From: Sphingobacteriia bacterium
GTDB lineage: Bacteria; Bacteroidota; Bacteroidia; Chitinophagales; Chitinophagaceae
Direction: 5' to 3'
Assembly: GCA_017304675.1 (NCBI GenBank)
Contig: JAFKLS010000017.1
Location: 558,001-622,000, forward strand
Length of the DNA stretch: 64,000 bases
Positions within the stretch are counted from its first letter, which is position 1; every line of letters starts with the position of its first letter. Below are positions 1-64,000 of the stretch, piece after piece. Position numbers and translations under genes: made by a program. Under the pieces are notes generated by a model that ran no database searches, was not told the origin of the DNA, and saw only the letters and a program-made list of their open reading frames with translations.

Positions 1-1213
1 TTGCTTCTACACCACCACTTAATACCTTACCGCTGGCCGGTGCAACAGTATTGTGTGCTCTTGCCAAACGGGTGATGGAATCTAAGAGTATAATAACATC
101 ATGTCCGCATTCAACCAAGCGTTTTGCTTTTTGTAATGCAATGGTTGATACTTTTACGTGTTTTTCTGCAGGCTCATCGAATGTAGATGCAATTACTTCG
201 GCCTTCACACTGCGTTCCATATCGGTAACCTCTTCCGGCCTTTCGTCTACCAGCACCACCATTAAATAACATTCGGGGTGGTTGGCTGCAACAGCATTGG
301 CCACTTCTTTTAACAACATGGTTTTACCCACTTTGGGTTGTGCTACAATTAACCCGCGCTGGCCTTTACCAATTGGGGTGAACAGGTCCATAATGCGTGT
401 ACTGTAATTGGACGGTGTAGTGAAAAGATTTAATTTTTCGAAAGGAAACAAAGGTGTTAAATAATCGAAAGGAACACGATCTCTAACCTCTTCCGGTTTT
501 TTACCGTTAATGGCATCTACTTTTAGCAGTGCAAAATATTTTTCTCCTTCTTTCGGGGGGCGAACGGTTCCACTTACGGTATCTCCTGTTTTTAGCCCAA
601 ATAATTTTATCTGCGATGGAGAAACATATACATCATCAGGAGACGACAAGTAATTGTAATCGCTACTACGCAAAAAACCATAACCATCCGGCATCATTTC
701 CAAAACACCTTCTCCAGGTATCACTCCATCAAATTCAATATTAAAAGCAGGTTGTTTTGAATAAGGCTTATGTTGTATTACATTATTATTCGTTGTTTCT
801 TCCTGTGGTATGGCAGCTTCTTCATCTGTAATGGCATCATCATTTGTTTCTGTGGCCTGCAGCAGTTGAGCTGCAAGGTTTAAAGTTGCCTGATCGGGCT
901 CTTCGGCAATAACATCTGTTTTCGTTTTTTTAGCCTTTGCTTTGGCAACAACAGGTTTTTCTTTTTTAGGCGCTTCTTCCATTATTTCTGCCTCTTCTGT
1001 AATGTTGGCCGTAGAAGCTTTTACTGTTATTGGTTTACGGTTACGTACTTTTTTAGTTTCTTTTTTCTCGCTGGCCTGTACTGCCTGGCTGTCGAGTATT
1101 TTATAAATCAATTCCTGTTTATCTAATTTCTTGGCATTTGAAATATTCAGTTGTTCGGCAATATCGAGCAACTCGGGCACCAGCATGTCGTTCAATTGTA
1201 AAATATCGTACAT
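1..1213 (-). CDS. rho: Transcription termination factor Rho (3' end cut by window edge)
   Basis: Hexameric RNA helicase that terminates transcription. The start is the ATG at 1213, and 404 codons are readable before the left edge. In order: a Rho N-terminal helical domain (about residues 1-40), a long low-complexity Lys/Ala/Glu/Thr-rich insert (about 45-160), the cold-shock-like RNA-binding domain (about 160-235, with DGYGFLRS), then the ATPase core with Walker A AQPKVGKT at 291-298, followed by [11 protein letters not shown] and [11 protein letters not shown]. The insert is typical of Bacteroidota Rho and is likely disordered. The C-terminal Q and R loops lie outside the window. Identity is certain from the core motifs; the role of the insert is inference. 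Confidence 0.96.
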
Positions 1214-1472
1214 AAAATTTACTGTGTAAATGAATTTTGGATATGTGAAGTTTTATTAAATCCTTTCTGATGTAAATTGAAAAATGTTCTTCTGATTAGC
1301 GTTGATAAGTGTTGAACTGATGTTCCGGGATGGGATATTCTGGGAAAGAATCAGTTATTTTCTATGCAATGATAAGAGAGTTTTTTTAAACCTGCCAAAA
1401 AAATTTTGTTCCTTTTCTTTAAAAATAGTGGTAATTGTTCTGCTTTCATCTGTCTGAAAAACTGAATGGGCT

Positions 1473-1480
1473 TATCTTTG
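1473..1480 (+). promoter_or_regulatory. Putative asnS promoter -7 box
   Basis: TATCTTTG matches the Bacteroidota -7 consensus TAnnTTTG. It lies 88 bp upstream of the asnS start. No clear -33 TTTG is found at the usual 18-20 bp distance, so only half of the promoter is supported. Confidence 0.45.
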
Positions 1481-1492
1481 CAAACCCAAATC

Positions 1493-1560
1493 AATTAAAA
1501 AGTAAAAATTAGAAAGTAAAAATATATTGCTTTTCAATTTTCACTTTTGACTTTTTAATT
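1493..1560. repeat. Long imperfect hairpin in asnS leader
   Basis: A perfect 11-bp inverted repeat (AATTAAAAAGT at 1493-1503, ACTTTTTAATT at 1550-1560) encloses further partly complementary A/T-rich arms. It ends 7 bp before the asnS start codon, so it would be part of the mRNA 5' leader. It resembles the short AT-rich palindromic elements in the nuo gene junctions but is not the same sequence. Confidence 0.5.
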
Positions 1561-1567
1561 CAAATTC

Positions 1568-3007
1568 ATGTTTAACATCAGAACCAAAATCAAACAACTG
1601 CTGCAAAGCGATGCAACAGGCCACGAAGTAACCGTAATGGGGTGGGTAAGAACGTTTCGCAATAACCAGTTTATAGCTTTGAACGATGGCAGTACCAACA
1701 ATAATTTACAGATCGTGGTTGAACTGGGTTTGTTAAACGATGCCACTTTAAAACGAATTACCACCGGAGCTTCCATGAAGGTTAAAGGTGTGGTGGTTCC
1801 TTCTTTGGGCAAAGGGCAAAAGGTAGAATTGAAAGCTGTTTCTGTTGAAATTTTAGGTGATAGCGATGCTGAAAAATATCCGCTTCAACCTAAAAAACAC
1901 AGCCTTGAATTTTTAAGGGAAGTTGCTCATTTACGTTTTAGAACAAATACTTTCGGCTCTGTTTTTCGTATCCGCCATTCGCTGGCTTTTGCGGTACACC
2001 AATTTTTTAACAATAAAGGTTTTGTGTATTTACATACGCCAATCATTACCGCCAGCGATGCAGAAGGAGCCGGTGAAATGTTTAGGGTAACTACTTTACC
2101 GATAGATGGAACGGCACCACGCAACGAAGACGGCAGCATTAACTTTAAAGAAGATTTCTTTGGCAAAAGCACCAACCTTACCGTTAGCGGACAATTGGAG
2201 GGAGAGTTAGGGGCCATGGCTTTTAGTGAGATTTACACTTTCGGCCCAACATTCAGAGCAGAAAACTCTAACACAGCAAGGCACCTGGCCGAATTTTGGA
2301 TGATTGAACCCGAAATGGCTTTCTGCGATATTGAAGATAATATGAACCTTGCGGAAGAGTTCATTAAATATCTGATTCAATATGCAATGGATAACAACAG
2401 AGAAGATCTTGAATTCCTTGCACAACGCTTGGCAGAAGAAGAAAAACAATTGCCACAAGACAAACGCAGTGAGTTGGGATTGATTGAAAAACTGGAATTC
2501 GTGTTGAACAATTCTTTTGAGAGGATTACGTATACCGAGGCTATTGATATTTTATTGAACAGCCCGGCTTATAAAAAGAAGAAATTTCAATACGATGTTA
2601 AATGGGGTATCGATCTGCAAAGCGAGCACGAAAGATACCTGGTAGAAAAGCATTTTAAAAAACCCGTAATTGTAACAGGATACCCTGCAGCCATTAAAGC
2701 ATTTTATATGCGATTGAATGAAGATGGAAAAACAGTTGCTGCAATGGACATTTTAGCCCCCGGCATTGGAGAAATTGTTGGCGGCTCGCAACGGGAAGAA
2801 AGATTGGATATGTTATTAGAGAAAATGAAAGCCATGCACATACCTGCTGAAGAAATGAGCTGGTATTTAGATACGCGCCGCTTCGGAACGGTTCCGCATG
2901 CCGGCTTTGGTTTAGGTTTTGAAAGAATGGTACAATTTGTTACCGGTATGGGCAATATACGCGATGTAATTCCTTTTGCCAGAACTCCCAAAAACTGTGA
3001 ATTTTAA
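1568..3007 (+). CDS. asnS: Asparagine--tRNA ligase
   Basis: Class IIb aminoacyl-tRNA synthetase charging tRNA-Asn with asparagine in the cytoplasm; 479 aa, a normal length. The N-terminal OB-fold anticodon-binding domain ([15 protein letters not shown], about residues 20-100) is followed by the class II catalytic core. Motif 2 is seen as [21 protein letters not shown] and motif 3 as [12 protein letters not shown] followed by [11 protein letters not shown] at the extreme C-terminus, as expected for AsnRS rather than AspRS. The gene stands alone between its own leader hairpin and a strong terminator at 3029-3056. Confidence 0.97.
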
Positions 3008-3028
3008 AAAACAAGCTATTTTAATATA

Positions 3029-3056
3029 AGCCACGGTATCACTTCGTGGCTTTTTT
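3029..3056 (+). terminator. Rho-independent terminator after asnS
   Basis: Stem AGCCACG (3029-3035) pairs with CGTGGCT (3045-3051), 9-nt loop, followed by a T run. It ends 20 bp before the ATG of the next gene, so that gene needs its own promoter or relies on read-through. Confidence 0.85.
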
Positions 3057-3075
3057 GTTTACCCAAACAAGTATT

Positions 3076-3858
3076 ATGAATACACATACACTTCAATTAC
3101 AAACAGCAATAGCCCCTTTTCGTCAGCAAATTACCGACCATGGCTTATACCGGCATTTAAACAATGTTCAGGCCATACAGGCATTTACAGAAACACATGT
3201 TTTTGCAGTTTGGGATTTTATGAGTCTGTTAAAAGGGCTGCAACAACATTTAACCTGTACAAAGCTCCCCTGGGTGCCCGTTGGCTCTGCTGATACCCGT
3301 TACCTCATTAACGAAATCGTTATTGGCGAAGAAAGCGATATAGATATGCATGGAAAAAGATGCAGCCATTTTGAAATGTATTTAACCGCCATGAACGAAT
3401 TGGGCGCCAATACCAGCACCATAGGCCGGTTGCTTACCTATATACAAAATGGGACTGCGGTTACAGAAGCCCTGCAGCAACTTGCTCTACCTGCTGCGGT
3501 GCAAAACTTTGTAAACTATACATTTAATGTTGCCGCCATGCAGCCCGTACACGTGCAGGCAGCCGTATTTACTTTTGGCCGTGAAGACCTGATTCCCGAT
3601 ATGTTTTATGCAATAGTAAAAGACCTGAACGAACAGTTGAAGGGAAAGCTTAACGGGTTTGATTATTACCTGCAACGCCATATTGAGGTAGACGGAGACC
3701 ACCATAGCCATTTAGCCATACAAATGGTGGAAGAACTATGTGGTAATGATGTAAAAAAATGGGAGGAGGCAACAATAGCCGTAAGTAAAGCACTGCAACA
3801 CAGAAAGCTTTTATGGGATTGTGTGGAAGAGCGTGTTATAAAAATGGCCGCCTTGTAA
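3076..3858 (+). CDS. DUF3050 family protein (heme-oxygenase-like fold)
   Basis: 260 aa from the ATG at 3076. An in-frame GTG at 3046 is rejected because it lies inside the asnS terminator stem. The protein matches DUF3050, whose members are predicted to adopt the all-helical heme-oxygenase/TenA-like fold. Conserved stretches include HVFAVWDFMSLLKGLQ, the region around NEIVIGEESDI, and VDGDHHSHLA near residue 215, where clustered Asp and His residues could bind metal. This looks like the family's diiron-type arrangement, but the reaction is unknown. No signal peptide is seen, so it is cytoplasmic. It has no functional neighbour; tRNA-Phe follows 62 bp downstream. Confidence 0.85.
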   Translation: MNTHTLQLQTAIAPFRQQITDHGLYRHLNNVQAIQAFTETHVFAVWDFMSLLKGLQQHLTCTKLPWVPVGSADTRYLINEIVIGEESDIDMHGKRCSHFEMYLTAMNELGANTSTIGRLLTYIQNGTAVTEALQQLALPAAVQNFVNYTFNVAAMQPVHVQAAVFTFGREDLIPDMFYAIVKDLNEQLKGKLNGFDYYLQRHIEVDGDHHSHLAIQMVEELCGNDVKKWEEATIAVSKALQHRKLLWDCVEERVIKMAAL

Positions 3859-3876
3859 ATAAAAAAACCACATCGC

Positions 3877-3906
3877 TTGTTATTTGCAACATAGCCCCTA
3901 TATTTG
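3877..3906 (+). promoter_or_regulatory. Promoter of tRNA-Phe
   Basis: TTG at 3877-3879, a 19-bp spacer, then TATATTTG at 3899-3906 fit the Bacteroidota -33/-7 promoter. The predicted transcription start falls just before the tRNA 5' end at 3921. Confidence 0.7.
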
Positions 3907-3920
3907 CAGCCCTTAAGGCT

Positions 3921-3993
3921 GGTGCGGTAGCTCAGTCGGTAGAGCAAAGGACTGAAAATCCTTGTGTCGCCGGTTCGATCCCGGCCCACACCA
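3921..3993 (+). tRNA. tRNA-Phe (anticodon GAA)
   Basis: The full 73-nt cloverleaf is readable. The acceptor strands are GGTGCGG and CCACACC, the D stem GCTC/GAGC, the anticodon stem AAGGA/TCCTT with loop CTGAAAA (anticodon GAA), the variable loop GTGTC, and the T arm GCCGG-TTCGATC-CCGGC. The discriminator is A and CCA is not encoded. The acceptor stem has one C5-A68 mismatch; all other stems pair fully. Confidence 0.97.
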
Positions 3994-3996
3994 CAG

Positions 3997-4038
3997 AAAG
4001 CGTTCATAATATATTATTATTATTGAACGCTTTTTATT
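3997..4038 (+). terminator. Terminator after tRNA-Phe
   Basis: AAAGCGTTCA (3997-4006) pairs with TGAACGCTTT (4024-4033) and is followed by T-rich sequence. The loop is long (17 nt) and AT-rich. Confidence 0.75.
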
Positions 4039-4215
4039 TTTAGGATTATTTTAGTTTCCTATCCCATATTTTCCATCCCTTTTATAACAGCTTATAACAA
4101 ATTAGGAAAATCAACCATCCTTATCCTGAACATACGCCGGTAGCAATGGTTTTATACCAATTATCCCATTCACTTTTTATCGTACTAAAACATTCTCAAT
4201 TTTTGAGAAAACAAT

Positions 4216-4353
4216 ATGACTCGTATGATGAAAAAATTAAGTTTTATCGCTTTCCTGGCTCTTTCAACCTTAACAACAAAAGCGCATACTTCAGACACCA
4301 TTTTAATAAAAGCCGGGCTTCTTCATAATGATGTTATTTCCATAACACTATGA
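4216..4353 (+). CDS. Possible 45-aa secreted peptide or gene remnant
   Basis: This short frame has a convincing Sec signal peptide (MKKLSFIAFLALSTLTTKA, starting at the third ATG, 4228) followed by only about 22 residues (HTSDTILIKAGLLHNDVISI...). It could be a genuine secreted micropeptide or the 5' stump of a decayed exported protein. It ends 79 bp before nuoA on the same strand. No family is recognised. The only evidence is the signal-peptide pattern. Confidence 0.3.
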   Translation: MTRMMKKLSFIAFLALSTLTTKAHTSDTILIKAGLLHNDVISITL

Positions 4354-4359
4354 TACTTA

Positions 4360-4367
4360 TATTTTTG
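4360..4367 (+). promoter_or_regulatory. Putative nuo operon promoter -7 box
   Basis: TATTTTTG matches TAnnTTTG. TTTC lies at 4337-4340, 19 bp upstream, as a weak -33 element. It would give a leader of about 60 nt before nuoA. Confidence 0.45.
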
Positions 4368-4432
4368 TACGTGATGATTATCATTTTCTACTATTTTAAA
4401 TTCTTCCTATATTCATTCCATAAAATTTTGCT

Positions 4433-4783
4433 ATGGGAAACATCTCATTGCTGGTGCTAACGTTTGCAGGTATTGCTTTTGCTGTTGGAGGAATTTTAGT
4501 TGCAAGATTTCTTGTAAAAGGTTCTGTTAATAAACAAAAAGGCCAGCCATACGAATGCGGTATTTCTTCTACAGGAACACCCTGGAACCAGTTTAATGTA
4601 GGCTACTATCTTTTTGCTTTGATCTTTCTGATTTTCGATGTAGAGCTTGTGTTCATGTATCCCTGGGCGGTTGTAGTTAAACAAATTGGAATAATGGCAT
4701 TGGTTGAAATTCTCATTTTCGTATTTATATTATTTGTGGGTTTCTTATACGCACACAAAAAAGGAGCATTAAAATGGATGTAA
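4433..4783 (+). CDS. nuoA: NADH-quinone oxidoreductase subunit A
   Basis: 116-aa membrane subunit of complex I with three predicted transmembrane helices (about residues 5-27, 60-82 and 87-110). The loop after helix 1 carries the family signature [13 protein letters not shown], and helix 2 starts near [18 protein letters not shown] with the conserved acidic residues. It contributes to the quinone-site loop at the junction of the peripheral and membrane arms. First gene of the nuo operon; its 3' end overlaps nuoB by 10 bp, implying translational coupling. Confidence 0.96.
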
Positions 4784-5316
4784 TGACACCGCCGGAGTTA
4801 CCGAAAGATTTTCCAGGACAGTATCATCCCACCGCTGGTGGCGGTATTGCTGTTTCTGCTTTAGACGATGTTGTGAACTGGGCCCGCTCTAATTCGTTAT
4901 GGCCACTCACTTTTGCCACCAGTTGCTGCGGCATTGAAATGATGCAGGTGGCCGGTGCCAAATACGATTTTTCAAGATTTGGTTTTGAAGTAGCAAGAGC
5001 AACGCCACGTCAGGCAGATGTAATCATCATCGCAGGAACCATTGTAAATAAAATGGCACCTGTTTTAAAAAGATTGTACGATCAAATGGCCGATCCAAAA
5101 TATGTTATTGCTATGGGAGCATGTGCCATTAGTGGTGGTCCTTTTTTTTACAATACTTACTCTGTTGTAAAAGGTGCAGACCATGTTATACCCGTCGATG
5201 TTTATATTCCCGGATGCCCGCCAAGACCGGAAGCATTGTTACATGCATTGATAACCTTACAAGGAAAAATAAAAGCAGGATTAACGAGAGAACAAATAAG
5301 GCAACAAAATGACTAA
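4774..5316 (+). CDS. nuoB: NADH-quinone oxidoreductase subunit B
   Basis: 180-aa peripheral-arm subunit that holds the terminal 4Fe-4S cluster N2, which passes electrons to quinone. All four ligands are visible: C51 and C52 (TSCCGIEMM), C117 (GACAISGG) and C148 (PGCPPRPE). Length and motifs are normal. It overlaps nuoA by 10 bp and nuoC by 8 bp. Confidence 0.97.
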
Positions 5317-5764
5317 CGAAGAACTGAAAATAAAACTTACAGAACTCAATCCTGCTGCCACTTTTGAAGAAGGTGGTGAATGGTTGAATCTATTTATTGA
5401 TGCTGCCGATTTGTTATCGTTCACAAAAACAATTAAAGAAAATTCTGAATTATACTTTGATTATTTATTCTGTTTGACTTGTGTTGATTGGAAAACACAT
5501 TTAACAATGGTGTATCATTTTTCATCAACCAAACACAGGCACAATATTGTTGTGAAAGTAAAATTAGACAGAACCAATCCTGAAATAGAAACACTTTCTT
5601 TCTTATGGAGAACGGCAGAGTTTCACGAACGAGAAGTATATGAATTATTTGGTGTGAAATTTTTAAATCATCCTGATTTGAGAAGATTGATTTTAACCGA
5701 TGATTTTGAAGGATGGCCACTAAGAAAAGATTTTGAAGATCCTATTAATATGATAAAACTGTAA
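5309..5764 (+). CDS. nuoC: NADH-quinone oxidoreductase subunit C
   Basis: 151-aa 30-kDa-type subunit of the peripheral arm, encoded separately from nuoD and not fused as in E. coli. The family signature is present near residues 105-140: [18 protein letters not shown] followed by [22 protein letters not shown]. It overlaps nuoB by 8 bp. A CCCCAACCCC-type repeat starts 2 bp after the stop codon. Confidence 0.96.
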
Positions 5765-5765
5765 A

Positions 5766-5785
5766 CCCCAACCCCTAAAGGGGAG
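5766..5785 (+). repeat. Palindromic CCCCAACCCC repeat, copy 1
   Basis: CCCCAACCCCTAAAGGGGAG, with a small internal palindrome CCCCTAAAGGGG. It lies in the 38-bp nuoC-nuoD junction and differs at one position from the left arm of the element at 8114-8133. The similarity, and its placement exactly between stop and start codons, suggest a dispersed REP-like repeat. Confidence 0.75.
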
Positions 5786-5802
5786 TAAAATTTATGGCGT
5801 AA

Positions 5803-6951
5803 ATGTTTAGACAGACTGAGATAATAAATCAACCTTCAACAATTCCTCCTTCAAAGGAAGAGGGTGAATATCTAACCATTAATGTTGGTCCTCAACACCC
5901 GGCAACACATGGTGTATTGCATTTGGTAATTACATTGAGTGGGGAAACCATCATCAATATAGAACCGCATTTAGGATATATTCATCGTTCCATTGAAAAA
6001 ATGTGCGAGAGTTTAAGCTATCGCCAGTTCATTTATGTTACCAGCAGAATGGATTATCTCTCTTCGCATATTAATAATCATGCTTGTGCTTTGGTGGTTG
6101 AAAAAGGTTTACAGGTTGAAGTTCCACAAAGAGCACAATACATACGTGTTATCATGGATGAATTAACACGTATTGCATCGCACAGCTTATGGTGGGGAGC
6201 AATGGCCATGGATCTTGGTGCATTCACACCATTCTTTCATGCATTTAGAGAAAGAGAAGCGATTAATGAAATTATGGAAGAAACATGCGGTGCCAGATTA
6301 ACTATGAATTACATGGTTCCCGGTGGCGTAATGGTTGATCTTCATCCAAATTTTCAACAAAAAACAAAAGCGCTCATTCAGGCTTATTATAACAGATTAG
6401 ATGAGTGGGATGAATTGGTAACAGGCAATATTATTTTTCAAAACAGGATGAAAGGGGTTGGTATGCTTTCTGCCGAAAATGCTATTTCTTACGGTTGCAC
6501 CGGCCCTGTTGCAAGAGGCAGTGGCGTTAGCTGTGATGTCAGAAAAATTTATCCGTACGAAATTTATAACCAGCTTCAGTTTGATGAAATACTAGAAACA
6601 GGTTGCGATTCATTGGCCCGTTACAATGTTCGCTTAAAAGAAATTCGTCAATCACTTAAAATAGTAGAGCAATTAATAGATAATATCCCTGAAGGAGAAT
6701 TTCAGGCAAAAACAAAAGCCGTATTGAAATTGCCAAAAGGAGAATTTTATCAGCGAGTAGAAACAGCACGTGGAGAATTGGGGGTGTACATTGTTAGTGA
6801 AGGCGGAACAACACCTTACAGAATTAAATTCCGTTCTCCCGGTTTTTCAAATTTGTCTGCATTGAATCATATGGTGAAAGGAAGTAAGATAGGCGATCTC
6901 ATTGCAGCAATGGGAACATTGGATTTAGTGATTCCGGATATTGATAGATAA
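5803..6951 (+). CDS. nuoD: NADH-quinone oxidoreductase subunit D
   Basis: 382-aa 49-kDa-type subunit that forms the quinone-binding cavity with NuoB; related to hydrogenase large subunits. Signatures seen are NVGPQHPATHGVLH near residue 27, the GYIHRSIEKMCE stretch near residue 60 and a family-typical C-terminus ending in IAAMGTLDLVIPDIDR. The first 22 residues are unconserved and their DNA contains a palindrome (5847-5858), so the N-terminus may be repeat-derived. Downstream, nuoE, nuoF and nuoG would normally follow but nuoH comes next after 84 bp. Confidence 0.97.
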   Translation: MFRQTEIINQPSTIPPSKEEGEYLTINVGPQHPATHGVLHLVITLSGETIINIEPHLGYIHRSIEKMCESLSYRQFIYVTSRMDYLSSHINNHACALVVEKGLQVEVPQRAQYIRVIMDELTRIASHSLWWGAMAMDLGAFTPFFHAFREREAINEIMEETCGARLTMNYMVPGGVMVDLHPNFQQKTKALIQAYYNRLDEWDELVTGNIIFQNRMKGVGMLSAENAISYGCTGPVARGSGVSCDVRKIYPYEIYNQLQFDEILETGCDSLARYNVRLKEIRQSLKIVEQLIDNIPEGEFQAKTKAVLKLPKGEFYQRVETARGELGVYIVSEGGTTPYRIKFRSPGFSNLSALNHMVKGSKIGDLIAAMGTLDLVIPDIDR

Positions 6952-6953
6952 AA

Positions 6954-7031
6954 GTTGTAAGTGGTAAGTTGTGTGTTTTAAGTATACAAAACATACAACT
7001 ACTTAAAACTTATCACATAAAACTTATAACT
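6954..7031. repeat. AT-rich palindromic element at nuoD-nuoH junction
   Basis: A perfect 10-bp inverted repeat GTTTTAAGTA (6975-6984) / TACTTAAAAC (7000-7009) lies inside degenerate outer arms AGTTGTAAG and CTTATAACT. It fills nearly all of the 84-bp gap in which nuoE, nuoF and nuoG would be expected. It contains no ORF. Confidence 0.65.
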
Positions 7032-7035
7032 CAGA

Positions 7036-8112
7036 ATGATTAGTTTAGAAAAAATAGCAACACTAATTGATGGCTGGCTGCATCAACACTTCAATGATGT
7101 TATTACATTATTAATAGAATGTGTTTTAGTTGGCGTTGGTGCCATTGCTTTATTTGCTTTGCTAGGATTGGGTTTGGTTTGGATGGAAAGAAAAGTAGCA
7201 GCTTTAATGCAAATACGCATGGGGCCAAACCGTGTTGGGCCAAAAGGAATTTTTCAAACATCGGCAGATACTTTAAAATTAATTATGAAAGAAGGATTAA
7301 CACCAGATGGTGCAGATAAACTTCTTTTCAATCTTGCTCCTGTTTTAGTGATCATCGTTGCCATGCTTATTCTTGCACCGATTGCATTTGCAAAAAATTT
7401 TCAAATCTGGGATATTAATATTGGCGTATTGTATGTAAGTGCTGTTTCCTCAATGAGTGTGATCGGAATTTTAATGGCCGGTTGGAGCAGTGGTAACAAA
7501 TATGCATTGCTGGGTGCTATGCGAAGCGGCGCACAAATTGTGAGTTATGAATTGTCTGCAGGCATTTCTGTTTTAACGATTGTTGTGTTGACCGGAAGTT
7601 TGCAAATAAGCGAGATCGTTCAATCACAACAAACTGGTTGGTGGATTTTTAAAGGACATATTCCCGCCATCATTGCATTTGTAATATTCATCATTGCCGC
7701 AACAGCAGAAACAAACAGAGCGCCTTTTGATTTAGCAGAAGCAGAAAGTGAATTAACAGCAGGCTTTCATACAGAATATTCAGGAATGAAATTCGCATTG
7801 TTCTTTTTAGCAGAATACATCAACATATTTATTGTATGCGCCATTGGAGCAACATTGTTTCTTGGCGGATGGATGCCTTTACATATTGGCAACGTTCAGG
7901 CATTCAATCATGCGATGGATTACATTCCTTCAAGCATTTGGTTCTTGGGAAAAACATTGTTTTTAATTTTTGTGATCATGTGGTTTAGATGGACGTTCCC
8001 AAGATTAAGAGTAGATCAGTTGTTGAATTTGGAATGGAAATATTTATTACCGATCAGCTTAGTGAATTTGTTGGTGATGACTGTGATCGCAATACTTGGA
8101 TGGCATTTATAA
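7036..8112 (+). CDS. nuoH: NADH-quinone oxidoreductase subunit H
   Basis: 358-aa membrane subunit of complex I that forms the quinone tunnel entrance (ND1 homologue), with about eight or nine transmembrane helices. Signatures: GLVWMERKVAALMQIRMGPN near residue 50 and ETNRAPFDLAEAESELTAGF near residue 222, the acidic loop facing the quinone site. Palindromic repeats lie on both sides of the gene. Confidence 0.97.
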   Translation: MISLEKIATLIDGWLHQHFNDVITLLIECVLVGVGAIALFALLGLGLVWMERKVAALMQIRMGPNRVGPKGIFQTSADTLKLIMKEGLTPDGADKLLFNLAPVLVIIVAMLILAPIAFAKNFQIWDINIGVLYVSAVSSMSVIGILMAGWSSGNKYALLGAMRSGAQIVSYELSAGISVLTIVVLTGSLQISEIVQSQQTGWWIFKGHIPAIIAFVIFIIAATAETNRAPFDLAEAESELTAGFHTEYSGMKFALFFLAEYINIFIVCAIGATLFLGGWMPLHIGNVQAFNHAMDYIPSSIWFLGKTLFLIFVIMWFRWTFPRLRVDQLLNLEWKYLLPISLVNLLVMTVIAILGWHL

Positions 8113-8113
8113 C

Positions 8114-8191
8114 CCCCAACCCCTGAAGGGGAGAAAGGGTTTTTGATAAAATATATTTTATAACCAAAAAAGCCCCTTTAGGGGTTTGGGG
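8114..8191. repeat. Paired CCCCAACCCC repeat element, nuoH-nuoI junction
   Basis: Left arm CCCCAACCCCTGAAGGGGAG (8114-8133) and right arm GCCCCTTTAGGGGTTTGGGG (8172-8191) are inverted copies of each other around an AT-rich centre. Each arm also contains its own mini-palindrome. The element fills the whole gap between the nuoH stop and the nuoI start and would fold into a large stem in the mRNA. Confidence 0.8.
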
Positions 8192-8192
8192 T

Positions 8193-8669
8193 ATGTTCAT
8201 AAAAAACTATATAAAAGAAGTTTTCGGCGCTGTGAAATCTTTATGGACCGGCATGAGAATGACGGGCTATTATTTCACGCATAAAAAAGAAGTCATCACA
8301 GAGCAATACCCTGATAACAGAGCAACACTACAATTGGCTGAACGTTTCAGGGGAGAAGTGGTTATGCCACACGATGAAAATAATCAGCATGCTTGCACCG
8401 GTTGTTCTGCTTGTGAAATTGCTTGCCCTAATGCAACTATTAAGATCATTAACAAATTTGATATTCTGCCGGATGGAAAAAAGAAAAAAGCGATCGACAA
8501 ATTTGTTTATCACTTAGAGCTCTGCACCATGTGTGGTTTATGTGTGGAAGCCTGCCCAACAAGTGCTATTAAAATGGCCAACACATTTGAGCACAGTGTT
8601 TATGATAGAAGACAATTAACCAAAACATTGAATCAACCGGGCTCTAAAATAAGGGAGGGTGTAGAATGA
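8193..8669 (+). CDS. nuoI: NADH-quinone oxidoreductase subunit I
   Basis: 158-aa ferredoxin-like subunit with two 4Fe-4S clusters (N6a/N6b) wired between the distal Fe-S chain and N2. Both CxxCxxCxxxC motifs are intact: C68, C71, C74, C78 (CTGCSACEIACP) and C111, C114, C117, C121 (CTMCGLCVEACP). It overlaps nuoJ by 4 bp. With NuoEFG absent from this locus, NuoI would be the most exposed electron entry point, as proposed for ferredoxin-type complex I. Confidence 0.96.
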   Translation: MFIKNYIKEVFGAVKSLWTGMRMTGYYFTHKKEVITEQYPDNRATLQLAERFRGEVVMPHDENNQHACTGCSACEIACPNATIKIINKFDILPDGKKKKAIDKFVYHLELCTMCGLCVEACPTSAIKMANTFEHSVYDRRQLTKTLNQPGSKIREGVE

Positions 8670-9184
8670 GTGCTTCCGTAATCATATTTTATATCATCGC
8701 AGCATTTATTTTGGTTACAGCAATTTTATCTGTAACCACTGTAAAGATTTTTCGTTCCGCCATTTGGTTATTGTTCTCTTTAATTGGTGTTGCTGCTTTA
8801 TATTTTTGGATGAATGTTCCGTTCATTGCTTCCGTACAAATTATTGTTTATGTTGGCGGCATTGTGGTGCTCATCATCTTCTCTATCTTCTTAACACAGA
8901 AGGCCGGAGATGCAATGCCCAAGCCAGTAAGATCAAGAGCAATCTGGAGTGCATTGGCTGTTATTTTCGGAATTGCTTTTACCTGCAATATCATTAAACA
9001 ATACAAATTCATTGAACCAGGTAATAAAAATTTTGATGTGCATATAAATGATATTGGCATACAAATGCTCAGTACAACAGACTATGGTTTTGTATTACCA
9101 TTTGAAGTAGTAAGTATTTTATTGTTGGCGGCAATGGTTGGTTGTATTGTAATTGCCATGAAAAATAAAACCGAACAGAAATGA
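8666..9184 (+). CDS. nuoJ: NADH-quinone oxidoreductase subunit J
   Basis: 172-aa ND6-type membrane subunit with five hydrophobic helices. The helix-3 region VQIIVYVGGIVVLIIFSIFL is strongly conserved in the family and takes part in coupling. It overlaps nuoI by 4 bp and nuoK by 4 bp. The C-terminal tail is short and charged (MKNKTEQK). Confidence 0.95.
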   Translation: MSASVIIFYIIAAFILVTAILSVTTVKIFRSAIWLLFSLIGVAALYFWMNVPFIASVQIIVYVGGIVVLIIFSIFLTQKAGDAMPKPVRSRAIWSALAVIFGIAFTCNIIKQYKFIEPGNKNFDVHINDIGIQMLSTTDYGFVLPFEVVSILLLAAMVGCIVIAMKNKTEQK

Positions 9185-9495
9185 GTCAGATTCCATTAAC
9201 ACATATTCTTTTCTTAAGCACTGCTTTATTCTTTATTGGAGTATACGGGTTACTCACCAGAAGAAATATGATTACGATGCTAATGGCAATTGAATTAATT
9301 CTCAACAGCGTTAACATCAATTTCATTGCATTCAACAAATACTTATATCCTGAAAAGTTAAACGGAATTTTTTTCAGCATATTCATTATTACCATCGCTG
9401 CGGCAGAAGCAGCAGTGGCCATTGCCATTATTATTAATTTATACAGAAGCCATCATTCTGTTGATGCAGAAGATGCCAGTGAATTGAAATATTAA
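9181..9495 (+). CDS. nuoK: NADH-quinone oxidoreductase subunit K
   Basis: 104-aa ND4L-type subunit with three transmembrane helices. The proton-path glutamates are visible in MLMAIELILNSVNINF (helix 2) and AAAEAAVAIAIIINLYR (helix 3). Normal length. It starts within nuoJ (4-bp overlap) and ends 3 bp before nuoL. Confidence 0.96.
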   Translation: MSQIPLTHILFLSTALFFIGVYGLLTRRNMITMLMAIELILNSVNINFIAFNKYLYPEKLNGIFFSIFIITIAAAEAAVAIAIIINLYRSHHSVDAEDASELKY

Positions 9496-9498
9496 AAG

Positions 9499-11406
9499 AT
9501 GAATAACCATATTAACATAGCGCTGATTCCTTTATTGCCGCTTGCAAGTTTTGTAATATTGGGTTTGTTCGGCAGAAAATATATTAAAACATTTTCGGGA
9601 GTTATTGGCGTTGGCTCCTTACTTATTTCTGCATTGCTATCATTACAAACAGCATATCAATATTTTTTTGTTGATGGAAAACTAAATGGCGTTTATCAAA
9701 AAGTAATTGCATTCAAATACACCTGGTTAAGTTTTTCAGATTCTGTTTCAATAGATATGGGTGCCTTATTAGATCCCATTTCTGTAATGATGCTGGTGCT
9801 GGTAACCTTTGTTTCTTTAATGGTGCACATCTTCAGTTTGGGTTACATGAAAGGCGAAGAACGTTATTCAACTTATTATGCATTTTTAGGGTTGTTCACC
9901 TTTTCTATGTTGGGATTGGTTTTATCAACCAATATTTTTCAGATCTACATGTTCTGGGAATTGGTTGGTGTTTCTTCATTCTTATTGATTGGGTATTATT
10001 TTGATAAACCATCTGCTGTTGCCGCTTCAAAAAAAGCATTCATCGTAACACGTTTTGCAGACCTGGGTTTTTTAATCGGAATCTTAGTGCTTTCATTCCA
10101 GGCACATACTTTAGATTTTCAAACATTGATCGATACACTTTCCAAACCACAAACCATTGGTTCTTTCATGGGCGTTTCTATTTTAACATGGGGACTAACA
10201 TTGGTGTTCATGGGTGGTGCAGGAAAAAGTGCGATGTTCCCTTTACATATTTGGTTGCCCGATGCAATGGAAGGCCCAACACCCGTTTCTGCATTAATTC
10301 ACGCCGCAACAATGGTGGTTGCCGGTGTGTATTTGGTAGCGAGATTATTCCCTGTTTTTTCTGTTGACGAAGCTGCGTTAACCATTGTTACTTATGTTGG
10401 CTTGATCTCTGCATTGTTCGCAGCCGTTATTGCCTGCACACAAACAGATATTAAAAGAGTATTGGCTTATTCAACCATGAGCCAGATTGGTTACATGATG
10501 TTTGCTTTGGGTGTTTCAAAATATAATGGTGAAGAAGGATTGGGTTTCATGGGTTCTATGTTCCATTTGTTTACACATGCTTTCTTCAAATCATTATTGT
10601 TCTTGTGCGCCGGTGCAGTGATTCACTTAGTACACAGCAACGAAATGAAAGATATGGGTGGATTGAGAAAATACATGCCGCTAACCAATGCAGCTTTCTT
10701 AATTGCATGTTTAGCCATTGCAGGTGTTCCACCGTTTGCAGGGTTTTTTAGTAAAGAAGAAATTTTATTAGCAGCATTTCATTCCAACAAATTAGTGTAT
10801 GGTGTTGCATTGTTTACTTCAGGATTAACGGCTTTTTATATGTTTCGTTTGTACTTCTCTATTTTCTGGAATAAAGAAGCACACTTGCACGGAGAACATC
10901 ATGGTGAAGGAAGTTTTGCCATGAAATTGCCTTTGGTACTTTTAGCAATTTTATCTGTTGGTGCAGGCTTTATTCCTTTTGCAAGTTTTGTTACTGCAGA
11001 TGGTGCCGCTTTAGAAACGCATATTGATTATGCATTCTCTGCTGCTCCTGTTTTTTTTGGTGTTACAGGTATTTTATTAGCAGCCTATTTATATAAAACA
11101 GAAAATGCAAGGCCGCAAAATATTGCCAATACGTTTGGCGGTTTGTATCAATCTGCTTACAAGAAATTTTATATTGACGAGATCTATCTTTTCATTACCA
11201 AAAAAATAGTTTTTAATTGTATTGGAAGGCCTGCTGCGTGGATTGATAAAAACATCATCAACGGAACCATTAACTTATTTGGGAATACGACAGTAAAACT
11301 TTCTGAATCTGTTAAAACAATTCAATCCGGTAAAGTACAGAGTTATGCTTTGTATTTTATAAGCGGCGCATTATTGTTAGCAGCGTTGATCATTTATGCG
11401 TTATGA
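9499..11406 (+). CDS. nuoL: NADH-quinone oxidoreductase subunit L
   Basis: 635-aa antiporter-like proton-pumping subunit (ND5). The N-terminal proton_antipo_N region (FQIYMFWELVGVSSFLLIG near residue 155) is followed by the antiporter core with MEGPTPVSALIHAATMVVAG near residue 260 and ACTQTDIKRVLAYSTMSQIG near residue 315. The C-terminus holds the lateral helix region and a last transmembrane segment. The stop codon lies inside the left inverted repeat of the inserted element that follows, so the final codons may have been changed by its arrival. Confidence 0.97.
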   Translation: MNNHINIALIPLLPLASFVILGLFGRKYIKTFSGVIGVGSLLISALLSLQTAYQYFFVDGKLNGVYQKVIAFKYTWLSFSDSVSIDMGALLDPISVMMLVLVTFVSLMVHIFSLGYMKGEERYSTYYAFLGLFTFSMLGLVLSTNIFQIYMFWELVGVSSFLLIGYYFDKPSAVAASKKAFIVTRFADLGFLIGILVLSFQAHTLDFQTLIDTLSKPQTIGSFMGVSILTWGLTLVFMGGAGKSAMFPLHIWLPDAMEGPTPVSALIHAATMVVAGVYLVARLFPVFSVDEAALTIVTYVGLISALFAAVIACTQTDIKRVLAYSTMSQIGYMMFALGVSKYNGEEGLGFMGSMFHLFTHAFFKSLLFLCAGAVIHLVHSNEMKDMGGLRKYMPLTNAAFLIACLAIAGVPPFAGFFSKEEILLAAFHSNKLVYGVALFTSGLTAFYMFRLYFSIFWNKEAHLHGEHHGEGSFAMKLPLVLLAILSVGAGFIPFASFVTADGAALETHIDYAFSAAPVFFGVTGILLAAYLYKTENARPQNIANTFGGLYQSAYKKFYIDEIYLFITKKIVFNCIGRPAAWIDKNIINGTINLFGNTTVKLSESVKTIQSGKVQSYALYFISGALLLAALIIYAL

Positions 11407-11810
11407 GTTATGAATGATGAATTAATTAGAAGTTAAATGCAAAAAAATGTTTTGATAGAGAAAAGCTTTTCATTCGCCATTGATGTGGTGAATTGCTACA
11501 AGCATTTAACTGATGAGAAAAGAGAATTTATAATGAGAAAACAACTTCTCCGAAGCGGAACAGCTATCGGTGCATTAATCAGAGAAGCGCAGAATGCAGA
11601 AAGTAAAGCAGATTTCATTCACAAATTAGCAATAGCCCAAAAAGAGTGTGGTGAAACAATTTATTGGATTGAACTTTTGAAAGAGACAGACTATTTGAAC
11701 GATTTTCGTTTTAATACATTAAACAACAATGGATCTGTTTTATTGAAGATGATAAGAAGTGCTATATTAACAACAAAACAAAACCATCATTCATAAATTA
11801 TAACTCATAA
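11401..11810 (+). mobile_element. Candidate IVS-like element: inverted repeats around a four-helix-bundle ORF
   Basis: The left arm TTATGAGTTATGAATGATG (11401-11419) is matched in inverted orientation on the right at 11785-11810. Read on the other strand, the right arm is TTATGAGTTAT, then a 7-nt insert, then GAATGATG. The arms enclose one complete ORF of the 23S-rRNA-intervening-sequence-protein family, and the last codons of that ORF lie in the right arm. The element separates nuoL from nuoM, which are normally adjacent. Mobility is inferred from structure only; no transposase or target-site duplication is seen. Confidence 0.6.
11437..11796 (+). CDS. Four-helix-bundle protein (23S rRNA IVP / TIGR02436 family)
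   Basis: 119-aa all-helical protein of the family (PF05635/TIGR02436) that includes proteins encoded in 23S rRNA intervening sequences and the Avd accessory protein of diversity-generating retroelements. The signature is clear: RSGTAIGALIREAQNAESKADF (residues 39-60, listed in short form), then KLAIAQKECGETIYWIELL. Basic surface residues suggest nucleic-acid binding. Neither 23S rRNA nor a reverse transcriptase is nearby. It sits in the same direction as the nuo genes and is probably co-transcribed with them. Function here is unknown. Confidence 0.9.
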   Translation: MQKNVLIEKSFSFAIDVVNCYKHLTDEKREFIMRKQLLRSGTAIGALIREAQNAESKADFIHKLAIAQKECGETIYWIELLKETDYLNDFRFNTLNNNGSVLLKMIRSAILTTKQNHHS

Positions 11811-11816
11811 ATAAAA

Positions 11817-13304
11817 ATGAATTTATTATTGCTCATATCTGTTCCTTCATTAACAGCATTGATTGTGTTGTTCTTGTATGAACCGAAAAAAATAAAAGCT
11901 GTTTCTTTTGCCGGTTCAGTTATTCAACTGGGATTAGTGTTATATACATTGAAAGCTTATTATCAGCAGAAACAATTAAACCCATTAAACAACTTCTTTT
12001 TTGAAAAAACATATGCATGGTTTCCTTCGCTCAATATCAATTTTCATATAGGTATTGATGGAATTGCCATTGCCATGTTATTGTTAACAGCCGTTGTTGT
12101 TTTGGCCGGTATATTGGTTTCCTGGAAAGTAGAGAAGAATGTAAAAGAATTTTTTTTCCTGCTTTTATTACTCAGCGCTGGCGCTTACGGTTTCTTCATA
12201 TCATTAGATCTGTTTTCCCTATTCTTCTTTTTAGAAGTTGCCGTTATTCCTAAATTTTTATTAATCGGTATTTGGGGAAGCGGTAAAAAAGAATATAGTG
12301 CCATGAAACTGGCTTTAATGTTAATGGGTGGCTCTGCTTTAATCTTTGTTGGCCTGTTGGCGTTATATATAACTACTTCCGGAAACGGCTTCAATTGGCA
12401 GGTAGTGGCCAGCCTGAATATTTCTTCAGAATTGCAAAAAATTATATTCCCCTTTTTATTCATTGGATTTGGTGTATTCACTGCATTATTCCCATTTCAT
12501 ACATGGGTGCCCGATGGTCACTCATCCGCACCAACAGCAGCATCTATGTTCTTAGCAGGCATCTCTATGAAATTGGGCGGCTATGGTTGTTTACGTGTGG
12601 CTGTTTATTTATTGCCCGAGGCAGCCCATTACTATTCTCCTTATATTATTGTATTGGCAACCATTGCCATTTTATACGGTGCATTCGCTACCATGATGCA
12701 GCAGGATCTTAAATACATCAACGCATATTCTTCAGTAAGTCATTGTGGATTTGTATTGTTAGGAATTGGCATGTTAACCAAAACATCTATTAACGGTGCC
12801 GTATTGCAAATGGTTTCGCATGGGTTGATGACAGCCTTATTCTTCGCCGCCATTGGTATGTTGTACGAAAGAACACATACCAGAATGCTGAAAGAATTGG
12901 GTGGTCTTTTAAAAGTGATGCCTTTTATTGCAACTGTGTTTGTAATTGCAGGTTTGTGTTCATTAGGCTTGCCCGGCCTGAGTGGATTTGTTGCCGAGAT
13001 GACTGTTTTTATGGGATCTTGGGAAAGGGTGGAAACCGGTTACAGGATTGCAACCATTTTATCTTGCAGTTCTATTGTGGTAACTGCTGTTTATATTTTG
13101 CGTGCAACCGGACAAACTGTAATGGGGCCAATTACCAATAATCATTTCAATGTATTGACAGATGCTACATGGAATGAAAGATTAGCAGCAGCCGTTTTAT
13201 TGATTGCTATTCTCATAATTGGGATTGCGCCATTCTATTTGAACGATTTAATTAAACCCGGAACAGAAATGATGATGCAGAAAATTGCATCTTCTGTAAA
13301 ATAG
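11817..13304 (+). CDS. nuoM: NADH-quinone oxidoreductase subunit M
   Basis: 495-aa antiporter-like proton-pumping subunit (ND4). Landmarks: the glutamate-bearing helix LFSLFFFLEVAVIPKFLLIG near residue 140, WVPDGHSSAPTAASMFLAG near residue 235 with the pumping lysine shortly after, and HCGFVLLGIGM near residue 305. Length is typical. Its start is only 6 bp after the right arm of the inserted element, so its translation depends on how that stem folds in the mRNA. Confidence 0.97.
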   Translation: MNLLLLISVPSLTALIVLFLYEPKKIKAVSFAGSVIQLGLVLYTLKAYYQQKQLNPLNNFFFEKTYAWFPSLNINFHIGIDGIAIAMLLLTAVVVLAGILVSWKVEKNVKEFFFLLLLLSAGAYGFFISLDLFSLFFFLEVAVIPKFLLIGIWGSGKKEYSAMKLALMLMGGSALIFVGLLALYITTSGNGFNWQVVASLNISSELQKIIFPFLFIGFGVFTALFPFHTWVPDGHSSAPTAASMFLAGISMKLGGYGCLRVAVYLLPEAAHYYSPYIIVLATIAILYGAFATMMQQDLKYINAYSSVSHCGFVLLGIGMLTKTSINGAVLQMVSHGLMTALFFAAIGMLYERTHTRMLKELGGLLKVMPFIATVFVIAGLCSLGLPGLSGFVAEMTVFMGSWERVETGYRIATILSCSSIVVTAVYILRATGQTVMGPITNNHFNVLTDATWNERLAAAVLLIAILIIGIAPFYLNDLIKPGTEMMMQKIASSVK

Positions 13305-13310
13305 ACAATT

Positions 13311-14714
13311 ATGTTTAGCAATTTTATTCTATCGCTACAGCACGAGCTTTGGCTATTTGCATTGATTATGCTTCTTCTTTGCATTAAACTTGGAAGCAGT
13401 GAAATAAAGCCAGCTCCGTTATTATTAGGTATAAATATTCTGTTGGGACTGAATTTTGTAAGCGGCTTTTTCTTTCATCATTCTGGCAGCTTATTCAGTG
13501 AAATGTTTATTTCGAATGAATTGAAGGATTTTCAAAAAAATATTCTCAACCTTGGTGTATTGCTAATTTCTTTACAATCTTTCGTGTGGCTTAAAAGCCA
13601 TCAGCATATCATTGAATTTTATGTACTGCTCTTATCTTCTTTAATGGGCATGTTCTTTATGATTTCGGCAGGTAATATTTTAATGTTGTATATTGGGCTG
13701 GAGCTATCCACCATACCATTAGCAGCAGCAGCCAATTTTAATTTAGATAAACGTGTTTCTTCTGAAGCCGCTTTTAAATTCATCATTTCGTCGGCCCTTT
13801 CATCCGGAGTATTATTACTGGGAATTTCTTTCTTGTATGGCGCAACAGGAACTTTGCAATTAACTGAATTAAGCCATCTTATTCATAATACAACATTCCT
13901 TGTTTTTACTTTAATATTAATTATTGCAGGTTTTGGATTTAAAATATCGGCCGTTCCTTTTCATTTATGGACAGCTGATGTATATGAAGGTTCTCCTGTA
14001 GCAGTTACTTCTTTCTTATCGGTTATTTCAAAAGCAGCAGTAATATTCGTTTTCACAAAAACCTTATTAACCGCTTTCGATCCATTACAATCAGTGTGGC
14101 CTACCATTATTTCTCTACTCGCGTTATTAACCATTATTACAGGTAATGTTTTTGCCATAAGGCAGCAGAATATAAAAAGATTGCTTGCTTTTTCTTCTAT
14201 AGCGCAGGTTGGTTTTATTTTAATCGCCATTTCATCCAATACAGTAACAGGAAGCATAGCCACGGTTTATTTTGTATTGATTTATTTGTTTTCGAACCTT
14301 GCTGCATTTGGTGTTGTTTCACTCATAAGCGCCGTTACAGGGAAAGAAAATATAAATGATTATAAGGAGTTACGCAAAACAAATCCTATGTTATGCTGGG
14401 TGCTCACCATTGCATTATTCTCTTTGGCCGGAGTGCCGCCAACGGCAGGTTTTTTTGGGAAATTTTTCTTACTTATGTCCGGTGCTCCTAATAATAATTT
14501 TGCAGTTATTGTTATTGCAGCTTTGAATATGATGGTTTCTATGTATTATTATTTAAGAGTTGTGAAAATAATGTTCATGGATAAGAATGAAAACCCCGTT
14601 GAAGACATCAAAATTCCATGGTATAGCAGTTTTGCATTAATTATATGTGTTGCAGGAATTGTATTAACAGGAATTTTAAGCGGCTCTTATAACTACATTT
14701 TCAGTATTCATTAA
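13311..14714 (+). CDS. nuoN: NADH-quinone oxidoreductase subunit N
   Basis: 467-aa antiporter-like proton-pumping subunit (ND2). Key segments are YIGLELSTIPLAAAANF near residue 130, FKISAVPFHLWTADVYEGSP near residue 215 and RQQNIKRLLAFSSIAQVGF near residue 285. It follows nuoM by 6 bp. This completes an 11-subunit complex I gene set (A, B, C, D, H, I, J, K, L, M, N). Confidence 0.97.
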   Translation: MFSNFILSLQHELWLFALIMLLLCIKLGSSEIKPAPLLLGINILLGLNFVSGFFFHHSGSLFSEMFISNELKDFQKNILNLGVLLISLQSFVWLKSHQHIIEFYVLLLSSLMGMFFMISAGNILMLYIGLELSTIPLAAAANFNLDKRVSSEAAFKFIISSALSSGVLLLGISFLYGATGTLQLTELSHLIHNTTFLVFTLILIIAGFGFKISAVPFHLWTADVYEGSPVAVTSFLSVISKAAVIFVFTKTLLTAFDPLQSVWPTIISLLALLTIITGNVFAIRQQNIKRLLAFSSIAQVGFILIAISSNTVTGSIATVYFVLIYLFSNLAAFGVVSLISAVTGKENINDYKELRKTNPMLCWVLTIALFSLAGVPPTAGFFGKFFLLMSGAPNNNFAVIVIAALNMMVSMYYYLRVVKIMFMDKNENPVEDIKIPWYSSFALIICVAGIVLTGILSGSYNYIFSIH

Positions 14715-14723
14715 TCAGAATTT

Positions 14724-15104
14724 ATGGCCATCAATCAAAATCATACGGTTGAAGAAATAAATGGCGTTCGTTGTGCGATTGTTGAAAAAAATGCAAGCGC
14801 AGAACGGGTTGAATTTTTAAAAAAAGTGCTTACACACAATAATTACACAGTTGAAGTTGCTGTTTCGCCGCCTCCCAAAACTGCCCCTGCAAAGCCTTCG
14901 GCAGAAGGAGAGGTTGCCCCACTACCTCCGCCACCTGCACCGGAAACATTTACGGTTGGTGTAACAGATGTAACTTTTAATTGGGTAAATGCTGTTTTTG
15001 GAAGAATGTTGTTTGCACCCAATGGGCATATTGTTACATTGGCTTACTGGGAACAAAAAGATACTTTGCCTAAAGACGAGGTTCCTTATTTTGAAAAACA
15101 ATAA
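14724..15104 (+). CDS. Hypothetical protein, last gene of nuo operon
   Basis: 126-aa cytoplasmic protein with no recognised family. It has two parts joined by a Pro/Ala-rich linker (about residues 49-73, including PLPPPPAPE). The N-terminal half (INGVRCAIVEKNASAERVEFLKKVL) predicts as alpha/beta. The C-terminal half contains FNWVNAVFGRMLFAPNGHIVTLAYWEQ. It starts 9 bp after nuoN and is followed by a strong terminator, so it is almost surely part of the nuo transcript. A link to complex I assembly or stability is inferred from position only. Confidence 0.75.
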   Translation: MAINQNHTVEEINGVRCAIVEKNASAERVEFLKKVLTHNNYTVEVAVSPPPKTAPAKPSAEGEVAPLPPPPAPETFTVGVTDVTFNWVNAVFGRMLFAPNGHIVTLAYWEQKDTLPKDEVPYFEKQ

Positions 15105-15122
15105 CCAAAGTTTATCATAAAC

Positions 15123-15160
15123 AAATCCCGAAGTAAAATTTGCTTCGGGATTTTATTTTA
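15123..15160 (+). terminator. Terminator of the nuo operon
   Basis: AAATCCCGAAG (15123-15133) pairs perfectly with CTTCGGGATTT (15143-15153), followed by TTTATTTTA. It lies between convergent genes and may also stop the ahpD transcript, though the T run on that side is poorer. Confidence 0.9.
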
Positions 15161-15174
15161 GTACGATTTATTTC

Positions 15175-15771
15175 TTAAGATAAAACAGTAATCAACCCCT
15201 TTATTACAGCTGTTAACTTCACAGCTTCAAAAACTTTTGATTCTGATGCGCCGTGTTGCAACACTGATTGCTCGTGCGATGTAACACACATTTCGCATCC
15301 GTTCAATGCAGAGATTGTTAAGCTTAGCAATTCAAAAAATTCTTTGCCCAGAACAGGATTCATCATAATGCTCATTTTAATTCCTGCGGGCATGTTATTA
15401 TAACTTTCTTTGTGCATGAAATGGCGGAAGCGATAAAACACGTTGTTTGTATTCATTAATGATGTTGCAGCAATAACTTCTGCAATTTCATTTTCGGAAG
15501 CACCGGCTTCTTCTGCCAGCGCAACAAATGATTCTTTCAATAAATCGAATTTTTCATTCACAGCAACAGCCAATGCTAACAACACCGCTTCTTTTCTATT
15601 TAAGTATTGTGTATTGTTTAAAACATTTCCTGTGTTGATCTTTAAATCTTTAATGTAACGGGAATCTGCATTCAACAACGCCTGTGCATTAGAAGAAGGA
15701 ATATAATTTTCCAGCTTTAATTCATTCAGCAAGTTTGTAAATGTTTCGTTTTGTATTAAAACCTCACTCAT
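15175..15771 (-). CDS. ahpD: AhpD-like alkylhydroperoxidase (carboxymuconolactone decarboxylase family)
   Basis: 198 aa from the ATG at 15771; an earlier in-frame ATG at 15816 is rejected because it would place the coding start within the ahpC terminator. The all-helical fold carries the catalytic CxxCxxxH at C159, C162 and H166 (NGCEMCVTSHEQ). In M. tuberculosis AhpD the same motif reduces AhpC, using electrons from a lipoamide protein. The gene follows ahpC directly, which supports this role. The N-terminal half is a degenerate second copy of the same fold, as in the family. Confidence 0.88.
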   Translation of the reverse strand: MSEVLIQNETFTNLLNELKLENYIPSSNAQALLNADSRYIKDLKINTGNVLNNTQYLNRKEAVLLALAVAVNEKFDLLKESFVALAEEAGASENEIAEVIAATSLMNTNNVFYRFRHFMHKESYNNMPAGIKMSIMMNPVLGKEFFELLSLTISALNGCEMCVTSHEQSVLQHGASESKVFEAVKLTAVIKGLITVLS

Positions 15772-15781
15772 AATTATATTT

Positions 15782-15811
15782 TTTAAAAAAGCCGGTTGTA
15801 ATGCCGGCTTT
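15782..15811 (-). terminator. Terminator/attenuator between ahpC and ahpD
   Basis: On the minus strand AAAGCCGG (15811-15804) pairs with CCGGCTTT (15795-15788), then a run of T. It sits 10 nt after the ahpC stop and 11 nt before the ahpD start, so it should reduce ahpD expression relative to ahpC. Confidence 0.8.
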
Positions 15812-15820
15812 ATCATTCAT

Positions 15821-16390
15821 TTAGTTTAAGTTCAATTGTGCCGTTAATGTTTCCTGGCCTTTGTTCCAGTTACAAGGGCAAAGTTCATCTGTTTGCAAAG
15901 CATCCAATACACGAATAACTTCTTGCACGCTGCGTCCAACATTCAAATCATAAACACTTACCCAGCGGATAATTCCCTGAGGATCGATAATGAATGTAGC
16001 ACGGTAAGCAATTTTTTCTTCGTTATCTAAAATACCCAACTCTTCCGCTAATGATTTTGAAGTATCGGCCAACATTGGAAATTTAAGATCTTTCAAATCT
16101 GCGTGATCTCTTCTCCAAGCTGCATGTACAAATTCAGAATCTGTAGAAGCGCCGATTAACACTGCATCTCTGTCTGTAAACTCGCTATGTTTTTTATTGA
16201 ACTCGGCAATTTCGGTAGGGCAAACGAATGTGAAATCTTTTGGCCACCAGAACATAACAGTCCACTTTCCTTTTGCTATTGCATAATCGTTTGTTAATTC
16301 AATGAATTCTTTTCCTTTTTCAATTGATACCACTGCTTTTTTCTTAAATGCTGGGAATTGATTTCCGATTGATAATACTTTGTTGCTCAT
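15821..16390 (-). CDS. ahpC: Peroxiredoxin, AhpC type
   Basis: 189-aa 2-Cys peroxiredoxin that reduces hydrogen peroxide and organic hydroperoxides in the cytoplasm. The peroxidatic Cys is C57 (KDFTFVCPTEIAEF). The C-terminal DELCPCNW gives C171 and C173, the two-cysteine arrangement of mycobacterial AhpC, which works with AhpD and not AhpF. This agrees with the adjacent ahpD gene. A minus-strand promoter-like box (16426-16433) and an OxyR-type palindrome (16476-16490) lie upstream, pointing to peroxide induction. Confidence 0.95.
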   Translation of the reverse strand: MSNKVLSIGNQFPAFKKKAVVSIEKGKEFIELTNDYAIAKGKWTVMFWWPKDFTFVCPTEIAEFNKKHSEFTDRDAVLIGASTDSEFVHAAWRRDHADLKDLKFPMLADTSKSLAEELGILDNEEKIAYRATFIIDPQGIIRWVSVYDLNVGRSVQEVIRVLDALQTDELCPCNWNKGQETLTAQLNLN

Positions 16391-16425
16391 ATTCTGATTT
16401 GTTTTTTACATTTTAATTTGAGCCG

Positions 16426-16433
16426 CGAAAGTA
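16426..16433 (-). promoter_or_regulatory. Putative ahpC promoter -7 box
   Basis: On the minus strand TACTTTCG resembles the TAnnTTTG -7 element with one mismatch. It is preceded by TAT and followed by GCGGCTC, giving a leader of about 30 nt. Confidence 0.4.
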
Positions 16434-16475
16434 TAATAATACATCATAGATTTTGATTGTTATTTTCTATATTCA

Positions 16476-16490
16476 ATAGATAATATCTAT
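16476..16490 (-). promoter_or_regulatory. OxyR-type half-operator upstream of ahpC
   Basis: ATAGATAATATCTAT fits the OxyR half-site ATAG-nt-nnn-an-CTAT exactly and is nearly palindromic. It lies 43-57 bp upstream of the ahpC -7 box, where an activator would bind. A second, degenerate half-site ending in CTAT (16467-16470) is adjacent. OxyR itself is not in the window. Confidence 0.5.
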
Positions 16491-16499
16491 TTATACACA

Positions 16500-16523
16500 T
16501 AAAAAAACCACCTTTCGGTGGTT
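16500..16523 (-). terminator. Terminator of the acyl-CoA synthetase gene
   Basis: AACCACC and GGTGGTT form a stem around TTTC. On the minus strand it is followed by seven T. It is located just after the stop codon of the upstream minus-strand gene and insulates ahpC. Confidence 0.88.
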
Positions 16524-16529
16524 TCGTTA

Positions 16530-18338
16530 TCAATCTTTATAAATTTGTTCAATCACATCTTTATATTTTTCCATAATCACTTTTCTTTTCAAACTCATCT
16601 TAGGTGTCATTTCTCCAGTATCAACACTCCATTCACTCGTAAGAAGTTCAAATTTTTTAATCTGCTCTACATGATTAAAGAACTGGTTATACTCTTCAAC
16701 AATCTCATTAAACAATGTTACAACCTGTGGCTGTTTAACTGCTTCTTCTTTTGTTGTGAATGAAATTCCTTTTTGTTGCATCCAGTTTTTCAGGGCGGTG
16801 AAAGCAGGAACAATCAGTGCTCCTACAAATTTCCTTTCCGGCCCAACAACTATAATCTGCTCAATATAGGGGCTTTCTTTCAGCTTGTTCTCTATTGGCT
16901 GAGGCGCTACATATTTACCGCCACTTGTTTTAAATAATTCTTTTTTTCTGTCTGTAATCTTTAAAAATCTTAGTTTGGGCTTAATATCATTTTCAACCCA
17001 AACGCCAATATCGCCGGTGTACAACCATCCGTTAATAACTGTTTCGGCAGTTAAGTCGGGCCTTTTGTAATAGCCCTGCATTACTGTTGGCCCTTTTACA
17101 AGAATTTCTCCGTCTTCTGCCAGTTTAACTTCAATACCATCAATCGGTGGGCCAACCGTTCCATATTTGCTGCCGCCTTTTCCTTTTCTGTTTATAGAAA
17201 TAACAGGACTATTTTCTGTTGGGCCATACCCTTCATATACCGGTACACCTGCAGCATTAAAAATGCGCATCAGTTTTTCCTGGCAGGCGGCGCCGCCTGT
17301 TACAATATAATCAACATTACCACCTAAAGCGTTTCTCCATTTACTGAATACCAATTTATTGGCAATCTTCAATTGAATATTATACCAAAATCCGCCGCTG
17401 ATGTTGTTATCATATTTTTCGGCAAGTTCAACAGACCAGAAAAATAATTTTCTTTTTATACCTGTTAATTGATTACCTGTTTGCATTATTTTTTCATACA
17501 CTTTTTCCAGCAAACGAGGCACCGTGCTGAAACCATTCGGTTGAATTTCTTTTAAGTTCTCACCAATGGTATCTAAAGATTCTGCATAATAAATACCAAT
17601 GCCGCTGAAGAGATAGATATAAGTGATTATTTTTTCGAAAATGTGATTAAGCGGTAAAAAACTTAATGCTTTATTATTGGGTTGCTCTTCGAAAGGAAAA
17701 CTATCGCTGCTGTACCGCAAACATGAATAAATATTTTGATGACTTAACATTACCCCTTTAGGTGTTCCGGTTGTGCCGGATGTATAAATGATAGTTGCTG
17801 TTTGTGTAACAGGTATTTGTTTTTTTAATGCTGCTACTTTTTCTAATGTTTGATCTGTTGCAAAAGCAAGAATTTCTTTCCAGTGGTGTGCATGTTCAAC
17901 GTCATCAAAACAATAAACGGTTTTAATGGAAGGAACTTTTTCTATTATAGCATTTACTTTATCGTAAAGCTCGCTGCTGCTAACAAATACATATTTTACA
18001 CTTGCATCGTTGAAAATGAATTCAAGTTCGTTCGAGCTGGTTGTTGGATAAACAGGAACAAGTATGGCGCCTATTTGTTGTACAGCAAGATCTGTAAAAA
18101 CCCACTCTGGCCTATTATTACTGATGATGGCAATTTTATCGCTGCTTTCTGCACTAAAATCATTTCCGCTTACGCCCAATGCCAGGAGCCCCGCACTCAG
18201 TTTATTCACTGTTTCGCAGGTTTCCTTGGTTCCGTATGTTCTCCAAACACCATTTTCTTTTGCAGCAAACATGTCTTTTTTTGGAAAATGTTGCATTTGG
18301 TAATCTACCGCATCAAAAAGTCTTTTTATTTCAATCAT
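16530..18338 (-). CDS. Long-chain fatty acid--CoA ligase
   Basis: 602-aa AMP-forming acyl-CoA synthetase that activates free fatty acids to acyl-CoA for degradation or lipid synthesis, likely at the inner membrane face. The AMP-binding P-loop YTSGTTGTPKGVMLSH is near residue 185; GYGPTENSPVIS and GWLYTGDIG are the adenylate-binding motifs; ITDRKKELFKTSGGKYVAP marks the hinge to the C-terminal domain. The closest functional type is the FAA1/FadD15-like group common in Bacteroidota. It is monocistronic, with a terminator right after the stop. Confidence 0.93.
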   Translation of the reverse strand: MIEIKRLFDAVDYQMQHFPKKDMFAAKENGVWRTYGTKETCETVNKLSAGLLALGVSGNDFSAESSDKIAIISNNRPEWVFTDLAVQQIGAILVPVYPTTSSNELEFIFNDASVKYVFVSSSELYDKVNAIIEKVPSIKTVYCFDDVEHAHHWKEILAFATDQTLEKVAALKKQIPVTQTATIIYTSGTTGTPKGVMLSHQNIYSCLRYSSDSFPFEEQPNNKALSFLPLNHIFEKIITYIYLFSGIGIYYAESLDTIGENLKEIQPNGFSTVPRLLEKVYEKIMQTGNQLTGIKRKLFFWSVELAEKYDNNISGGFWYNIQLKIANKLVFSKWRNALGGNVDYIVTGGAACQEKLMRIFNAAGVPVYEGYGPTENSPVISINRKGKGGSKYGTVGPPIDGIEVKLAEDGEILVKGPTVMQGYYKRPDLTAETVINGWLYTGDIGVWVENDIKPKLRFLKITDRKKELFKTSGGKYVAPQPIENKLKESPYIEQIIVVGPERKFVGALIVPAFTALKNWMQQKGISFTTKEEAVKQPQVVTLFNEIVEEYNQFFNHVEQIKKFELLTSEWSVDTGEMTPKMSLKRKVIMEKYKDVIEQIYKD

Positions 18339-18441
18339 ACCTCAATCGTTAGTATCAAAAAATTAGTTTACTGAAAATACAGAAGCTTTTGTGATTTTAC
18401 AAAATACACAAAAGCCAGTACCAAGAGGGATAGGTGTACTA

Positions 18442-19452
18442 TTATTTGTAGTACTGCCCCGCAGGAAATTTCATAATATGGCTTTGCTGGTATTTTCTAA
18501 AGGCTGCAGCCTGTTTATCGTGTGTATCTACCCAAATCTTATATGCGGCTGTACTTACTGCAGGACCAAACATCCATTGATTATATGCATCAAACAAACC
18601 TTCCTGTAACAGGTATTGCTGATAGTTGAATAAATAGAATGGAAGCTTTTCGTTTTTACCCGAAGCAAACCAATCGAGCACAAATCTTGTACGGATAGAA
18701 GAGAGGTTCTCCGGGTTGATCCCGTCTTTTGCCAAAGCAATACTCTTGCTTAAAGTTGTAAAAAAAGCTTTTTCAAAATCAGAAGCGGTAGAACGGATCC
18801 AGTTTTGAGGATCTTTTTCTGTATATATCCTTACATAAGCATCGTATACCGCAGATTTAATATCTGCAGAACGGGTGGTATAACTTTCCAGGTTTAAAAA
18901 CTGTTCTCCATAAATAATGGTTTTAAAATTATTTTCAAACCTGTCGTAATACATCACAGCATTATAATAATTACTGCTGTAATTGGCATCTGCTTCAATT
19001 CCTTTTTCCCAGGATACTATGGCTTCGGGCAGGTTTTTTTGCAAGGCGCCCAGTTCACCCATTTCATTATATATCACCCCGCTGTTAGGAAACTTCTTTA
19101 ATGCTTTCTTATATACGTTATCGCACTCTTTATATTCTTTGGTTGATTTATAGCTCATTCCCAAAAGCTGGAAACATTGTTCGTCGGCATCGGGCCTCTC
19201 TATCATTAATTTTCCAACTTCTGCGGCTTTTGTGAAATTGTTGATCAGGATATTGATAAATACCCAATCTTTCAACACCTCTAAACTGTCGCCATGTTTT
19301 TGTAATAACTCTGTATAAGCAGCAGAAGCTTTTTCCAGGTCTCCCTGCATTAGAAGTTTATGTGCAGCGTCGTATTTCTGGGCGTAATTGTCCTGAGCTT
19401 TAATACTGCAAGCCGTTAAAAGAAAAAGAATCGCTGAAAAAAAATATTTCAT
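18442..19452 (-). CDS. TPR-repeat lipoprotein
   Basis: 336-aa exported protein. The N-terminal signal ends in a lipobox (LTAC, Cys15), so it is probably an outer- or inner-membrane lipoprotein facing the periplasm. Tetratricopeptide-like helices fill about residues 25-190 (for example GDLEKASAAYTELLQKHGD and KEYKECDNVYKKALKKFPNS). The C-terminal part is helical without a known domain. Such proteins usually scaffold protein complexes. It lies 14 bp downstream of the DUF1015 gene on the same strand, so it is probably co-transcribed with serC; no functional link is evident. Confidence 0.82.
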   Translation of the reverse strand: MKYFFSAILFLLTACSIKAQDNYAQKYDAAHKLLMQGDLEKASAAYTELLQKHGDSLEVLKDWVFINILINNFTKAAEVGKLMIERPDADEQCFQLLGMSYKSTKEYKECDNVYKKALKKFPNSGVIYNEMGELGALQKNLPEAIVSWEKGIEADANYSSNYYNAVMYYDRFENNFKTIIYGEQFLNLESYTTRSADIKSAVYDAYVRIYTEKDPQNWIRSTASDFEKAFFTTLSKSIALAKDGINPENLSSIRTRFVLDWFASGKNEKLPFYLFNYQQYLLQEGLFDAYNQWMFGPAVSTAAYKIWVDTHDKQAAAFRKYQQSHIMKFPAGQYYK

Positions 19453-19466
19453 AACTGGTTAAAATA

Positions 19467-20699
19467 TTAAGCGCTGATAAGATGTGTTAATAATCCGTCT
19501 CTTAATTTTGGCTCAAACCATGTGCTTTTAGGCGGCATTACATTTCCGCTATCGGCAATATTGAAGAGTTGATCGATAGTTACGGGAAACAAACTAAATG
19601 CCAGTTTCATTTCACCGCTGTTTACCCTTTTCTCTAATTCGGTGATTCCGCGAATACCACCAACAAAATCTATTCTTTTATCTGTTCGCTGATCTTTAAT
19701 TCCCAATAATTTATCTAAAACATTATTGCTTAAAATGGTTACGTCTAAAACACCTATCGGATCTGTTGTGTACGTTCCTTCTTTTGCAATGAGCTGATAC
19801 CATTGATGGTTAATAAACATGCCAAACTCGTGCAATTGAGCCGGTTTTACAGGTGCTTCTTTTTTTGCAACTATAAAATCTGTTTCCAATGCCTTAAGAA
19901 ACACTTCTTCCGTTAACCCATTCAAATCTTTTACAACACGGTTGTAATCTAAGATTTGTAATTGGGCTGAAGGAAATAAAGTTGTTAAAAAATAATCTGC
20001 TTCTTTTGTTGCTGCAGCACCTAAAGCTTTTCTTACCTTGGCGGCAGAGGCTGCTCTATGATGCCCGTCAGCAATATACGTGCATTCTATTTCCTGTTCA
20101 AACAAGGTTGTAATATTGTTGATCTGCTCATCATCATTTATAATCCAAATTGTATGTGCAATACCGTCTTCTGCTGTAAAATCGTAGGCGGCTGTATGTT
20201 TTGTTTTCCAGTTTTCTACGATATTATCTATCGCTGCATTGCTTCGGTAAGCTAAAAAAACATTGCCAGTTTGTGCTCCTGATGTTTTGATATGGTTAAT
20301 CCTGTCTTGTTCTTTTTCGGGCCTGGTAAATTCATGCTTTTTAATCACATCATTTTCGTAATCGTTTACACTGCTTACACATACTAAACCCGTTTGGCTT
20401 CTGCCCTGCATTACCAACTGATAGATATAATAACAGGGTTTTGCTTCTCTGAACAATACTTCATTTTTTATAAAAGCATCCAGGTTTTCTTTTGCCTTTG
20501 CATATACTTCGGCTGAATGGATATCTGTTGTATCGGGTAAATCTATTTCACTTTTGGTAATGTGTAAAAATGAATACGGATTTTCGAGTGCTGCTTCTTT
20601 TGCTTCTTTGCTGTTTAAAACATCGTAAGGCCTGCTTGCTACTTGTTTTGCCAGTGTTACTTGCGGACGAAGGGCTTTAAATGGTTGAATATTTGCCAT
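19467..20699 (-). CDS. DUF1015 family protein
   Basis: 410 aa from the ATG at 20699 (MANIQPFKALRP); the longer frame upstream overlaps serC and is rejected. DUF1015 (COG4198) begins typically with the IQPFKALRP and RPYDVLNSKEA stretches. The motif DGHHRAASA near residue 212 resembles the GHHR motif of ParB/Srx-fold enzymes such as SerK and SbnI, which phosphorylate free serine. The gene lies directly downstream of serC, 16 bp apart. A serine-related kinase role is therefore an attractive inference, not established. Confidence 0.88.
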   Translation of the reverse strand: MANIQPFKALRPQVTLAKQVASRPYDVLNSKEAKEAALENPYSFLHITKSEIDLPDTTDIHSAEVYAKAKENLDAFIKNEVLFREAKPCYYIYQLVMQGRSQTGLVCVSSVNDYENDVIKKHEFTRPEKEQDRINHIKTSGAQTGNVFLAYRSNAAIDNIVENWKTKHTAAYDFTAEDGIAHTIWIINDDEQINNITTLFEQEIECTYIADGHHRAASAAKVRKALGAAATKEADYFLTTLFPSAQLQILDYNRVVKDLNGLTEEVFLKALETDFIVAKKEAPVKPAQLHEFGMFINHQWYQLIAKEGTYTTDPIGVLDVTILSNNVLDKLLGIKDQRTDKRIDFVGGIRGITELEKRVNSGEMKLAFSLFPVTIDQLFNIADSGNVMPPKSTWFEPKLRDGLLTHLISA

Positions 20700-20715
20700 G
20701 ATTAATAAAATCTTA

Positions 20716-21783
20716 TTAAGAATTTTTTTGGTTAAAATAGGTGGCCAGCTCGCAAAATGCCTGAACACTTTCCGATGCAAGTGCATTATACATGCTAACA
20801 CGAATGCCCCCAACTGTTCTGTATCCTTTTACACCCACCATATTTGCTGCTTTGCATTCTTCTAAAAATTTGTTTTGTAGATTTTCATCTTCAATAAAGA
20901 ATACTGCGTTCATGTGGCTTCTGTCTTCTTTTGCCACATGGCATTTGAATAAAGAAAGGCTATCAATGGTTGAATATAATAAGTTCGATTTTTCAATGCT
21001 TCTTTTTTCCATTTCTGCCAGTCCGCCTTCTTTTTTTATCCATCTAAGTGTTAACATAGCAACATAAATAGCAAAAACAGGTGGCGTGTTTAATAAAGAA
21101 TGAGCCTCTATATGTTTTTGATAATCCATTATAGCTGGAATGGGTCTTTTAATTTTTCCTAACAGGCTTTTCTTTACAACAACGAGGTTTACACCTGCTG
21201 CCCCCATATTTTTTTGGGCCCCGGCATATATTAAATCGAACCTGGAAAAATCAACCTGACGGCTAAAGATATCGCTGCTCATGTCTCCTATAAGCGGCAC
21301 ATTTACTTCAGGTAATTGATGCCACTGGGTTCCTTCAACCGTATTATTGGTGGTGATGTGCAAATATTTTGTATGGGATGGAACCTGGAAATTTTTTGGG
21401 ATGTACGTATGGTTTTTATCTTTTGAAGAGGCTGCCACGAAGGCGTTGCCAAACAACGAAGCCTCCTTAATGGCTTTACTGCCCCAGATGCCATTATCGC
21501 AATATGCGGCTGTTTCTCCGGTATCAAGCAAATTCATGGGAACCTGCATAAACTGTGTGGTAGCGCCGCCGTGTAAAAACAAAACTTCATAGCCGTCACT
21601 TAATTGCATGAGGTCTTTTACATGTTGCCTTGCTTCATTGATCACATCAATAAACCAGTTGGTACGATGCCCTATTTCCAGAATAGATAACCCGGTATTG
21701 TTAAAATTAAGAACTGCTTCTGAGGCTTGTTGTAAAACTTCCTGAGGTAAAACAGAAGGGCCGGAATTAAAATTATGCACCAC
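20716..21783 (-). CDS. serC: Phosphoserine aminotransferase
   Basis: PLP enzyme converting 3-phosphohydroxypyruvate to phosphoserine, the second step of serine synthesis. Signatures: HNFNSGPSVLPQEVL at the N-terminus, LHGGATTQF for substrate/PLP binding, and the PLP lysine in DLIYAGAQKNMG, about 190 residues in. Start choice: no ATG is available; GTG codons at 21783 and 21780 sit right before the conserved HNFNSGP, while a TTG at 21810 would add nine unconserved residues. I chose the first GTG. It is followed by DUF1015 in an apparent operon. Confidence 0.94.
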   Translation of the reverse strand: MVHNFNSGPSVLPQEVLQQASEAVLNFNNTGLSILEIGHRTNWFIDVINEARQHVKDLMQLSDGYEVLFLHGGATTQFMQVPMNLLDTGETAAYCDNGIWGSKAIKEASLFGNAFVAASSKDKNHTYIPKNFQVPSHTKYLHITTNNTVEGTQWHQLPEVNVPLIGDMSSDIFSRQVDFSRFDLIYAGAQKNMGAAGVNLVVVKKSLLGKIKRPIPAIMDYQKHIEAHSLLNTPPVFAIYVAMLTLRWIKKEGGLAEMEKRSIEKSNLLYSTIDSLSLFKCHVAKEDRSHMNAVFFIEDENLQNKFLEECKAANMVGVKGYRTVGGIRVSMYNALASESVQAFCELATYFNQKNS

Positions 21784-21828
21784 TTGCTTGCTTGTTTTTA
21801 GAAACCGCAAGATAATTAAATAACAGGT

Positions 21829-22473
21829 TTAATCATTTACATCCGTAACGCCGCCGGTAACGGCAAACTTCATAGCTTCTGCAGCAGAGATATCATTCAA
21901 TATTTTCACTTTTTCTTTGGGCACAATATATGTAATGCCGCTTATGGCATAGGAGTGCGGCACATAAACAACCACATGTTCTTTTAAATCAAAATCCTCT
22001 GCTTCTAAACGGGTAATAAACCCTACACGCCAAACACCTGCACTATCTATATTCACAAGAACAGGTTTATCAAACTTCTTTTTATTACCGGCGAAGGCTT
22101 CTAAAAAATCCTTTACGGATGAATAAATGAATTTAATGCCCGGTGTGTTTTCCAATACGGTATCTAAAATATCCACCAGCCGCTTTACAATAAAGGAGGA
22201 AGAGATCCATCCAACAAAGAGCACTAAAGATACCACTACTAAAAAGCCCAGTCCCGGAAACCTTTGTATGTTTCCTTCTGCATCGTTATTGATTAATTGG
22301 GGGAAGAACGTTTTTACAATATTCGGCAGAAGGCTGTCTACTAATGTAAAAAGAGAAATAATTACCCAAATGGTAATACCAATGGGCGCCAGTACAACCA
22401 ATCCCTGAAGAAAAAATTGGAATAATTTTCTCACTACAGACTTAAGGCCTTGTTGTACCCTGTTGTTGCTCAT
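21829..22473 (-). CDS. DUF502 family inner-membrane protein
   Basis: 214 aa with two strong transmembrane segments (about residues 20-45 and 70-95). The first contains LVVLAPIGITIWVIISL, the DUF502 signature, and the soluble C-terminal part has NTPGIKFIYSSVKDF. Function of the family is unknown. It ends 45 bp before the upstream end of serC on the same strand, so it may be the first gene of the DUF502-serC-DUF1015-TPR cluster. Confidence 0.88.
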   Translation of the reverse strand: MSNNRVQQGLKSVVRKLFQFFLQGLVVLAPIGITIWVIISLFTLVDSLLPNIVKTFFPQLINNDAEGNIQRFPGLGFLVVVSLVLFVGWISSSFIVKRLVDILDTVLENTPGIKFIYSSVKDFLEAFAGNKKKFDKPVLVNIDSAGVWRVGFITRLEAEDFDLKEHVVVYVPHSYAISGITYIVPKEKVKILNDISAAEAMKFAVTGGVTDVND

Positions 22474-22597
22474 ACTGCAAAGTTTACAATATTGGAGTTA
22501 ATTGAAAAAATTTACAAGTGCAAACAATATCGGGCAGCTCCTAAACGTCTATCCGTATAATATGCCGTTTAACAAAAAAATAACCTGTTTTTTAAAG

Positions 22598-22623
22598 GAA
22601 ACTTTTGCAACGTAAAAAGTTTC
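22598..22623 (+). promoter_or_regulatory. Putative TetR operator
   Basis: A perfect 9-bp inverted repeat GAAACTTTT (22598-22606) / AAAAGTTTC (22615-22623) with an 8-bp spacer. It covers the -33 element and part of the promoter spacer, 31 bp before the regulator gene. This is the geometry expected for autorepression by the encoded TetR protein. Confidence 0.65.
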
Positions 22624-22633
22624 TATAGTTTTG
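22604..22633 (+). promoter_or_regulatory. Promoter of the tetR-RND efflux operon
   Basis: TTTG at 22604-22607, an 18-bp spacer and TAGTTTTG at 22626-22633 match the Bacteroidota -33/-7 consensus. The expected start is about 10-15 nt before the ATG at 22654. Confidence 0.7.
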
Positions 22634-22653
22634 CGCCGTTTTAAGAAAAGCTT

Positions 22654-23274
22654 ATGCAGGATAGAATTTTATTAAAAGCCCATGAATTGTTTATGCAATA
22701 CGGCATTAGAAGCGTTAGTATGGATGAGATAGCTTCTAACCTGGGTATTTCAAAAAAAACCATTTATCAATATTATGCAGACAAAGATGCATTGGTAAAC
22801 GAAGTGGTAGATATTGAAATTAATAGAAACGAGACCGACTGCAAATACCAGCAATCGGTATGTGAAAATGCCATCCACGAGGTTTTTATGGCCTTCGATA
22901 TGGTTCAGGAAATGCTCACTACAATGAACCCCTCTGTGTTATACGATCTGGAGAAATATTATCCCAGCTCCTTTAAGAAGTTTCACGAGCACAAAAACAA
23001 ATTCTTGTTTAAAGCTATTAAAGATAACCTGTTAAAGGGCATTAATGAAGAGTTATACAGGGATGATATTAATACAGAAATCATTACACGGTTCAGGATC
23101 GGCACAATATTTTTAATATTCAACCAGGAAGAATTTCCTGCCACCAAGTACAATTTATCACTGGTACTTAGTGAAATAACCGATCATTTTTTATACGGTA
23201 TCGCTACCCAGAAAGGTGCAAAACTTATTCAGAAATATAAACTACAAAGAACAAAAAGTACAGCTCATGAATAA
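22654..23274 (+). CDS. TetR/AcrR family transcriptional regulator
   Basis: 206-aa helical repressor. The N-terminal DNA-binding domain is canonical: AHELFMQYGIRSVSMDEIAS, then GISKKTIYQYYADKDALV (helix-turn-helix, about residues 25-46). The ligand-binding C-terminal domain is variable, as usual. It is the first gene of an operon with TolC-, adaptor- and RND-permease genes and overlaps the tolC start by 8 bp, so it very likely represses that operon and is relieved by a pump substrate. A perfect inverted repeat overlies its promoter. Confidence 0.93.
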   Translation: MQDRILLKAHELFMQYGIRSVSMDEIASNLGISKKTIYQYYADKDALVNEVVDIEINRNETDCKYQQSVCENAIHEVFMAFDMVQEMLTTMNPSVLYDLEKYYPSSFKKFHEHKNKFLFKAIKDNLLKGINEELYRDDINTEIITRFRIGTIFLIFNQEEFPATKYNLSLVLSEITDHFLYGIATQKGAKLIQKYKLQRTKSTAHE

Positions 23275-24616
23275 ACGAAAATTATTACACTTTTTAGCCT
23301 TCGCATTTTTTGCCCATACCAGCAGCATGGCACAAAATGCAGTAAATGCCAAGCATGAATTTAGCATACAGCAATGCATTGAATATGCTTCTAAAAATAA
23401 TGCTGCCGTAAAAAATGCTTTATTAAACATTAAAGTACAGGAACAGGTTAACAGGGGTGTTACTGCTGCTGCGTTGCCCAGCGTTGGCGGCTCTGCAGGC
23501 TTTACGGATTATATTGATATTCCAACCTCATTAATCCCCGGGCAATTTTTCGGGCAACCCGCCGGTACTTTTGTTCCTGTTCAGTTTGGTACAAAGTACA
23601 ATGCCAATGCAGGTGTGCAAATTCAGCAATTACTGTTCGACGGACAGGTATTCGTTGGTTTACAGGCTAGGAATACTTCTATTGCCTTCCAACAAAAAAA
23701 TCTTGAGGTAACAGAAGAAAATATTAAAGCCAACATTTACAAAATCTATTACCAGCTGGTAGTTAGCAAAACCTCTATTGCTTTGATCAATGCCAATATT
23801 GAACGTTTGCAAAAATTGGAAAAAGATGCAAAAGCTCTTTATCAGAGTGGTTTTTCGGAAAAACTGGATATTGATAGAGTCTCTGTTCAGCTTTCCAACC
23901 TTCAAACAGAAAAAGAAAAAACCATTAACAATATTGCCATTGGCTATATGGGTTTAAAAACCTTAATAGGTATGCCGGCTAGAGAAGAACTGGTTTTAAC
24001 CGATAAGATAACCGAAGATGAGATTAAAACAAATATTGTAAACGATACCGCTTACAGTTATACAGACAGGAAAGAATTTCAGTATTTGTCGTTGGCAAAA
24101 CAATTAAATGAATACAATATTAAACGTTATAAGTTAAGTTATTTGCCAACACTAAGCTTATCGGGGCTTTATTCCAAAACAGCACAAAGAACAGAGTTTG
24201 ATTTCTTTAAAAAAGGAGACTGGTTTACCACTTCGTATGTTGGTGTTAATATGTCTATCCCCATTTTCAGTGGCTTTAGTAAAGATGCCAAAGTAAAACA
24301 ATCGAGGTTTGAGCTGAAACAGACAGAAAACAACCTTGAAAGTTTAAAATTATCGATCGATAACGATGTAAAACAAGCACAGTTAAATTTTGCTTCGGCC
24401 ATACATACAATGGATTTTCAAAAGAAAAATATGGCTCTGGCTGAAAATGTTTTTGAGCAAACCAAGAAAAAATACGATGCAGGAACAGGCTCTAATACTG
24501 AGATTAATTCTGCACAAACAGACTTAGTAACTGCTCAAACCAATTACATCAATGCTATGTATGCAGCCGTTATTGCCAAAATAGATTATTTAAAAGCAAT
24601 AGGAAAATTACCATAA
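23267..24616 (+). CDS. TolC family outer-membrane efflux protein
   Basis: 449 aa from the ATG at 23267, chosen because a Sec signal peptide (MNKRKLLHFLAFAFF...SSMA) follows directly; an upstream start would run through tetR. The mature part has the two outer-membrane-efflux-protein repeats of long coiled-coil helices, with FSIQQCIEYASKNNAAVKNA at the start and VFEQTKKKYDAGTGSNTEIN near the end. It forms the outer-membrane exit duct of the tripartite pump encoded by the next two genes. Confidence 0.94.
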   Translation: MNKRKLLHFLAFAFFAHTSSMAQNAVNAKHEFSIQQCIEYASKNNAAVKNALLNIKVQEQVNRGVTAAALPSVGGSAGFTDYIDIPTSLIPGQFFGQPAGTFVPVQFGTKYNANAGVQIQQLLFDGQVFVGLQARNTSIAFQQKNLEVTEENIKANIYKIYYQLVVSKTSIALINANIERLQKLEKDAKALYQSGFSEKLDIDRVSVQLSNLQTEKEKTINNIAIGYMGLKTLIGMPAREELVLTDKITEDEIKTNIVNDTAYSYTDRKEFQYLSLAKQLNEYNIKRYKLSYLPTLSLSGLYSKTAQRTEFDFFKKGDWFTTSYVGVNMSIPIFSGFSKDAKVKQSRFELKQTENNLESLKLSIDNDVKQAQLNFASAIHTMDFQKKNMALAENVFEQTKKKYDAGTGSNTEINSAQTDLVTAQTNYINAMYAAVIAKIDYLKAIGKLP

Positions 24617-24646
24617 CCAAAACTAAAATCAACTAAAAAAAAGAAT

Positions 24647-25840
24647 ATGCAAAAAATAATAAACATCGCTTTAATTGTTTCAACGCTGATGATTGCTTCG
24701 TGTGGAAGCAAACAAGATAAAGGCTTACCACAAAAAAAGGCAAAGCTTGAAGAATTAAAAAAACAACAAACTTCATTGGCTGCAGATATCGCCAAGCTGG
24801 AAGCCGATATTGCCAAAGAAGATACAAGTGCTGCAAAAAATAATGAAACGGCAAAACTGGTTGGCGTTACTCCTGTTACCTCTTCTGCATTCACACATTA
24901 TATAGACTTGCAAGGAAAGATTGATGCAGATAATATTTCTTCCATCACTCCGCGTTACGGTGGCGGGCAGGTAAAGGGCCTTTTTGTTAAAAAAGGAGAT
25001 ATGGTTAAAAAAGGGCAACTGCTGCTAAAATTAGATGATGCCATCATTAAAAAAACATATGCTAGTGCTAAGCAAGGAATTGAAGCCATTAAAACACAAT
25101 TGGCTTTTGCAAAAGATCTTTACGATCGTCAAAACAATTTATGGAAGCAAGGAATCGGAACAGAAGTACAACTATTGACTGCAAAAAATAATGTGGAAAC
25201 ACTCACCAATCAATTAAAATCTCAGGAAGAAAATTTAAAAGCATTGCAGGAACAAGTGGATGCAACCAATGTAACCAGCGATGTTGATGGTATTGCCGAT
25301 GAGGTGAATATAAAAGTAGGTGAGCTTTTCGCAGGCATGGGTCAAATTAAAATTGTAAACACAAGCAGTTTAAAAGTTGTTACAGAAGTACCGGAAAACT
25401 ATGCGGGTAAAGTAAAAGGTAATTCATCTATGACCATCATCATTCCTGATCTGAATAAAACATACAACAACATTTCTGTTTCTTTCTTAAGTAAAATAAT
25501 TAATCCGATGAGCAGAAGTTTTACATTGGAAGGAAAGCTTCCTTACGATGGACTTGTTCGTCCCAATCAGGTAGCGCAGGTTAAAATAGAAGATTACAGT
25601 GCTAAAAATGCGATTACGGTTCCGGTAAACACTGTTGGCACGGATGATAAAGGCAAGTTTGTTTATGTGGCAGTGAAAGAAGGGGATAAATTAACCGCTA
25701 AGAAAAAACAAATATCTGTTGGTGAATTATATGGTCAGTTCATTGAAGTGAAGAGTGGCTTAGCTGTTGGCGATCTATTAATTACAGAAGGTTTTCAAAA
25801 TGCTTATGATGGACAAGCTTTGAAAACAGACAACAAATAA
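24647..25840 (+). CDS. RND efflux periplasmic adaptor subunit (lipoprotein)
   Basis: 397-aa membrane-fusion protein. The lipobox LMIASC gives lipidation at Cys19. A predicted coiled coil follows immediately (about residues 28-65, KKAKLEELKKQQ), which is unusual before the lipoyl domain. Then come the barrel-sandwich hybrid (GLFVKKGDMVKKGQLLLKLDD near residue 115), an alpha-hairpin (about 140-205), and the beta-barrel and membrane-proximal domains (VPVNTVGTDDKGKFVYV near residue 330). It connects the permease to the TolC protein. It lies 30 bp after tolC and 42 bp before the permease gene. Confidence 0.94.
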   Translation: MQKIINIALIVSTLMIASCGSKQDKGLPQKKAKLEELKKQQTSLAADIAKLEADIAKEDTSAAKNNETAKLVGVTPVTSSAFTHYIDLQGKIDADNISSITPRYGGGQVKGLFVKKGDMVKKGQLLLKLDDAIIKKTYASAKQGIEAIKTQLAFAKDLYDRQNNLWKQGIGTEVQLLTAKNNVETLTNQLKSQEENLKALQEQVDATNVTSDVDGIADEVNIKVGELFAGMGQIKIVNTSSLKVVTEVPENYAGKVKGNSSMTIIIPDLNKTYNNISVSFLSKIINPMSRSFTLEGKLPYDGLVRPNQVAQVKIEDYSAKNAITVPVNTVGTDDKGKFVYVAVKEGDKLTAKKKQISVGELYGQFIEVKSGLAVGDLLITEGFQNAYDGQALKTDNK

Positions 25841-25882
25841 TTGTTTAGTAAAGCATAAAACTTACGACCAAAAAAACTAATT

Positions 25883-28800
25883 ATGAATCAATTCATAGAA
25901 GGAATAGCCAAAAAATTCAAACAGTTTAAACCAACGAGTTGGGCTGTTGATAATAAAACCGCTATTTATATTATTTCCATACTCATATCCCTGTATGGCC
26001 TATTTAAATTCAACACAATGCCGAAGGAACAATTCCCGGACATTGTTGTACCAACCATCTATGTGCAAACGGTATATGTAGGTAATTCTGCCAAAGACAT
26101 GGAAAACCTGGTAACACGCCCGATTGAAAAACAATTGAAAGGTATCAGCGGTGCCAAGGTTAAAAAAATTCAATCCACATCACAACAAGATTACAGTGCC
26201 ATCGTGGTTGAATTTGATACTGATGTAAAAACAGAAGTTGCTAAACAGAAAGTAAAAGATGCTGTTGATAAAGCACAATCCGATTTACCAAACGATCTGA
26301 CACAGCAACCCAACGTAATGGAATTCGATTTCAGTGAAATGCCCATTATGTATGTTAACATCAGCGGTGATTATGATGGAATGACCTTGAAGAAATATGC
26401 AGATAAAATGCAAGACCGCTTTGAAGAGTTAACAGAAATTACACGTGCAGATATTGTTGGTGCTCCTGAAAGAGAAATACAAGTAAATGTTGATCCTTTT
26501 AAAATGCAGGCAGCACAACTTTCATTTACAGATATTGGCAATGCCATTGGCTATGAGAACCACGATATCAGTGGCGGTTTGGTTACTGTTGGCGATATGA
26601 AAAGAACACTTCGTGTAAAGGGTCAGTTTTTAACCGCTAACGATTTATTAAATATCATTGTTCGTAACCCAAGCGGCGCTGCCATTTATTTGAAAGATGT
26701 TGCTCAAATCATAGACACTGTTAAAGAAACAGAAAGCTTTGCACGGTTGGACGGAAAGAACGTAGTAACCTTAAATATTGTAAAACGTAGCGGTGAAAAC
26801 CTTATTAATGCTGCAACAAAAATTAAAGCCATTGTTGCTGAAATGCAAGACAAGGGCCAATTGCCTCCCAAAGGAAAATTGAATGTTGTTATTACCGGCG
26901 ATCAGAGTAAACAAACAGCCACTTCCTTCAAAGATCTAGTTAATACCATTATCATCGGTTTCGTTTTAGTGTTATTGGTGTTGATGTTCTTCATGGGTGT
27001 AACCAATGCGTTCTTCGTTGCGTTAAGTGTACCGCTCAGTGTGTTTGTGGCGTTTTTATTTTTACCCGTTGCAGATGGAATTGTAGGCACACACGTAACG
27101 CTCAACTTTATTGTATTGTTTGCATTATTGTTCGGATTGGGAATTATTGTAGATGATGCCATCGTGGTGATTGAAAACACTCACCGTATTTACAATAACG
27201 GAAAAGTTAAAATACAACGTGCTGCCAAAGAAGCGGCCGGAGAAGTTTTTGTTCCGGTTTTAGCGGGAACATTAACCACATTGGCTCCATTCTTTCCTTT
27301 GCTTTTATGGAAAGGATTGATCGGTAAGTTCATGATCTATTTGCCCACCATGTTGATCTTAACATTGGCGGCATCATTGATCGTTGCGTTTATCATCAAC
27401 CCGGTGTTTGCAGTAAGCTTCATGCATCCGGAAGGAAGAGCTTTTGAAAAACCGAAGAATCATGTATTCAAAGAAAGATGGTTCTGGGCATTCCTTGCAT
27501 TCGGTGTGTTGTTCGATTTAGCCGGATGGTTTGGATTCGGAAACTTCCTGATCTTTTTATCCTTGTTAATGATTTTGAATAACTATGTGTTAAGAGGCAT
27601 CATCCATTATTTCCAGGAGAAATTATTGCCTGCATTAATGAACAGTTACGAAAAATTATTGCACTGGGTATTAAAAGGAAGAAGGCCAGGCTGGTTGTTC
27701 GCAAGCTTATTCGGGTTGTTTATAGTTGCCGTAATTGCGTTAGGTGTTAGAAATAATCCTAAGCCATTCTTCCCAAGCGGCGATCCCAATTTCATTTATG
27801 TTTATTTAAAAATGCCTATTGGCACCAGAACAGAAACTACAGATTCTGTAACAAAAATCCTTGAGCAAAAAGTATATAAAGTTTTAGATAAAGAATTACC
27901 GCAAAAAGGTGGCATTGTAGAAAGTATTATTGCCAACGTTGCTGTTAGTGCTAACAATCCGAGAGATAATAACAGAAGCACGCAAAGTAATTTAGGAAGA
28001 ATACAGGTTTCGTTTGTTGAATATGAAAAACGTGATGGAAAAAGAACACAACCTTTTTTAGACGCCATTCGTGAACAAATGAAAGGCGGCATTCCGGGAG
28101 CAGAAATTTCTGTTGAAAAAGAAAACGGCGGACCGCCAACAGATCCTCCTGTGAACATTGAAATTGCAGGCGATAATTTCGATGAAATTTCTTCTGTTGC
28201 CAAAGCTTTATTAAATCATCTCGACACAAACAGAGTAAAAGGTGTAGAGAATTTAAAAGCAGATATTGATTTGGTGAACCCTGAAATTACCATCAATATA
28301 GATCGTGAACGTGCTTTGCGTGAAGGTTTAAGCACCGCTCAAATCGGCATGGAATTACGTTCGGCTGTTTTCGGAAAAGAAGCAAGCAAATTGAAAGATG
28401 GTGAAGATGAATATAAAATTTACGTTCGCTATGCAGATCTTCAGCGCAACAACATCAACGACTTAATGAATTTAAAGCTTACTTTCCGTGATATGGCCAT
28501 GCAGGGTCGTATACGACAAGTTCCATTAAATGCAGTGGCATCGGTAGATTATACCACCACTTCCGGCGGCGTGAAAAGAAAGAATGTAAAACGTTGTATT
28601 CAGTTGCAATCAAACATTACAGACCCTTCATTGACAGGACCAGCCAATGCAGAGTTGGCAAAACATATTGCTGAGTTTAAAAGAATAACAAAAATCCCTT
28701 CAGATGTTACCATCAAACAAACAGGAGAAGGAGAACAACAAGCCGAAACAATGAGCTTTTTATTAGGCGCATTGATCTCAGCATTGCTGATCATTTTCTT

Positions 28801-29443
28801 AATTCTTGTACTTCAATTCAACAGCATTAGTAAACCATTCATTGTATTAACAGAAATTTTCTTCTCGGTTATCGGTGTGTTCCTGGGTTATGCCATAACA
28901 GGCATGAGTATGGCGATGATCATGGTGGGCGTTGGTATTGTTGGTTTGGCCGGTATTGTAATTAAGAACGGAATTCTGTTGATTGAATTTACAGATGAAT
29001 TACGCAGTCGTGGAATGAAAACAAGAGAGGCGGCCATTCAGGCGGGAAAAATCAGGATCATTCCGGTATTGTTAACAGCATTGGCAACTATTTTAGGATT
29101 ACTTCCTTTAGCGGTTGGATTCAATATCGATTTTGTGAAGATGTTTACAGAATTGAATCCGCATATTTTCCTTGGTGGTGACAGTGTTGTTTTCTGGGGA
29201 CCATTAAGCTGGACGATCATTTTCGGTTTGATCTTCTCCTTCTTCTTAACCCTGGTAATGGTACCAAGTATGTATATTATTGCGGAAAGATTAAAAAGAC
29301 CGATGGATCGCTTTTATGGTACCAAATTTGTTGCATTACTTGGCTTTACTGGTCCGTTTTTCTTTATATTAGTAGGCATAATGTTTTTGGTAAAAGCCGT
29401 TCAGGGTAAAAAAGTCTGGATGGGAAATATAAAAAAAGCATAA
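25883..29443 (+). CDS. RND efflux transporter permease (AcrB/HAE1-like)
   Basis: 1186-aa proton-driven inner-membrane pump, longer than the usual 1030-1060. Landmarks: cytoplasmic start and TM1 (about residues 28-48), porter domains, and the TM4 proton-relay aspartates in GIIVDDAIVVIENTHRIYNNG near residue 420. An extended cytoplasmic/TM segment around residues 530-620 and an extra hydrophobic C-terminal segment account for the added length. The second half repeats the fold (GVGIVGLAGIVIKNGILLIEF near residue 1020). As last gene of the tetR operon it likely exports hydrophobic toxic compounds; the substrate is unknown. Confidence 0.94.
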   Translation: MNQFIEGIAKKFKQFKPTSWAVDNKTAIYIISILISLYGLFKFNTMPKEQFPDIVVPTIYVQTVYVGNSAKDMENLVTRPIEKQLKGISGAKVKKIQSTSQQDYSAIVVEFDTDVKTEVAKQKVKDAVDKAQSDLPNDLTQQPNVMEFDFSEMPIMYVNISGDYDGMTLKKYADKMQDRFEELTEITRADIVGAPEREIQVNVDPFKMQAAQLSFTDIGNAIGYENHDISGGLVTVGDMKRTLRVKGQFLTANDLLNIIVRNPSGAAIYLKDVAQIIDTVKETESFARLDGKNVVTLNIVKRSGENLINAATKIKAIVAEMQDKGQLPPKGKLNVVITGDQSKQTATSFKDLVNTIIIGFVLVLLVLMFFMGVTNAFFVALSVPLSVFVAFLFLPVADGIVGTHVTLNFIVLFALLFGLGIIVDDAIVVIENTHRIYNNGKVKIQRAAKEAAGEVFVPVLAGTLTTLAPFFPLLLWKGLIGKFMIYLPTMLILTLAASLIVAFIINPVFAVSFMHPEGRAFEKPKNHVFKERWFWAFLAFGVLFDLAGWFGFGNFLIFLSLLMILNNYVLRGIIHYFQEKLLPALMNSYEKLLHWVLKGRRPGWLFASLFGLFIVAVIALGVRNNPKPFFPSGDPNFIYVYLKMPIGTRTETTDSVTKILEQKVYKVLDKELPQKGGIVESIIANVAVSANNPRDNNRSTQSNLGRIQVSFVEYEKRDGKRTQPFLDAIREQMKGGIPGAEISVEKENGGPPTDPPVNIEIAGDNFDEISSVAKALLNHLDTNRVKGVENLKADIDLVNPEITINIDRERALREGLSTAQIGMELRSAVFGKEASKLKDGEDEYKIYVRYADLQRNNINDLMNLKLTFRDMAMQGRIRQVPLNAVASVDYTTTSGGVKRKNVKRCIQLQSNITDPSLTGPANAELAKHIAEFKRITKIPSDVTIKQTGEGEQQAETMSFLLGALISALLIIFLILVLQFNSISKPFIVLTEIFFSVIGVFLGYAITGMSMAMIMVGVGIVGLAGIVIKNGILLIEFTDELRSRGMKTREAAIQAGKIRIIPVLLTALATILGLLPLAVGFNIDFVKMFTELNPHIFLGGDSVVFWGPLSWTIIFGLIFSFFLTLVMVPSMYIIAERLKRPMDRFYGTKFVALLGFTGPFFFILVGIMFLVKAVQGKKVWMGNIKKA

Positions 29444-29480
29444 ACTATACTTTTTCAATTGGTAATTGGTTTTAAGTATA

Positions 29481-29510
29481 CCCCGACAGGATTTCTGTCG
29501 GGGTTTTTTA
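29481..29510 (+). terminator. Terminator of the RND efflux operon
   Basis: CCCCGACAG (29481-29489) pairs with CTGTCGGGG (29495-29503), followed by TTTTTT. A strong hairpin that separates exbD from the pump operon. Confidence 0.92.
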
Positions 29511-29549
29511 TGGATTTTACTTTTTAATTCATCTTATTGTAAAAGCAAT

Positions 29550-30059
29550 ATGGCAGACATTCAAATCCCTATAAAGGCAAAAACAAAAAGTTTGCACAGA
29601 AAATCACTTTCCACCAGAGTGGATTTGACACCTATGGTAGATCTTGGTTTTTTACTAATCACTTTTTTCATTTTTACCACCGCTACCAGCAAACCAAACG
29701 GAATGAAGCTCTTTTTGCCAGACGAGGGCCAAACAAATAAACCAACCCTAGCAGCCGAAAGCAAAGTTTTAACTCTCCTGCTCACAGATTCGTTGATAAT
29801 ATATTATAATGGTTCTTCTTCAAATCGTTATTCTACAACAGATTATTCCACAAAAGGGTTAAGGGCATTAATCCTTGAAAAGAAAAAACAGGTTGCTTCG
29901 ATTTGGAAAAAAGAAAACGAAACAGTTATTCTAATTAAACCCTCTCAAAAATCAACCTATAAGAACATTGTAGCGGTGTTAGACGAAATGCAGATTAACA
30001 ATATTAAAAAGTTTGTTTTAATGGAGCCTTTGCAAAGTGAGCTCGCCATTATAAAATAA
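29550..30059 (+). CDS. ExbD/TolR family biopolymer transport protein
   Basis: 169 aa from the ATG at 29550; the upstream frame crosses the RND-operon terminator. A cytoplasmic basic N-terminus precedes one transmembrane helix (about residues 28-46) with the conserved proton-path aspartate D31 in the VDLTPMVDLGFLLITFF segment, then a periplasmic domain. ExbD normally works with ExbB and TonB to energise outer-membrane receptors, but neither is adjacent, so the partner must be encoded elsewhere. Monocistronic by context. Confidence 0.88.
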   Translation: MADIQIPIKAKTKSLHRKSLSTRVDLTPMVDLGFLLITFFIFTTATSKPNGMKLFLPDEGQTNKPTLAAESKVLTLLLTDSLIIYYNGSSSNRYSTTDYSTKGLRALILEKKKQVASIWKKENETVILIKPSQKSTYKNIVAVLDEMQINNIKKFVLMEPLQSELAIIK

Positions 30060-30150
30060 TTGCTGTTGAATGCAGCGTATAATATACCGGAAGTGTCAAT
30101 ATAGATAACCCATCTTTTTTTTGTTTTTTATCCTGGCTAAAAATTTGGTT

Positions 30151-30405
30151 ATGTATATTCAAGGTTTATATCCGATACAAGTGCAAAGTGATGGGGTATT
30201 GCATATTGTAGCCAATAAACAAACTAAGTTAACAGTTAAGGTTTTAGACAAACAGGGAAAAATTGCCAAAACCTTACAGGCAATGGTTACAGAGGGTCAA
30301 CAGAACCTTTCATTGAATTTGAGCGATCTGATAAGTGGTAGTTATGTATTGAATGCTTTTTCGGGAGATGTTTTTTTGCGTTCAATCAGGTTCAGTAAAC
30401 AATAA
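30151..30405 (+). CDS. Small protein resembling a type IX secretion C-terminal domain
   Basis: 84 aa from the ATG at 30151; a TTG 30 bp upstream is possible. The sequence predicts as a compact beta-sandwich: VKVLDKQGKIAKTL, then EGQQNLSLNLSDLISGSYVL, ending with FLRSIRFSKQ. This follows the order and spacing of Por-secretion-system (type A) sorting domains, which end secreted Bacteroidota proteins. There is no signal peptide and no N-terminal cargo domain. It may be a remnant of a larger gene or a stand-alone cytoplasmic fold. A terminator follows at 30437. Confidence 0.6.
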   Translation: MYIQGLYPIQVQSDGVLHIVANKQTKLTVKVLDKQGKIAKTLQAMVTEGQQNLSLNLSDLISGSYVLNAFSGDVFLRSIRFSKQ

Positions 30406-30436
30406 GCTTTCAATTGGGGGTATGTTAAAAACATAC

Positions 30437-30469
30437 AAGTCCTGCTTTTTTTGGCAGGACTTTTTTTTA
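30437..30469 (+). terminator. Terminator between convergent genes
   Basis: AAGTCCTGC (30437-30445) pairs with GCAGGACTT (30454-30462), followed by eight T. It serves the small plus-strand gene; its T run overlaps the stop of the minus-strand DUF3089 gene. Confidence 0.88.
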
Positions 30470-31498
30470 TTTCAAAAATGCTTTTACACGCAGGGCAACA
30501 TTTTCTCTAATGCTTATATAATACAGGTTATAATCTGCAATATGATAATTTTTAGCAGTATAAAACAGGTTTCCAAAAAAACGTGGCTTGGGAGTAAATA
30601 AAACACCATCCTGAATATTGGCTGCAGCGGTGTGTGGTATTATTTTATTAAAATTAAGCAGCACAGACCCTTTATTTAAAAACCTGTCGGCAAAGGGTTT
30701 GCTACTATCCCAGGTTAGTGGATTGGTAACAACCGATGCATATTTTTCCTTCAATATATAATCTGGTTTATACCCGCTTTGCAAGGTTCTCCATCCGCAA
30801 AAACACCCTGTTTCATCTGGCTTTTCACAAGGCTTCAAAACAGAGAAATAATCTGGTTCAATAGGAATACCAACTATATAAGCAACTACCAGTTTATCTT
30901 TTAGTGCTGTTGTTTCAAAAAACTCTTTTAATAGTCTTTTTGCATGAGTGGTTCCCTGGCTATGTGCGGCAATAATAATGGGCCTGCCCTTATTCCATTG
31001 GCGCAGGTAATATTCAAATGCAGTTTTTACATCTTCGTAAGCAATTTCAAAAGCATGGATTGCATTTATTGTATCTTCCCCGCTTTGGGGAAAATAACTC
31101 CAATAATTGGCTTGCCTGTATCTTGGCGCAAATATTCTTCCTGCATTATTAAACACCGATGCCTGGTATAAAATAGAGCTATAATCTGTTTTTGAGTTAA
31201 TCTCCGCATCATCTATTGGTGCATTCCAACCCTCTTTCTTTTCTTTATCGGTATAAGTGGTTGGATGGATGAAAAAAATATCTATTGCGGTATCCGTATT
31301 ATTTTTTTCCCGCAGGGGTTTTGGAATACTGTCTGCCGGGTTTTTTTTATACGGATGAGCGGCCCAGTAATCTAACTGCGTATAATCCGGTTTACCGCTG
31401 GCAGACTTAAAGGTATATTCCTTTACAAACCTGTGATACTTATTGGCACATGAAGCCAACAGTAATAAAACCGGTATTATAACGGCAACACTTTTCAT
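30467..31498 (-). CDS. DUF3089 family lipoprotein, alpha/beta hydrolase fold
   Basis: 343 aa. The signal sequence ends in lipobox LLASC (Cys17), so it is anchored in the envelope. DUF3089 covers the mature part: IDIFFIHPTTYTDKEKKEGW near residue 73, FAPRYRQANYWSY near residue 123, and the nucleophile-elbow-like IIAAHSQGTTHAKRLL near residue 175, suggesting a serine hydrolase or lipase. Paired cysteines in CFCGW could form a disulfide. Substrate unknown. It is flanked by a terminator and the divergent chromate-transporter gene. Confidence 0.85.
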   Translation of the reverse strand: MKSVAVIIPVLLLLASCANKYHRFVKEYTFKSASGKPDYTQLDYWAAHPYKKNPADSIPKPLREKNNTDTAIDIFFIHPTTYTDKEKKEGWNAPIDDAEINSKTDYSSILYQASVFNNAGRIFAPRYRQANYWSYFPQSGEDTINAIHAFEIAYEDVKTAFEYYLRQWNKGRPIIIAAHSQGTTHAKRLLKEFFETTALKDKLVVAYIVGIPIEPDYFSVLKPCEKPDETGCFCGWRTLQSGYKPDYILKEKYASVVTNPLTWDSSKPFADRFLNKGSVLLNFNKIIPHTAAANIQDGVLFTPKPRFFGNLFYTAKNYHIADYNLYYISIRENVALRVKAFLK

Positions 31499-31580
31499 TC
31501 ATTAAAATTGCACAATATTTTCTTTTACCGAACATCTGTTTTTAAGCAATATTTTTTATTTAATTTTCGGTCGTTATTAC

Positions 31581-32840
31581 ATGCAGCTATTACGCCACAT
31601 ACCCTTTTTAAGAACCGTTTTCTGGTACAGTATTTCTGCCTTTGGCGGGCCACAGGGGCATTATGGTATGATGGTAAAAACTTTTGTGGAAAAAAGGAGA
31701 GAAGTTAGTGAAGAAGAATTGCTGGAACTGATTAGTTTCTGTAACATGCTGCCGGGTGCTTCTTCCACACAAACCATTACATTAATAGGTTATAAGAGAG
31801 GCGGCATTCCTTTAGCAATATTAACCCTGTTGATATGGATTTTTCCGGCCTGCAGTTTAATGGGTGCTCTTTCTTTTTTACTGGATTATCTGGATGACAT
31901 GAATATTAATGTTCATGCTTTTCGTTTTATTCAGCCAATGGTAATTGGTTTTATTTTATTCTCGGGTTTAAGAATGTTTCATTCAGCAGTACACAATACC
32001 ATTACAAGAGTTATTGTTTTAGTGGCTTCCATTGCCACATTCATCGCTTTTAAAACGCCCTGGATATTTCCTATACTGATTGTTGCCGCAGGAGTGGCCA
32101 CCAATTTTAGTGATAAGCGAATTCCGCAAAAAGGCATTCCTCCGAAAAAAATAAAATGGGGCAATATGTTGATCTTTCTTGCCTTGTTTGGTTTGGCTGG
32201 ATACTTTTCGGAAATATCAACCAAGCACAATTGGAAAAATCACAAGCTTATTAATTTATTTGAAAACAACTATCGTTTCGGGAGTTTGGTTTTTGGTGGC
32301 GGAGACGTCTTAATTCCGTTAATGTATAACCAGTATGTTGTTAGGCCAGAAACAAAAACGATTATAAAAAATAAGAGAGATGTGCTTCAAATTAATCAGG
32401 CAGATTTTTTAACGGGTTCCGGAATGGTGAGGGCTATTCCCGGACCGGTTTTTTCTATCGCTTCTTTTATGGGTGGAATGAGTTTAAGGGGCGAAAATAA
32501 TGTCAGCGTTCAGTTGGCGGGTTGTATTATTGGCTCTATTGCTATTTTTTTACCCAGCGCTTTGCTGGTACTTTTCTTTTTTCCCGTTTGGCATAATTTA
32601 AAAAAATATGCTGTTATCTATCGATCACTGGAGGGTATTAACGCTTCAGTGGTAGGCATTATGTTTGGTGCTTCGCTTTTTTTGCTGAATGCGGTTGTAA
32701 TCAGTAAGCTTAGTGTCAACCTTACAGCATTTTTCGGAGACATCATCATTATACTCGGTACTTTTTTAACGTTGCAGTATTCAAAAATAATCCCACCCTT
32801 TATTGTATTGGCCTGCTTACTGTTGGGTTGGCTTATTTAA
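31581..32840 (+). CDS. Chromate transporter (CHR/ChrA) family protein
   Basis: 419-aa inner-membrane protein with about ten hydrophobic segments in two homologous CHR domains. The first carries [15 protein letters not shown] and [17 protein letters not shown]; the second carries [18 protein letters not shown] and [19 protein letters not shown]. The doubled FGG/GP motifs are typical of long-chain ChrA proteins, which can export chromate, although many members have unproven substrates. No chrB regulator or other metal gene is nearby. Its 3' end overlaps the convergent DUF1648 gene by 4 bp. Confidence 0.88.
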
Positions 32841-33343
32841 TTGGATTTATTGGCTTTTATCAATAAAACAACAATGGGTAAAATAATGGCCAGCAAAAAC
32901 AAGGGCAGGAACCAAAAACCCAAACTGGTTTCTTTTGTATCGGCACCTTTGATGATTGAAAAAACAACATCGTTCATAAAAAGTACGATCACCAGTTTTA
33001 CGATTCGCAAAGACTTTGTAGCTGCTTTGTACTGCTGCATAGCATTATCTTCTGTTATTTTTTTTAGATAATTAAATTTATGCGGATAATGGTTTAAGAT
33101 CGTAAGCAGTAAAAACAAAGCGGAAATAACCAATGGCAAAATAAAAATCACGTATTTGCTTCCGTAATTATCTGCCTTTCCATGATAGTTGTAATGTATG
33201 GGAATTGTATCCGGCAACTTGGTGAAAGCATATAAAACATAAAGCCACATAAAGAGCAATCCTGCCAGGGCAATTGATTCTATTAACTTATCTGTTTTAG
33301 ATAATTCAATTTTAATAACGGGCCTTTGCTCTTCGTTATACAT
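32837..33343 (-). CDS. DUF1648 domain membrane protein
   Basis: 168 aa with four predicted transmembrane helices. The DUF1648 signature lies between helices 1 and 2: [24 protein letters not shown] near residues 40-64 (shown as one motif region). DUF1648 is found in SdpI-like immunity and membrane proteins, but this copy has no toxin partner nearby. It overlaps the upstream hydrolase stop codon by 1 bp and is probably translationally coupled to it. Confidence 0.8.
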
Positions 33344-34392
33344 TACAAGTTTGTTTTTTTATTGCCATCGTTCACCGCTTTCATAAATTTGATAATTCCC
33401 TTCATGTAGGTTTGTTGATCATCGTACATGGACATATGGCTTCCTTTTGAACACAATAAAAACGATCCGTTGGGAAATTGTGTGCTCATCCATTTCATGT
33501 GTTCCGGATCCATGGTATCAAAAGTGGCGCCGATGGTCAGTGTTGGTACTGTTATTTTTTTAAGGTCTGCCTTTCTATCCCATTTCTCTAATTTTCCGGA
33601 AACACCAAATTCGCTGGGGCCTTGCATGGTAACATAAACAGATTGATTGAGTTTGCTGAATGCTCTGTTCACCGGCTCCGGCCATTGGTTTAGCGGAATT
33701 CTGCAAATATGTTTGTTGTAAAAATGAGGCATCAACAATTCCATATATTTCGGATTATTGAAATCTCCCTTCTTTTCAATTTGTTTAATAGTATCTAACA
33801 CTTTCGGATCGAATTGTTTTGAGAGCACTTCTTCGGCATATTTTCCATAATCGGGGCAGCTGCTCATCATGTTTGAAATAATTAATCCCTTTAAATGTTG
33901 CTGATATTTCAACGCGTATTCCGTTGCTAAAATTCCACCCCAGGAATGACCTAACAAATAAAAATTAGTACTATCCAGTTGTAGTGCTTTTCGTACTGTT
34001 TCCACCTCTTCTACAAATCTGTTTAAATCCCATAAAGTGGTATCATTTGTATTGGTAGAATTGCCACATCCAAGCTGATCGTAATAAATAAATTCAATTC
34101 CTTCGGCGGGTAAGAAATTTTCCATGCATTCAAAATAATCATGTGTTGCTCCCGGACCGCCATGGAGGAGGAGTAATTTAATTTTAGGATTATTACCCAT
34201 ACGCTTTGTCCATACTGTCATGTTCCCATTTGCTGTTTGAATCGGAATAAGCTGCACACCTCCGCTCTGCACTTTGGTAGAATCTATTGCGTAATAAGTT
34301 TGCTCTGTGTTTTTAGAATCGTTCTTGCAAGCGCTAAAACAAATAACGGTTAAACAAGTATGTAATAAAGTTTTTAACAGGTATTTTGTCAT
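33343..34392 (-). CDS. Proline-iminopeptidase-like alpha/beta hydrolase, lipoprotein
   Basis: 349 aa. A signal peptide with lipobox FSAC places it in the envelope. The oxyanion-hole motif LLLHGGPGATHDY near residue 77, YYDQLGCGNS near 103 and the nucleophile elbow LLGHSWGG near 147 are those of the S33 proline iminopeptidase family. A late Asp and His (FDTMDP, KGSHMSMY) would complete the triad. It likely hydrolyses peptides or amides in the periplasm. It is the first gene of a two-gene operon with DUF1648. Confidence 0.88.
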   Translation of the reverse strand: MTKYLLKTLLHTCLTVICFSACKNDSKNTEQTYYAIDSTKVQSGGVQLIPIQTANGNMTVWTKRMGNNPKIKLLLLHGGPGATHDYFECMENFLPAEGIEFIYYDQLGCGNSTNTNDTTLWDLNRFVEEVETVRKALQLDSTNFYLLGHSWGGILATEYALKYQQHLKGLIISNMMSSCPDYGKYAEEVLSKQFDPKVLDTIKQIEKKGDFNNPKYMELLMPHFYNKHICRIPLNQWPEPVNRAFSKLNQSVYVTMQGPSEFGVSGKLEKWDRKADLKKITVPTLTIGATFDTMDPEHMKWMSTQFPNGSFLLCSKGSHMSMYDDQQTYMKGIIKFMKAVNDGNKKTNL

Positions 34393-34491
34393 ACATTATT
34401 AGTTAAATATGCACAACAAAATACATAATGATTTTTGGTTTACCTACTATAAGGTTTTATACCTGCAAATCCAATCTACATATAATTGAAC

Positions 34492-35493
34492 TTATCCTAT
34501 CAATCCGGCGGCTTTACTAATTTGGAGCATTCGGTCAATTGGTTTTTTAGCAGCCAGCCTTAATGGCTCATCCATAATAATCTCCGGCAATTCATATTGC
34601 ATGCAGAGGTATAATTTTTCCAGGGTATTCAGTTTCATGTGCGGGCAATCGTTACAGGCACAGCTATTATTTGGTGGTGCAGGAATAAAAGTTTTAAGGG
34701 GGTTATTTAATTGCATTTGGTGCAAAATACCGGTTTCTGTGGCCACAATATATTCTTTAGTATCGTCCTGTTGGGAATATTTCAATATCTGTGTTGTGCT
34801 TCCAATAAAATCGGCCACATTTAAAATAGCTTCTTCACATTCAGGGTGGGCCAATAATTTTGCTTTAGGATGCCTTATTTTCAGTTTGGTTATTTTTTCG
34901 AGGCTGAATATTTCGTGAACCATACAGGCACCATTCCATAAAACCATCTCTCTTCCCGTTTTTTTGTTCAAATAAGCCCCTAAATTCTTATCAGGTGCAA
35001 AGATGATGGGTTGATCCTTTGGAACCGATTCTATGATCTTTTCTGCATTCCCTGAGGTACAAATAATATCACTCAACGCTTTTATTTCTGCAGTGCAGTT
35101 AATATAAGATATCACCAGGTGATCGGGATGCTTTTGTTTAAAAGCTTTAAAGAGGTCTGCCGGGGCACTATCTGCAAGAGAACAACCCGCTCTTAAATCT
35201 GGTAAAACCACTTTTTTATCCGGGTTTAAAATCTTAGCCGTTTCCGCCATAAAGTGAACACCGGCAAAAACAATCAGTTCTGCATCGGTAGTAGCGGCTT
35301 TTTGGGCAAGCCCAAGGCTGTCCCCAATATAATCGGCCACATCCTGTATATCAGGTTCCTGATAATAATGCGCCAATACAATTGCACGCTTTTGTTTTTT
35401 TAATTTTTCAATCTCTGCAAAAAGATCTTTCTGCGGATCTGTTTCAATATCTAAAAAACCTTTTTGTAAAATAGCCTCGGTTTGTATGTTCAT
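34492..35493 (-). CDS. nadA: Quinolinate synthase
   Basis: 333-aa 4Fe-4S enzyme that condenses iminoaspartate with dihydroxyacetone phosphate to quinolinate in NAD synthesis. The three cluster cysteines are visible in [20 protein letters not shown] and [29 protein letters not shown] near residue 40 is the substrate-binding start. nadB lies 5 kb away and nadD 22 kb away; nadC is not in the window. A -7-like box on the minus strand (35591-35598) gives a leader of about 90 nt. Confidence 0.96.
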
Positions 35494-35590
35494 ATCTCTT
35501 GTAATAAATAATAAATAATACTTTTTATAATTAATCCATTACTATTATTAGGGGTGTTAATTTCTTAGTAACTTAATTAATCACATACGG

Positions 35591-35598
35591 CAAAGTTA
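35591..35598 (-). promoter_or_regulatory. Putative nadA promoter -7 box
   Basis: On the minus strand TAACTTTG matches TAnnTTTG, 98 bp upstream of nadA. No clear -33 element is seen. Confidence 0.4.
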
Positions 35599-35620
35599 AT
35601 AAGCATCGTGTTCTTAACAG

Positions 35621-35987
35621 TAATTCACATACTAATCACAAAAAGAAAATGAGTATGGTATTAGGTTTAAATAGTTTTTTAACATGGCTGAATAAAACTA
35701 AGTATGCTTATCCTCAATTTATAATTCACGTAATACACACTGTTTATTAAGTATTTGTAAATAGTGTTGAGTTTATTATGAAGGCCTGAAGTTTTAAAAG
35801 CAACCCTGTTTTATTCCTTTTTTGCTAACAATTATTTGATGGGTTTTATAGTTTGTCTACACAAAAACAGGTTTATCCACAGTATAACTGTGAATTGAAT
35901 TGAAAGAAGTATGGGGCAGAAATAAAATTGGTGCTTATACAAAATATATCAGCAAAATAGAAAGCCGGAAACCGGCATTTTTCCACA
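35621..35987 (+). other. Cluster of DnaA-box-like sites
   Basis: One perfect TTATCCACA (35873-35881) and five single-mismatch boxes: TAATTCACA (35621-35629), TTATCCTCA (35708-35716), TAATACACA (35731-35739), TTATACAAA (35935-35943) and TTTTCCACA (35979-35987). All are on the same strand. This is denser than chance would suggest, and it lies next to an AT-rich segment. Confidence 0.5.
35964..35982 (+). terminator. Terminator-like hairpin without an upstream plus-strand gene
   Basis: GCCGG-AAA-CCGGC is followed by ATTTTT. No plus-strand gene precedes it within the gap, so it would serve an unannotated short transcript or form part of the DnaA-box region. Confidence 0.45.
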
Positions 35988-35988
35988 G

Positions 35989-36019
35989 TTTGTTAAAAAA
36001 ACAGTTTCCCCTATTTTTG
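35989..36019 (+). promoter_or_regulatory. Promoter of the PpiD/SurA-like gene
   Basis: TTTG (35989-35992), a 19-bp spacer and TATTTTTG (36012-36019) are a full match to the Bacteroidota promoter. The leader would be about 40 nt. Confidence 0.75.
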
Positions 36020-36067
36020 CCAGCCGCAATAAGCGGATAGTTTATAAACAATTCCAATTAAAAAAGT

Positions 36068-38167
36068 ATGTCTGTTATTCAAAAAATTCGGGACAGGGGT
36101 GCATGGATCATGTTTGCCTTGATTGCCCTTGCGTTGATTGCCTTTATTCTTCAGGACAGAGCATTAGGTGGTGGAAGAGGCGGATTATTTAATGGTAATA
36201 CAACAACAATCGGTAAAGTGAATGGTGTTGCCATAGAGCGATCAGAGTTTGAACAAAAACTGGCTATGTATGGCGCCAACGGAACACAAAGAGAGCAGAT
36301 GATTACACAGCTTTGGAATGCCGAAGTTGGTACTATTATTATGCAACAGGAATTTGATAAACTTGGTTTAGCAGTGGGCAGTAAAGAATTAGGTGATATT
36401 ATGTTTGGAGAAAACTCTCCGTTGAGAAGAGAGTTTACAGACCCTCAAACAGGCATTTTTAAAGAAGCGGATGCCCGCAAGGCATTTGAGCAGCTAAAAA
36501 AATCAAAAAATGCAGAACAGCGCAGAACCATTGCCGAAATGTATATTACACCGGCTGTACAGCAGGCATTGCAACAAAAATACCAGGCACTTATTCAACA
36601 GTCATTATATGTACCAAAATGGTTAAGTGAAAAAACACAGGCCGATAATAATACCATTGCTTCAGTAAACTATGTGTTTGTACCATATACCAGTGTTTCT
36701 GACAGCAGTATTAAAGTAAGCGATGATGAAATAATGGCTTATGCCCGCAAGCATTCTAAAGAATATGAAAGAGATGATGAAATACGCAATGTTAATTATG
36801 TAAGTTTTGATGCTACACCGAGCAGCACAGATTCTGCTGCTGTTTACAACCAGGTATTGTCTCTGAAGAATGAATTTCGTGCAGCAACAGATATACCTTC
36901 TTTCTTCTCTAAAGTAGGAAGCGATTTACCTTATAATGCAGGATTTATAAGCAGAAAGGAGATTAAGCAAAAAGCAATTGATTCAGTTGAAAAACTCCCA
37001 GTGGGTGGTATTTACGGGCCATACCTGGATGGTAACGAATATGTTTTGGCTCGTTTGGTTAATGTTAAACAACTTCCAGACTCTGCAAAAGTTCGCCATA
37101 TTCTCGTGGCTACTCATCAACCCGATCAGCAATCCGGATCATTAATGAGGGTAAGGGAAGACAGTGCAGCCCGGAAGATTATGGATTCTGTTGAAATGGA
37201 ATTAAAGGCCGGAAAAGCTTTTGATTCTGTTTGTGCCAAATATTCTGATGATGGTAATAAAAATAAAGGGGGTGTATACGATTATTTTCCTACAGGAAGA
37301 ATGGTTCCTGAATTTAATGAGTATGCTTTTGAGAAACCCGTGGGTAGTAAAGGTGTAATTAAAACCGACTATGGTTATCATTATGTTGAAGTATTAGGGC
37401 AAAAAGGTTCTGGTCCGGCATATAAAGTTGCTTACCTGGCTAAACAGATATTAACAAGCAATGAAACAGACAACAATGCACAGAATGCTGCAGCTCAGTT
37501 TATAGGTACAGCAAAAAATAAAAAAGCTTTTGATGATAACTGTATTAAACTAAATAAGCTGGCTATACCGGTAACCGATATTCATGAAAATGATTATCAG
37601 GTAAACGGGTTAGGAGAGAGCAGACAGTTGGTTCGTTGGGTATATGAGCATAATACAGGTGATATTACCGATCAACCAATCAGGATTGGCGATAAATACA
37701 TAGTTGCTGTTATTACTGCCGATATTAAACCAGGGCTTCCTCCGGTTCAGGTATTAAGGCCAATGGTTGAATCTGTTGTTCGCAATGAAAAGAAAGCAGC
37801 ACAATTAATTAAAGATAAATTTAAAGGTGCTTCTTTAGAAGCGATTGCTTCAGCAAACAATGTAACAGTGCAAAAAGCAGACAGCTTATCTTTCAGTAAT
37901 GCCTTTATCCCCGGCATAGGTGCCGATCCTAAGTTTACCGGGGCATCTTTCAATGCTGCTTCTAAAGGAAAAGTTACAGAAGCTATTGCTGGCACAACAG
38001 GTGTTTTTGCAATTAAGGTTGATAATATAGGTGCTAAAGCTGGCAGTGCAGATGCAGAAGCGGTAAAACAAAACCTTTTACAATCGCAAAGAATGGCATT
38101 GTACAGAGGTGTTGAAGCGCTGAGAAAGGCAGCAAGCATTAAAGATTACAGAAGTAAGTTCTATTAA
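36068..38167 (+). CDS. SurA/PpiD-type peptidylprolyl isomerase
   Basis: 699-aa membrane-anchored foldase facing the periplasm. A short cytoplasmic start and one transmembrane helix (about residues 12-29, WIMFALIALALIAFIL) are followed by a SurA_N-type chaperone domain (about 45-190), a parvulin rotamase domain (about 340-460, SAKVRHILVATHQPD and the region around GGVYDYFPTGRMVPEFNEY) and a C-terminal parvulin-like half. The layout is that of PpiD, which helps outer-membrane and secreted proteins leave the Sec translocon. It is monocistronic with its own promoter and terminator. Confidence 0.9.
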   Translation: MSVIQKIRDRGAWIMFALIALALIAFILQDRALGGGRGGLFNGNTTTIGKVNGVAIERSEFEQKLAMYGANGTQREQMITQLWNAEVGTIIMQQEFDKLGLAVGSKELGDIMFGENSPLRREFTDPQTGIFKEADARKAFEQLKKSKNAEQRRTIAEMYITPAVQQALQQKYQALIQQSLYVPKWLSEKTQADNNTIASVNYVFVPYTSVSDSSIKVSDDEIMAYARKHSKEYERDDEIRNVNYVSFDATPSSTDSAAVYNQVLSLKNEFRAATDIPSFFSKVGSDLPYNAGFISRKEIKQKAIDSVEKLPVGGIYGPYLDGNEYVLARLVNVKQLPDSAKVRHILVATHQPDQQSGSLMRVREDSAARKIMDSVEMELKAGKAFDSVCAKYSDDGNKNKGGVYDYFPTGRMVPEFNEYAFEKPVGSKGVIKTDYGYHYVEVLGQKGSGPAYKVAYLAKQILTSNETDNNAQNAAAQFIGTAKNKKAFDDNCIKLNKLAIPVTDIHENDYQVNGLGESRQLVRWVYEHNTGDITDQPIRIGDKYIVAVITADIKPGLPPVQVLRPMVESVVRNEKKAAQLIKDKFKGASLEAIASANNVTVQKADSLSFSNAFIPGIGADPKFTGASFNAASKGKVTEAIAGTTGVFAIKVDNIGAKAGSADAEAVKQNLLQSQRMALYRGVEALRKAASIKDYRSKFY

Positions 38168-38198
38168 TAATTTATTCCTGGTACAGGATAAACAAATT

Positions 38199-38229
38199 AA
38201 AGCCCTTCTCCAAAGAGAAGGGCTTTTTA
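38199..38229. terminator. Bidirectional terminator
   Basis: AAAGCCCTTCTC (38199-38210) pairs over 12 bp with GAGAAGGGCTTT (38215-38226), with A/T runs on both sides. It stops both the foldase gene and the convergent kdsB. Confidence 0.92.
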
Positions 38230-38230
38230 G

Positions 38231-38956
38231 TTATAGTAAGCCGGCTGCTTTTTCAAGATCTTCCGGCGTATCAATTTCAACACCCATATAGTCTGTTACC
38301 ACCATTTTTAATGTAACTCCATTTTCTAAATAACGGAGGCATTCAATTTTTTCTGCTGCTTCCAGTGGAGTCATTTCCCAGGAAGTAAAATTTAACAGGG
38401 CCTGTTTTCTAAAAGCATATACACCAATATGCTCGTAATAAATAGGCGTTATTTTTTTCTCTCTTGGATATGGAATGATCGATCTGCTGAAGAACAAAGA
38501 ATTAAAATTTTTATCTACCGCCACTTTTACATAATTGGGATCCGCAATTAATGCTGCTTCTTTCAATACCTGCATTAAACTTGCTACCTGTATGTTATTG
38601 CCATCAGGCCCGTTAAAAACAGAAAGCAGTTTTTCTAAAGGCTCTTTTTTAACAAAGGGTTCATCTCCCTGTACATTTACTATAATTTCTACGTTTAAAT
38701 CTTTTGCAGCCTCTGCAATTCTGTCGCTTCCGCTTTCATGTTCTTTTTTGCTCATAATGGCTTTGCCGCCATTATTGGTTATTTCATTATAAATAATATC
38801 ACTGTCTGTAACAACAAATACATCATCGAATAAACCAGTGGCTACCGTATTATCGTAAGTATGCCTGATAACGGTTTTATTTCCTAAAGGTTGCATTAGT
38901 TTGGCCGGAAACCTGGTGGCCGCATAGCGTGCCGGAATCATGGCAACAATATTCAT
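38231..38956 (-). CDS. kdsB: 3-deoxy-manno-octulosonate cytidylyltransferase
   Basis: 241-aa enzyme that activates KDO to CMP-KDO for lipopolysaccharide inner-core assembly, in the cytoplasm. Signatures: [15 protein letters not shown] (residues 7-21), [10 protein letters not shown], the [12 protein letters not shown] motif and [10 protein letters not shown] with the Mg-binding Asp. Length is normal. It is followed upstream in the same direction by two acyltransferase genes that fit lipid A synthesis, suggesting a small LPS cluster. Confidence 0.97.
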
Positions 38957-38968
38957 TCTTATTAATTT

Positions 38969-39862
38969 TTAGTCTATTATTAAATGTCCGTGTTTTTTTT
39001 CATCAAACTCGTGTTTCCATTTTTTATGGCTCCACAAATAGTTGGCAGGATGTTGTTTAATTGATTCTTCAATTTTATGAAGCAACAATTTGGTGAGCGT
39101 TCCTTCTTTTTTAAAATCTTCGCGTGGGTTAATAGATATTAATTCAAAATCCAATTGGTAAAAACCTCTTTTTATTTTATAAAAATCGGCATAAATAACA
39201 GCGGTATTATTTTGTTTCGATCCCTTTTCCGGTCCTTTTACCAAAGGTGTTTTTTTTCCAAAAAAATTGCCCCAATAAGCATTTTCAGGATTTCCCGGAT
39301 TTTGATCGCTAACGAGGATTAAAGAATATTTTCCTGAACTATATTTCTTGAATTCGTTTCTATAATTAGTGGCCGAAATTAAAACGGTTTTAAATTTTGT
39401 TCTGATGGTATATATCAATTTGTTGAATGATTTATTTTTCAGGGGCATGTACACAACAAGAAAAGGGAATTTACTTTCAATACCAACGGAAAGATTGGCA
39501 AACTCCCAGTTAAAATAATGGCCTGTAATAATTTGAACTTTATCCACTTTCTCGTACAGATCATTCAATACATTTATGTTGTTTGTTTTAAACCTGCGCA
39601 ACATTTCTTTTTCAGAAATGGAAATGAGTTTCAAGGTTTCAATGAAGTTGTCAATAAAGTTGTGGTAAAAATCTTTGGCAATCCTTATTCTTTCTTTCTC
39701 GGTTTTTTCAGGGAATGCAATTTGCAAATTATTCAGCACCACTTTTTTTCTATAACCAAAAACATAGTATACGAGTATATATATACCATCACTTATAAAG
39801 TATAATATAAACCAGGGTAATAAGGAAAACAGGTAGAATATAAAATAAAGAAAAGCGTACAT
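38969..39862 (-). CDS. LpxL/HtrB-type lipid A acyltransferase, copy 1
   Basis: 297-aa inner-membrane-associated acyltransferase of the lysophospholipid/lipid A late-acylation family. A hydrophobic N-terminus (residues 1-35) anchors it. The catalytic HX4E motif is H115-E120 (TGHYFNWE). The C-terminus has the WSHKKWKHEFDEKKHGHLI block shared with its neighbour. It should transfer secondary acyl chains to lipid A or act on a related envelope lipid. It lies 12 bp from kdsB and 6 bp from its paralogue, so the three form one operon. Confidence 0.9.
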   Translation of the reverse strand: MYAFLYFIFYLFSLLPWFILYFISDGIYILVYYVFGYRKKVVLNNLQIAFPEKTEKERIRIAKDFYHNFIDNFIETLKLISISEKEMLRRFKTNNINVLNDLYEKVDKVQIITGHYFNWEFANLSVGIESKFPFLVVYMPLKNKSFNKLIYTIRTKFKTVLISATNYRNEFKKYSSGKYSLILVSDQNPGNPENAYWGNFFGKKTPLVKGPEKGSKQNNTAVIYADFYKIKRGFYQLDFELISINPREDFKKEGTLTKLLLHKIEESIKQHPANYLWSHKKWKHEFDEKKHGHLIID

Positions 39863-39868
39863 TTTAAG

Positions 39869-40759
39869 TTATTTATCGTCTATCACTAAGTGGCCGTATT
39901 TTTTTTCATCGAACTGGTGTTTCCATCTTCTATGGCTCCATAAATAATTAGCCGGCCTTTCTCGAATACAATTTTCAATATATTCAACAAAAGACCGTGT
40001 TAACATTCCTTCTTTATAGTCGTTGGGAGAAGTGGTTATTGTTTCAAATTTCATTTCAAAATAACCACGTTTTATTTTATGGAAATATACAAAAACAATG
40101 GCTGTGTTTTTGCACTTTGCTCCTTTCTCCGGCCCTTTTGTAAAGGGAGTTAATTTGCCGAAGAAGGTTGTCCAGTAAGCATTTTCAGGGCTACCGGGGG
40201 CCTGGTCTGCTGCTAAACCCAGCGCATATGGCCGTGCAGCATATTCATTGAAATTTGTTTTAAATTTTGTTGCAGGAATTAAAATGGTTCCAAATCTGGA
40301 ACGCATATCATACATGATTTTTTCAACAGGTTTGTTTGCAATAGGGCTGTATACACCAAGCCAGGCGTAAGAGATGTTTAAGGAAATACCAAGGTTAATG
40401 ATCTCCCAATTAAAAAAATGACCGGAATGAAACTGAACGGATTGGCCGGTTTTATACAAGTCATTTATGGGTTGCAGATTTGTAATAAATCTTTTTTGTA
40501 TTTCTTTTTTGGATATGGAAATACATTTAACCGTTTCTACAATCGTATCAATGAAATTATGATAAAAATCTTTTGCAATGCGTATTCTCTCTTTTTCGGT
40601 TTTATCAGGAAAGGCAATGTATAAATTACTTAAAACGATTTTTTTTCTGTAGCCAAAAACATAGTACACCAGCACATAAATTACATCGCTTATAAAATAA
40701 AGTACAAACCACGGTAATAAAGAAAGCAGGTAAAAAAGGGCATACAGTATATAATACAT
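39869..40759 (-). CDS. LpxL/HtrB-type lipid A acyltransferase, copy 2
   Basis: 296-aa paralogue of the next gene in the operon, alike over its whole length. Both share the YFISDxIYxLVYYVFGYRKK block and the EKERIRIAKDFYHNFID block. The catalytic HX4E is H114-E119 (SGHFFNWE). The middle third, which shapes acyl-chain specificity in this family, is the most diverged part, so the two enzymes probably add different acyl chains or act at different positions. The gene is preceded by nadB with a 21-bp gap. Confidence 0.9.
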   Translation of the reverse strand: MYYILYALFYLLSLLPWFVLYFISDVIYVLVYYVFGYRKKIVLSNLYIAFPDKTEKERIRIAKDFYHNFIDTIVETVKCISISKKEIQKRFITNLQPINDLYKTGQSVQFHSGHFFNWEIINLGISLNISYAWLGVYSPIANKPVEKIMYDMRSRFGTILIPATKFKTNFNEYAARPYALGLAADQAPGSPENAYWTTFFGKLTPFTKGPEKGAKCKNTAIVFVYFHKIKRGYFEMKFETITTSPNDYKEGMLTRSFVEYIENCIRERPANYLWSHRRWKHQFDEKKYGHLVIDDK

Positions 40760-40780
40760 GGTTTTATTCTTTTTGGGAGC

Positions 40781-42379
40781 TTACAGAATTATGTTTTGCA
40801 ATAACTCGCTTTTATGAGGATGATCTGTGTTAAAATGCAGGCCACGGCTCTCTTCTCTGAATTCGGCTCCTTTTACAATCAGGTAACCTACGGTAATAAG
40901 ATTTCTTAATTCACATAATTGCGGGGAAACTTTGGTGGAACGATAAAGTTGTTCCGTTTCTTCAAATAAGAGATCCAATCTTTTCATGGCTCTTTTTAAA
41001 CGCACATCGGTTCTAACAATACCAACATAATCGCTCATTACCTGTTGCAGTTCTTTCAGGCTTTGCGTAATAAGGATCATTTCTTTCGGGTCTGTTGTTC
41101 CTTTTGCATCCCAATCCGGAATTGTTTTTTGTTCAAAAGCAAACTCCCCGATCAGTACTGTACTGCTTACAAAACATCTGTGGGCAAATACCATAGCTTC
41201 CAATAAGCTGTTACTGGCAAGCCTGTTGGCTCCATGCAGGCCGGTGCTGGCACATTCTCCTGCGGCATATAGGTGTTGAATGGATGTTTTACCGAAAGCA
41301 TCTGTTTTAATACCTCCGCAGCTATAATGTGCCGCAGGTGCAACAGGAATCATCTGGCGCGAAATATCAATACCGATACTCAAACATTTTTCATAAATAT
41401 TTGGAAAATGATGAATGAATTTGGTTTTATCCATGTGCCTGCAATCCAGGTATACGTGTTCGGTTCCTCCTTTTTTCATTTCACTATCAATGGCTCTGGC
41501 AACAATATCTCTTGGTGCAAGGTCTTTTCTGGTATCGTAGGCTTCCATAAAAGCTTCCCCATTTTTATTGCGTAAAATACCCCCATCGCCCCTGACTGCT
41601 TCGGTTATTAAGAAAGAGGGAGATGTACCTGGTTCGAACAGCGCCGTAGGGTGAAATTGAATAAATTCCATGTTTTCAATCCTTCCTTTAGCCCTATATA
41701 CCATTGCCACACCATCGCCGGTAGCGATTTTAGGGTTAGTGGTGGTTCTATATGCTTGGCCGCATCCGCCACTGGCCAATAAAGTAATGTTGGCTAATAT
41801 TTTTTCTATTTTATTAGTATGGAGGTTTAGAACATATACACCATAACAGGTTATGTTTTGTGTTGATTTTGTAACGAGGTAACCCAGGTGGTGCTGTGTA
41901 ATTAAATCAATCACAAAGCAATGGTTAACGATCTGAATATTAGAAAAACTTTGCGCTTTCTCTAATAATGCTCTTTCTATTTCTTTTCCCGTTATGTCTT
42001 TATGATGTAAGATGCGGTACTCACTATGGCCGCCCTCTCTGCCAAGGGCATAATCTCCTGTATCTGTTTTGTCGAAACTGGTACCGAATTGAATGATCTC
42101 TTTAATTCTTTCCGGGCCTTCTTTCACTACAATTTCAACTACTTCTTTATTACAAAGACCATCGCCGGCAACCAAAGTATCTTCAATATGTTTTTCAAAA
42201 CTATCATTTACCTCGTCCCATACACCGGCTACACCCCCTTGTGCGTATTTGGTGTTCGTTTCGTCTGCTTGGGTTTTGGTGACTATTAAAACCTTTTTTT
42301 CTGGGAAGCGCATAGCCGTTTTAATAGCATATGTAAGCCCGGCAATACCGCTGCCAATAACTAAAAAATCTGTTTGCAT
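40781..42379 (-). CDS. nadB: L-aspartate oxidase
   Basis: 532-aa flavoprotein that oxidises L-aspartate to iminoaspartate, the substrate of NadA. FAD-binding GSGIAG at residues 9-14; EFIQFHPTALFEPG and LITEAVRGDGG are the succinate-dehydrogenase-family active-site motifs; AHYSCGGIKTDAFGKT and GECASTGLHGANRLASNS complete the FAD site. Residues TKYAQGGVAGVW near position 45 fit aspartate oxidase. It is separated from nadA by the foldase and LPS genes, and is probably the first gene of the nadB-lpxL-lpxL-kdsB run. Confidence 0.96.
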   Translation of the reverse strand: MQTDFLVIGSGIAGLTYAIKTAMRFPEKKVLIVTKTQADETNTKYAQGGVAGVWDEVNDSFEKHIEDTLVAGDGLCNKEVVEIVVKEGPERIKEIIQFGTSFDKTDTGDYALGREGGHSEYRILHHKDITGKEIERALLEKAQSFSNIQIVNHCFVIDLITQHHLGYLVTKSTQNITCYGVYVLNLHTNKIEKILANITLLASGGCGQAYRTTTNPKIATGDGVAMVYRAKGRIENMEFIQFHPTALFEPGTSPSFLITEAVRGDGGILRNKNGEAFMEAYDTRKDLAPRDIVARAIDSEMKKGGTEHVYLDCRHMDKTKFIHHFPNIYEKCLSIGIDISRQMIPVAPAAHYSCGGIKTDAFGKTSIQHLYAAGECASTGLHGANRLASNSLLEAMVFAHRCFVSSTVLIGEFAFEQKTIPDWDAKGTTDPKEMILITQSLKELQQVMSDYVGIVRTDVRLKRAMKRLDLLFEETEQLYRSTKVSPQLCELRNLITVGYLIVKGAEFREESRGLHFNTDHPHKSELLQNIIL

Positions 42380-42461
42380 GGTACAATTTCAAATGGCAAA
42401 GAAACAAACTATTCAGCAGTTTGTTTTCTGAATGCGAAAACATTAGCAAAAGCTTTCTGTT

Positions 42462-42469
42462 TATTTTTG
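42462..42469 (+). promoter_or_regulatory. Putative promoter -7 box of the DUF2480 gene
   Basis: TATTTTTG matches TAnnTTTG, 17 bp before the start codon; a -33 element is not clear. Confidence 0.4.
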
Positions 42470-42486
42470 TATTGTAAAATTGCAGT

Positions 42487-42993
42487 ATGAGCGATCTATT
42501 GGTAAATAAAGTGGCTGAAAGCGGATTGATTTCTTTTGATCTGGAGGAATATTATCCGAAATCGGACATTAAATTGTTTGATCTGAAAGATTATCTTTTT
42601 ATGGGATTGATTTTAAAAGAAAAAGATTTCAGAGCTGCTTTGCAAACAACTGATTGGGAAATTTATCGAGATGCTTATGTTGCTATTACATGTTCTGCCG
42701 ATGCTATTATTCCCATGTGGGCAAACATGCTGGCGGCAAGTTATTTACAACCTGTTGCAAAAGATGTTGTGTTTGGCGACGAAAAAAAATTAATGGAAGC
42801 GGTTTTACTACAGCGTATTAATAATATTGATGTTTCGGCATTTGAAGATAAACGTGTGGTGGTAAAAGGTTGCGGTGAGGTTGCAATCCCTGAAGCAGCA
42901 TATGTTGCCATCACCAATAAATTAAGGCCGGTTGTGAAAAGTATCATGTACGGCGAGCCTTGCAGCACAGTTCCGATTTATAAGAAGAAGTAA
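42487..42993 (+). CDS. DUF2480 family protein
   Basis: 168-aa cytoplasmic protein typical of Bacteroidota. DUF2480 spans the entire sequence, with conserved FDLKDYLFMGLILKEKDFR near residue 37, the ITCSADAIIPMWANMLAA block near residue 68 and a terminal YGEPCSTVPIYKKK. The fold is predicted alpha/beta. Function is not known. It is divergent from nadB and sits alone, followed by two palindromic repeats. Confidence 0.85.
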   Translation: MSDLLVNKVAESGLISFDLEEYYPKSDIKLFDLKDYLFMGLILKEKDFRAALQTTDWEIYRDAYVAITCSADAIIPMWANMLAASYLQPVAKDVVFGDEKKLMEAVLLQRINNIDVSAFEDKRVVVKGCGEVAIPEAAYVAITNKLRPVVKSIMYGEPCSTVPIYKKK

Positions 42994-42995
42994 TG

Positions 42996-43030
42996 TAATG
43001 TCATTCTGAACTTGTTTCAGAATGACATTA
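42996..43030. repeat. 15-bp perfect palindromic repeat (GTCATTCTGAAC type)
   Basis: TAATGTCATTCTGAA (42996-43010) pairs perfectly with TTCAGAATGACATTA (43016-43030) around a 5-nt loop. It begins 2 bp after the DUF2480 stop and lies between convergent genes, so it may also act as a transcription terminator, although there is no T run. Confidence 0.8.
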
Positions 43031-43037
43031 AAAGTAG

Positions 43038-43058
43038 ATGCCGAACCTGGTTCGGCAT
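43038..43058. repeat. Second palindromic repeat (ATGCCGAACC type)
   Basis: ATGCCGAACC (43038-43047) and GGTTCGGCAT (43049-43058) form a perfect inverted repeat. With its neighbour it shares the pattern GTCAT-n-C-n-GAAC and ends in ATGAC, so the two look like members of one REP family. Confidence 0.75.
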
Positions 43059-43064
43059 GACTGA

Positions 43065-43529
43065 TTAGTGATTCATAAACTTCCACAAGCCTCCTAATGC
43101 TTTTCTTTTTATTCTGGTTTGAAAAAAGGAGGCCCAGCCAAATAAAACGCCACTTAATCCTAATGCTTGTTTGCTCCAGTTGTATAAATTAAACTGATCT
43201 GTGTGTTCTGTTATTAACCCGTTTTGAATTCTGAAATGTGCTTTAATATTGTTTATCACTTTTCTTTTTCGGGGCCCGAATAAATAAGTGGCTGTCCAGT
43301 TGCAGGTTGCATATTCTTCATCCAATAATTCAATATTGCTGAATGTTAGTGAAAAATCAGTTGCTCTTTTGCAAAGCATTTCCCACATAGCCTGAGGTTC
43401 GCCATTCTGTAAAATGCCAAAAACAGGATCATTAAAAACCACATTTGCTGCATAACAACTTTGCATGGCTGTGTAATCCAGTTTTTGAAAAGCAGTGTAA
43501 AACTTTTCTATTAATTCTTTATTGTTCAT
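43065..43529 (-). CDS. NTF2-like / SnoaL-fold protein
   Basis: 154 aa. The N-terminus reads ELIEKFYTAFQKLDYTAMQS and continues with VVFNDPVFG, the standard start of SnoaL-like nuclear-transport-factor-2-fold proteins; TDQFNLYNWSKQALG near the end fits the same family. These are small cone-shaped domains acting as enzymes or binding proteins; no catalytic residues can be assigned here. It lies 1 bp after the next gene upstream and is co-transcribed with it. Confidence 0.82.
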   Translation of the reverse strand: MNNKELIEKFYTAFQKLDYTAMQSCYAANVVFNDPVFGILQNGEPQAMWEMLCKRATDFSLTFSNIELLDEEYATCNWTATYLFGPRKRKVINNIKAHFRIQNGLITEHTDQFNLYNWSKQALGLSGVLFGWASFFQTRIKRKALGGLWKFMNH

Positions 43530-43530
43530 T

Positions 43531-44145
43531 TTATTTCTTTTGCATGTACTTCCAGTTTCTTGGTTTACCTTCTGCCAGCCATTCTATCATTTGCTCTATT
43601 CTTTTTTCTTTGGTTGCTTCTGTTTTTGCCTCTTCAATCCACTGGGTATATTCTTTTTTATGAGAAGGAGGAAAGTTTTCGAATGTTGTTAATGCCGCTT
43701 TATTTTTTTTAATGGATTTGATGATGTATTCAGGAATAACCAATTCTTTTTTAACAATAGGTTTTTTCTCTACTTTAATTCCTTCATCATTCAGCTTCAT
43801 TGCTTCTTTTATATATGCAATAAATTTTTTGTCGGAAGGAAGGTCTTTTAATGAAGATATTTTTCCTAAATGCCCCATCGCCGTTTCTGTCTTTGCATTT
43901 TCCATCAATGCAGGATCACTCATTAATGCACCTTTCCAAAAACTGAAGGAGCAATGTTGCTTAAAAGCAGCCACACTGCACATCATTTCCCCTTTATAAT
44001 CAAAATGTGGAAAGCCCCATTTTATCTTTTCTTCCGTATCAGGGCAAGCTTTGTGCACCAATGCCCTAACATGTTTTAAAATGGGTTGTGCAAATGGTTG
44101 CGCTTTGGCAATATAGTCGTCAACTTTTTTATTGATGATTGGCAT
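43531..44145 (-). CDS. DUF1801/YdeI family protein
   Basis: 204 aa from the ATG at 44145 (MPIINKKVDDYI); an ATG five codons upstream is possible. The N-terminal DUF1801 part (about 1-115) includes KIKWGFPHFDYKGEMMCSVAAF. The C-terminal part (about 145-204) carries SHKKEYTQWIEEAKTEATKEKR and MIEWLAEGKPRNWK, the OmdA/YdeI-like helical motif linked in some bacteria to tolerance of antimicrobial peptides. The exact function is unknown. It forms a two-gene unit with the SnoaL-like gene. Confidence 0.85.
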   Translation of the reverse strand: MPIINKKVDDYIAKAQPFAQPILKHVRALVHKACPDTEEKIKWGFPHFDYKGEMMCSVAAFKQHCSFSFWKGALMSDPALMENAKTETAMGHLGKISSLKDLPSDKKFIAYIKEAMKLNDEGIKVEKKPIVKKELVIPEYIIKSIKKNKAALTTFENFPPSHKKEYTQWIEEAKTEATKEKRIEQMIEWLAEGKPRNWKYMQKK

Positions 44146-44185
44146 AAGTAAGAATTGCAAATTTTAAATTAGGGAGTACAAATCA

Positions 44186-47026
44186 TTAATGTGCTTCCAA
44201 CCAATTCTTGCCAATGCCCACTTCTGCTTCAACAGGAACATCATTTGGTAAGAATAATGCGGAACGCATGTTATCTAATATCAATGGTTTCAAAATATCT
44301 AATTCTTTCTCAACCGCATCAAATACTAACTCATCATGTACCTGCAAGATCATTTTACTTTCCAGTTTCTCTTTTTTCAATGCTGCATGAATTTTGATCA
44401 TCGCAAGCTTAATCATATCTGCAGCAGTTCCCTGTATCGGGCTGTTAATGGCATTTCGTTCTGCAAAACCACGAACCGTAAAATTGGATGAATTAATATC
44501 TCTCAACCATCTTTTTCTTCCCATCAAAGTTTGCACATAACCATGTTCTCTTGCAAAGTTGATGGTATCATCCATGTATTTGGTAATGCCTGCAAATTCG
44601 CGTTTATAGTTATCAATGATTTCTTTCGCTTCTGTTCTTGAGATCCCCAAATTATCTGCAAGCCCAAAAGCTCCCTGACCGTAAATGATTCCAAAGTTTA
44701 CACTTTTTGCTTTGTAACGCATTTCTTTGGTAACATCGGCTTCTGTAACATTGTATACTTTAGATGCTGTTGCTGTGTGAATGTCTTTGTTATGTTTAAA
44801 TGCATCACACATATTTTTATCACCACTTATTGCAGCAACAATTCTTAATTCAATTTGAGAATAATCTGCACTTACCAAAACCCTTCCTTCACCTCTTGGA
44901 ATAAATGCTTTTCTGATTTCTCTTCCTCTACTTGTTCTGATAGGAATATTCTGAAGATTCGGATTGTTGCTTGAAAGCCTTCCTGTAACTGCAACTGCCT
45001 GTGCATAAGATGTATGTACTCTTCCTGTTTTTGGATTGATCATTTCAGGAAGCGCATCCACGTAAGTGGATTGTAATTTGGTTAATTCCCTGAATGCTAA
45101 AATATCATCTGCAATAGAATGTCCGCGGGCAGCGAGTTTCAATAACACATCTTCACCGGTTTGGTATTGCCCGGTTTTTGTTTTCTTGGCACTGTCGTCT
45201 AATTTCAATTTGTCAAACAATACCTCTCCTAATTGTTTTGGCGATGCCAGGTTGAAACGAACACCTGCTTCTTTGTATACTCTTTCTTCCGCCTGTTTTG
45301 CATCACGTTGCAATTCTTTACTATAATCTCTTAAAAAGGCTTCATCAATCTTCACCCCTTCAAACTCCATATCCGTCAACACTTTCACTAATGGGTTCTC
45401 TACTTCGTTGAAAACTTTTTCAACATCTTTTTCTTTTAATAAGGGATGTAAAACATGCTTTAATTGCAAAGTAATGTCTGCATCTTCTGCAGCATAGTCT
45501 TTAATTTTCTCCATCTCTACATCACGCATGGTGCCCTGGCCTTTTCCTTTTTTGCCAATCAGTTCTTCAATGTGTACGGGTTCGTATTGTAAATATTGCG
45601 CACTCAGTAAATCCATGCTGCGCTTGCCATCCGGCTCAACAACATAATGCACCAACATGGTATCGTAAATATTTCCTTTCAATTCAAAGCCATACCATTT
45701 TAATACGAGCATATCGTATTTTATATTTTGCCCGATCCAGGTAATGGTTGTATCGGTGAAAAGTTTGTTGAATTGATTTAAAATAGAAATAGTTTTATCT
45801 CTGTCGACCGGGCAGGGGATATAATAAGCCTCATGCTCTTTAATTGAGAAACTCAAACCAACAAGCTCGGCCTGATTTGCATCTAAGCCTGTTGTTTCAG
45901 AATCGAAACAAATTTCTTTGGAGGTTTGTAAGATGGAAATGAGATTTGAAATTTCTGATTCTGTTTGAACTAACTGATAATTGTGTTTTACATCGTTAAT
46001 TGTTTTGAGCGATGAGAATGTTTGCGTGGCACTCTCCTCTTCGGAAGGATCTTCTTTCTTTTCGCTTTTCCCTTTTGAATTTTGACTTTCTACTGCATTG
46101 CCAAACAGATCTGTTTGCACACCAACAGGCGCAGTAACGCCAACGGAAAAGTTTTCTCCTAAAATTCTTTTGCCTAATGTTTTAAATTCCAGTTCAGAGA
46201 ACACTTCAGTTAATGCATCTTTATTCCATTCTTTTAGTTTAAAATCTTCTTCATGAAACTGTACAGGCACATTGGTAATAATGGTTGCCAGTTTTTTACT
46301 CATAACAGCGGCATCTTTTCCCGCTCTTACTTTTTCACCTAAAGCACCTTTAATACTGTCTGCGTTGGCTAATACATTTTCAAGCGTATCGTATTCTTTC
46401 AACAACTTAGCTGCTGTTTTTTCTCCTACACCTGCAATGCCGGGAATATTATCAACAGCATCTCCCATCAATCCCAAAATATCAATTACCTGATCAACTC
46501 TTTCAATGTTCCATTTTTCGCAAACTTCTTTTGGCCCCATTATTTCCACATCACCTCCTTGATAACCCGGCTTGTAAATATGAACACCGTTACGAACAAG
46601 TTGCCCGTAATCTTTATCCGGAGTAACCATGAATACATCATAACCGGCATCATGTGCCTGCCAGGCAAGGGTTCCAATCACATCATCGGCTTCATATCCT
46701 TCAACACCAATAACCGGAATATTAAACCCCTCGATAATTCTTTTGATATCGGGAACGGCTGCCAGCAAATCCTCAGGCGCTTCCTGCCTGTTGGCTTTAT
46801 AATCTTCAAAATCTGTATGACGTTCTGTTTTCCCTTCCACATCAAAGCAAACTGCCATATGTGTAGGCTTCTCTTTATTAATGAGTTCAATCAATGTATT
46901 GGTAAAACCAAACTGTGCATTTGTATTTCTTCCCTGTGAAGTGATCCTGGGGTTTCGGATAAGAGCATAATATGCTCTGAAGATAAGTGCAAACGCATCT
47001 AATAAAAATAATTTCTTCTCTTGCAT
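44186..47026 (-). CDS. polA: DNA polymerase I
   Basis: 946-aa repair and Okazaki-fragment polymerase with all three domains. The 5'-3' nuclease is residues 1-290 (LLDAFALIFRAYYAL, VTPDKDYGQLV, LMGDAVDNIPGIAGVG). The 3'-5' exonuclease follows (about 350-540) with intact metal ligands DSETTG near residue 375 and AEDADITLQ. The polymerase has motif A SADYSQIELR near 722, the O-helix SVNFGIIYGQ and motif C VHDELVFDA near 897. Proofreading should be functional. A Ser/Glu/Lys-rich linker (about 315-340) separates nuclease and exonuclease. Confidence 0.97.
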   Translation of the reverse strand: MQEKKLFLLDAFALIFRAYYALIRNPRITSQGRNTNAQFGFTNTLIELINKEKPTHMAVCFDVEGKTERHTDFEDYKANRQEAPEDLLAAVPDIKRIIEGFNIPVIGVEGYEADDVIGTLAWQAHDAGYDVFMVTPDKDYGQLVRNGVHIYKPGYQGGDVEIMGPKEVCEKWNIERVDQVIDILGLMGDAVDNIPGIAGVGEKTAAKLLKEYDTLENVLANADSIKGALGEKVRAGKDAAVMSKKLATIITNVPVQFHEEDFKLKEWNKDALTEVFSELEFKTLGKRILGENFSVGVTAPVGVQTDLFGNAVESQNSKGKSEKKEDPSEEESATQTFSSLKTINDVKHNYQLVQTESEISNLISILQTSKEICFDSETTGLDANQAELVGLSFSIKEHEAYYIPCPVDRDKTISILNQFNKLFTDTTITWIGQNIKYDMLVLKWYGFELKGNIYDTMLVHYVVEPDGKRSMDLLSAQYLQYEPVHIEELIGKKGKGQGTMRDVEMEKIKDYAAEDADITLQLKHVLHPLLKEKDVEKVFNEVENPLVKVLTDMEFEGVKIDEAFLRDYSKELQRDAKQAEERVYKEAGVRFNLASPKQLGEVLFDKLKLDDSAKKTKTGQYQTGEDVLLKLAARGHSIADDILAFRELTKLQSTYVDALPEMINPKTGRVHTSYAQAVAVTGRLSSNNPNLQNIPIRTSRGREIRKAFIPRGEGRVLVSADYSQIELRIVAAISGDKNMCDAFKHNKDIHTATASKVYNVTEADVTKEMRYKAKSVNFGIIYGQGAFGLADNLGISRTEAKEIIDNYKREFAGITKYMDDTINFAREHGYVQTLMGRKRWLRDINSSNFTVRGFAERNAINSPIQGTAADMIKLAMIKIHAALKKEKLESKMILQVHDELVFDAVEKELDILKPLILDNMRSALFLPNDVPVEAEVGIGKNWLEAH

Positions 47027-47082
47027 TCAACTAAGGTAACTAAGAGTTGATATGTACACAAGGAAGAGTAGCTCAGTGCAGA

Positions 47083-49536
47083 TTATTTTTTCTTTTTTAA
47101 ACTCAGGTAATCTAAAAAGTAGATGACTTTTACAGAAAAAGTATTGTTTTGAGATGAGCTTAATGTATTGGAAAGGTTTTTAAAATAGGGTTGTGTAGCG
47201 TCTGTATCGTAGGATGCCACTGCATTTTTCCAGCCGATGTTTAAGAAACTTCCTAAAGCAAACTGCCAGGTATATACCATATCTATATTGAAAAAGTTAA
47301 CATTTGAATTGTTGAATTGCTGTGTTGAAGGAGAAAGGCTTCCATCGGGGTTTAAGAAATAAAAAAGGTGATAATCTACTTTGCTCCAATAGTGTCTTGC
47401 CCTGAATGTTAAGCCCATCATATTGGTGAAATTGTATTTAATATTTAAAATATTTTCTACGGTAATTCTTGTTCTGCTTCCAAAATATACATCTGTTGCA
47501 TTGGTAGTAGTATTGGTTAAAGTACCGGCAAAGCCTATATTGTTGTAGCGAAGGTTAAAATTGTCATCAAGGCTAATGGTTAATTTTTTATTGAACCGGT
47601 AACTATTGTTTAAAAACAGATCACTAAAAACACTGCTGTATTTTGAAGCATATTTATAAGCTATATCTATTGAGGTGGAGTATTTTTTTGCCCGGTTGGT
47701 GCTTACCCAGCCTTCTACCAACCAGGAGCCGGGAGTTTTAAATACCCTGCCATCTACCCTCGGTTCATAAAAATCGTTGGATTGTGGTTGAATGCGGAAA
47801 AATAAACCCGCATTCCATAAGTTATTCAATTGCCCATTGATATTGGTGTTAATATTGAGTGTTTGATAATCTGAAGGCATGTATCTTCTTGAGTAATATA
47901 AATTGAAGTTGAAATAAAGCCTCTTGTATACATGATTGGGCTTTAACCATTTGTAACCAACCCATAAACCATGATCTAAATAATTGTTATTGGTGAAATA
48001 GCCCAGATCGTTTTGGTTGTATGTATTGCCCGAAAACTCCTGCCACAGGTTAAAATTAAATCGGCCACCTGTTTTAGAAAAGTTGAGTGAATGAAAAGTT
48101 CCTGCATAAGTTTTTCCGGGGTTTTCATAACCATATAATTGGCTTACTGCAAACTGCCCGGAAAAGTTCCAGATATTCTTTTTGTCATAAAAATCCCACA
48201 ATGCTGCCGAAACTGTGGCATCATAATCGCCGCCACTTCTTATGGTAGACGTATTGATAAACGAAATGCTGGAATTGTTTTTAAGCGTTTGGTCTAGCAC
48301 AACTATATTATAATCTGTTAGCGGACTGGTTTGCACAGATCTTGTTTTTTTAGATACGGTGTCTTCTATTGTTGCGTACTGTGCGTCTGTTACAGCATTA
48401 AAGAAACCCATACCCAGCCCACTTTGTGTTCTGCCGCTAATTTTTGTGGCATTAATGAGTTTAGCATTTAAAGGATTTTGTACAACCGTTTCTGTGGAGG
48501 ATAAGTTATTGTAAACATCAGAAAAGTGTAATGGCGTTCCTCCTATTCTGCGACTGTAAAAGAGGTTGCCTTTATTAAATAATTCTGTTCCTTCGGTGAA
48601 GAAATTGCGGTTTTCGTTGTATTTCACTTCAAAAGGAGTAAGGTTCAATACCTGATTGTCGCTTTGTACCTGGCCAAAATCGGGGATCAGGGTCATGTCC
48701 AAAGTAAAAGCCTGGTTGATACCATACTTTACATCCATTCCTCCATTAAATGAATTACTCCAGTTTTTAATAGTGGGGTTGTTATAAGGATAATGATTGG
48801 CATAGAGCGATAGATAGGGCGAAAGTGATAAACGAACAGGAGGCTTAATATTTTCTATATTAGTTAATAAACCACCTTGAGCCAGAAAGGTTCCGCCAAC
48901 GGTTGGATTTACGGGATTCCACATATATTGCTGGCCTGTTTTATTTCTTCTTCTGGTAATATTCATTCCCCAGATTTGACTGGATTTATTTCCGAAACGT
49001 ATGGCGGAATAAGGTATACGCATTTCAAAAGTCCATCCTCCTTTTACAATCATTGATTTAGATTCGTATACACTGTTCCAGGATGCATCTTCGCCGTTGT
49101 TTGAATATTTGGCATCGAACTGTTCTCCCAAAGGCGTAACATAATAACCAAATCCGTTTATTTTATCGTTATAGGTATCAAAAATCACTCCTACAAAATC
49201 ATTAATACCTATAACATCCCTGCCTACTAATTCTTTCGAAATGCTGTCTGTTGTTTGTTCGTGGCAAAAGCCTGCAATATAAAATGCATTATCATCATAT
49301 AGCAAATAGATTTCTGTTTGTGATCCTTTGGGCTCTGGCTTGCCAAAATCGGGGCGCCATTCTACAAAATCGTTGAGTTTTGTGGCTTTGGACCATGCTG
49401 AATCATTTATGTTGCCATCGATAATTATTGTTGCATTGGTGCGTGTTGCAGCTATTTGCTTCGGCGCATTTTGCGACTGGGCAAACATATTTAAGGATAA
49501 GAAAATGATCGTGGCAATAAGGGCTGTTCTTTTCAT
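47083..49536 (-). CDS. DUF5916 outer-membrane protein with CBM9-like domain
   Basis: 817 aa. Signal peptide (residues 1-19) precedes a DOMON/CBM9-like beta-sandwich (about 25-220: ATIIIDGNINDSAWSKA, FYIAGFC, WTFEMRIPYSAIRFG), then a long region of alternating hydrophobic strands (DUF5916) ending in aromatic residues, as expected for an outer-membrane beta-barrel. FKVKYNEN-type start of the barrel region: FEVKYNENRNFFTEGTELF near residue 310. Such proteins are common in Bacteroidota; a carbohydrate-related surface role is only inferred. No SusC/D partner is nearby. Confidence 0.86.
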   Translation of the reverse strand: MKRTALIATIIFLSLNMFAQSQNAPKQIAATRTNATIIIDGNINDSAWSKATKLNDFVEWRPDFGKPEPKGSQTEIYLLYDDNAFYIAGFCHEQTTDSISKELVGRDVIGINDFVGVIFDTYNDKINGFGYYVTPLGEQFDAKYSNNGEDASWNSVYESKSMIVKGGWTFEMRIPYSAIRFGNKSSQIWGMNITRRRNKTGQQYMWNPVNPTVGGTFLAQGGLLTNIENIKPPVRLSLSPYLSLYANHYPYNNPTIKNWSNSFNGGMDVKYGINQAFTLDMTLIPDFGQVQSDNQVLNLTPFEVKYNENRNFFTEGTELFNKGNLFYSRRIGGTPLHFSDVYNNLSSTETVVQNPLNAKLINATKISGRTQSGLGMGFFNAVTDAQYATIEDTVSKKTRSVQTSPLTDYNIVVLDQTLKNNSSISFINTSTIRSGGDYDATVSAALWDFYDKKNIWNFSGQFAVSQLYGYENPGKTYAGTFHSLNFSKTGGRFNFNLWQEFSGNTYNQNDLGYFTNNNYLDHGLWVGYKWLKPNHVYKRLYFNFNLYYSRRYMPSDYQTLNINTNINGQLNNLWNAGLFFRIQPQSNDFYEPRVDGRVFKTPGSWLVEGWVSTNRAKKYSTSIDIAYKYASKYSSVFSDLFLNNSYRFNKKLTISLDDNFNLRYNNIGFAGTLTNTTTNATDVYFGSRTRITVENILNIKYNFTNMMGLTFRARHYWSKVDYHLFYFLNPDGSLSPSTQQFNNSNVNFFNIDMVYTWQFALGSFLNIGWKNAVASYDTDATQPYFKNLSNTLSSSQNNTFSVKVIYFLDYLSLKKKK

Positions 49537-49635
49537 GCAATGGTTTACTATAATGATATGGCAAGACGCTATTGGTTGTAAAATTGTTACTCTGTAGATA
49601 AAATAAAAGGTGAAAAAATGATGAGCGGTAGAAAT

Positions 49636-49666
49636 AAAAAAACCATCTCTTTAAAAGGAGATGGTT
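49636..49666 (-). terminator. Terminator of the amidohydrolase operon
   Basis: AACCATCTC (49641-49649) pairs with GAGATGGTT (49658-49666); on the minus strand it is followed by a T run. It lies 22 bp after the amidohydrolase stop. Confidence 0.88.
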
Positions 49667-49688
49667 TTCTTTTGAATATGGAAAACAA

Positions 49689-51038
49689 CTAATTGATGCC
49701 GTACTTGTATTTGTAGCGCTCGTACAGCTGCTTTTGTTTATTGTCTAAACTTACTTCCCTGCCTTGTATTAATGCATGTTCTACGTTGCTGGATTTCATA
49801 TCGAGGATATCGCCTTCAGCAACAACTATGTTGGCGTCTTTGCCTACTTCAAGGCTACCGGTTTTATCATCAATGCCCAATATTTTGGCAGAGTTTAATG
49901 TTATTGCCTGCAAAGCCTGCTCTTTGTTTAAACCATAGGCCACGGCAGTTCCTGCATTAAATGAAAGGTTGCGTGAACGGCTGTTGGCATCATTATCATT
50001 CAAGGCAAATAATACACCTGCTTTTTGTAAAGCAGCAGGCGTTTTATAAGGCTGATCTATATCATCATCTTCCATTGCAGGCAGCTCATGCTCCTGGTTT
50101 AAGATAACAGATACATTGTTTGCCTTTAACACGTCTGCTATTTGCCAGCTTTCTACACCGCCGATAATTGTGAGATCAAAACCAAATTCTTTGGCAAGAT
50201 CTATGGCTGCAAGTATTTGCTTCACCTGATCTGCGTGTGCAAAGAGTTTTTGCTTTTTATCGAACAAAGCTTTTACCGCTTCAAACTTCAGGTTAACATT
50301 TTTATGAACCGGTTCTTGTAAGTATGCTTTTGCCTGACGAAAGAAAGATTTGATTTCTTCCATTTTCTCTACAGCCACTTTATTAGGATCTTCTGCGTTC
50401 CCTCCCCTTATGCCTAATCCGAGCTGGGCAAGAATGGCAGGAGGTATGCCACCACCACCTCTTCTTCCAAAGCGTTGTAAAAAACTGGGAATGTTTAAAT
50501 GTATGGCATTGTCGTATTTATAGGCGGCATCTTCCCAATTCCATGCATCAAGTTGTACTACAGAAGAGCTTCCGCTGATAACACCACCCTCAGGGGTAAT
50601 GCTGGCTAACAGAATGCCGTTTGCTCTTAATGTACCTGTTATTTTTGAATCTGTATTATAGGCAACAACTGATCTTATGTTGGTATTGTAATCACCTAAT
50701 TCCTGAAAGTCATTACTGCCTCTTACACCATTGGCTATTTCACGAAGGCCCAGATCTGTGGAAGGCAATATAAGGCCGGGGTATACATTTTTGCCGGTTG
50801 CATCTATCACTTTTACATCTCCCGAAGGAATGGTTATGCTGCTGCCTACCGCTACAATCTTTCCGTTTTCTACAGCAATAGTTGTTTTTTCTAAAACAGT
50901 GCCATTGCCAACATGTACGGTTCCGTTTTTAATAAACAATTTTCCTTTGTATTCTTTTGCAGGATAAACTGTTTCCTGGGCTTTGATGGCTGAAGACAGC
51001 ATTAACAAAGCCGCTATATTTAGAATTGTTTTCTTCAT
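49689..51038 (-). CDS. Exported amidohydrolase-like protein lacking metal-site motifs
   Basis: 449 aa with a signal peptide (residues 1-20). The composite-domain start (FIKNGTVHVGNGTVLEKTTI, VIDATGKNVYPGLI) and end (LNSAKILGIDDKTGSLEVGKDAN) are those of the amidohydrolase superfamily. However, the HxH that should follow GLI is absent (GLILPSTDLGL), the usual later His is replaced (IIGGVES), and the catalytic Asp motif reads LNDNDANS. It is therefore probably a non-catalytic partner of the larger amidohydrolase encoded 11 bp upstream, or an enzyme with a changed metal site. Confidence 0.87.
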   Translation of the reverse strand: MKKTILNIAALLMLSSAIKAQETVYPAKEYKGKLFIKNGTVHVGNGTVLEKTTIAVENGKIVAVGSSITIPSGDVKVIDATGKNVYPGLILPSTDLGLREIANGVRGSNDFQELGDYNTNIRSVVAYNTDSKITGTLRANGILLASITPEGGVISGSSSVVQLDAWNWEDAAYKYDNAIHLNIPSFLQRFGRRGGGGIPPAILAQLGLGIRGGNAEDPNKVAVEKMEEIKSFFRQAKAYLQEPVHKNVNLKFEAVKALFDKKQKLFAHADQVKQILAAIDLAKEFGFDLTIIGGVESWQIADVLKANNVSVILNQEHELPAMEDDDIDQPYKTPAALQKAGVLFALNDNDANSRSRNLSFNAGTAVAYGLNKEQALQAITLNSAKILGIDDKTGSLEVGKDANIVVAEGDILDMKSSNVEHALIQGREVSLDNKQKQLYERYKYKYGIN

Positions 51039-51049
51039 CGCTAATTTTT

Positions 51050-54000
51050 TTATTTGTTAATGATATCTTCTTCCTGAATATCTACAGTATATAGTCCATC
51101 TTTATGATCATGGTCGCCACAGCTTAAAATAAATTGCCAGCTTGGTTCTGCGGGTCTTACAGCGCCAGGGCCTCCTGTTCTTTTTTCTGCAATCATTTTT
51201 TGAATCAGCCGGTTTCTTTCTGTTGCTATTTTTTTACGCTGTTCAAGGTCTTTTTCTCTGGAGAAGAAAATGGTTCCATCAACAATTGTATATAAACTCA
51301 TAGCATAAATACTTAATGGATGATCACTCCACAATACAAGGTCTGCATCTTTACCTGTTTTAATACTACCCACCCTGTCTGCAACATGCAATGCTTTGGC
51401 AGGGTTAAGTGTTACCATTTTCAGCGCTTCTTCTTCGCTTACACCACCGTATTTAACCACTTTAGCGGCTTCCTGATTTAAGCGGCGGGCCATTTCTGCA
51501 TCATCAGAATTGATACATACGTTTAAGCCCACTTTTTGCATAATGGCAGCATTATAAGCAATGGCATCTTGCACTTCCATTTTATAAGCCCACCAGTCTG
51601 AGAAAGTAGAAGCGTTAGAGCCGTGCACTTTCATTTTATCTGCTACTTTATAGCCTTCTAAAATATGGGTGAAGGTGTTGAATTTAAAACCATATTTATC
51701 GCCTATTCTCATGGCTGCTGTAATTTCACTTTGCACATAAGAGTGGCAGGTAATAAATCTTTTCTTATTTAATATCTCTACCAATGCATCTAATTCAAGA
51801 TCCCTGCGTGTTCCTTTAGGATCTGCTTTCATAGCCGCTTCGTAATCTTTGGCTCTTGCAAACGCATCGTTTAATACTTCCTCCACTCCCATTCTTGTAT
51901 CAGGAAAACGATTGTTGTTTTGAGATGTGGTGCGTTTTACGTTTTCGCCTAAAGCGAATTTGATGAACGGATCCCAGTTTTGGAATTTCAGGCCATTATC
52001 ATCAGTACCCCATCTTAATTTTATCAGTTGTGTTTGGCCGCCGATGGTATTGGCTGAACCATGAAGGATATGAGAAGAAGTAACCCCGCCACTTAGTTGA
52101 CGATAAATATTAATATCTTCTGGGTTTAAATTGTCTGCTATTCTTACTTCTGAAGTTACAGATTGTGCGCCTTCATTAATAGAGGCAGCTGCTATATGTG
52201 AGTGTTCATCAATAATGCCGGCTGTTAAGTGCTTTCCTGTTCCGTCTATTACTTTGGCGCCATCTTCTGATAAGCTTTTGCCGATTTTTACAATCTTACC
52301 GGCTTTTACCAAAACATCTGTGTTTTGGAGTACACCTTCTTTTTCATTGGTCCAAACAGTTGTATTTTTTATTATAATATTTTCCTGTTTAGGTAGTTCT
52401 TCATTGCCATACCCGTCGAAAGGATATGTTATTTTGGCTAGTGGTTTGGCTGCGGGTTTAGGTTTTGTTGAGTCTGTAGTTGCTGTAGCAGCTTTGGTTA
52501 ATGTGGCTGTCCAGCTTAATTTATTTCCTAAAGTGTCTTCTCCATATCCATTCCATGTATCACCGCTTACAAAACCGGTTAAGCGAATTTGTTTGGCATT
52601 TGAATTTGCTAAGGCTGCACCGCCTCTTCCGCCGAAGCCACCAGATGGCATATCGGGCATCATGCCGCCGCCACGGTTGAAAGCAGGAGTTCTTTGTGGT
52701 GTTAATGCGAAACTGAGTTTAATGATTTTCCCGTCAAATGAAATCTTTCCGGCCAAAGTATCTTTCCCTATTACACTTGCAGTGGTACTATTCTTCACGT
52801 CAACGGTATAAGAAATGCTGGTACCTGCTGTTGCAGAATTGATGTTGAGAGCGTAAGTCCCTTTTATTTCATTCCAGCCACTTTCATTAACAGCATATTT
52901 TTCTCCCTGTACCCAGTTGCTGAAAACAGTAATATTGTCCTTGAAGATGGGCCCTGAAGTAATGATGAAGTTGGCAAGTTTTCCTGTTTCCAGGCTACCT
53001 ACTTTATCAAATATATTCAGTAGTGTGGCAGGAGTTTTTGTAAGCGCTTCAAAAGCTTTGGCTTCCGTTAAGCCATTATCAATGGCTTTGCGAACATTGG
53101 CAAGAAATTGTTTAGTATCCCGAAGGTCGGAAGCTGTTAAGCAAAATGAGATATTTGCTTTTTCGAATGCGGCTGCATTAGTAGGAGCCAATTCCCAATG
53201 CTTCATGTCTGCAAGCGATACGGCTCTTGCATCATTCGGGTCTTCAACATCCATGGCCTGAGGAAAGTTTAGGGGAACAATAAATGTTGCTTTTGTGGCA
53301 GCGATTTCATTAATCCTTTGGTACTCGTTTCCTCCTGCTTTGATAATATATTGTACACCGAATTCATCCCCTATGCGATCTGCACGTAGGTCAGTCCATT
53401 TATCATCTCCTTCAAAAATTTGGGGTAGTGATGCATTGTCGTTAAATGCCTGTAAAGAAATATTTATGCCTTCGGTGCTTGGCTTACTCTTATACCATTG
53501 TGCATCTAAATAGGTTTGGCGTAGAAGAGCAATACTTCCCATAACACTGCTGGGATAACTCTGTGTAGAACTTCCCTTGTTAAGCGAGAAATGCGATGAG
53601 GCTTTCTCTTTTAACATTACAAGGTTTTCTCTGTTTGTTGCTAAAGTTACAATGCTGCCTGTTCCTCTGGCGATGCCATCTTTTACATGCGTTAATACGG
53701 TGCCAAAGCCTATTTCGCGCAGAGATTTTGCTTTTTGCTCATCTATAGCAAATTGTTTGTAGGCATCTGTTTCCGGTTTAATGGCCTGGTTCCAGGCGTA
53801 TGAGCCCTTTGTATTGGATGTAAGTTGAGCGGGAGCATTGAAATTAAATCCACCAGCTGTTCTTTGAGGAGCAGTAATGCCATAGTCGCTATAAATGTCT
53901 ATAAAAGAAGGATAGATGTATTTGTTTTTACAATCTACCAGTACTGCTTCTTTTGGTATTGCTACAGTTGTTCCAACGGCAACAATTTTGCCTTCTTTAA

Positions 54001-54172
54001 TTAATAATGTTGCATTCTGCAGTGTTGTTTGTCCATCTTTTACAATTGTTGCATTGGTAAATGCGTAAGTGCCTGTTCGTTTATCGGCTACACCGTTCAC
54101 CGGAAATGTTTCCTGTGCACGGATTGCAGAAAAACCTGCGAGGCCTACAAAAAACAGTAGGATCTTTCTCAT
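51050..54172 (-). CDS. Exported amidohydrolase with two tandem modules
   Basis: 1040 aa, signal peptide at residues 1-19. The N-terminal module (about 25-430) looks like an amidohydrolase but lacks HxH (YPSFIDIYSDYG). A middle beta-rich segment (about 450-560) carries a Gly/Met-rich loop. The C-terminal module (about 595-1000) is intact: IIDEHSHIAAA near residue 655, TCHSYVQSE, THILEGYK and INSDDAEMA supply the metal and catalytic residues. It most resembles imidazolonepropionase/prolidase-like periplasmic amidohydrolases of Bacteroidota. Co-transcribed with the next amidohydrolase gene. Confidence 0.88.
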   Translation of the reverse strand: MRKILLFFVGLAGFSAIRAQETFPVNGVADKRTGTYAFTNATIVKDGQTTLQNATLLIKEGKIVAVGTTVAIPKEAVLVDCKNKYIYPSFIDIYSDYGITAPQRTAGGFNFNAPAQLTSNTKGSYAWNQAIKPETDAYKQFAIDEQKAKSLREIGFGTVLTHVKDGIARGTGSIVTLATNRENLVMLKEKASSHFSLNKGSSTQSYPSSVMGSIALLRQTYLDAQWYKSKPSTEGINISLQAFNDNASLPQIFEGDDKWTDLRADRIGDEFGVQYIIKAGGNEYQRINEIAATKATFIVPLNFPQAMDVEDPNDARAVSLADMKHWELAPTNAAAFEKANISFCLTASDLRDTKQFLANVRKAIDNGLTEAKAFEALTKTPATLLNIFDKVGSLETGKLANFIITSGPIFKDNITVFSNWVQGEKYAVNESGWNEIKGTYALNINSATAGTSISYTVDVKNSTTASVIGKDTLAGKISFDGKIIKLSFALTPQRTPAFNRGGGMMPDMPSGGFGGRGGAALANSNAKQIRLTGFVSGDTWNGYGEDTLGNKLSWTATLTKAATATTDSTKPKPAAKPLAKITYPFDGYGNEELPKQENIIIKNTTVWTNEKEGVLQNTDVLVKAGKIVKIGKSLSEDGAKVIDGTGKHLTAGIIDEHSHIAAASINEGAQSVTSEVRIADNLNPEDINIYRQLSGGVTSSHILHGSANTIGGQTQLIKLRWGTDDNGLKFQNWDPFIKFALGENVKRTTSQNNNRFPDTRMGVEEVLNDAFARAKDYEAAMKADPKGTRRDLELDALVEILNKKRFITCHSYVQSEITAAMRIGDKYGFKFNTFTHILEGYKVADKMKVHGSNASTFSDWWAYKMEVQDAIAYNAAIMQKVGLNVCINSDDAEMARRLNQEAAKVVKYGGVSEEEALKMVTLNPAKALHVADRVGSIKTGKDADLVLWSDHPLSIYAMSLYTIVDGTIFFSREKDLEQRKKIATERNRLIQKMIAEKRTGGPGAVRPAEPSWQFILSCGDHDHKDGLYTVDIQEEDIINK

Positions 54173-54292
54173 AAATACTTAGGTTTTAAAATGAAGTCTT
54201 TAAAACTAATGAATTGACGGAACCTTTAAAACCATTTATCCTTTTTTCGGTAGAAAGAGTTTTTGAAAAGGCGAATGCTAAGAATATGTTAA

Positions 54293-54321
54293 ATGAAAAA
54301 GGATCTCTTAAGAGACCCTTT
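54293..54321 (-). terminator. Terminator of mnmG
   Basis: An almost perfect palindrome (54298-54321, AAAGG-n-TCTCTTAAGAGA-n-CCTTT) followed on the minus strand by TTTTTCATTT. It is 37 bp after the mnmG stop. Confidence 0.8.
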
Positions 54322-54357
54322 GTATTAAAAATAATTATTATTCATTTAATGGAATAA

Positions 54358-56226
54358 TTACCGCCCCATAAAAACCATTAAAATCTGTACATCACTTGGG
54401 TTTACACCGCTGATACGGCTCGCCTGCCCAAGTGTTCGGGGCCTTATTTTTTTGAATTTTTGTAATGCTTCGGCAGATAGTGCAGATACTTTATCATAAT
54501 CAAAAGTGTCGGGAATAAGCAGTTCTTCCAGCTGTATCATCTTGGCTACAATATCTTTTTCTTTCTCTATGTACCGCTCGTATTTAATTTGAATTTCAGC
54601 TTGTTCAAGGCTTTCGGATGTATAACTTTCCAATGCGTTGGAAAAAGATGGTATACCTGCTATAAGGTCATGTAAAAATACATTTGGCCTGAGGATGATT
54701 TTAGAAGCTTTTTGCTTTTCTGAAATATGAGCAGATCCTATCCCGGAAAAATAAGGATTGATTTCTTCCGGCTCAATGGACAGTTGGGCCAATACTTCTT
54801 TTATTGAAGCTGTTGCATTCCTTTTCGCAATTACTTTTTCCATTCTTTGCTGTGATGCCAGCCCGATTCTGAAGCTCATTTCTGTTAGCCGAAGGTCTGC
54901 ATTGTCTTGTCTTAATAAGGTTCTGAATTCAGCCCTGCTGGTAAACATACGGTAGGGCTCATCAGTGCCTTTATTAATCAGATCATCAATTAAAACACCA
55001 ATATAAGCTTCACTCCTTTTCAGCGTGAATGGTTCCAGGCTTCTTACTGATTGGTGGGCATTGATACCTGCTATAAGGCCCTGGCAGGCTGCCTCTTCAT
55101 ATCCGGTTGTGCCATTTATCTGGCCTGCGAAAAACAAACTCTTTATTAACTTGGTCTCGAGTGTGTTTTTTAATTGTGTAGGAGGAAAATAGTCGTATTC
55201 AATGGCATACCCGGGCCGGAAGATCCTGCAATTCTCAAAACCGGGTACAGTTCTAAGAGCGCTGATCTGAACTTCTTCCGGCAAAGACGTTGAAAATCCG
55301 TTAACATAGATCTCTACTGTATTAAACCCTTCTGGCTCTACAAATAATTGATGGCGGTCTCTTTCCGCAAATCTGTTGATCTTATCTTCTATACTGGGAC
55401 AATATCTTGGGCCAACACCCTCAATTCTACCCTGGTACATCGGGCTTCTGTCAAACCCGGTTTTTAAAATATCATGTACTTGGGGGTTGGTGTAAGTAAT
55501 AAAACAGCTTTTTTGTTGCTCTGGTTTTAGCTTAGGTATTTCTAAATAGGAGAAGCCTACAATTTCTTCGTCTCCTTTTTGCTCCTCCATTTTTGAATAG
55601 TTGAGGCTTCTTCCATCTACTCTTGGCGGCGTCCCTGTTTTTAAACGATCACTTTCAAAACCAAGCTCTATCAATTGTTCTGTTATGCCGGTTGCTGCTT
55701 TTTCAGCAATCCTTCCTCCACCCAATTGCTTTTCTCCAATATGAATCACCCCATTTAAAAAAGTACCACTGGTAATAACTACTGAGCCGCTTTCTATATT
55801 ATGCCCAAGGCCTGTAACCACACCGGAAGCTTTGCCGTTTTTAACAATCAAACCCTTAACCGTGTCCTGGTAAAAATCTACGTTTGGTGTTTGCTCTAGC
55901 ATTTCCCGCCATGTTGCAGCAAAGAGCATACGGTCGCTTTGCGCTCTGGGGCTCCACATTGCGGGCCCTTTGCTCCTGTTAAGCATGCGAAACTGGATCA
56001 TACTTTTATCTGTTACAATACCGCTATACCCACCAATAGCATCAATCTCCCTGATAATCTGCCCTTTTGCAATGCCGCCCATTGCGGGGTTACAGCTCAT
56101 TTGGGCAATGGTCTGCATGTTCATGGTAATCAATAAGACTTTACTGCCCAGGTTGGCAGCACTTGCGGCGGCTTCGCATCCTGCATGGCCTGCACCCACT
56201 ACTATTACATCGTACTTTGGAAACAT
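54358..56226 (-). CDS. mnmG: tRNA uridine-5-carboxymethylaminomethyl modification enzyme MnmG
   Basis: 622-aa FAD protein which, with MnmE, modifies the wobble uridine of several tRNAs. FAD-binding GAGHAG at residues 11-16; MSCNPAMGGIAKG and QFRMLNRSKGPAMWSPRAQ are the family signatures; GQINGTTGYEEAACQGLIAG is the second FAD motif; the C-terminal helical MnmE/tRNA-binding part ends with LGQASRISGVNPSDVQILM. In many bacteria this gene (gidA) lies next to the replication origin; here two parS-like sites lie just upstream. Confidence 0.97.
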   Translation of the reverse strand: MFPKYDVIVVGAGHAGCEAAASAANLGSKVLLITMNMQTIAQMSCNPAMGGIAKGQIIREIDAIGGYSGIVTDKSMIQFRMLNRSKGPAMWSPRAQSDRMLFAATWREMLEQTPNVDFYQDTVKGLIVKNGKASGVVTGLGHNIESGSVVITSGTFLNGVIHIGEKQLGGGRIAEKAATGITEQLIELGFESDRLKTGTPPRVDGRSLNYSKMEEQKGDEEIVGFSYLEIPKLKPEQQKSCFITYTNPQVHDILKTGFDRSPMYQGRIEGVGPRYCPSIEDKINRFAERDRHQLFVEPEGFNTVEIYVNGFSTSLPEEVQISALRTVPGFENCRIFRPGYAIEYDYFPPTQLKNTLETKLIKSLFFAGQINGTTGYEEAACQGLIAGINAHQSVRSLEPFTLKRSEAYIGVLIDDLINKGTDEPYRMFTSRAEFRTLLRQDNADLRLTEMSFRIGLASQQRMEKVIAKRNATASIKEVLAQLSIEPEEINPYFSGIGSAHISEKQKASKIILRPNVFLHDLIAGIPSFSNALESYTSESLEQAEIQIKYERYIEKEKDIVAKMIQLEELLIPDTFDYDKVSALSAEALQKFKKIRPRTLGQASRISGVNPSDVQILMVFMGR

Positions 56227-56296
56227 GATCTTAATTATTGGGCAAAGATAATTTTATATGCCCTCACGGAGGGAGACAACTTCTGTAACGAATGTA

Positions 56297-56312
56297 TGTT
56301 ACACGTGGAACA
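56297..56312 (+). promoter_or_regulatory. parS-like centromere site 1
   Basis: TGTTACACGTGGAACA differs at one fixed position from the general bacterial parS TGTTNCACGTGAAACA, the ParB-binding site. A 14-bp perfect palindrome ATTGTTTAAACAAT (56312-56325) starts at its last base. Confidence 0.75.
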
Positions 56313-56403
56313 TTGTTTAAACAATTGAAATTGAGCAGACAAGCCCACTACTTACAAATTTTGATTGAAGGTGTGCGGCTGGTTTTGTAGGGTCCGATTG
56401 TTT

Positions 56404-56419
56404 TGTTACACGTGGAACA
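56404..56419 (+). promoter_or_regulatory. parS-like centromere site 2
   Basis: A copy identical to site 1 in sequence and orientation, 107 bp away; the match extends to 18 bp (TGTTACACGTGGAACATT). Two exact copies in a 240-bp spacer make a chance origin unlikely. Confidence 0.75.
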
Positions 56420-56465
56420 TTTTTGAAGATGCTCGTGGGATTTAATGAAGTAAAATAGGCGGCAA

Positions 56466-56915
56466 TTATTTTTTTAAGGCCTTCTCAAGCTGGTAGTAGT
56501 TAAGAATTTGCTGCTCCTCGGCTGCTCTCATTTCCGCAACCTCTTTCTTCAGTTTGTCTTTATAGCCACATAAATGCAATGCTCCGTGTATTAACACCCG
56601 TAATAATTCTTTTTTGTATGGCGTATGAAGTTGTTGGGCATTCTCTTTTACCCTGTCGAGGCTTATGTATATCTCCGCGGTGATGGTGGCTTCGGAGGGT
56701 TCTGATAAATCAAAGGTGATGATATCGGTATAGTAATCGTGATTGAGGAATTTTTTGTTGATATCCAGCAGAAAGTCATCAGAACAAAAGATATAATGAA
56801 TGGTGGCTATTTTTTTCCCTTCTTTTCTAAAGCAAGATTCTATCCATTGTTTAAGAAGCTTCTTTTTTGGGAAACTGAATGCTTTGTCTGCTGCTGAAAA
56901 CTGAATTCTATCCAT
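56466..56915 (-). CDS. ybeY: Endoribonuclease YbeY
   Basis: 149-aa single-strand endoribonuclease for 16S rRNA 3' maturation and ribosome quality control. DINKKFLNHDYYTDIITFDL (residues 51-70) and EIYISLDRVKENA are characteristic. The metal motif reads HGALHLCGYKDK: H110 and H114 are present, but the position of the usual third His of HGxLHLxGYDH is Asp120. This variant is the form I expect in Bacteroidota YbeY, so activity is likely retained. The gene follows the parS-bearing spacer and is divergent from the FeoA gene. Confidence 0.93.
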   Translation of the reverse strand: MDRIQFSAADKAFSFPKKKLLKQWIESCFRKEGKKIATIHYIFCSDDFLLDINKKFLNHDYYTDIITFDLSEPSEATITAEIYISLDRVKENAQQLHTPYKKELLRVLIHGALHLCGYKDKLKKEVAEMRAAEEQQILNYYQLEKALKK

Positions 56916-56980
56916 AAATTATTTCTGCTCCAAAATTCGTAAGAAATGGGTGTGATTAGAATTTACTTTTGTTGAGAATT

Positions 56981-57211
56981 ATGAAAAAACTTAGCGAATT
57001 AAAGGTTGGACAGGAAGCCATTATTATTGGAATAGAAAAAGATGAGCTTTATATTAAGTTAATGGAAATGGGATGTGTACCCGGAGAAAAGGTAAAGGTT
57101 GAGCAAGTGGCACCTTTAGGGGACCCAATATCTATTTTTGTTTCCGGATACTCGCTCAGCCTTCGTCTGAGTGAAGCGTTCAATATTTCTGTTGAAGTAG
57201 TTGTTAATTGA
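56981..57211 (+). CDS. FeoA-domain protein
   Basis: 76 aa from the ATG at 56981; a TTG four codons earlier is rejected. This SH3-like domain matches FeoA: KKLSELKVGQEAIIIGI, LYIKLMEMGCVPGEKVKV and the GDPISIFVSGYSLSLR block with the family's terminal beta strands. FeoA assists the FeoB ferrous-iron transporter, but no feoB is adjacent; nadD follows 15 bp later. It may act with a distant FeoB or be a stand-alone regulator. A -7-like TACTTTTG box at 56964-56971 would give a near-leaderless mRNA. Confidence 0.88.
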   Translation: MKKLSELKVGQEAIIIGIEKDELYIKLMEMGCVPGEKVKVEQVAPLGDPISIFVSGYSLSLRLSEAFNISVEVVVN

Positions 57212-57226
57212 TAATCAAACTGTTAA

Positions 57227-57796
57227 ATGAAAATCGGGCTTTTCTTCGGTTCTTTTAATCCTATACACACAGGGCATTTGATTATTGCCAGCCATATGGC
57301 GGAATATACCGGGTTAAAACAGGTTTGGTTTGTTGTAAGTCCGCAAAACCCCCTGAAACAGCAGGGCGGATTGCTGAATGAATATCAACGCTTGTTTATG
57401 GTGCAACTGGCTACAGAAGATGATTCCAGGTTTAAAGCGTCTGATATAGAATTTAAACTGCCAAAACCCTCTTATACGGTAGATACACTTACTTATCTGA
57501 AAGAAAAGTACCCTGAACAGCAATTTTCGATCATTATCGGCAGTGATAGTCTTCAGAATATTCACCACTGGAAAAACTATGAATGGTTGCTGGCTAATTA
57601 TGAGTTGCTTGTATATGAACGGCCTGGTTTTAAAGTAGAAAAAACGGCGAATACAAATATTCAAATCATCAAAGCGCCTCTGTTAGATATTTCTGCCACC
57701 TATATACGTTCGCTGATTAAAGGAAATAAATCTATCAAATACCTTGTTCCGGATAATGTTAGAGATGAAATTGAGAAAAGCGGCTATTATAAATAA
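57227..57796 (+). CDS. nadD: Nicotinate-nucleotide adenylyltransferase
   Basis: 189-aa enzyme that adenylates nicotinate mononucleotide to deamido-NAD. The nucleotidyltransferase motif GSFNPIHTGH is at residues 8-17, IIGSDSLQNIHHWKNYEWLL near residue 105 is the NaMN-binding stretch, and DISATYIRSLIKGNKS is the ISSTxIR-like phosphate motif. It is the third NAD-synthesis gene of the window after nadA and nadB. It is placed 15 bp after the FeoA gene and probably shares its transcript. Confidence 0.96.
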   Translation: MKIGLFFGSFNPIHTGHLIIASHMAEYTGLKQVWFVVSPQNPLKQQGGLLNEYQRLFMVQLATEDDSRFKASDIEFKLPKPSYTVDTLTYLKEKYPEQQFSIIIGSDSLQNIHHWKNYEWLLANYELLVYERPGFKVEKTANTNIQIIKAPLLDISATYIRSLIKGNKSIKYLVPDNVRDEIEKSGYYK

Positions 57797-57863
57797 TTTA
57801 ACAGCCGGCATTCAATAAAACCATAGCATCTTCGTTATTTAATTGTTTAATAATTTTTAAGTC

Positions 57864-58751
57864 ATGCAAAAAATCTCTACTCTCATTTTAATTGCTGCAG
57901 CATCTACGTCTGTGGTGTCTTGTGTTAGTACAAAAAAGTACAAAGAATCTGAAGCGAAGTACACGCAACTGAATGGCGCTTATCTTGATTTACAGTCAAA
58001 ATACAGGGAGGCTCAAGGCGAGTTGAATGCATGCAAAAACAATACTGCAGATTTAACGAACAGGAATACAGCCCTGAACGGACAAATTGCAGATCTGAAT
58101 AAGCAGGTAGATTATCTTAAACAAAATAATAGCCAGGTATTGAATCAATTGAAAGACCTGTCTGTTATTTCTGGATCACAGGCAGAAAGTATCAGAAAAT
58201 CCATGGAGAATATCAGCTCCAAAGACGCTTATATCAAAGATTTACAATCCTCTATTTCCAGGAAAGATTCATTGAATATGGCATTGGTAATGAACCTGAA
58301 AGGGGCTATTGGCAACCTGGATGATAAAGACATTAATATTAAAGTTGATAAAGGCGTTGTATACATTGATATTTCTGATAAACTGCTGTTTAAAAGTGGC
58401 AGCTACGATATAACCGACAGGGCCAAAGATGTTTTAGGAAAAGTGGCGAAAGTGTTGAACAATCAGCCGGATATTGAATTTATGGTAGAAGGACATACAG
58501 ACTCTGTTGCCTACAAAGGAACACAATTGGTAGATAACTGGGATCTGAGTGTTAAAAGAGCAACATCTGTTGTACGGGTATTGCAAAACCAATATGGATT
58601 AGACCCTAAGCGTATGACGGCTGCCGGACGCGGACAATATATTCCTATTGCAGATAATAGCACTGCCGATGGCAGGGCTGCCAACAGAAGAACACGCATT
58701 GTAGTGCTTCCTCAGTTAGATCAGTTCTTTAAACTACTGGAAAAGAAATAA
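57864..58751 (+). CDS. OmpA-family lipoprotein with coiled coil
   Basis: 295 aa. Lipobox VVSC (Cys20) anchors it to the outer membrane. A long coiled coil (about residues 28-145, LNKQVDYLKQNNSQVLNQL) leads to an OmpA C-terminal peptidoglycan-binding domain (about 165-285: DISDKLLFKSGSYDI, VEGHTDSV, NWDLSVKRATSVVRVL, DGRAANRRTRIVV). It links outer membrane and cell wall, like Pal-type proteins, but the coiled coil is longer than in Pal. Monocistronic with a terminator. Confidence 0.93.
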   Translation: MQKISTLILIAAASTSVVSCVSTKKYKESEAKYTQLNGAYLDLQSKYREAQGELNACKNNTADLTNRNTALNGQIADLNKQVDYLKQNNSQVLNQLKDLSVISGSQAESIRKSMENISSKDAYIKDLQSSISRKDSLNMALVMNLKGAIGNLDDKDINIKVDKGVVYIDISDKLLFKSGSYDITDRAKDVLGKVAKVLNNQPDIEFMVEGHTDSVAYKGTQLVDNWDLSVKRATSVVRVLQNQYGLDPKRMTAAGRGQYIPIADNSTADGRAANRRTRIVVLPQLDQFFKLLEKK

Positions 58752-58784
58752 TAAATATTAAAATACTATTTAATATAAATAATG

Positions 58785-58810
58785 GCCCGGAAAATACCCG
58801 GGCTATTTTA
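58785..58810. terminator. Terminator between convergent genes
   Basis: GCCCGG (58785-58790) pairs with CCGGGC (58798-58803), followed by TATTTTA. Its right side overlaps the 3' end of the minus-strand asparaginase-like gene. Confidence 0.75.
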
Positions 58811-59291
58811 TTTCCTGGAACTCGCCTGTTTGTTTATTCTTTTTAACATTATTCCAGTTAAAATACCGTCCATTCATGGCAACATAAATGCCGTGTGGTA
58901 ATGTTTGTACAAAAGCCAAAGCGCTTCCCAGGTTGAAGAGTCCGTCGCTACTGCCAAATTTATAAGGTATCATGGCGCCGGTTAGCACAATGGTTTTATG
59001 TTGAATTCTTTCTGCAATGTATGCTGCTGTTTCACTCATGGTGTCTGTTCCATGTGTGATGATGATTTTATCTTCATCTGCATGTTCGCATTGCCGTGCA
59101 ATCAGTGCTCTGTCATCATCCGTCATCTCCAGGCTATCAATCATCATTAGCGTTCTGATATCTACTTCCACCCGGCTTCTGCCTAATTTAAGCATTTCGG
59201 GCAGGTGTGTATCTTTAAAAAAGAGTTGCCCGTTGAGTTCGTTGTATTCCTTATCGAATGTTCCTCCCGTAATAAAAATTCGAATTGACAT
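58803..59291 (-). CDS. Asparaginase-like protein, N-terminal domain only
   Basis: 162 aa. It has the asparaginase/glutaminase N-terminal domain with the catalytic TGGT at residues 8-11 and HGTDTM at 80-85, then VLTGAMIPYKFGSSDGLFNLG. It stops soon after NWNNVKKNK, where the catalytic Lys region lies. The second domain of normal asparaginases (about 330 aa) is absent. The reading frame is clean and begins with ATG, so this seems a genuine one-domain family member, not a decaying gene. Substrate is uncertain. Confidence 0.87.
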   Translation of the reverse strand: MSIRIFITGGTFDKEYNELNGQLFFKDTHLPEMLKLGRSRVEVDIRTLMMIDSLEMTDDDRALIARQCEHADEDKIIITHGTDTMSETAAYIAERIQHKTIVLTGAMIPYKFGSSDGLFNLGSALAFVQTLPHGIYVAMNGRYFNWNNVKKNKQTGEFQEIK

Positions 59292-59322
59292 ATTGTTGTG
59301 TGTGTTGAGTTATTTGGTAAAA

Positions 59323-61362
59323 TTATAATTTCATGTTATCTAATTGTTTTTGCATTCCAAACATTTCGTCTCTGAGTTTTGCTGCTTCAATAAAATCCAG
59401 ATCCCTTGCCGCCTTTTCCATTTTCTTTTTTGTTTGTTGTATGGCTTTTTCTAACTGGGGAATGGTTTTATAGTTTTCCTGTTCTTCAGCAGCCTGTGTT
59501 ACAATATCTTCATCGTTTTGAATGGCATAAGTTTTCCTATCGTCAAAACCTTTAATATCTAAAACAGAAGTTTGTTTCATAATCTGCTCAATACTTTTCT
59601 TAACTGTTTTAGGAACAATATTGTGGGCAATGTTATGTGCAATTTGTTTTTCCCTTCGTCTGCCGGTTTCATCAATGGTACGCTGCATGCTCTCTGTAAT
59701 GGTGTCTGCATAAAAAATTACAAGTCCATCTACATTGCGGGCCGCTCTTCCTGCAGTTTGTGTTAAACTTCTTTCATTCCGCAAAAAACCTTCTTTATCC
59801 GCATCTAAAATGGCAACCAGCGAAACCTCCGGTAAATCTAATCCTTCACGAAGCAGGTTTACACCCACTAAAACATCAATTTCACCAAGCCTGAGTTGGC
59901 GGAGGATCTCTACTCTTTCCAGGGTGTCTACATCACTGTGAATGTATTTTGACTTAATGTTTATCCGTTGAAGATATTTATCCATCTCTTCTGCCATGCG
60001 TTTGGTTAATGTGGTTACCAATACACGATCGCCTTTTTTTACTCTTTTATCAATTTCATCCAAAAGGTCATCTATCTGGTTTACACTGGGGCGAATTTCT
60101 ATCGGCGGATCCAACAGCCCTGTTGGGCGAACAACTTGTTCTACCACTACGCCGCCGGTTACTTCTAATTCATAATCTCCGGGAGTGGCACTTACAAAAA
60201 CAGTCTGGCCAATAAGGCTTTCAAATTCATGAAAATTAAGTGGCCTGTTATCTAATGCACTTGGCAATCTGAAGCCATAATCCACTAAAATCAACTTCCT
60301 GCTTCTGTCTCCTCCATACATACCCGCCACTTGCGGTATGGTTTGATGGCTTTCATCTATCACCAATAAAAAATCTTTCGGAAAATAATCCAGTAAACAG
60401 AAAGGCCTGGTGCCGGGCTGCCTCCTGTCAAAAAAACGAGAGTAATTCTCTATACCATTGCAATAACCAAGTTCCCGTATCATCTCCAGGTCGTATTCCA
60501 CCCGTTCTTTCAACCGCTGTGCTTCAATTAATTTACCAGAAGATTTAAAGTATTCGCATTGTCGCATCATTTCATCCTGTATCTCGTACATTACCTGTTG
60601 CATAATATCTTTTGGTGCCAGGTAAAGGTTGGCAGGAAAAATGGCAGCATTTTCTACAAGCCCAATTCTTTTCGCGGTATTTTTTTCAATGCTCTCAATA
60701 CTTTCAATTTCATCGCCAAAAAAAGTAATACGATACCCGTAATCCGCATAAGGTAAATTTATATCAATTGTATCTCCTTTAACTCTGAAAGTGCCCCTGG
60801 TAAAATCTCCTTGAGAGCGGTTATACAGGGAGTTCACCAGCGAATGCAAAAAACCTTGTCGGGAAATTACTTGTCCTTGATGTATTCTGATAATTCCATT
60901 CTCAAATTCAGAAGGGTTGCCCATTCCGTAAATGCAGCTTACACTTGCCACAACTATAATATCTCTTCTTCCGGTAAGCAGTTCGCTGGTTGCCTGCAAA
61001 CGTAACTTGTCAAGCTCCTCATTAATACTTAAATCTTTTTCAATATATGTATCGCTTACCGGCATATATGCTTCCGGCTGGTAATAATCGTAATAGCTCA
61101 CAAAATAACCCACTGCGTTATCGGGAAAGAATTGTTTAAACTCGCCGTATAATTGCGCTACCAGAGTTTTGTTGTGTGTTAAAACCAACGTTGGTTTTTG
61201 AACATTTTGAATAACATTGGCCATGGTAAAGGTTTTACCACTGCCGGTAACACCCAGTAAGGTTTGAAATTTTTCTCCATTCAGTATCCCGCTTGTTAAT
61301 TGCTGAATGGCTGTGGGCTGATCTCCCGAAGGATGATAGTTTGAATGAAGCTTAAATGGCAT
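59323..61362 (-). CDS. uvrB: UvrABC system protein B
   Basis: 679-aa helicase-like damage-verification subunit of nucleotide excision repair. Walker A GVTGSGKT is at residues 37-44; the beta-hairpin that probes the DNA is in YYDYYQPEAYMP near residue 92; LLVIDESHQTIPQ is the helicase DEAD-like box; GVNLLREGLDLPEVSLVAILDADKEG is motif V; and the C-terminal UVR domain (ARDLDFIEAAKLRDEM) binds UvrC. Length is standard. Monocistronic. Confidence 0.97.
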   Translation of the reverse strand: MPFKLHSNYHPSGDQPTAIQQLTSGILNGEKFQTLLGVTGSGKTFTMANVIQNVQKPTLVLTHNKTLVAQLYGEFKQFFPDNAVGYFVSYYDYYQPEAYMPVSDTYIEKDLSINEELDKLRLQATSELLTGRRDIIVVASVSCIYGMGNPSEFENGIIRIHQGQVISRQGFLHSLVNSLYNRSQGDFTRGTFRVKGDTIDINLPYADYGYRITFFGDEIESIESIEKNTAKRIGLVENAAIFPANLYLAPKDIMQQVMYEIQDEMMRQCEYFKSSGKLIEAQRLKERVEYDLEMIRELGYCNGIENYSRFFDRRQPGTRPFCLLDYFPKDFLLVIDESHQTIPQVAGMYGGDRSRKLILVDYGFRLPSALDNRPLNFHEFESLIGQTVFVSATPGDYELEVTGGVVVEQVVRPTGLLDPPIEIRPSVNQIDDLLDEIDKRVKKGDRVLVTTLTKRMAEEMDKYLQRINIKSKYIHSDVDTLERVEILRQLRLGEIDVLVGVNLLREGLDLPEVSLVAILDADKEGFLRNERSLTQTAGRAARNVDGLVIFYADTITESMQRTIDETGRRREKQIAHNIAHNIVPKTVKKSIEQIMKQTSVLDIKGFDDRKTYAIQNDEDIVTQAAEEQENYKTIPQLEKAIQQTKKKMEKAARDLDFIEAAKLRDEMFGMQKQLDNMKL

Positions 61363-61441
61363 AAACTGTTATAACGAAATGCCAAATTACAAAAATGGAT
61401 CTGCAGGAAACAAAAGATTGAAAAAGAATATTCGCCATTAT

Positions 61442-62272
61442 TTATAAACGTATCCCTATGCCGATGGTACAATAAAACAATTGTATCCCTCTTTCATTGG
61501 CAATAAGGTTTTCAGGCGCTACGAAAGAAGGGGTAAAACTTGCATTCAATTTACCTGCCACTAAAACAACCGGTGCAGAAAACTCATAACTCAGCAAATT
61601 AAACCGGGTATAGCTCGCAGATGCAGGAGCAGAACCTGTTGGTATACCTAAAAAAGAAGTTTTCTGCAAATAACTATAAGAAAAATTCTGCGTTCCCCAA
61701 TAAGTATAGGCAGAGGGGTTAATGGCCCATACTATTTTTTTATTCGCTGTTTTTATAAGGAAGATATGATCTACACCAAAAGAAATACCCAGGTCGGTTT
61801 TATCGTTACTGAATTTTAAGTCTGCTCCTGTATTAATGTTGGCAATATTATTATTTACTACAAGATTAATACCTGTTTGATAATGCAATGCAGACTGAAC
61901 CAAAACACTGTTATCCTTATACAAAAAATCTGTAAAGAAAAGATTACCACTAAAATGTTTAGACTGAGGGAATTTATACCCGCCTTCCAGAGAGGCTCCG
62001 GTATAATTCAATGGCTGAGCTGCGTTTTGAATGAATATAAAATTACTTTGCGCATACAACCCTGATTTGTGTTGATAACCTATACTCGTAAGCATACCGC
62101 TGCTTTTCAGGCTGTCTACCCTTCCAAAATAATTTAATTTGGAAACATAATTTACAGAGGCCGAGAAAATACTTTTAGGATCTGCATCAACCTGATTATT
62201 CTGTGCATTTAGCCGGCATACTACTAAAATAAAAGTAAGTGCAGAAAGCAAAAATTTGTTGAGGGGTTTCAT
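61442..62272 (-). CDS. Hypothetical secreted or outer-membrane protein
   Basis: 276 aa with a signal peptide (residues 1-23, ending CRLNA-Q). The mature part is rich in alternating polar/hydrophobic strands with aromatic ends (LYAQSNFIFIQNA, FSGNLFFTDFLYKDN, FNLLSYEFSAPVVLVAG), and the last residues are CTIGIGIRL. This pattern suggests a small outer-membrane beta-barrel. No known family is recognised. It is 85 bp downstream of a low-complexity exported protein on the same strand, possibly one transcript. Confidence 0.75.
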   Translation of the reverse strand: MKPLNKFLLSALTFILVVCRLNAQNNQVDADPKSIFSASVNYVSKLNYFGRVDSLKSSGMLTSIGYQHKSGLYAQSNFIFIQNAAQPLNYTGASLEGGYKFPQSKHFSGNLFFTDFLYKDNSVLVQSALHYQTGINLVVNNNIANINTGADLKFSNDKTDLGISFGVDHIFLIKTANKKIVWAINPSAYTYWGTQNFSYSYLQKTSFLGIPTGSAPASASYTRFNLLSYEFSAPVVLVAGKLNASFTPSFVAPENLIANERGIQLFYCTIGIGIRL

Positions 62273-62300
62273 GTGCTAAAAATTTAGAATGATTTAAATG

Positions 62301-62327
62301 AAGGCCCTCTGTTTGCCAGAAGGCCTT
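62301..62327 (-). terminator. Hairpin between two minus-strand genes
   Basis: AAGGCCCTCTG and CAGAAGGCCTT pair over 11 bp with one G-U on the minus-strand RNA. It is 31 bp after the stop of the Ala/Ser-rich gene. No T run follows, so it may be an mRNA-stabilising stem or a weak terminator. Confidence 0.5.
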
Positions 62328-62357
62328 GCCCAGACAACACATTCTCAACACTTGTTT

Positions 62358-62957
62358 TTATTGTTTATTTATAGTAGCACCGCTAGATGATTTTACAGAT
62401 GAAGAGGCATTAACAGAAGGAGATACTGATTGGGCTTTGCCTTCTGCATTTTTTTCTGCAGCAGTTGCTTTTGCTTTAGATTTTTCGCCGATGGTTTTTA
62501 CATCTGCCTTTGCTTTATCACCAACATCTGTATGGCCTTTTACCGTAGTGTTACCACTAACATGTACCGATGCGTTTTTGTCTTTTACAGAAGCATTGGC
62601 TTCTGCATCATTAGAAGAATGCAGGGCTGCATTTTTATCTTTTGATTGTACATCTGCAGCATCACTGTTGCTTGCAGATATGGTGGTTGCTGCTGCTGCA
62701 TTATTAGTTTGCTGTGCTGCACCGTTTACGGTTGCTTTTGCCGCAGCAGATGAGGCCGCAACTGTAGTATTTACGGCTTGAGATACAGTGGAGGTTGTTC
62801 TGCTTACTGTATTAGAAACTGCAGAAGCTGCTTTTGATGCATTTGCTGTTGCAGCCGTAGAACTTTTTATGGCACCACCTACATTAACCTGCGAGAAAGC
62901 AGAAGCTACCGTGAATAAGCAAACTGTTATTGCCGGGATCTTAATAAAGAGTTTCAT
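62358..62957 (-). CDS. Ala/Ser/Lys-rich exported low-complexity protein
   Basis: 199 aa. A signal peptide (residues 1-23, VASAFSQ) leads to a mature chain made mostly of Ala, Ser, Thr, Asn, Val and Lys, with almost no aromatic residues. There are short internal repeats (SVKDKNASVHVSGN and SKDKNAALHSSND). The chain likely forms extended or helical low-complexity structure in the periplasm or at the surface. No family is recognised. An antisense frame on the plus strand (62326-62781) is a shadow. Codon use is biased by the composition. Confidence 0.78.
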   Translation of the reverse strand: MKLFIKIPAITVCLFTVASAFSQVNVGGAIKSSTAATANASKAASAVSNTVSRTTSTVSQAVNTTVAASSAAAKATVNGAAQQTNNAAAATTISASNSDAADVQSKDKNAALHSSNDAEANASVKDKNASVHVSGNTTVKGHTDVGDKAKADVKTIGEKSKAKATAAEKNAEGKAQSVSPSVNASSSVKSSSGATINKQ

Positions 62958-63124
62958 AGTTTAATGTTTTAAATGTTAATGAATAAGCTTTACAGGAAAA
63001 ATTCAACTACTGTGCCAAAACAGGAATTATTGTGATTTAAAAAAAACTTAAAAGCAAATATTCTTTTCTTTACAGGGGAAATAAGCAGCCTTATTATTTG
63101 ATTTTCACCGAGTTTTATAATTTG

Positions 63125-63739
63125 ATGTCGTTGCCCTACAATATTGAAAATTTTTTACTTGCAGCACAAACCATTAAAGTGTGTGTACCTGAAAACCATG
63201 CTGTGAAAGACTGGTACCTGCAAAATACGCCTGCCAGTTTTCCATATTGGGCAAAGGTTTGGGACGCATCGGTTGGTTTAAGTATGTTTATTGCCTTGAA
63301 CGAAAAACTCTTTTTTGGGAAAAAGGTTTTAGAACTTGCTTCCGGATTGGGCCTGCCATCATTAACAGTTGCAGGCTTTGCAGATACAGTTGTTTGTTCA
63401 GACTTTATCAATCAGCCCTTGCAGTATGTGCAATTGTCTGCAAAAGAAAACAGGATTATTAATCTTTCAACAGAAAAAATTGATTGGAATGAGTATGCAA
63501 AGAATGAGATTAACGAAGAAATTATTTTGCTGAGCGATGTAAATTACGACCCGGATTGTTTTGAGGAACTGTATAAATGTTTTATTAGAATTTTACAGCA
63601 ACAAAAAACAATCGTGCTTTCTACACCTCAAAGATTAATGGCGAAACCGTTTATTGAAAAGATCTTTCCATTTGTTCAACAGCAAGAGCTATTCAATGTA
63701 AATAGCAAAGATGTGAGTGTTTATGTTTTAAAAACATAA
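63125..63739 (+). CDS. Class I SAM-dependent methyltransferase (METTL21-like)
   Basis: 204 aa from the ATG at 63125; a TTG nine codons earlier is possible. SAM motif I is VLELASGLGLPSLTVAGF (near residue 72), preceded by PYWAKVWDASVGLSMFI as in the lysine-methyltransferase_16 family of protein methyltransferases. The motif IILLSDVNYDPDCFEELY corresponds to the DxxY-type catalytic stretch. It probably methylates a protein side chain; the target is unknown. It has no operon partner. Confidence 0.85.
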   Translation: MSLPYNIENFLLAAQTIKVCVPENHAVKDWYLQNTPASFPYWAKVWDASVGLSMFIALNEKLFFGKKVLELASGLGLPSLTVAGFADTVVCSDFINQPLQYVQLSAKENRIINLSTEKIDWNEYAKNEINEEIILLSDVNYDPDCFEELYKCFIRILQQQKTIVLSTPQRLMAKPFIEKIFPFVQQQELFNVNSKDVSVYVLKT

Positions 63740-63792
63740 TTGGTTTTGATTTGGTATTGTGTAAGCACAATACCAAGGGCAGCAATCATTTT

Positions 63793-64000
63793 TTATTCTA
63801 CTATTCTCAGCTTTGCATAATTCAACATGATCTTTTTCTCTCCATTTGTTTCAAACTGCACTGTTGCAATGGGGTTATGTGCAGAGCCTTCCATTTTTGA
63901 AACAACGCCGTAACCAAATTTTTGATGCTCCACTTTTTGCCCGGCTTGTAAATTCGATGTATCACTTGCTTCAAAATTTGCTGAAGGAGTGTGCTCTTTT
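63793..64000 (-). CDS. UvrD/PcrA-type DNA helicase (C-terminal end only)
   Basis: 69 codons are visible; the rest lies beyond the right edge. The sequence QAGQKVEHQKFGYGVVSKMEG, continuing with ATVQFETNGEKKIMLNYAKLRIVE up to the stop codon, is the Tudor-like C-terminal domain of PcrA/UvrD, which contacts RNA polymerase. The helicase core is not in the window, so the assignment rests on this domain alone. Confidence 0.85.
   Translation of the reverse strand, partial: KEHTPSANFEASDTSNLQAGQKVEHQKFGYGVVSKMEGSAHNPIATVQFETNGEKKIMLNYAKLRIVE

Follow-up and report, generated by a model that had tools for sequence, protein, structure and literature searches.

In the Escherichia coli oriC, an unwinding element lies at one end with a core DnaA box facing it, and an oppositely oriented array occupies the far side of a box region of about 245 bp. 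A dnaA–dnaN neighbourhood is usual for oriC in many phyla but is not required. In Bacillus subtilis, the basal unwinding system is composed of DnaA-box 6/7, a GC-rich gap and DnaA-trios; according to PMC6669920, a distant box can act there by DNA looping, whichever way it faces and from some distance, and the trio-side boxes cannot be reversed. Bacteroidetes oriC commonly lie far from dnaA, and those predicted for Prevotella intermedia OMA14 and other Bacteroidetes combine boxes at a skew transition with a distant dnaA (PMC4755523).

We analysed a 64-kb window (G000:C15:558001-622000) of a 3.33-Mb genome in 23 contigs, in which the gap between the divergent genes for quinolinate synthase (nadA) and a SurA/PpiD-like peptidylprolyl isomerase (PPIase) is a candidate chromosome replication origin, a reading to which we assign, from sequence, a probability of about 0.94 (Table 1). 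The grounds are a box cluster, a conserved box–spacer–trio–AT-rich anatomy, a skew switch and parS linkage; the strand-corrected skew break, the proximity of parS and the family-wide conservation of the module support the preliminary description, which had proposed an origin here. The locus is almost certainly an oriC of an already known kind, at a nadA-linked address that is shared across Chitinophagaceae though dnaA is far off.

The candidate has the layout of the E. coli oriC, with an unwinding element at the end, a core box facing it and an opposite array, but its boxes span about 480 bp rather than about 245 bp and it has an explicit trio row. With the B. subtilis basal unwinding system it shares tandem box positions, a short spacer rich in GC, a row of three or more NAN trios with AT-rich DNA on their far side, and equal polarity, the orientation of the boxes placing the trios 3′ of the box. 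It differs from that system in not being next to dnaA, in the degenerate core boxes of the window's genus and in a long, distant same-strand array that faces the opposite way. By analogy with the B. subtilis loop, as described in PMC6669920, the + strand array could serve the same role. The predicted P. intermedia oriC resembles the candidate in its boxes at a skew transition and its distant dnaA, but belongs to a different family (PMC4755523).

Table 1 Features of the candidate origin and its surroundings (window coordinates)
Feature	Position	Strand	Basis or remark
nadA, quinolinate synthase; usual left neighbour of the module	34492..35493	-	Pfam PF02445
Candidate oriC	35494..36067	.	Entire intergenic gap, 574 bp, 28% GC, between divergent nadA and SurA/PpiD-like gene
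Duplex unwinding element (predicted), AT-rich	35501..35540	.	Nearest-neighbour scan
Four DnaA-trios, TAA TAA TAG TAA read on minus strand	35539..35550	-	Sequence, alignment
GC-rich spacer, 4 bp; CCCC here, mostly GCCG in relatives	35551..35554	-	Alignment
First core box position, AAATTAACA, 3 mismatches, degenerate	35555..35563	-	Mismatches counted by eye
Second core box position, TTACTAAGA, 3 mismatches, degenerate	35563..35571	-	Mismatches counted by eye
DnaA box TTAATCACA, 1 mismatch	35577..35585	+	Box scan
DnaA box TAATTCACA, 1 mismatch	35621..35629	+	Box scan
DnaA box TTATCCTCA, 1 mismatch	35708..35716	+	Box scan
DnaA box TAATACACA, 1 mismatch	35731..35739	+	Box scan
DnaA box TTATCCACA, perfect; overlaps palindrome 35878-35892	35873..35881	+	Box scan
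DnaA box TTATACAAA, 1 mismatch	35935..35943	+	Box scan
DnaA box TTTTCCACA; position better conserved than that of any other right-half box	35979..35987	+	Box scan, alignment
Conserved promoter-like pair: TTTG 35989-35992 and TATTTTTG 36012-36019	35989..36019	+	Alignment conservation
DnaA box TTATAAACA, 1 mismatch	36042..36050	+	Box scan
SurA/PpiD-like PPIase; frequent right neighbour	36068..38167	+	Divergent from nadA
parS site TGTTACACGTGGAACA	56297..56312	+	Exact match
parS site TGTTACACGTGGAACA	56404..56419	+	Exact match

Box array and unwinding core

Counted at no more than one mismatch to the consensus TTATNCACA, the gap holds eight DnaA boxes, one perfect and seven with one mismatch, all on the + strand and none on the − strand, with a ninth box at 36075 within the right-hand gene. 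The expected number on the + strand of the gap is 0.56, and none of 5,000 dinucleotide shuffles of the gap attains eight same-strand boxes. A control scan covered 447,486 bases of this contig, made up of the window, the dnaA locus and 19 stretches of 20 kb each; four same-strand boxes is the most that any other 574-bp span contains, so that the gap stands out as an intergenic box cluster beyond chance, as expected of an oriC. The six boxes within 370 bp of the preliminary description are real, but its overall count was too low. Its single orientation is true of the good boxes and misses a probable unwinding core, reverse-facing and beside nadA; that reading was incomplete, most of the boxes in its list lying to the right of the core of trios, spacer and reverse boxes (35539-35571).

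Starting from nadA, the AT-rich stretch that had been pointed out beside the boxes is indeed present; among non-overlapping 40-mer sites of the window only one is less stable, which places a predicted unwinding element beside the boxes, as in an oriC. The adjoining trio row, TAATAATAGTAA, exceeds the three NAN trios that define a DnaA-box/trio unwinding system (BUS), and the TA of every trio is kept in relatives. The two core box positions beyond the spacer are degenerate here; in other genera the first is of the ATATCCACA or AATTCACA type and the second is TTATCCCNA, giving relatives a TTATCCCNA/NATCCACA core as opposed to the degenerate type of the window's genus. Under the rule in PMC8287927, the first box has no more than two mismatches and lies 0–16 bp from the trios. 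Such a box occurs in nine loci of other genera (L008, L010, L011, L012, L014, L016, L017, L021 and L024) and is lacking from the window (L002) and three congeners (L003-L005), because their core boxes are degenerate.

Each of the four congeneric species sampled has degenerate sequence at both core box positions, although the trios and the DNA-binding region of DnaA are conserved. DnaA proteins of the family are 79–96% identical, and the box-reading DHTT region is intact, being invariant in all 11 family proteins aligned (10 of the 12 DnaA loci and the window's own DnaA; alignment A3). An altered DnaA specificity in the window's genus was therefore rejected: with an invariant DNA-reading region, a change in DnaA does not account for the decayed core boxes. 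By analogy, the distant + array may instead deliver DnaA to the trios by looping, so that the origin would unwind without good trio-adjacent boxes, an idea that we hold only tentatively and consider rather unlikely. Degenerate and good core boxes under one DnaA in one family provide a natural test of how much the trio-adjacent boxes matter.

Conservation of the module across Chitinophagaceae

The SurA/PpiD-like protein is present in 39/39 relatives, and nadA is matched beside its gene in 17 of the 30 PPIase loci scanned, the window's own included. Loci with adjacent nadA have more boxes than expected upstream of the PPIase gene, and the remaining loci mostly do not, with one exception in the first group (L013, 2 + boxes and 5 − boxes, P 0.17) and two in the second (L021, P 0.03; L031, P 0.04). 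Alignment of 11 of the 17 nadA-adjacent gaps (A1, omitting L012, L013, L014, L018, L022 and L024; a further alignment, A2, comprised 10 chosen loci) reveals two conserved blocks. The left block, on the minus strand and running towards nadA, reads box, box, GCCG, TAATAGTAATAG and AT-rich DNA; the right block, TTTTTCCACAGTTTGTT..TTTCCCCTATTTTTGCC, consists of a box adjoining the promoter-like elements. The pattern ACA-N3-5-TARTARTARTA is found on the expected strand in 14 of the 17 nadA-adjacent loci, a set assembled from protein matches independently of the motif, and is absent from the other three (L006, L018 and L022).

A relaxed form of the core pattern has matches in 153/195 genomes of the family, a count that includes chance matches as gauged by control columns; in the window's genome, the relaxed trio pattern matches once, at the candidate. 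Among 30 motif loci, nadA without a PPIase match lies beside the module in ten (L095-L099, L111 and L113-L116), as it does in G022, and the PPIase gene alone flanks it in four (L101, L105, L108 and L109), counts of absent neighbours that are limited by short loci; eight of the 30 relaxed-pattern loci (L100, L106, L107, L110, L112, L118, L120 and others with neither gene) are stray matches. Beyond L002-L031, the module persists in 12 loci that have nadA beside it and no PPIase match.

The strict pattern, run over named genomes, gives at least 120 stretches, 80 of them listed. Of those 80, 51 are flanked as expected by both genes, 20 have nadA without the PPIase gene, 3 have the PPIase gene without nadA and 6 have neither; in 71 of the 80 listed, nadA is no more than 400 bp away and on the side expected. 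Four of the six neighbourless listed matches, in Erysipelothrix, Clostridia, Kaiserbacteria and Parcubacteria bins, look like chance. The 51 listed two-gene intervals together contain 224 + boxes as against 88 − boxes, the + boxes outnumbering the − boxes in 42 intervals and being fewer in 6. The remaining two neighbourless matches, in Taibaiella lutea (L196) and Flavobacteriales bacterium UBA5871 (L209), are strict module matches for which the DNA covered showed no nadA and no PPIase gene.

A link to nadA beyond the family was rejected. The module is found at 0/14 outgroup nadA loci (L306-L319), one purine-rich stray match in L308 being left uncounted, and the sole strict out-of-family match, G326, is not beside nadA. 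The literature searched, including the accessible portions of PMC8287927, PMC6669920, PMC4755523, PMC5109545 and PMC5288383, yielded no nadA-placed Chitinophagaceae origin; an automatic DoriC prediction is possible. For Chitinophagaceae, a large family in which genetic tools are scarce, this provides an origin defined by its sequence and recognizable from a short motif beside nadA, useful for genome orientation, for growth rates from coverage and for the construction of oriC plasmids.

Skew, parS and dnaA around the candidate

Raw GC skew in the window (+0.024 in the left part, −0.014 in the right) does not turn at the candidate and, since it mainly reflects gene orientation, is not informative; it was dropped in favour of a strand-corrected skew of third codon positions (GC3), taken for each gene strand separately. 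On the 765-kb contig, the best strand-corrected break lies at 595 kb, with the candidate at 593.8 kb, and was matched in 0/2,000 permutations that treat genes as independent. The corrected skew changes from −0.055 on the left to +0.080 on the right of the candidate on the contig, and from −0.006 to +0.146 inside the window, so that the replication-strand switch expected of an oriC, and the inflection named in the preliminary description as its mark, is found on the candidate's own contig. The minus-strand genes on the right, which that description had counted against an origin, are answered by this break together with the proximity of parS.

Of three complete chromosomes sampled, one is ambiguous: G007 has a weak skew in which 8.3% of positions score better than the module, and in G017 and G021 no sampled position outscores the module, within the resolution of the sampling. 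In G072, sampled in 10 stretches, the module scores 0.045 and the highest-scoring of ten rotations 0.046, and on contig G083:C1, which is less than a complete chromosome and was sampled in 9 stretches, the skew is +0.038 to the right and −0.057 to the left.

The parS sites that had been placed about 20 kb away are two real sites, the sole exact matches in the genome, 20.8 kb from the candidate. They are identical and asymmetric, and are spaced 107 bp apart. Strict parS occurs in 10 of the 22 family genomes searched and in none of the other 12; in all ten it lies 3.8–20.8 kb from the module (3.8–16.7 kb in the nine relatives), in the origin-near region where it is expected, although the genomes are related and so not independent.

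The candidate is outside the dnaA–dnaN neighbourhood, with dnaA 565 kb away; dnaA is also distant in G007, G017 and G021. Since Bacteroidetes oriC are commonly far from dnaA (PMC4755523), this distance is no strong objection. Near dnaA itself, four one-mismatch boxes lie on one strand (L001 2454-2655; G000:C15 about 29.55-29.75 kb), the second-ranking level (4) in the sampled contig; these boxes perhaps serve the self-control of dnaA.

Alternative readings and proposed working of the origin

The gap separates divergent genes, and its best-conserved right-hand box, TTTTCCACA, abuts the TTTG/TATTTTTG pair, so the boxes might regulate nadA and the PPIase gene from a DnaA-controlled divergent promoter, with initiation elsewhere. 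This reading is very improbable, because promoter control does not predict that the trio–spacer–box core is retained when either neighbour is gone, nor that skew and parS mark the locus; dual use as origin and promoter control is possible. Slighter still is the likelihood of a datA/DARS-like site that titrates or resets DnaA close to an origin located elsewhere, which would fit several imperfect same-strand boxes with parS nearby but requires no trios, unwinding element or exact skew switch, all three of which are present; the relaxed trio pattern has a single match in the genome. Chance clustering in AT-rich DNA, for which the base composition of the gap and a window-wide count of one-mismatch boxes below shuffle expectation (76 versus 96) can be cited, is already refuted by the shuffles and by conservation of the cluster across genera.

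For the candidate as oriC, we infer the following order of events from its sequence. ATP-DnaA would fill the + strand array (35577-36050) and also occupy the weaker reverse-facing positions at 35555-35571, the DnaA on the array helping these weak core boxes. DnaA would then spread along the single-stranded minus-strand trios (35539-35550) and melt the very AT-rich 35501-35540 beside nadA, where two helicases would be loaded and from which forks would depart both ways. ParB on the parS sites 21 kb rightward would segregate the new origins.

An Rfam scan of the window returned nothing but one tRNA. The overlap of the perfect box with a palindrome (CACAGTATAACTGTG, 6-bp arms), noticed in the preliminary description, is confirmed; a special role for the palindrome was rejected, as its fold is unremarkable (z −1.8) and it is not conserved in alignment A1. 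The best-conserved right-hand box, at 35979, lies directly upstream of the PPIase promoter-like elements, which we take to be such from the Bacteroidetes −33/−7 consensus, and through this box (35979-35987) DnaA may also control the PPIase gene.
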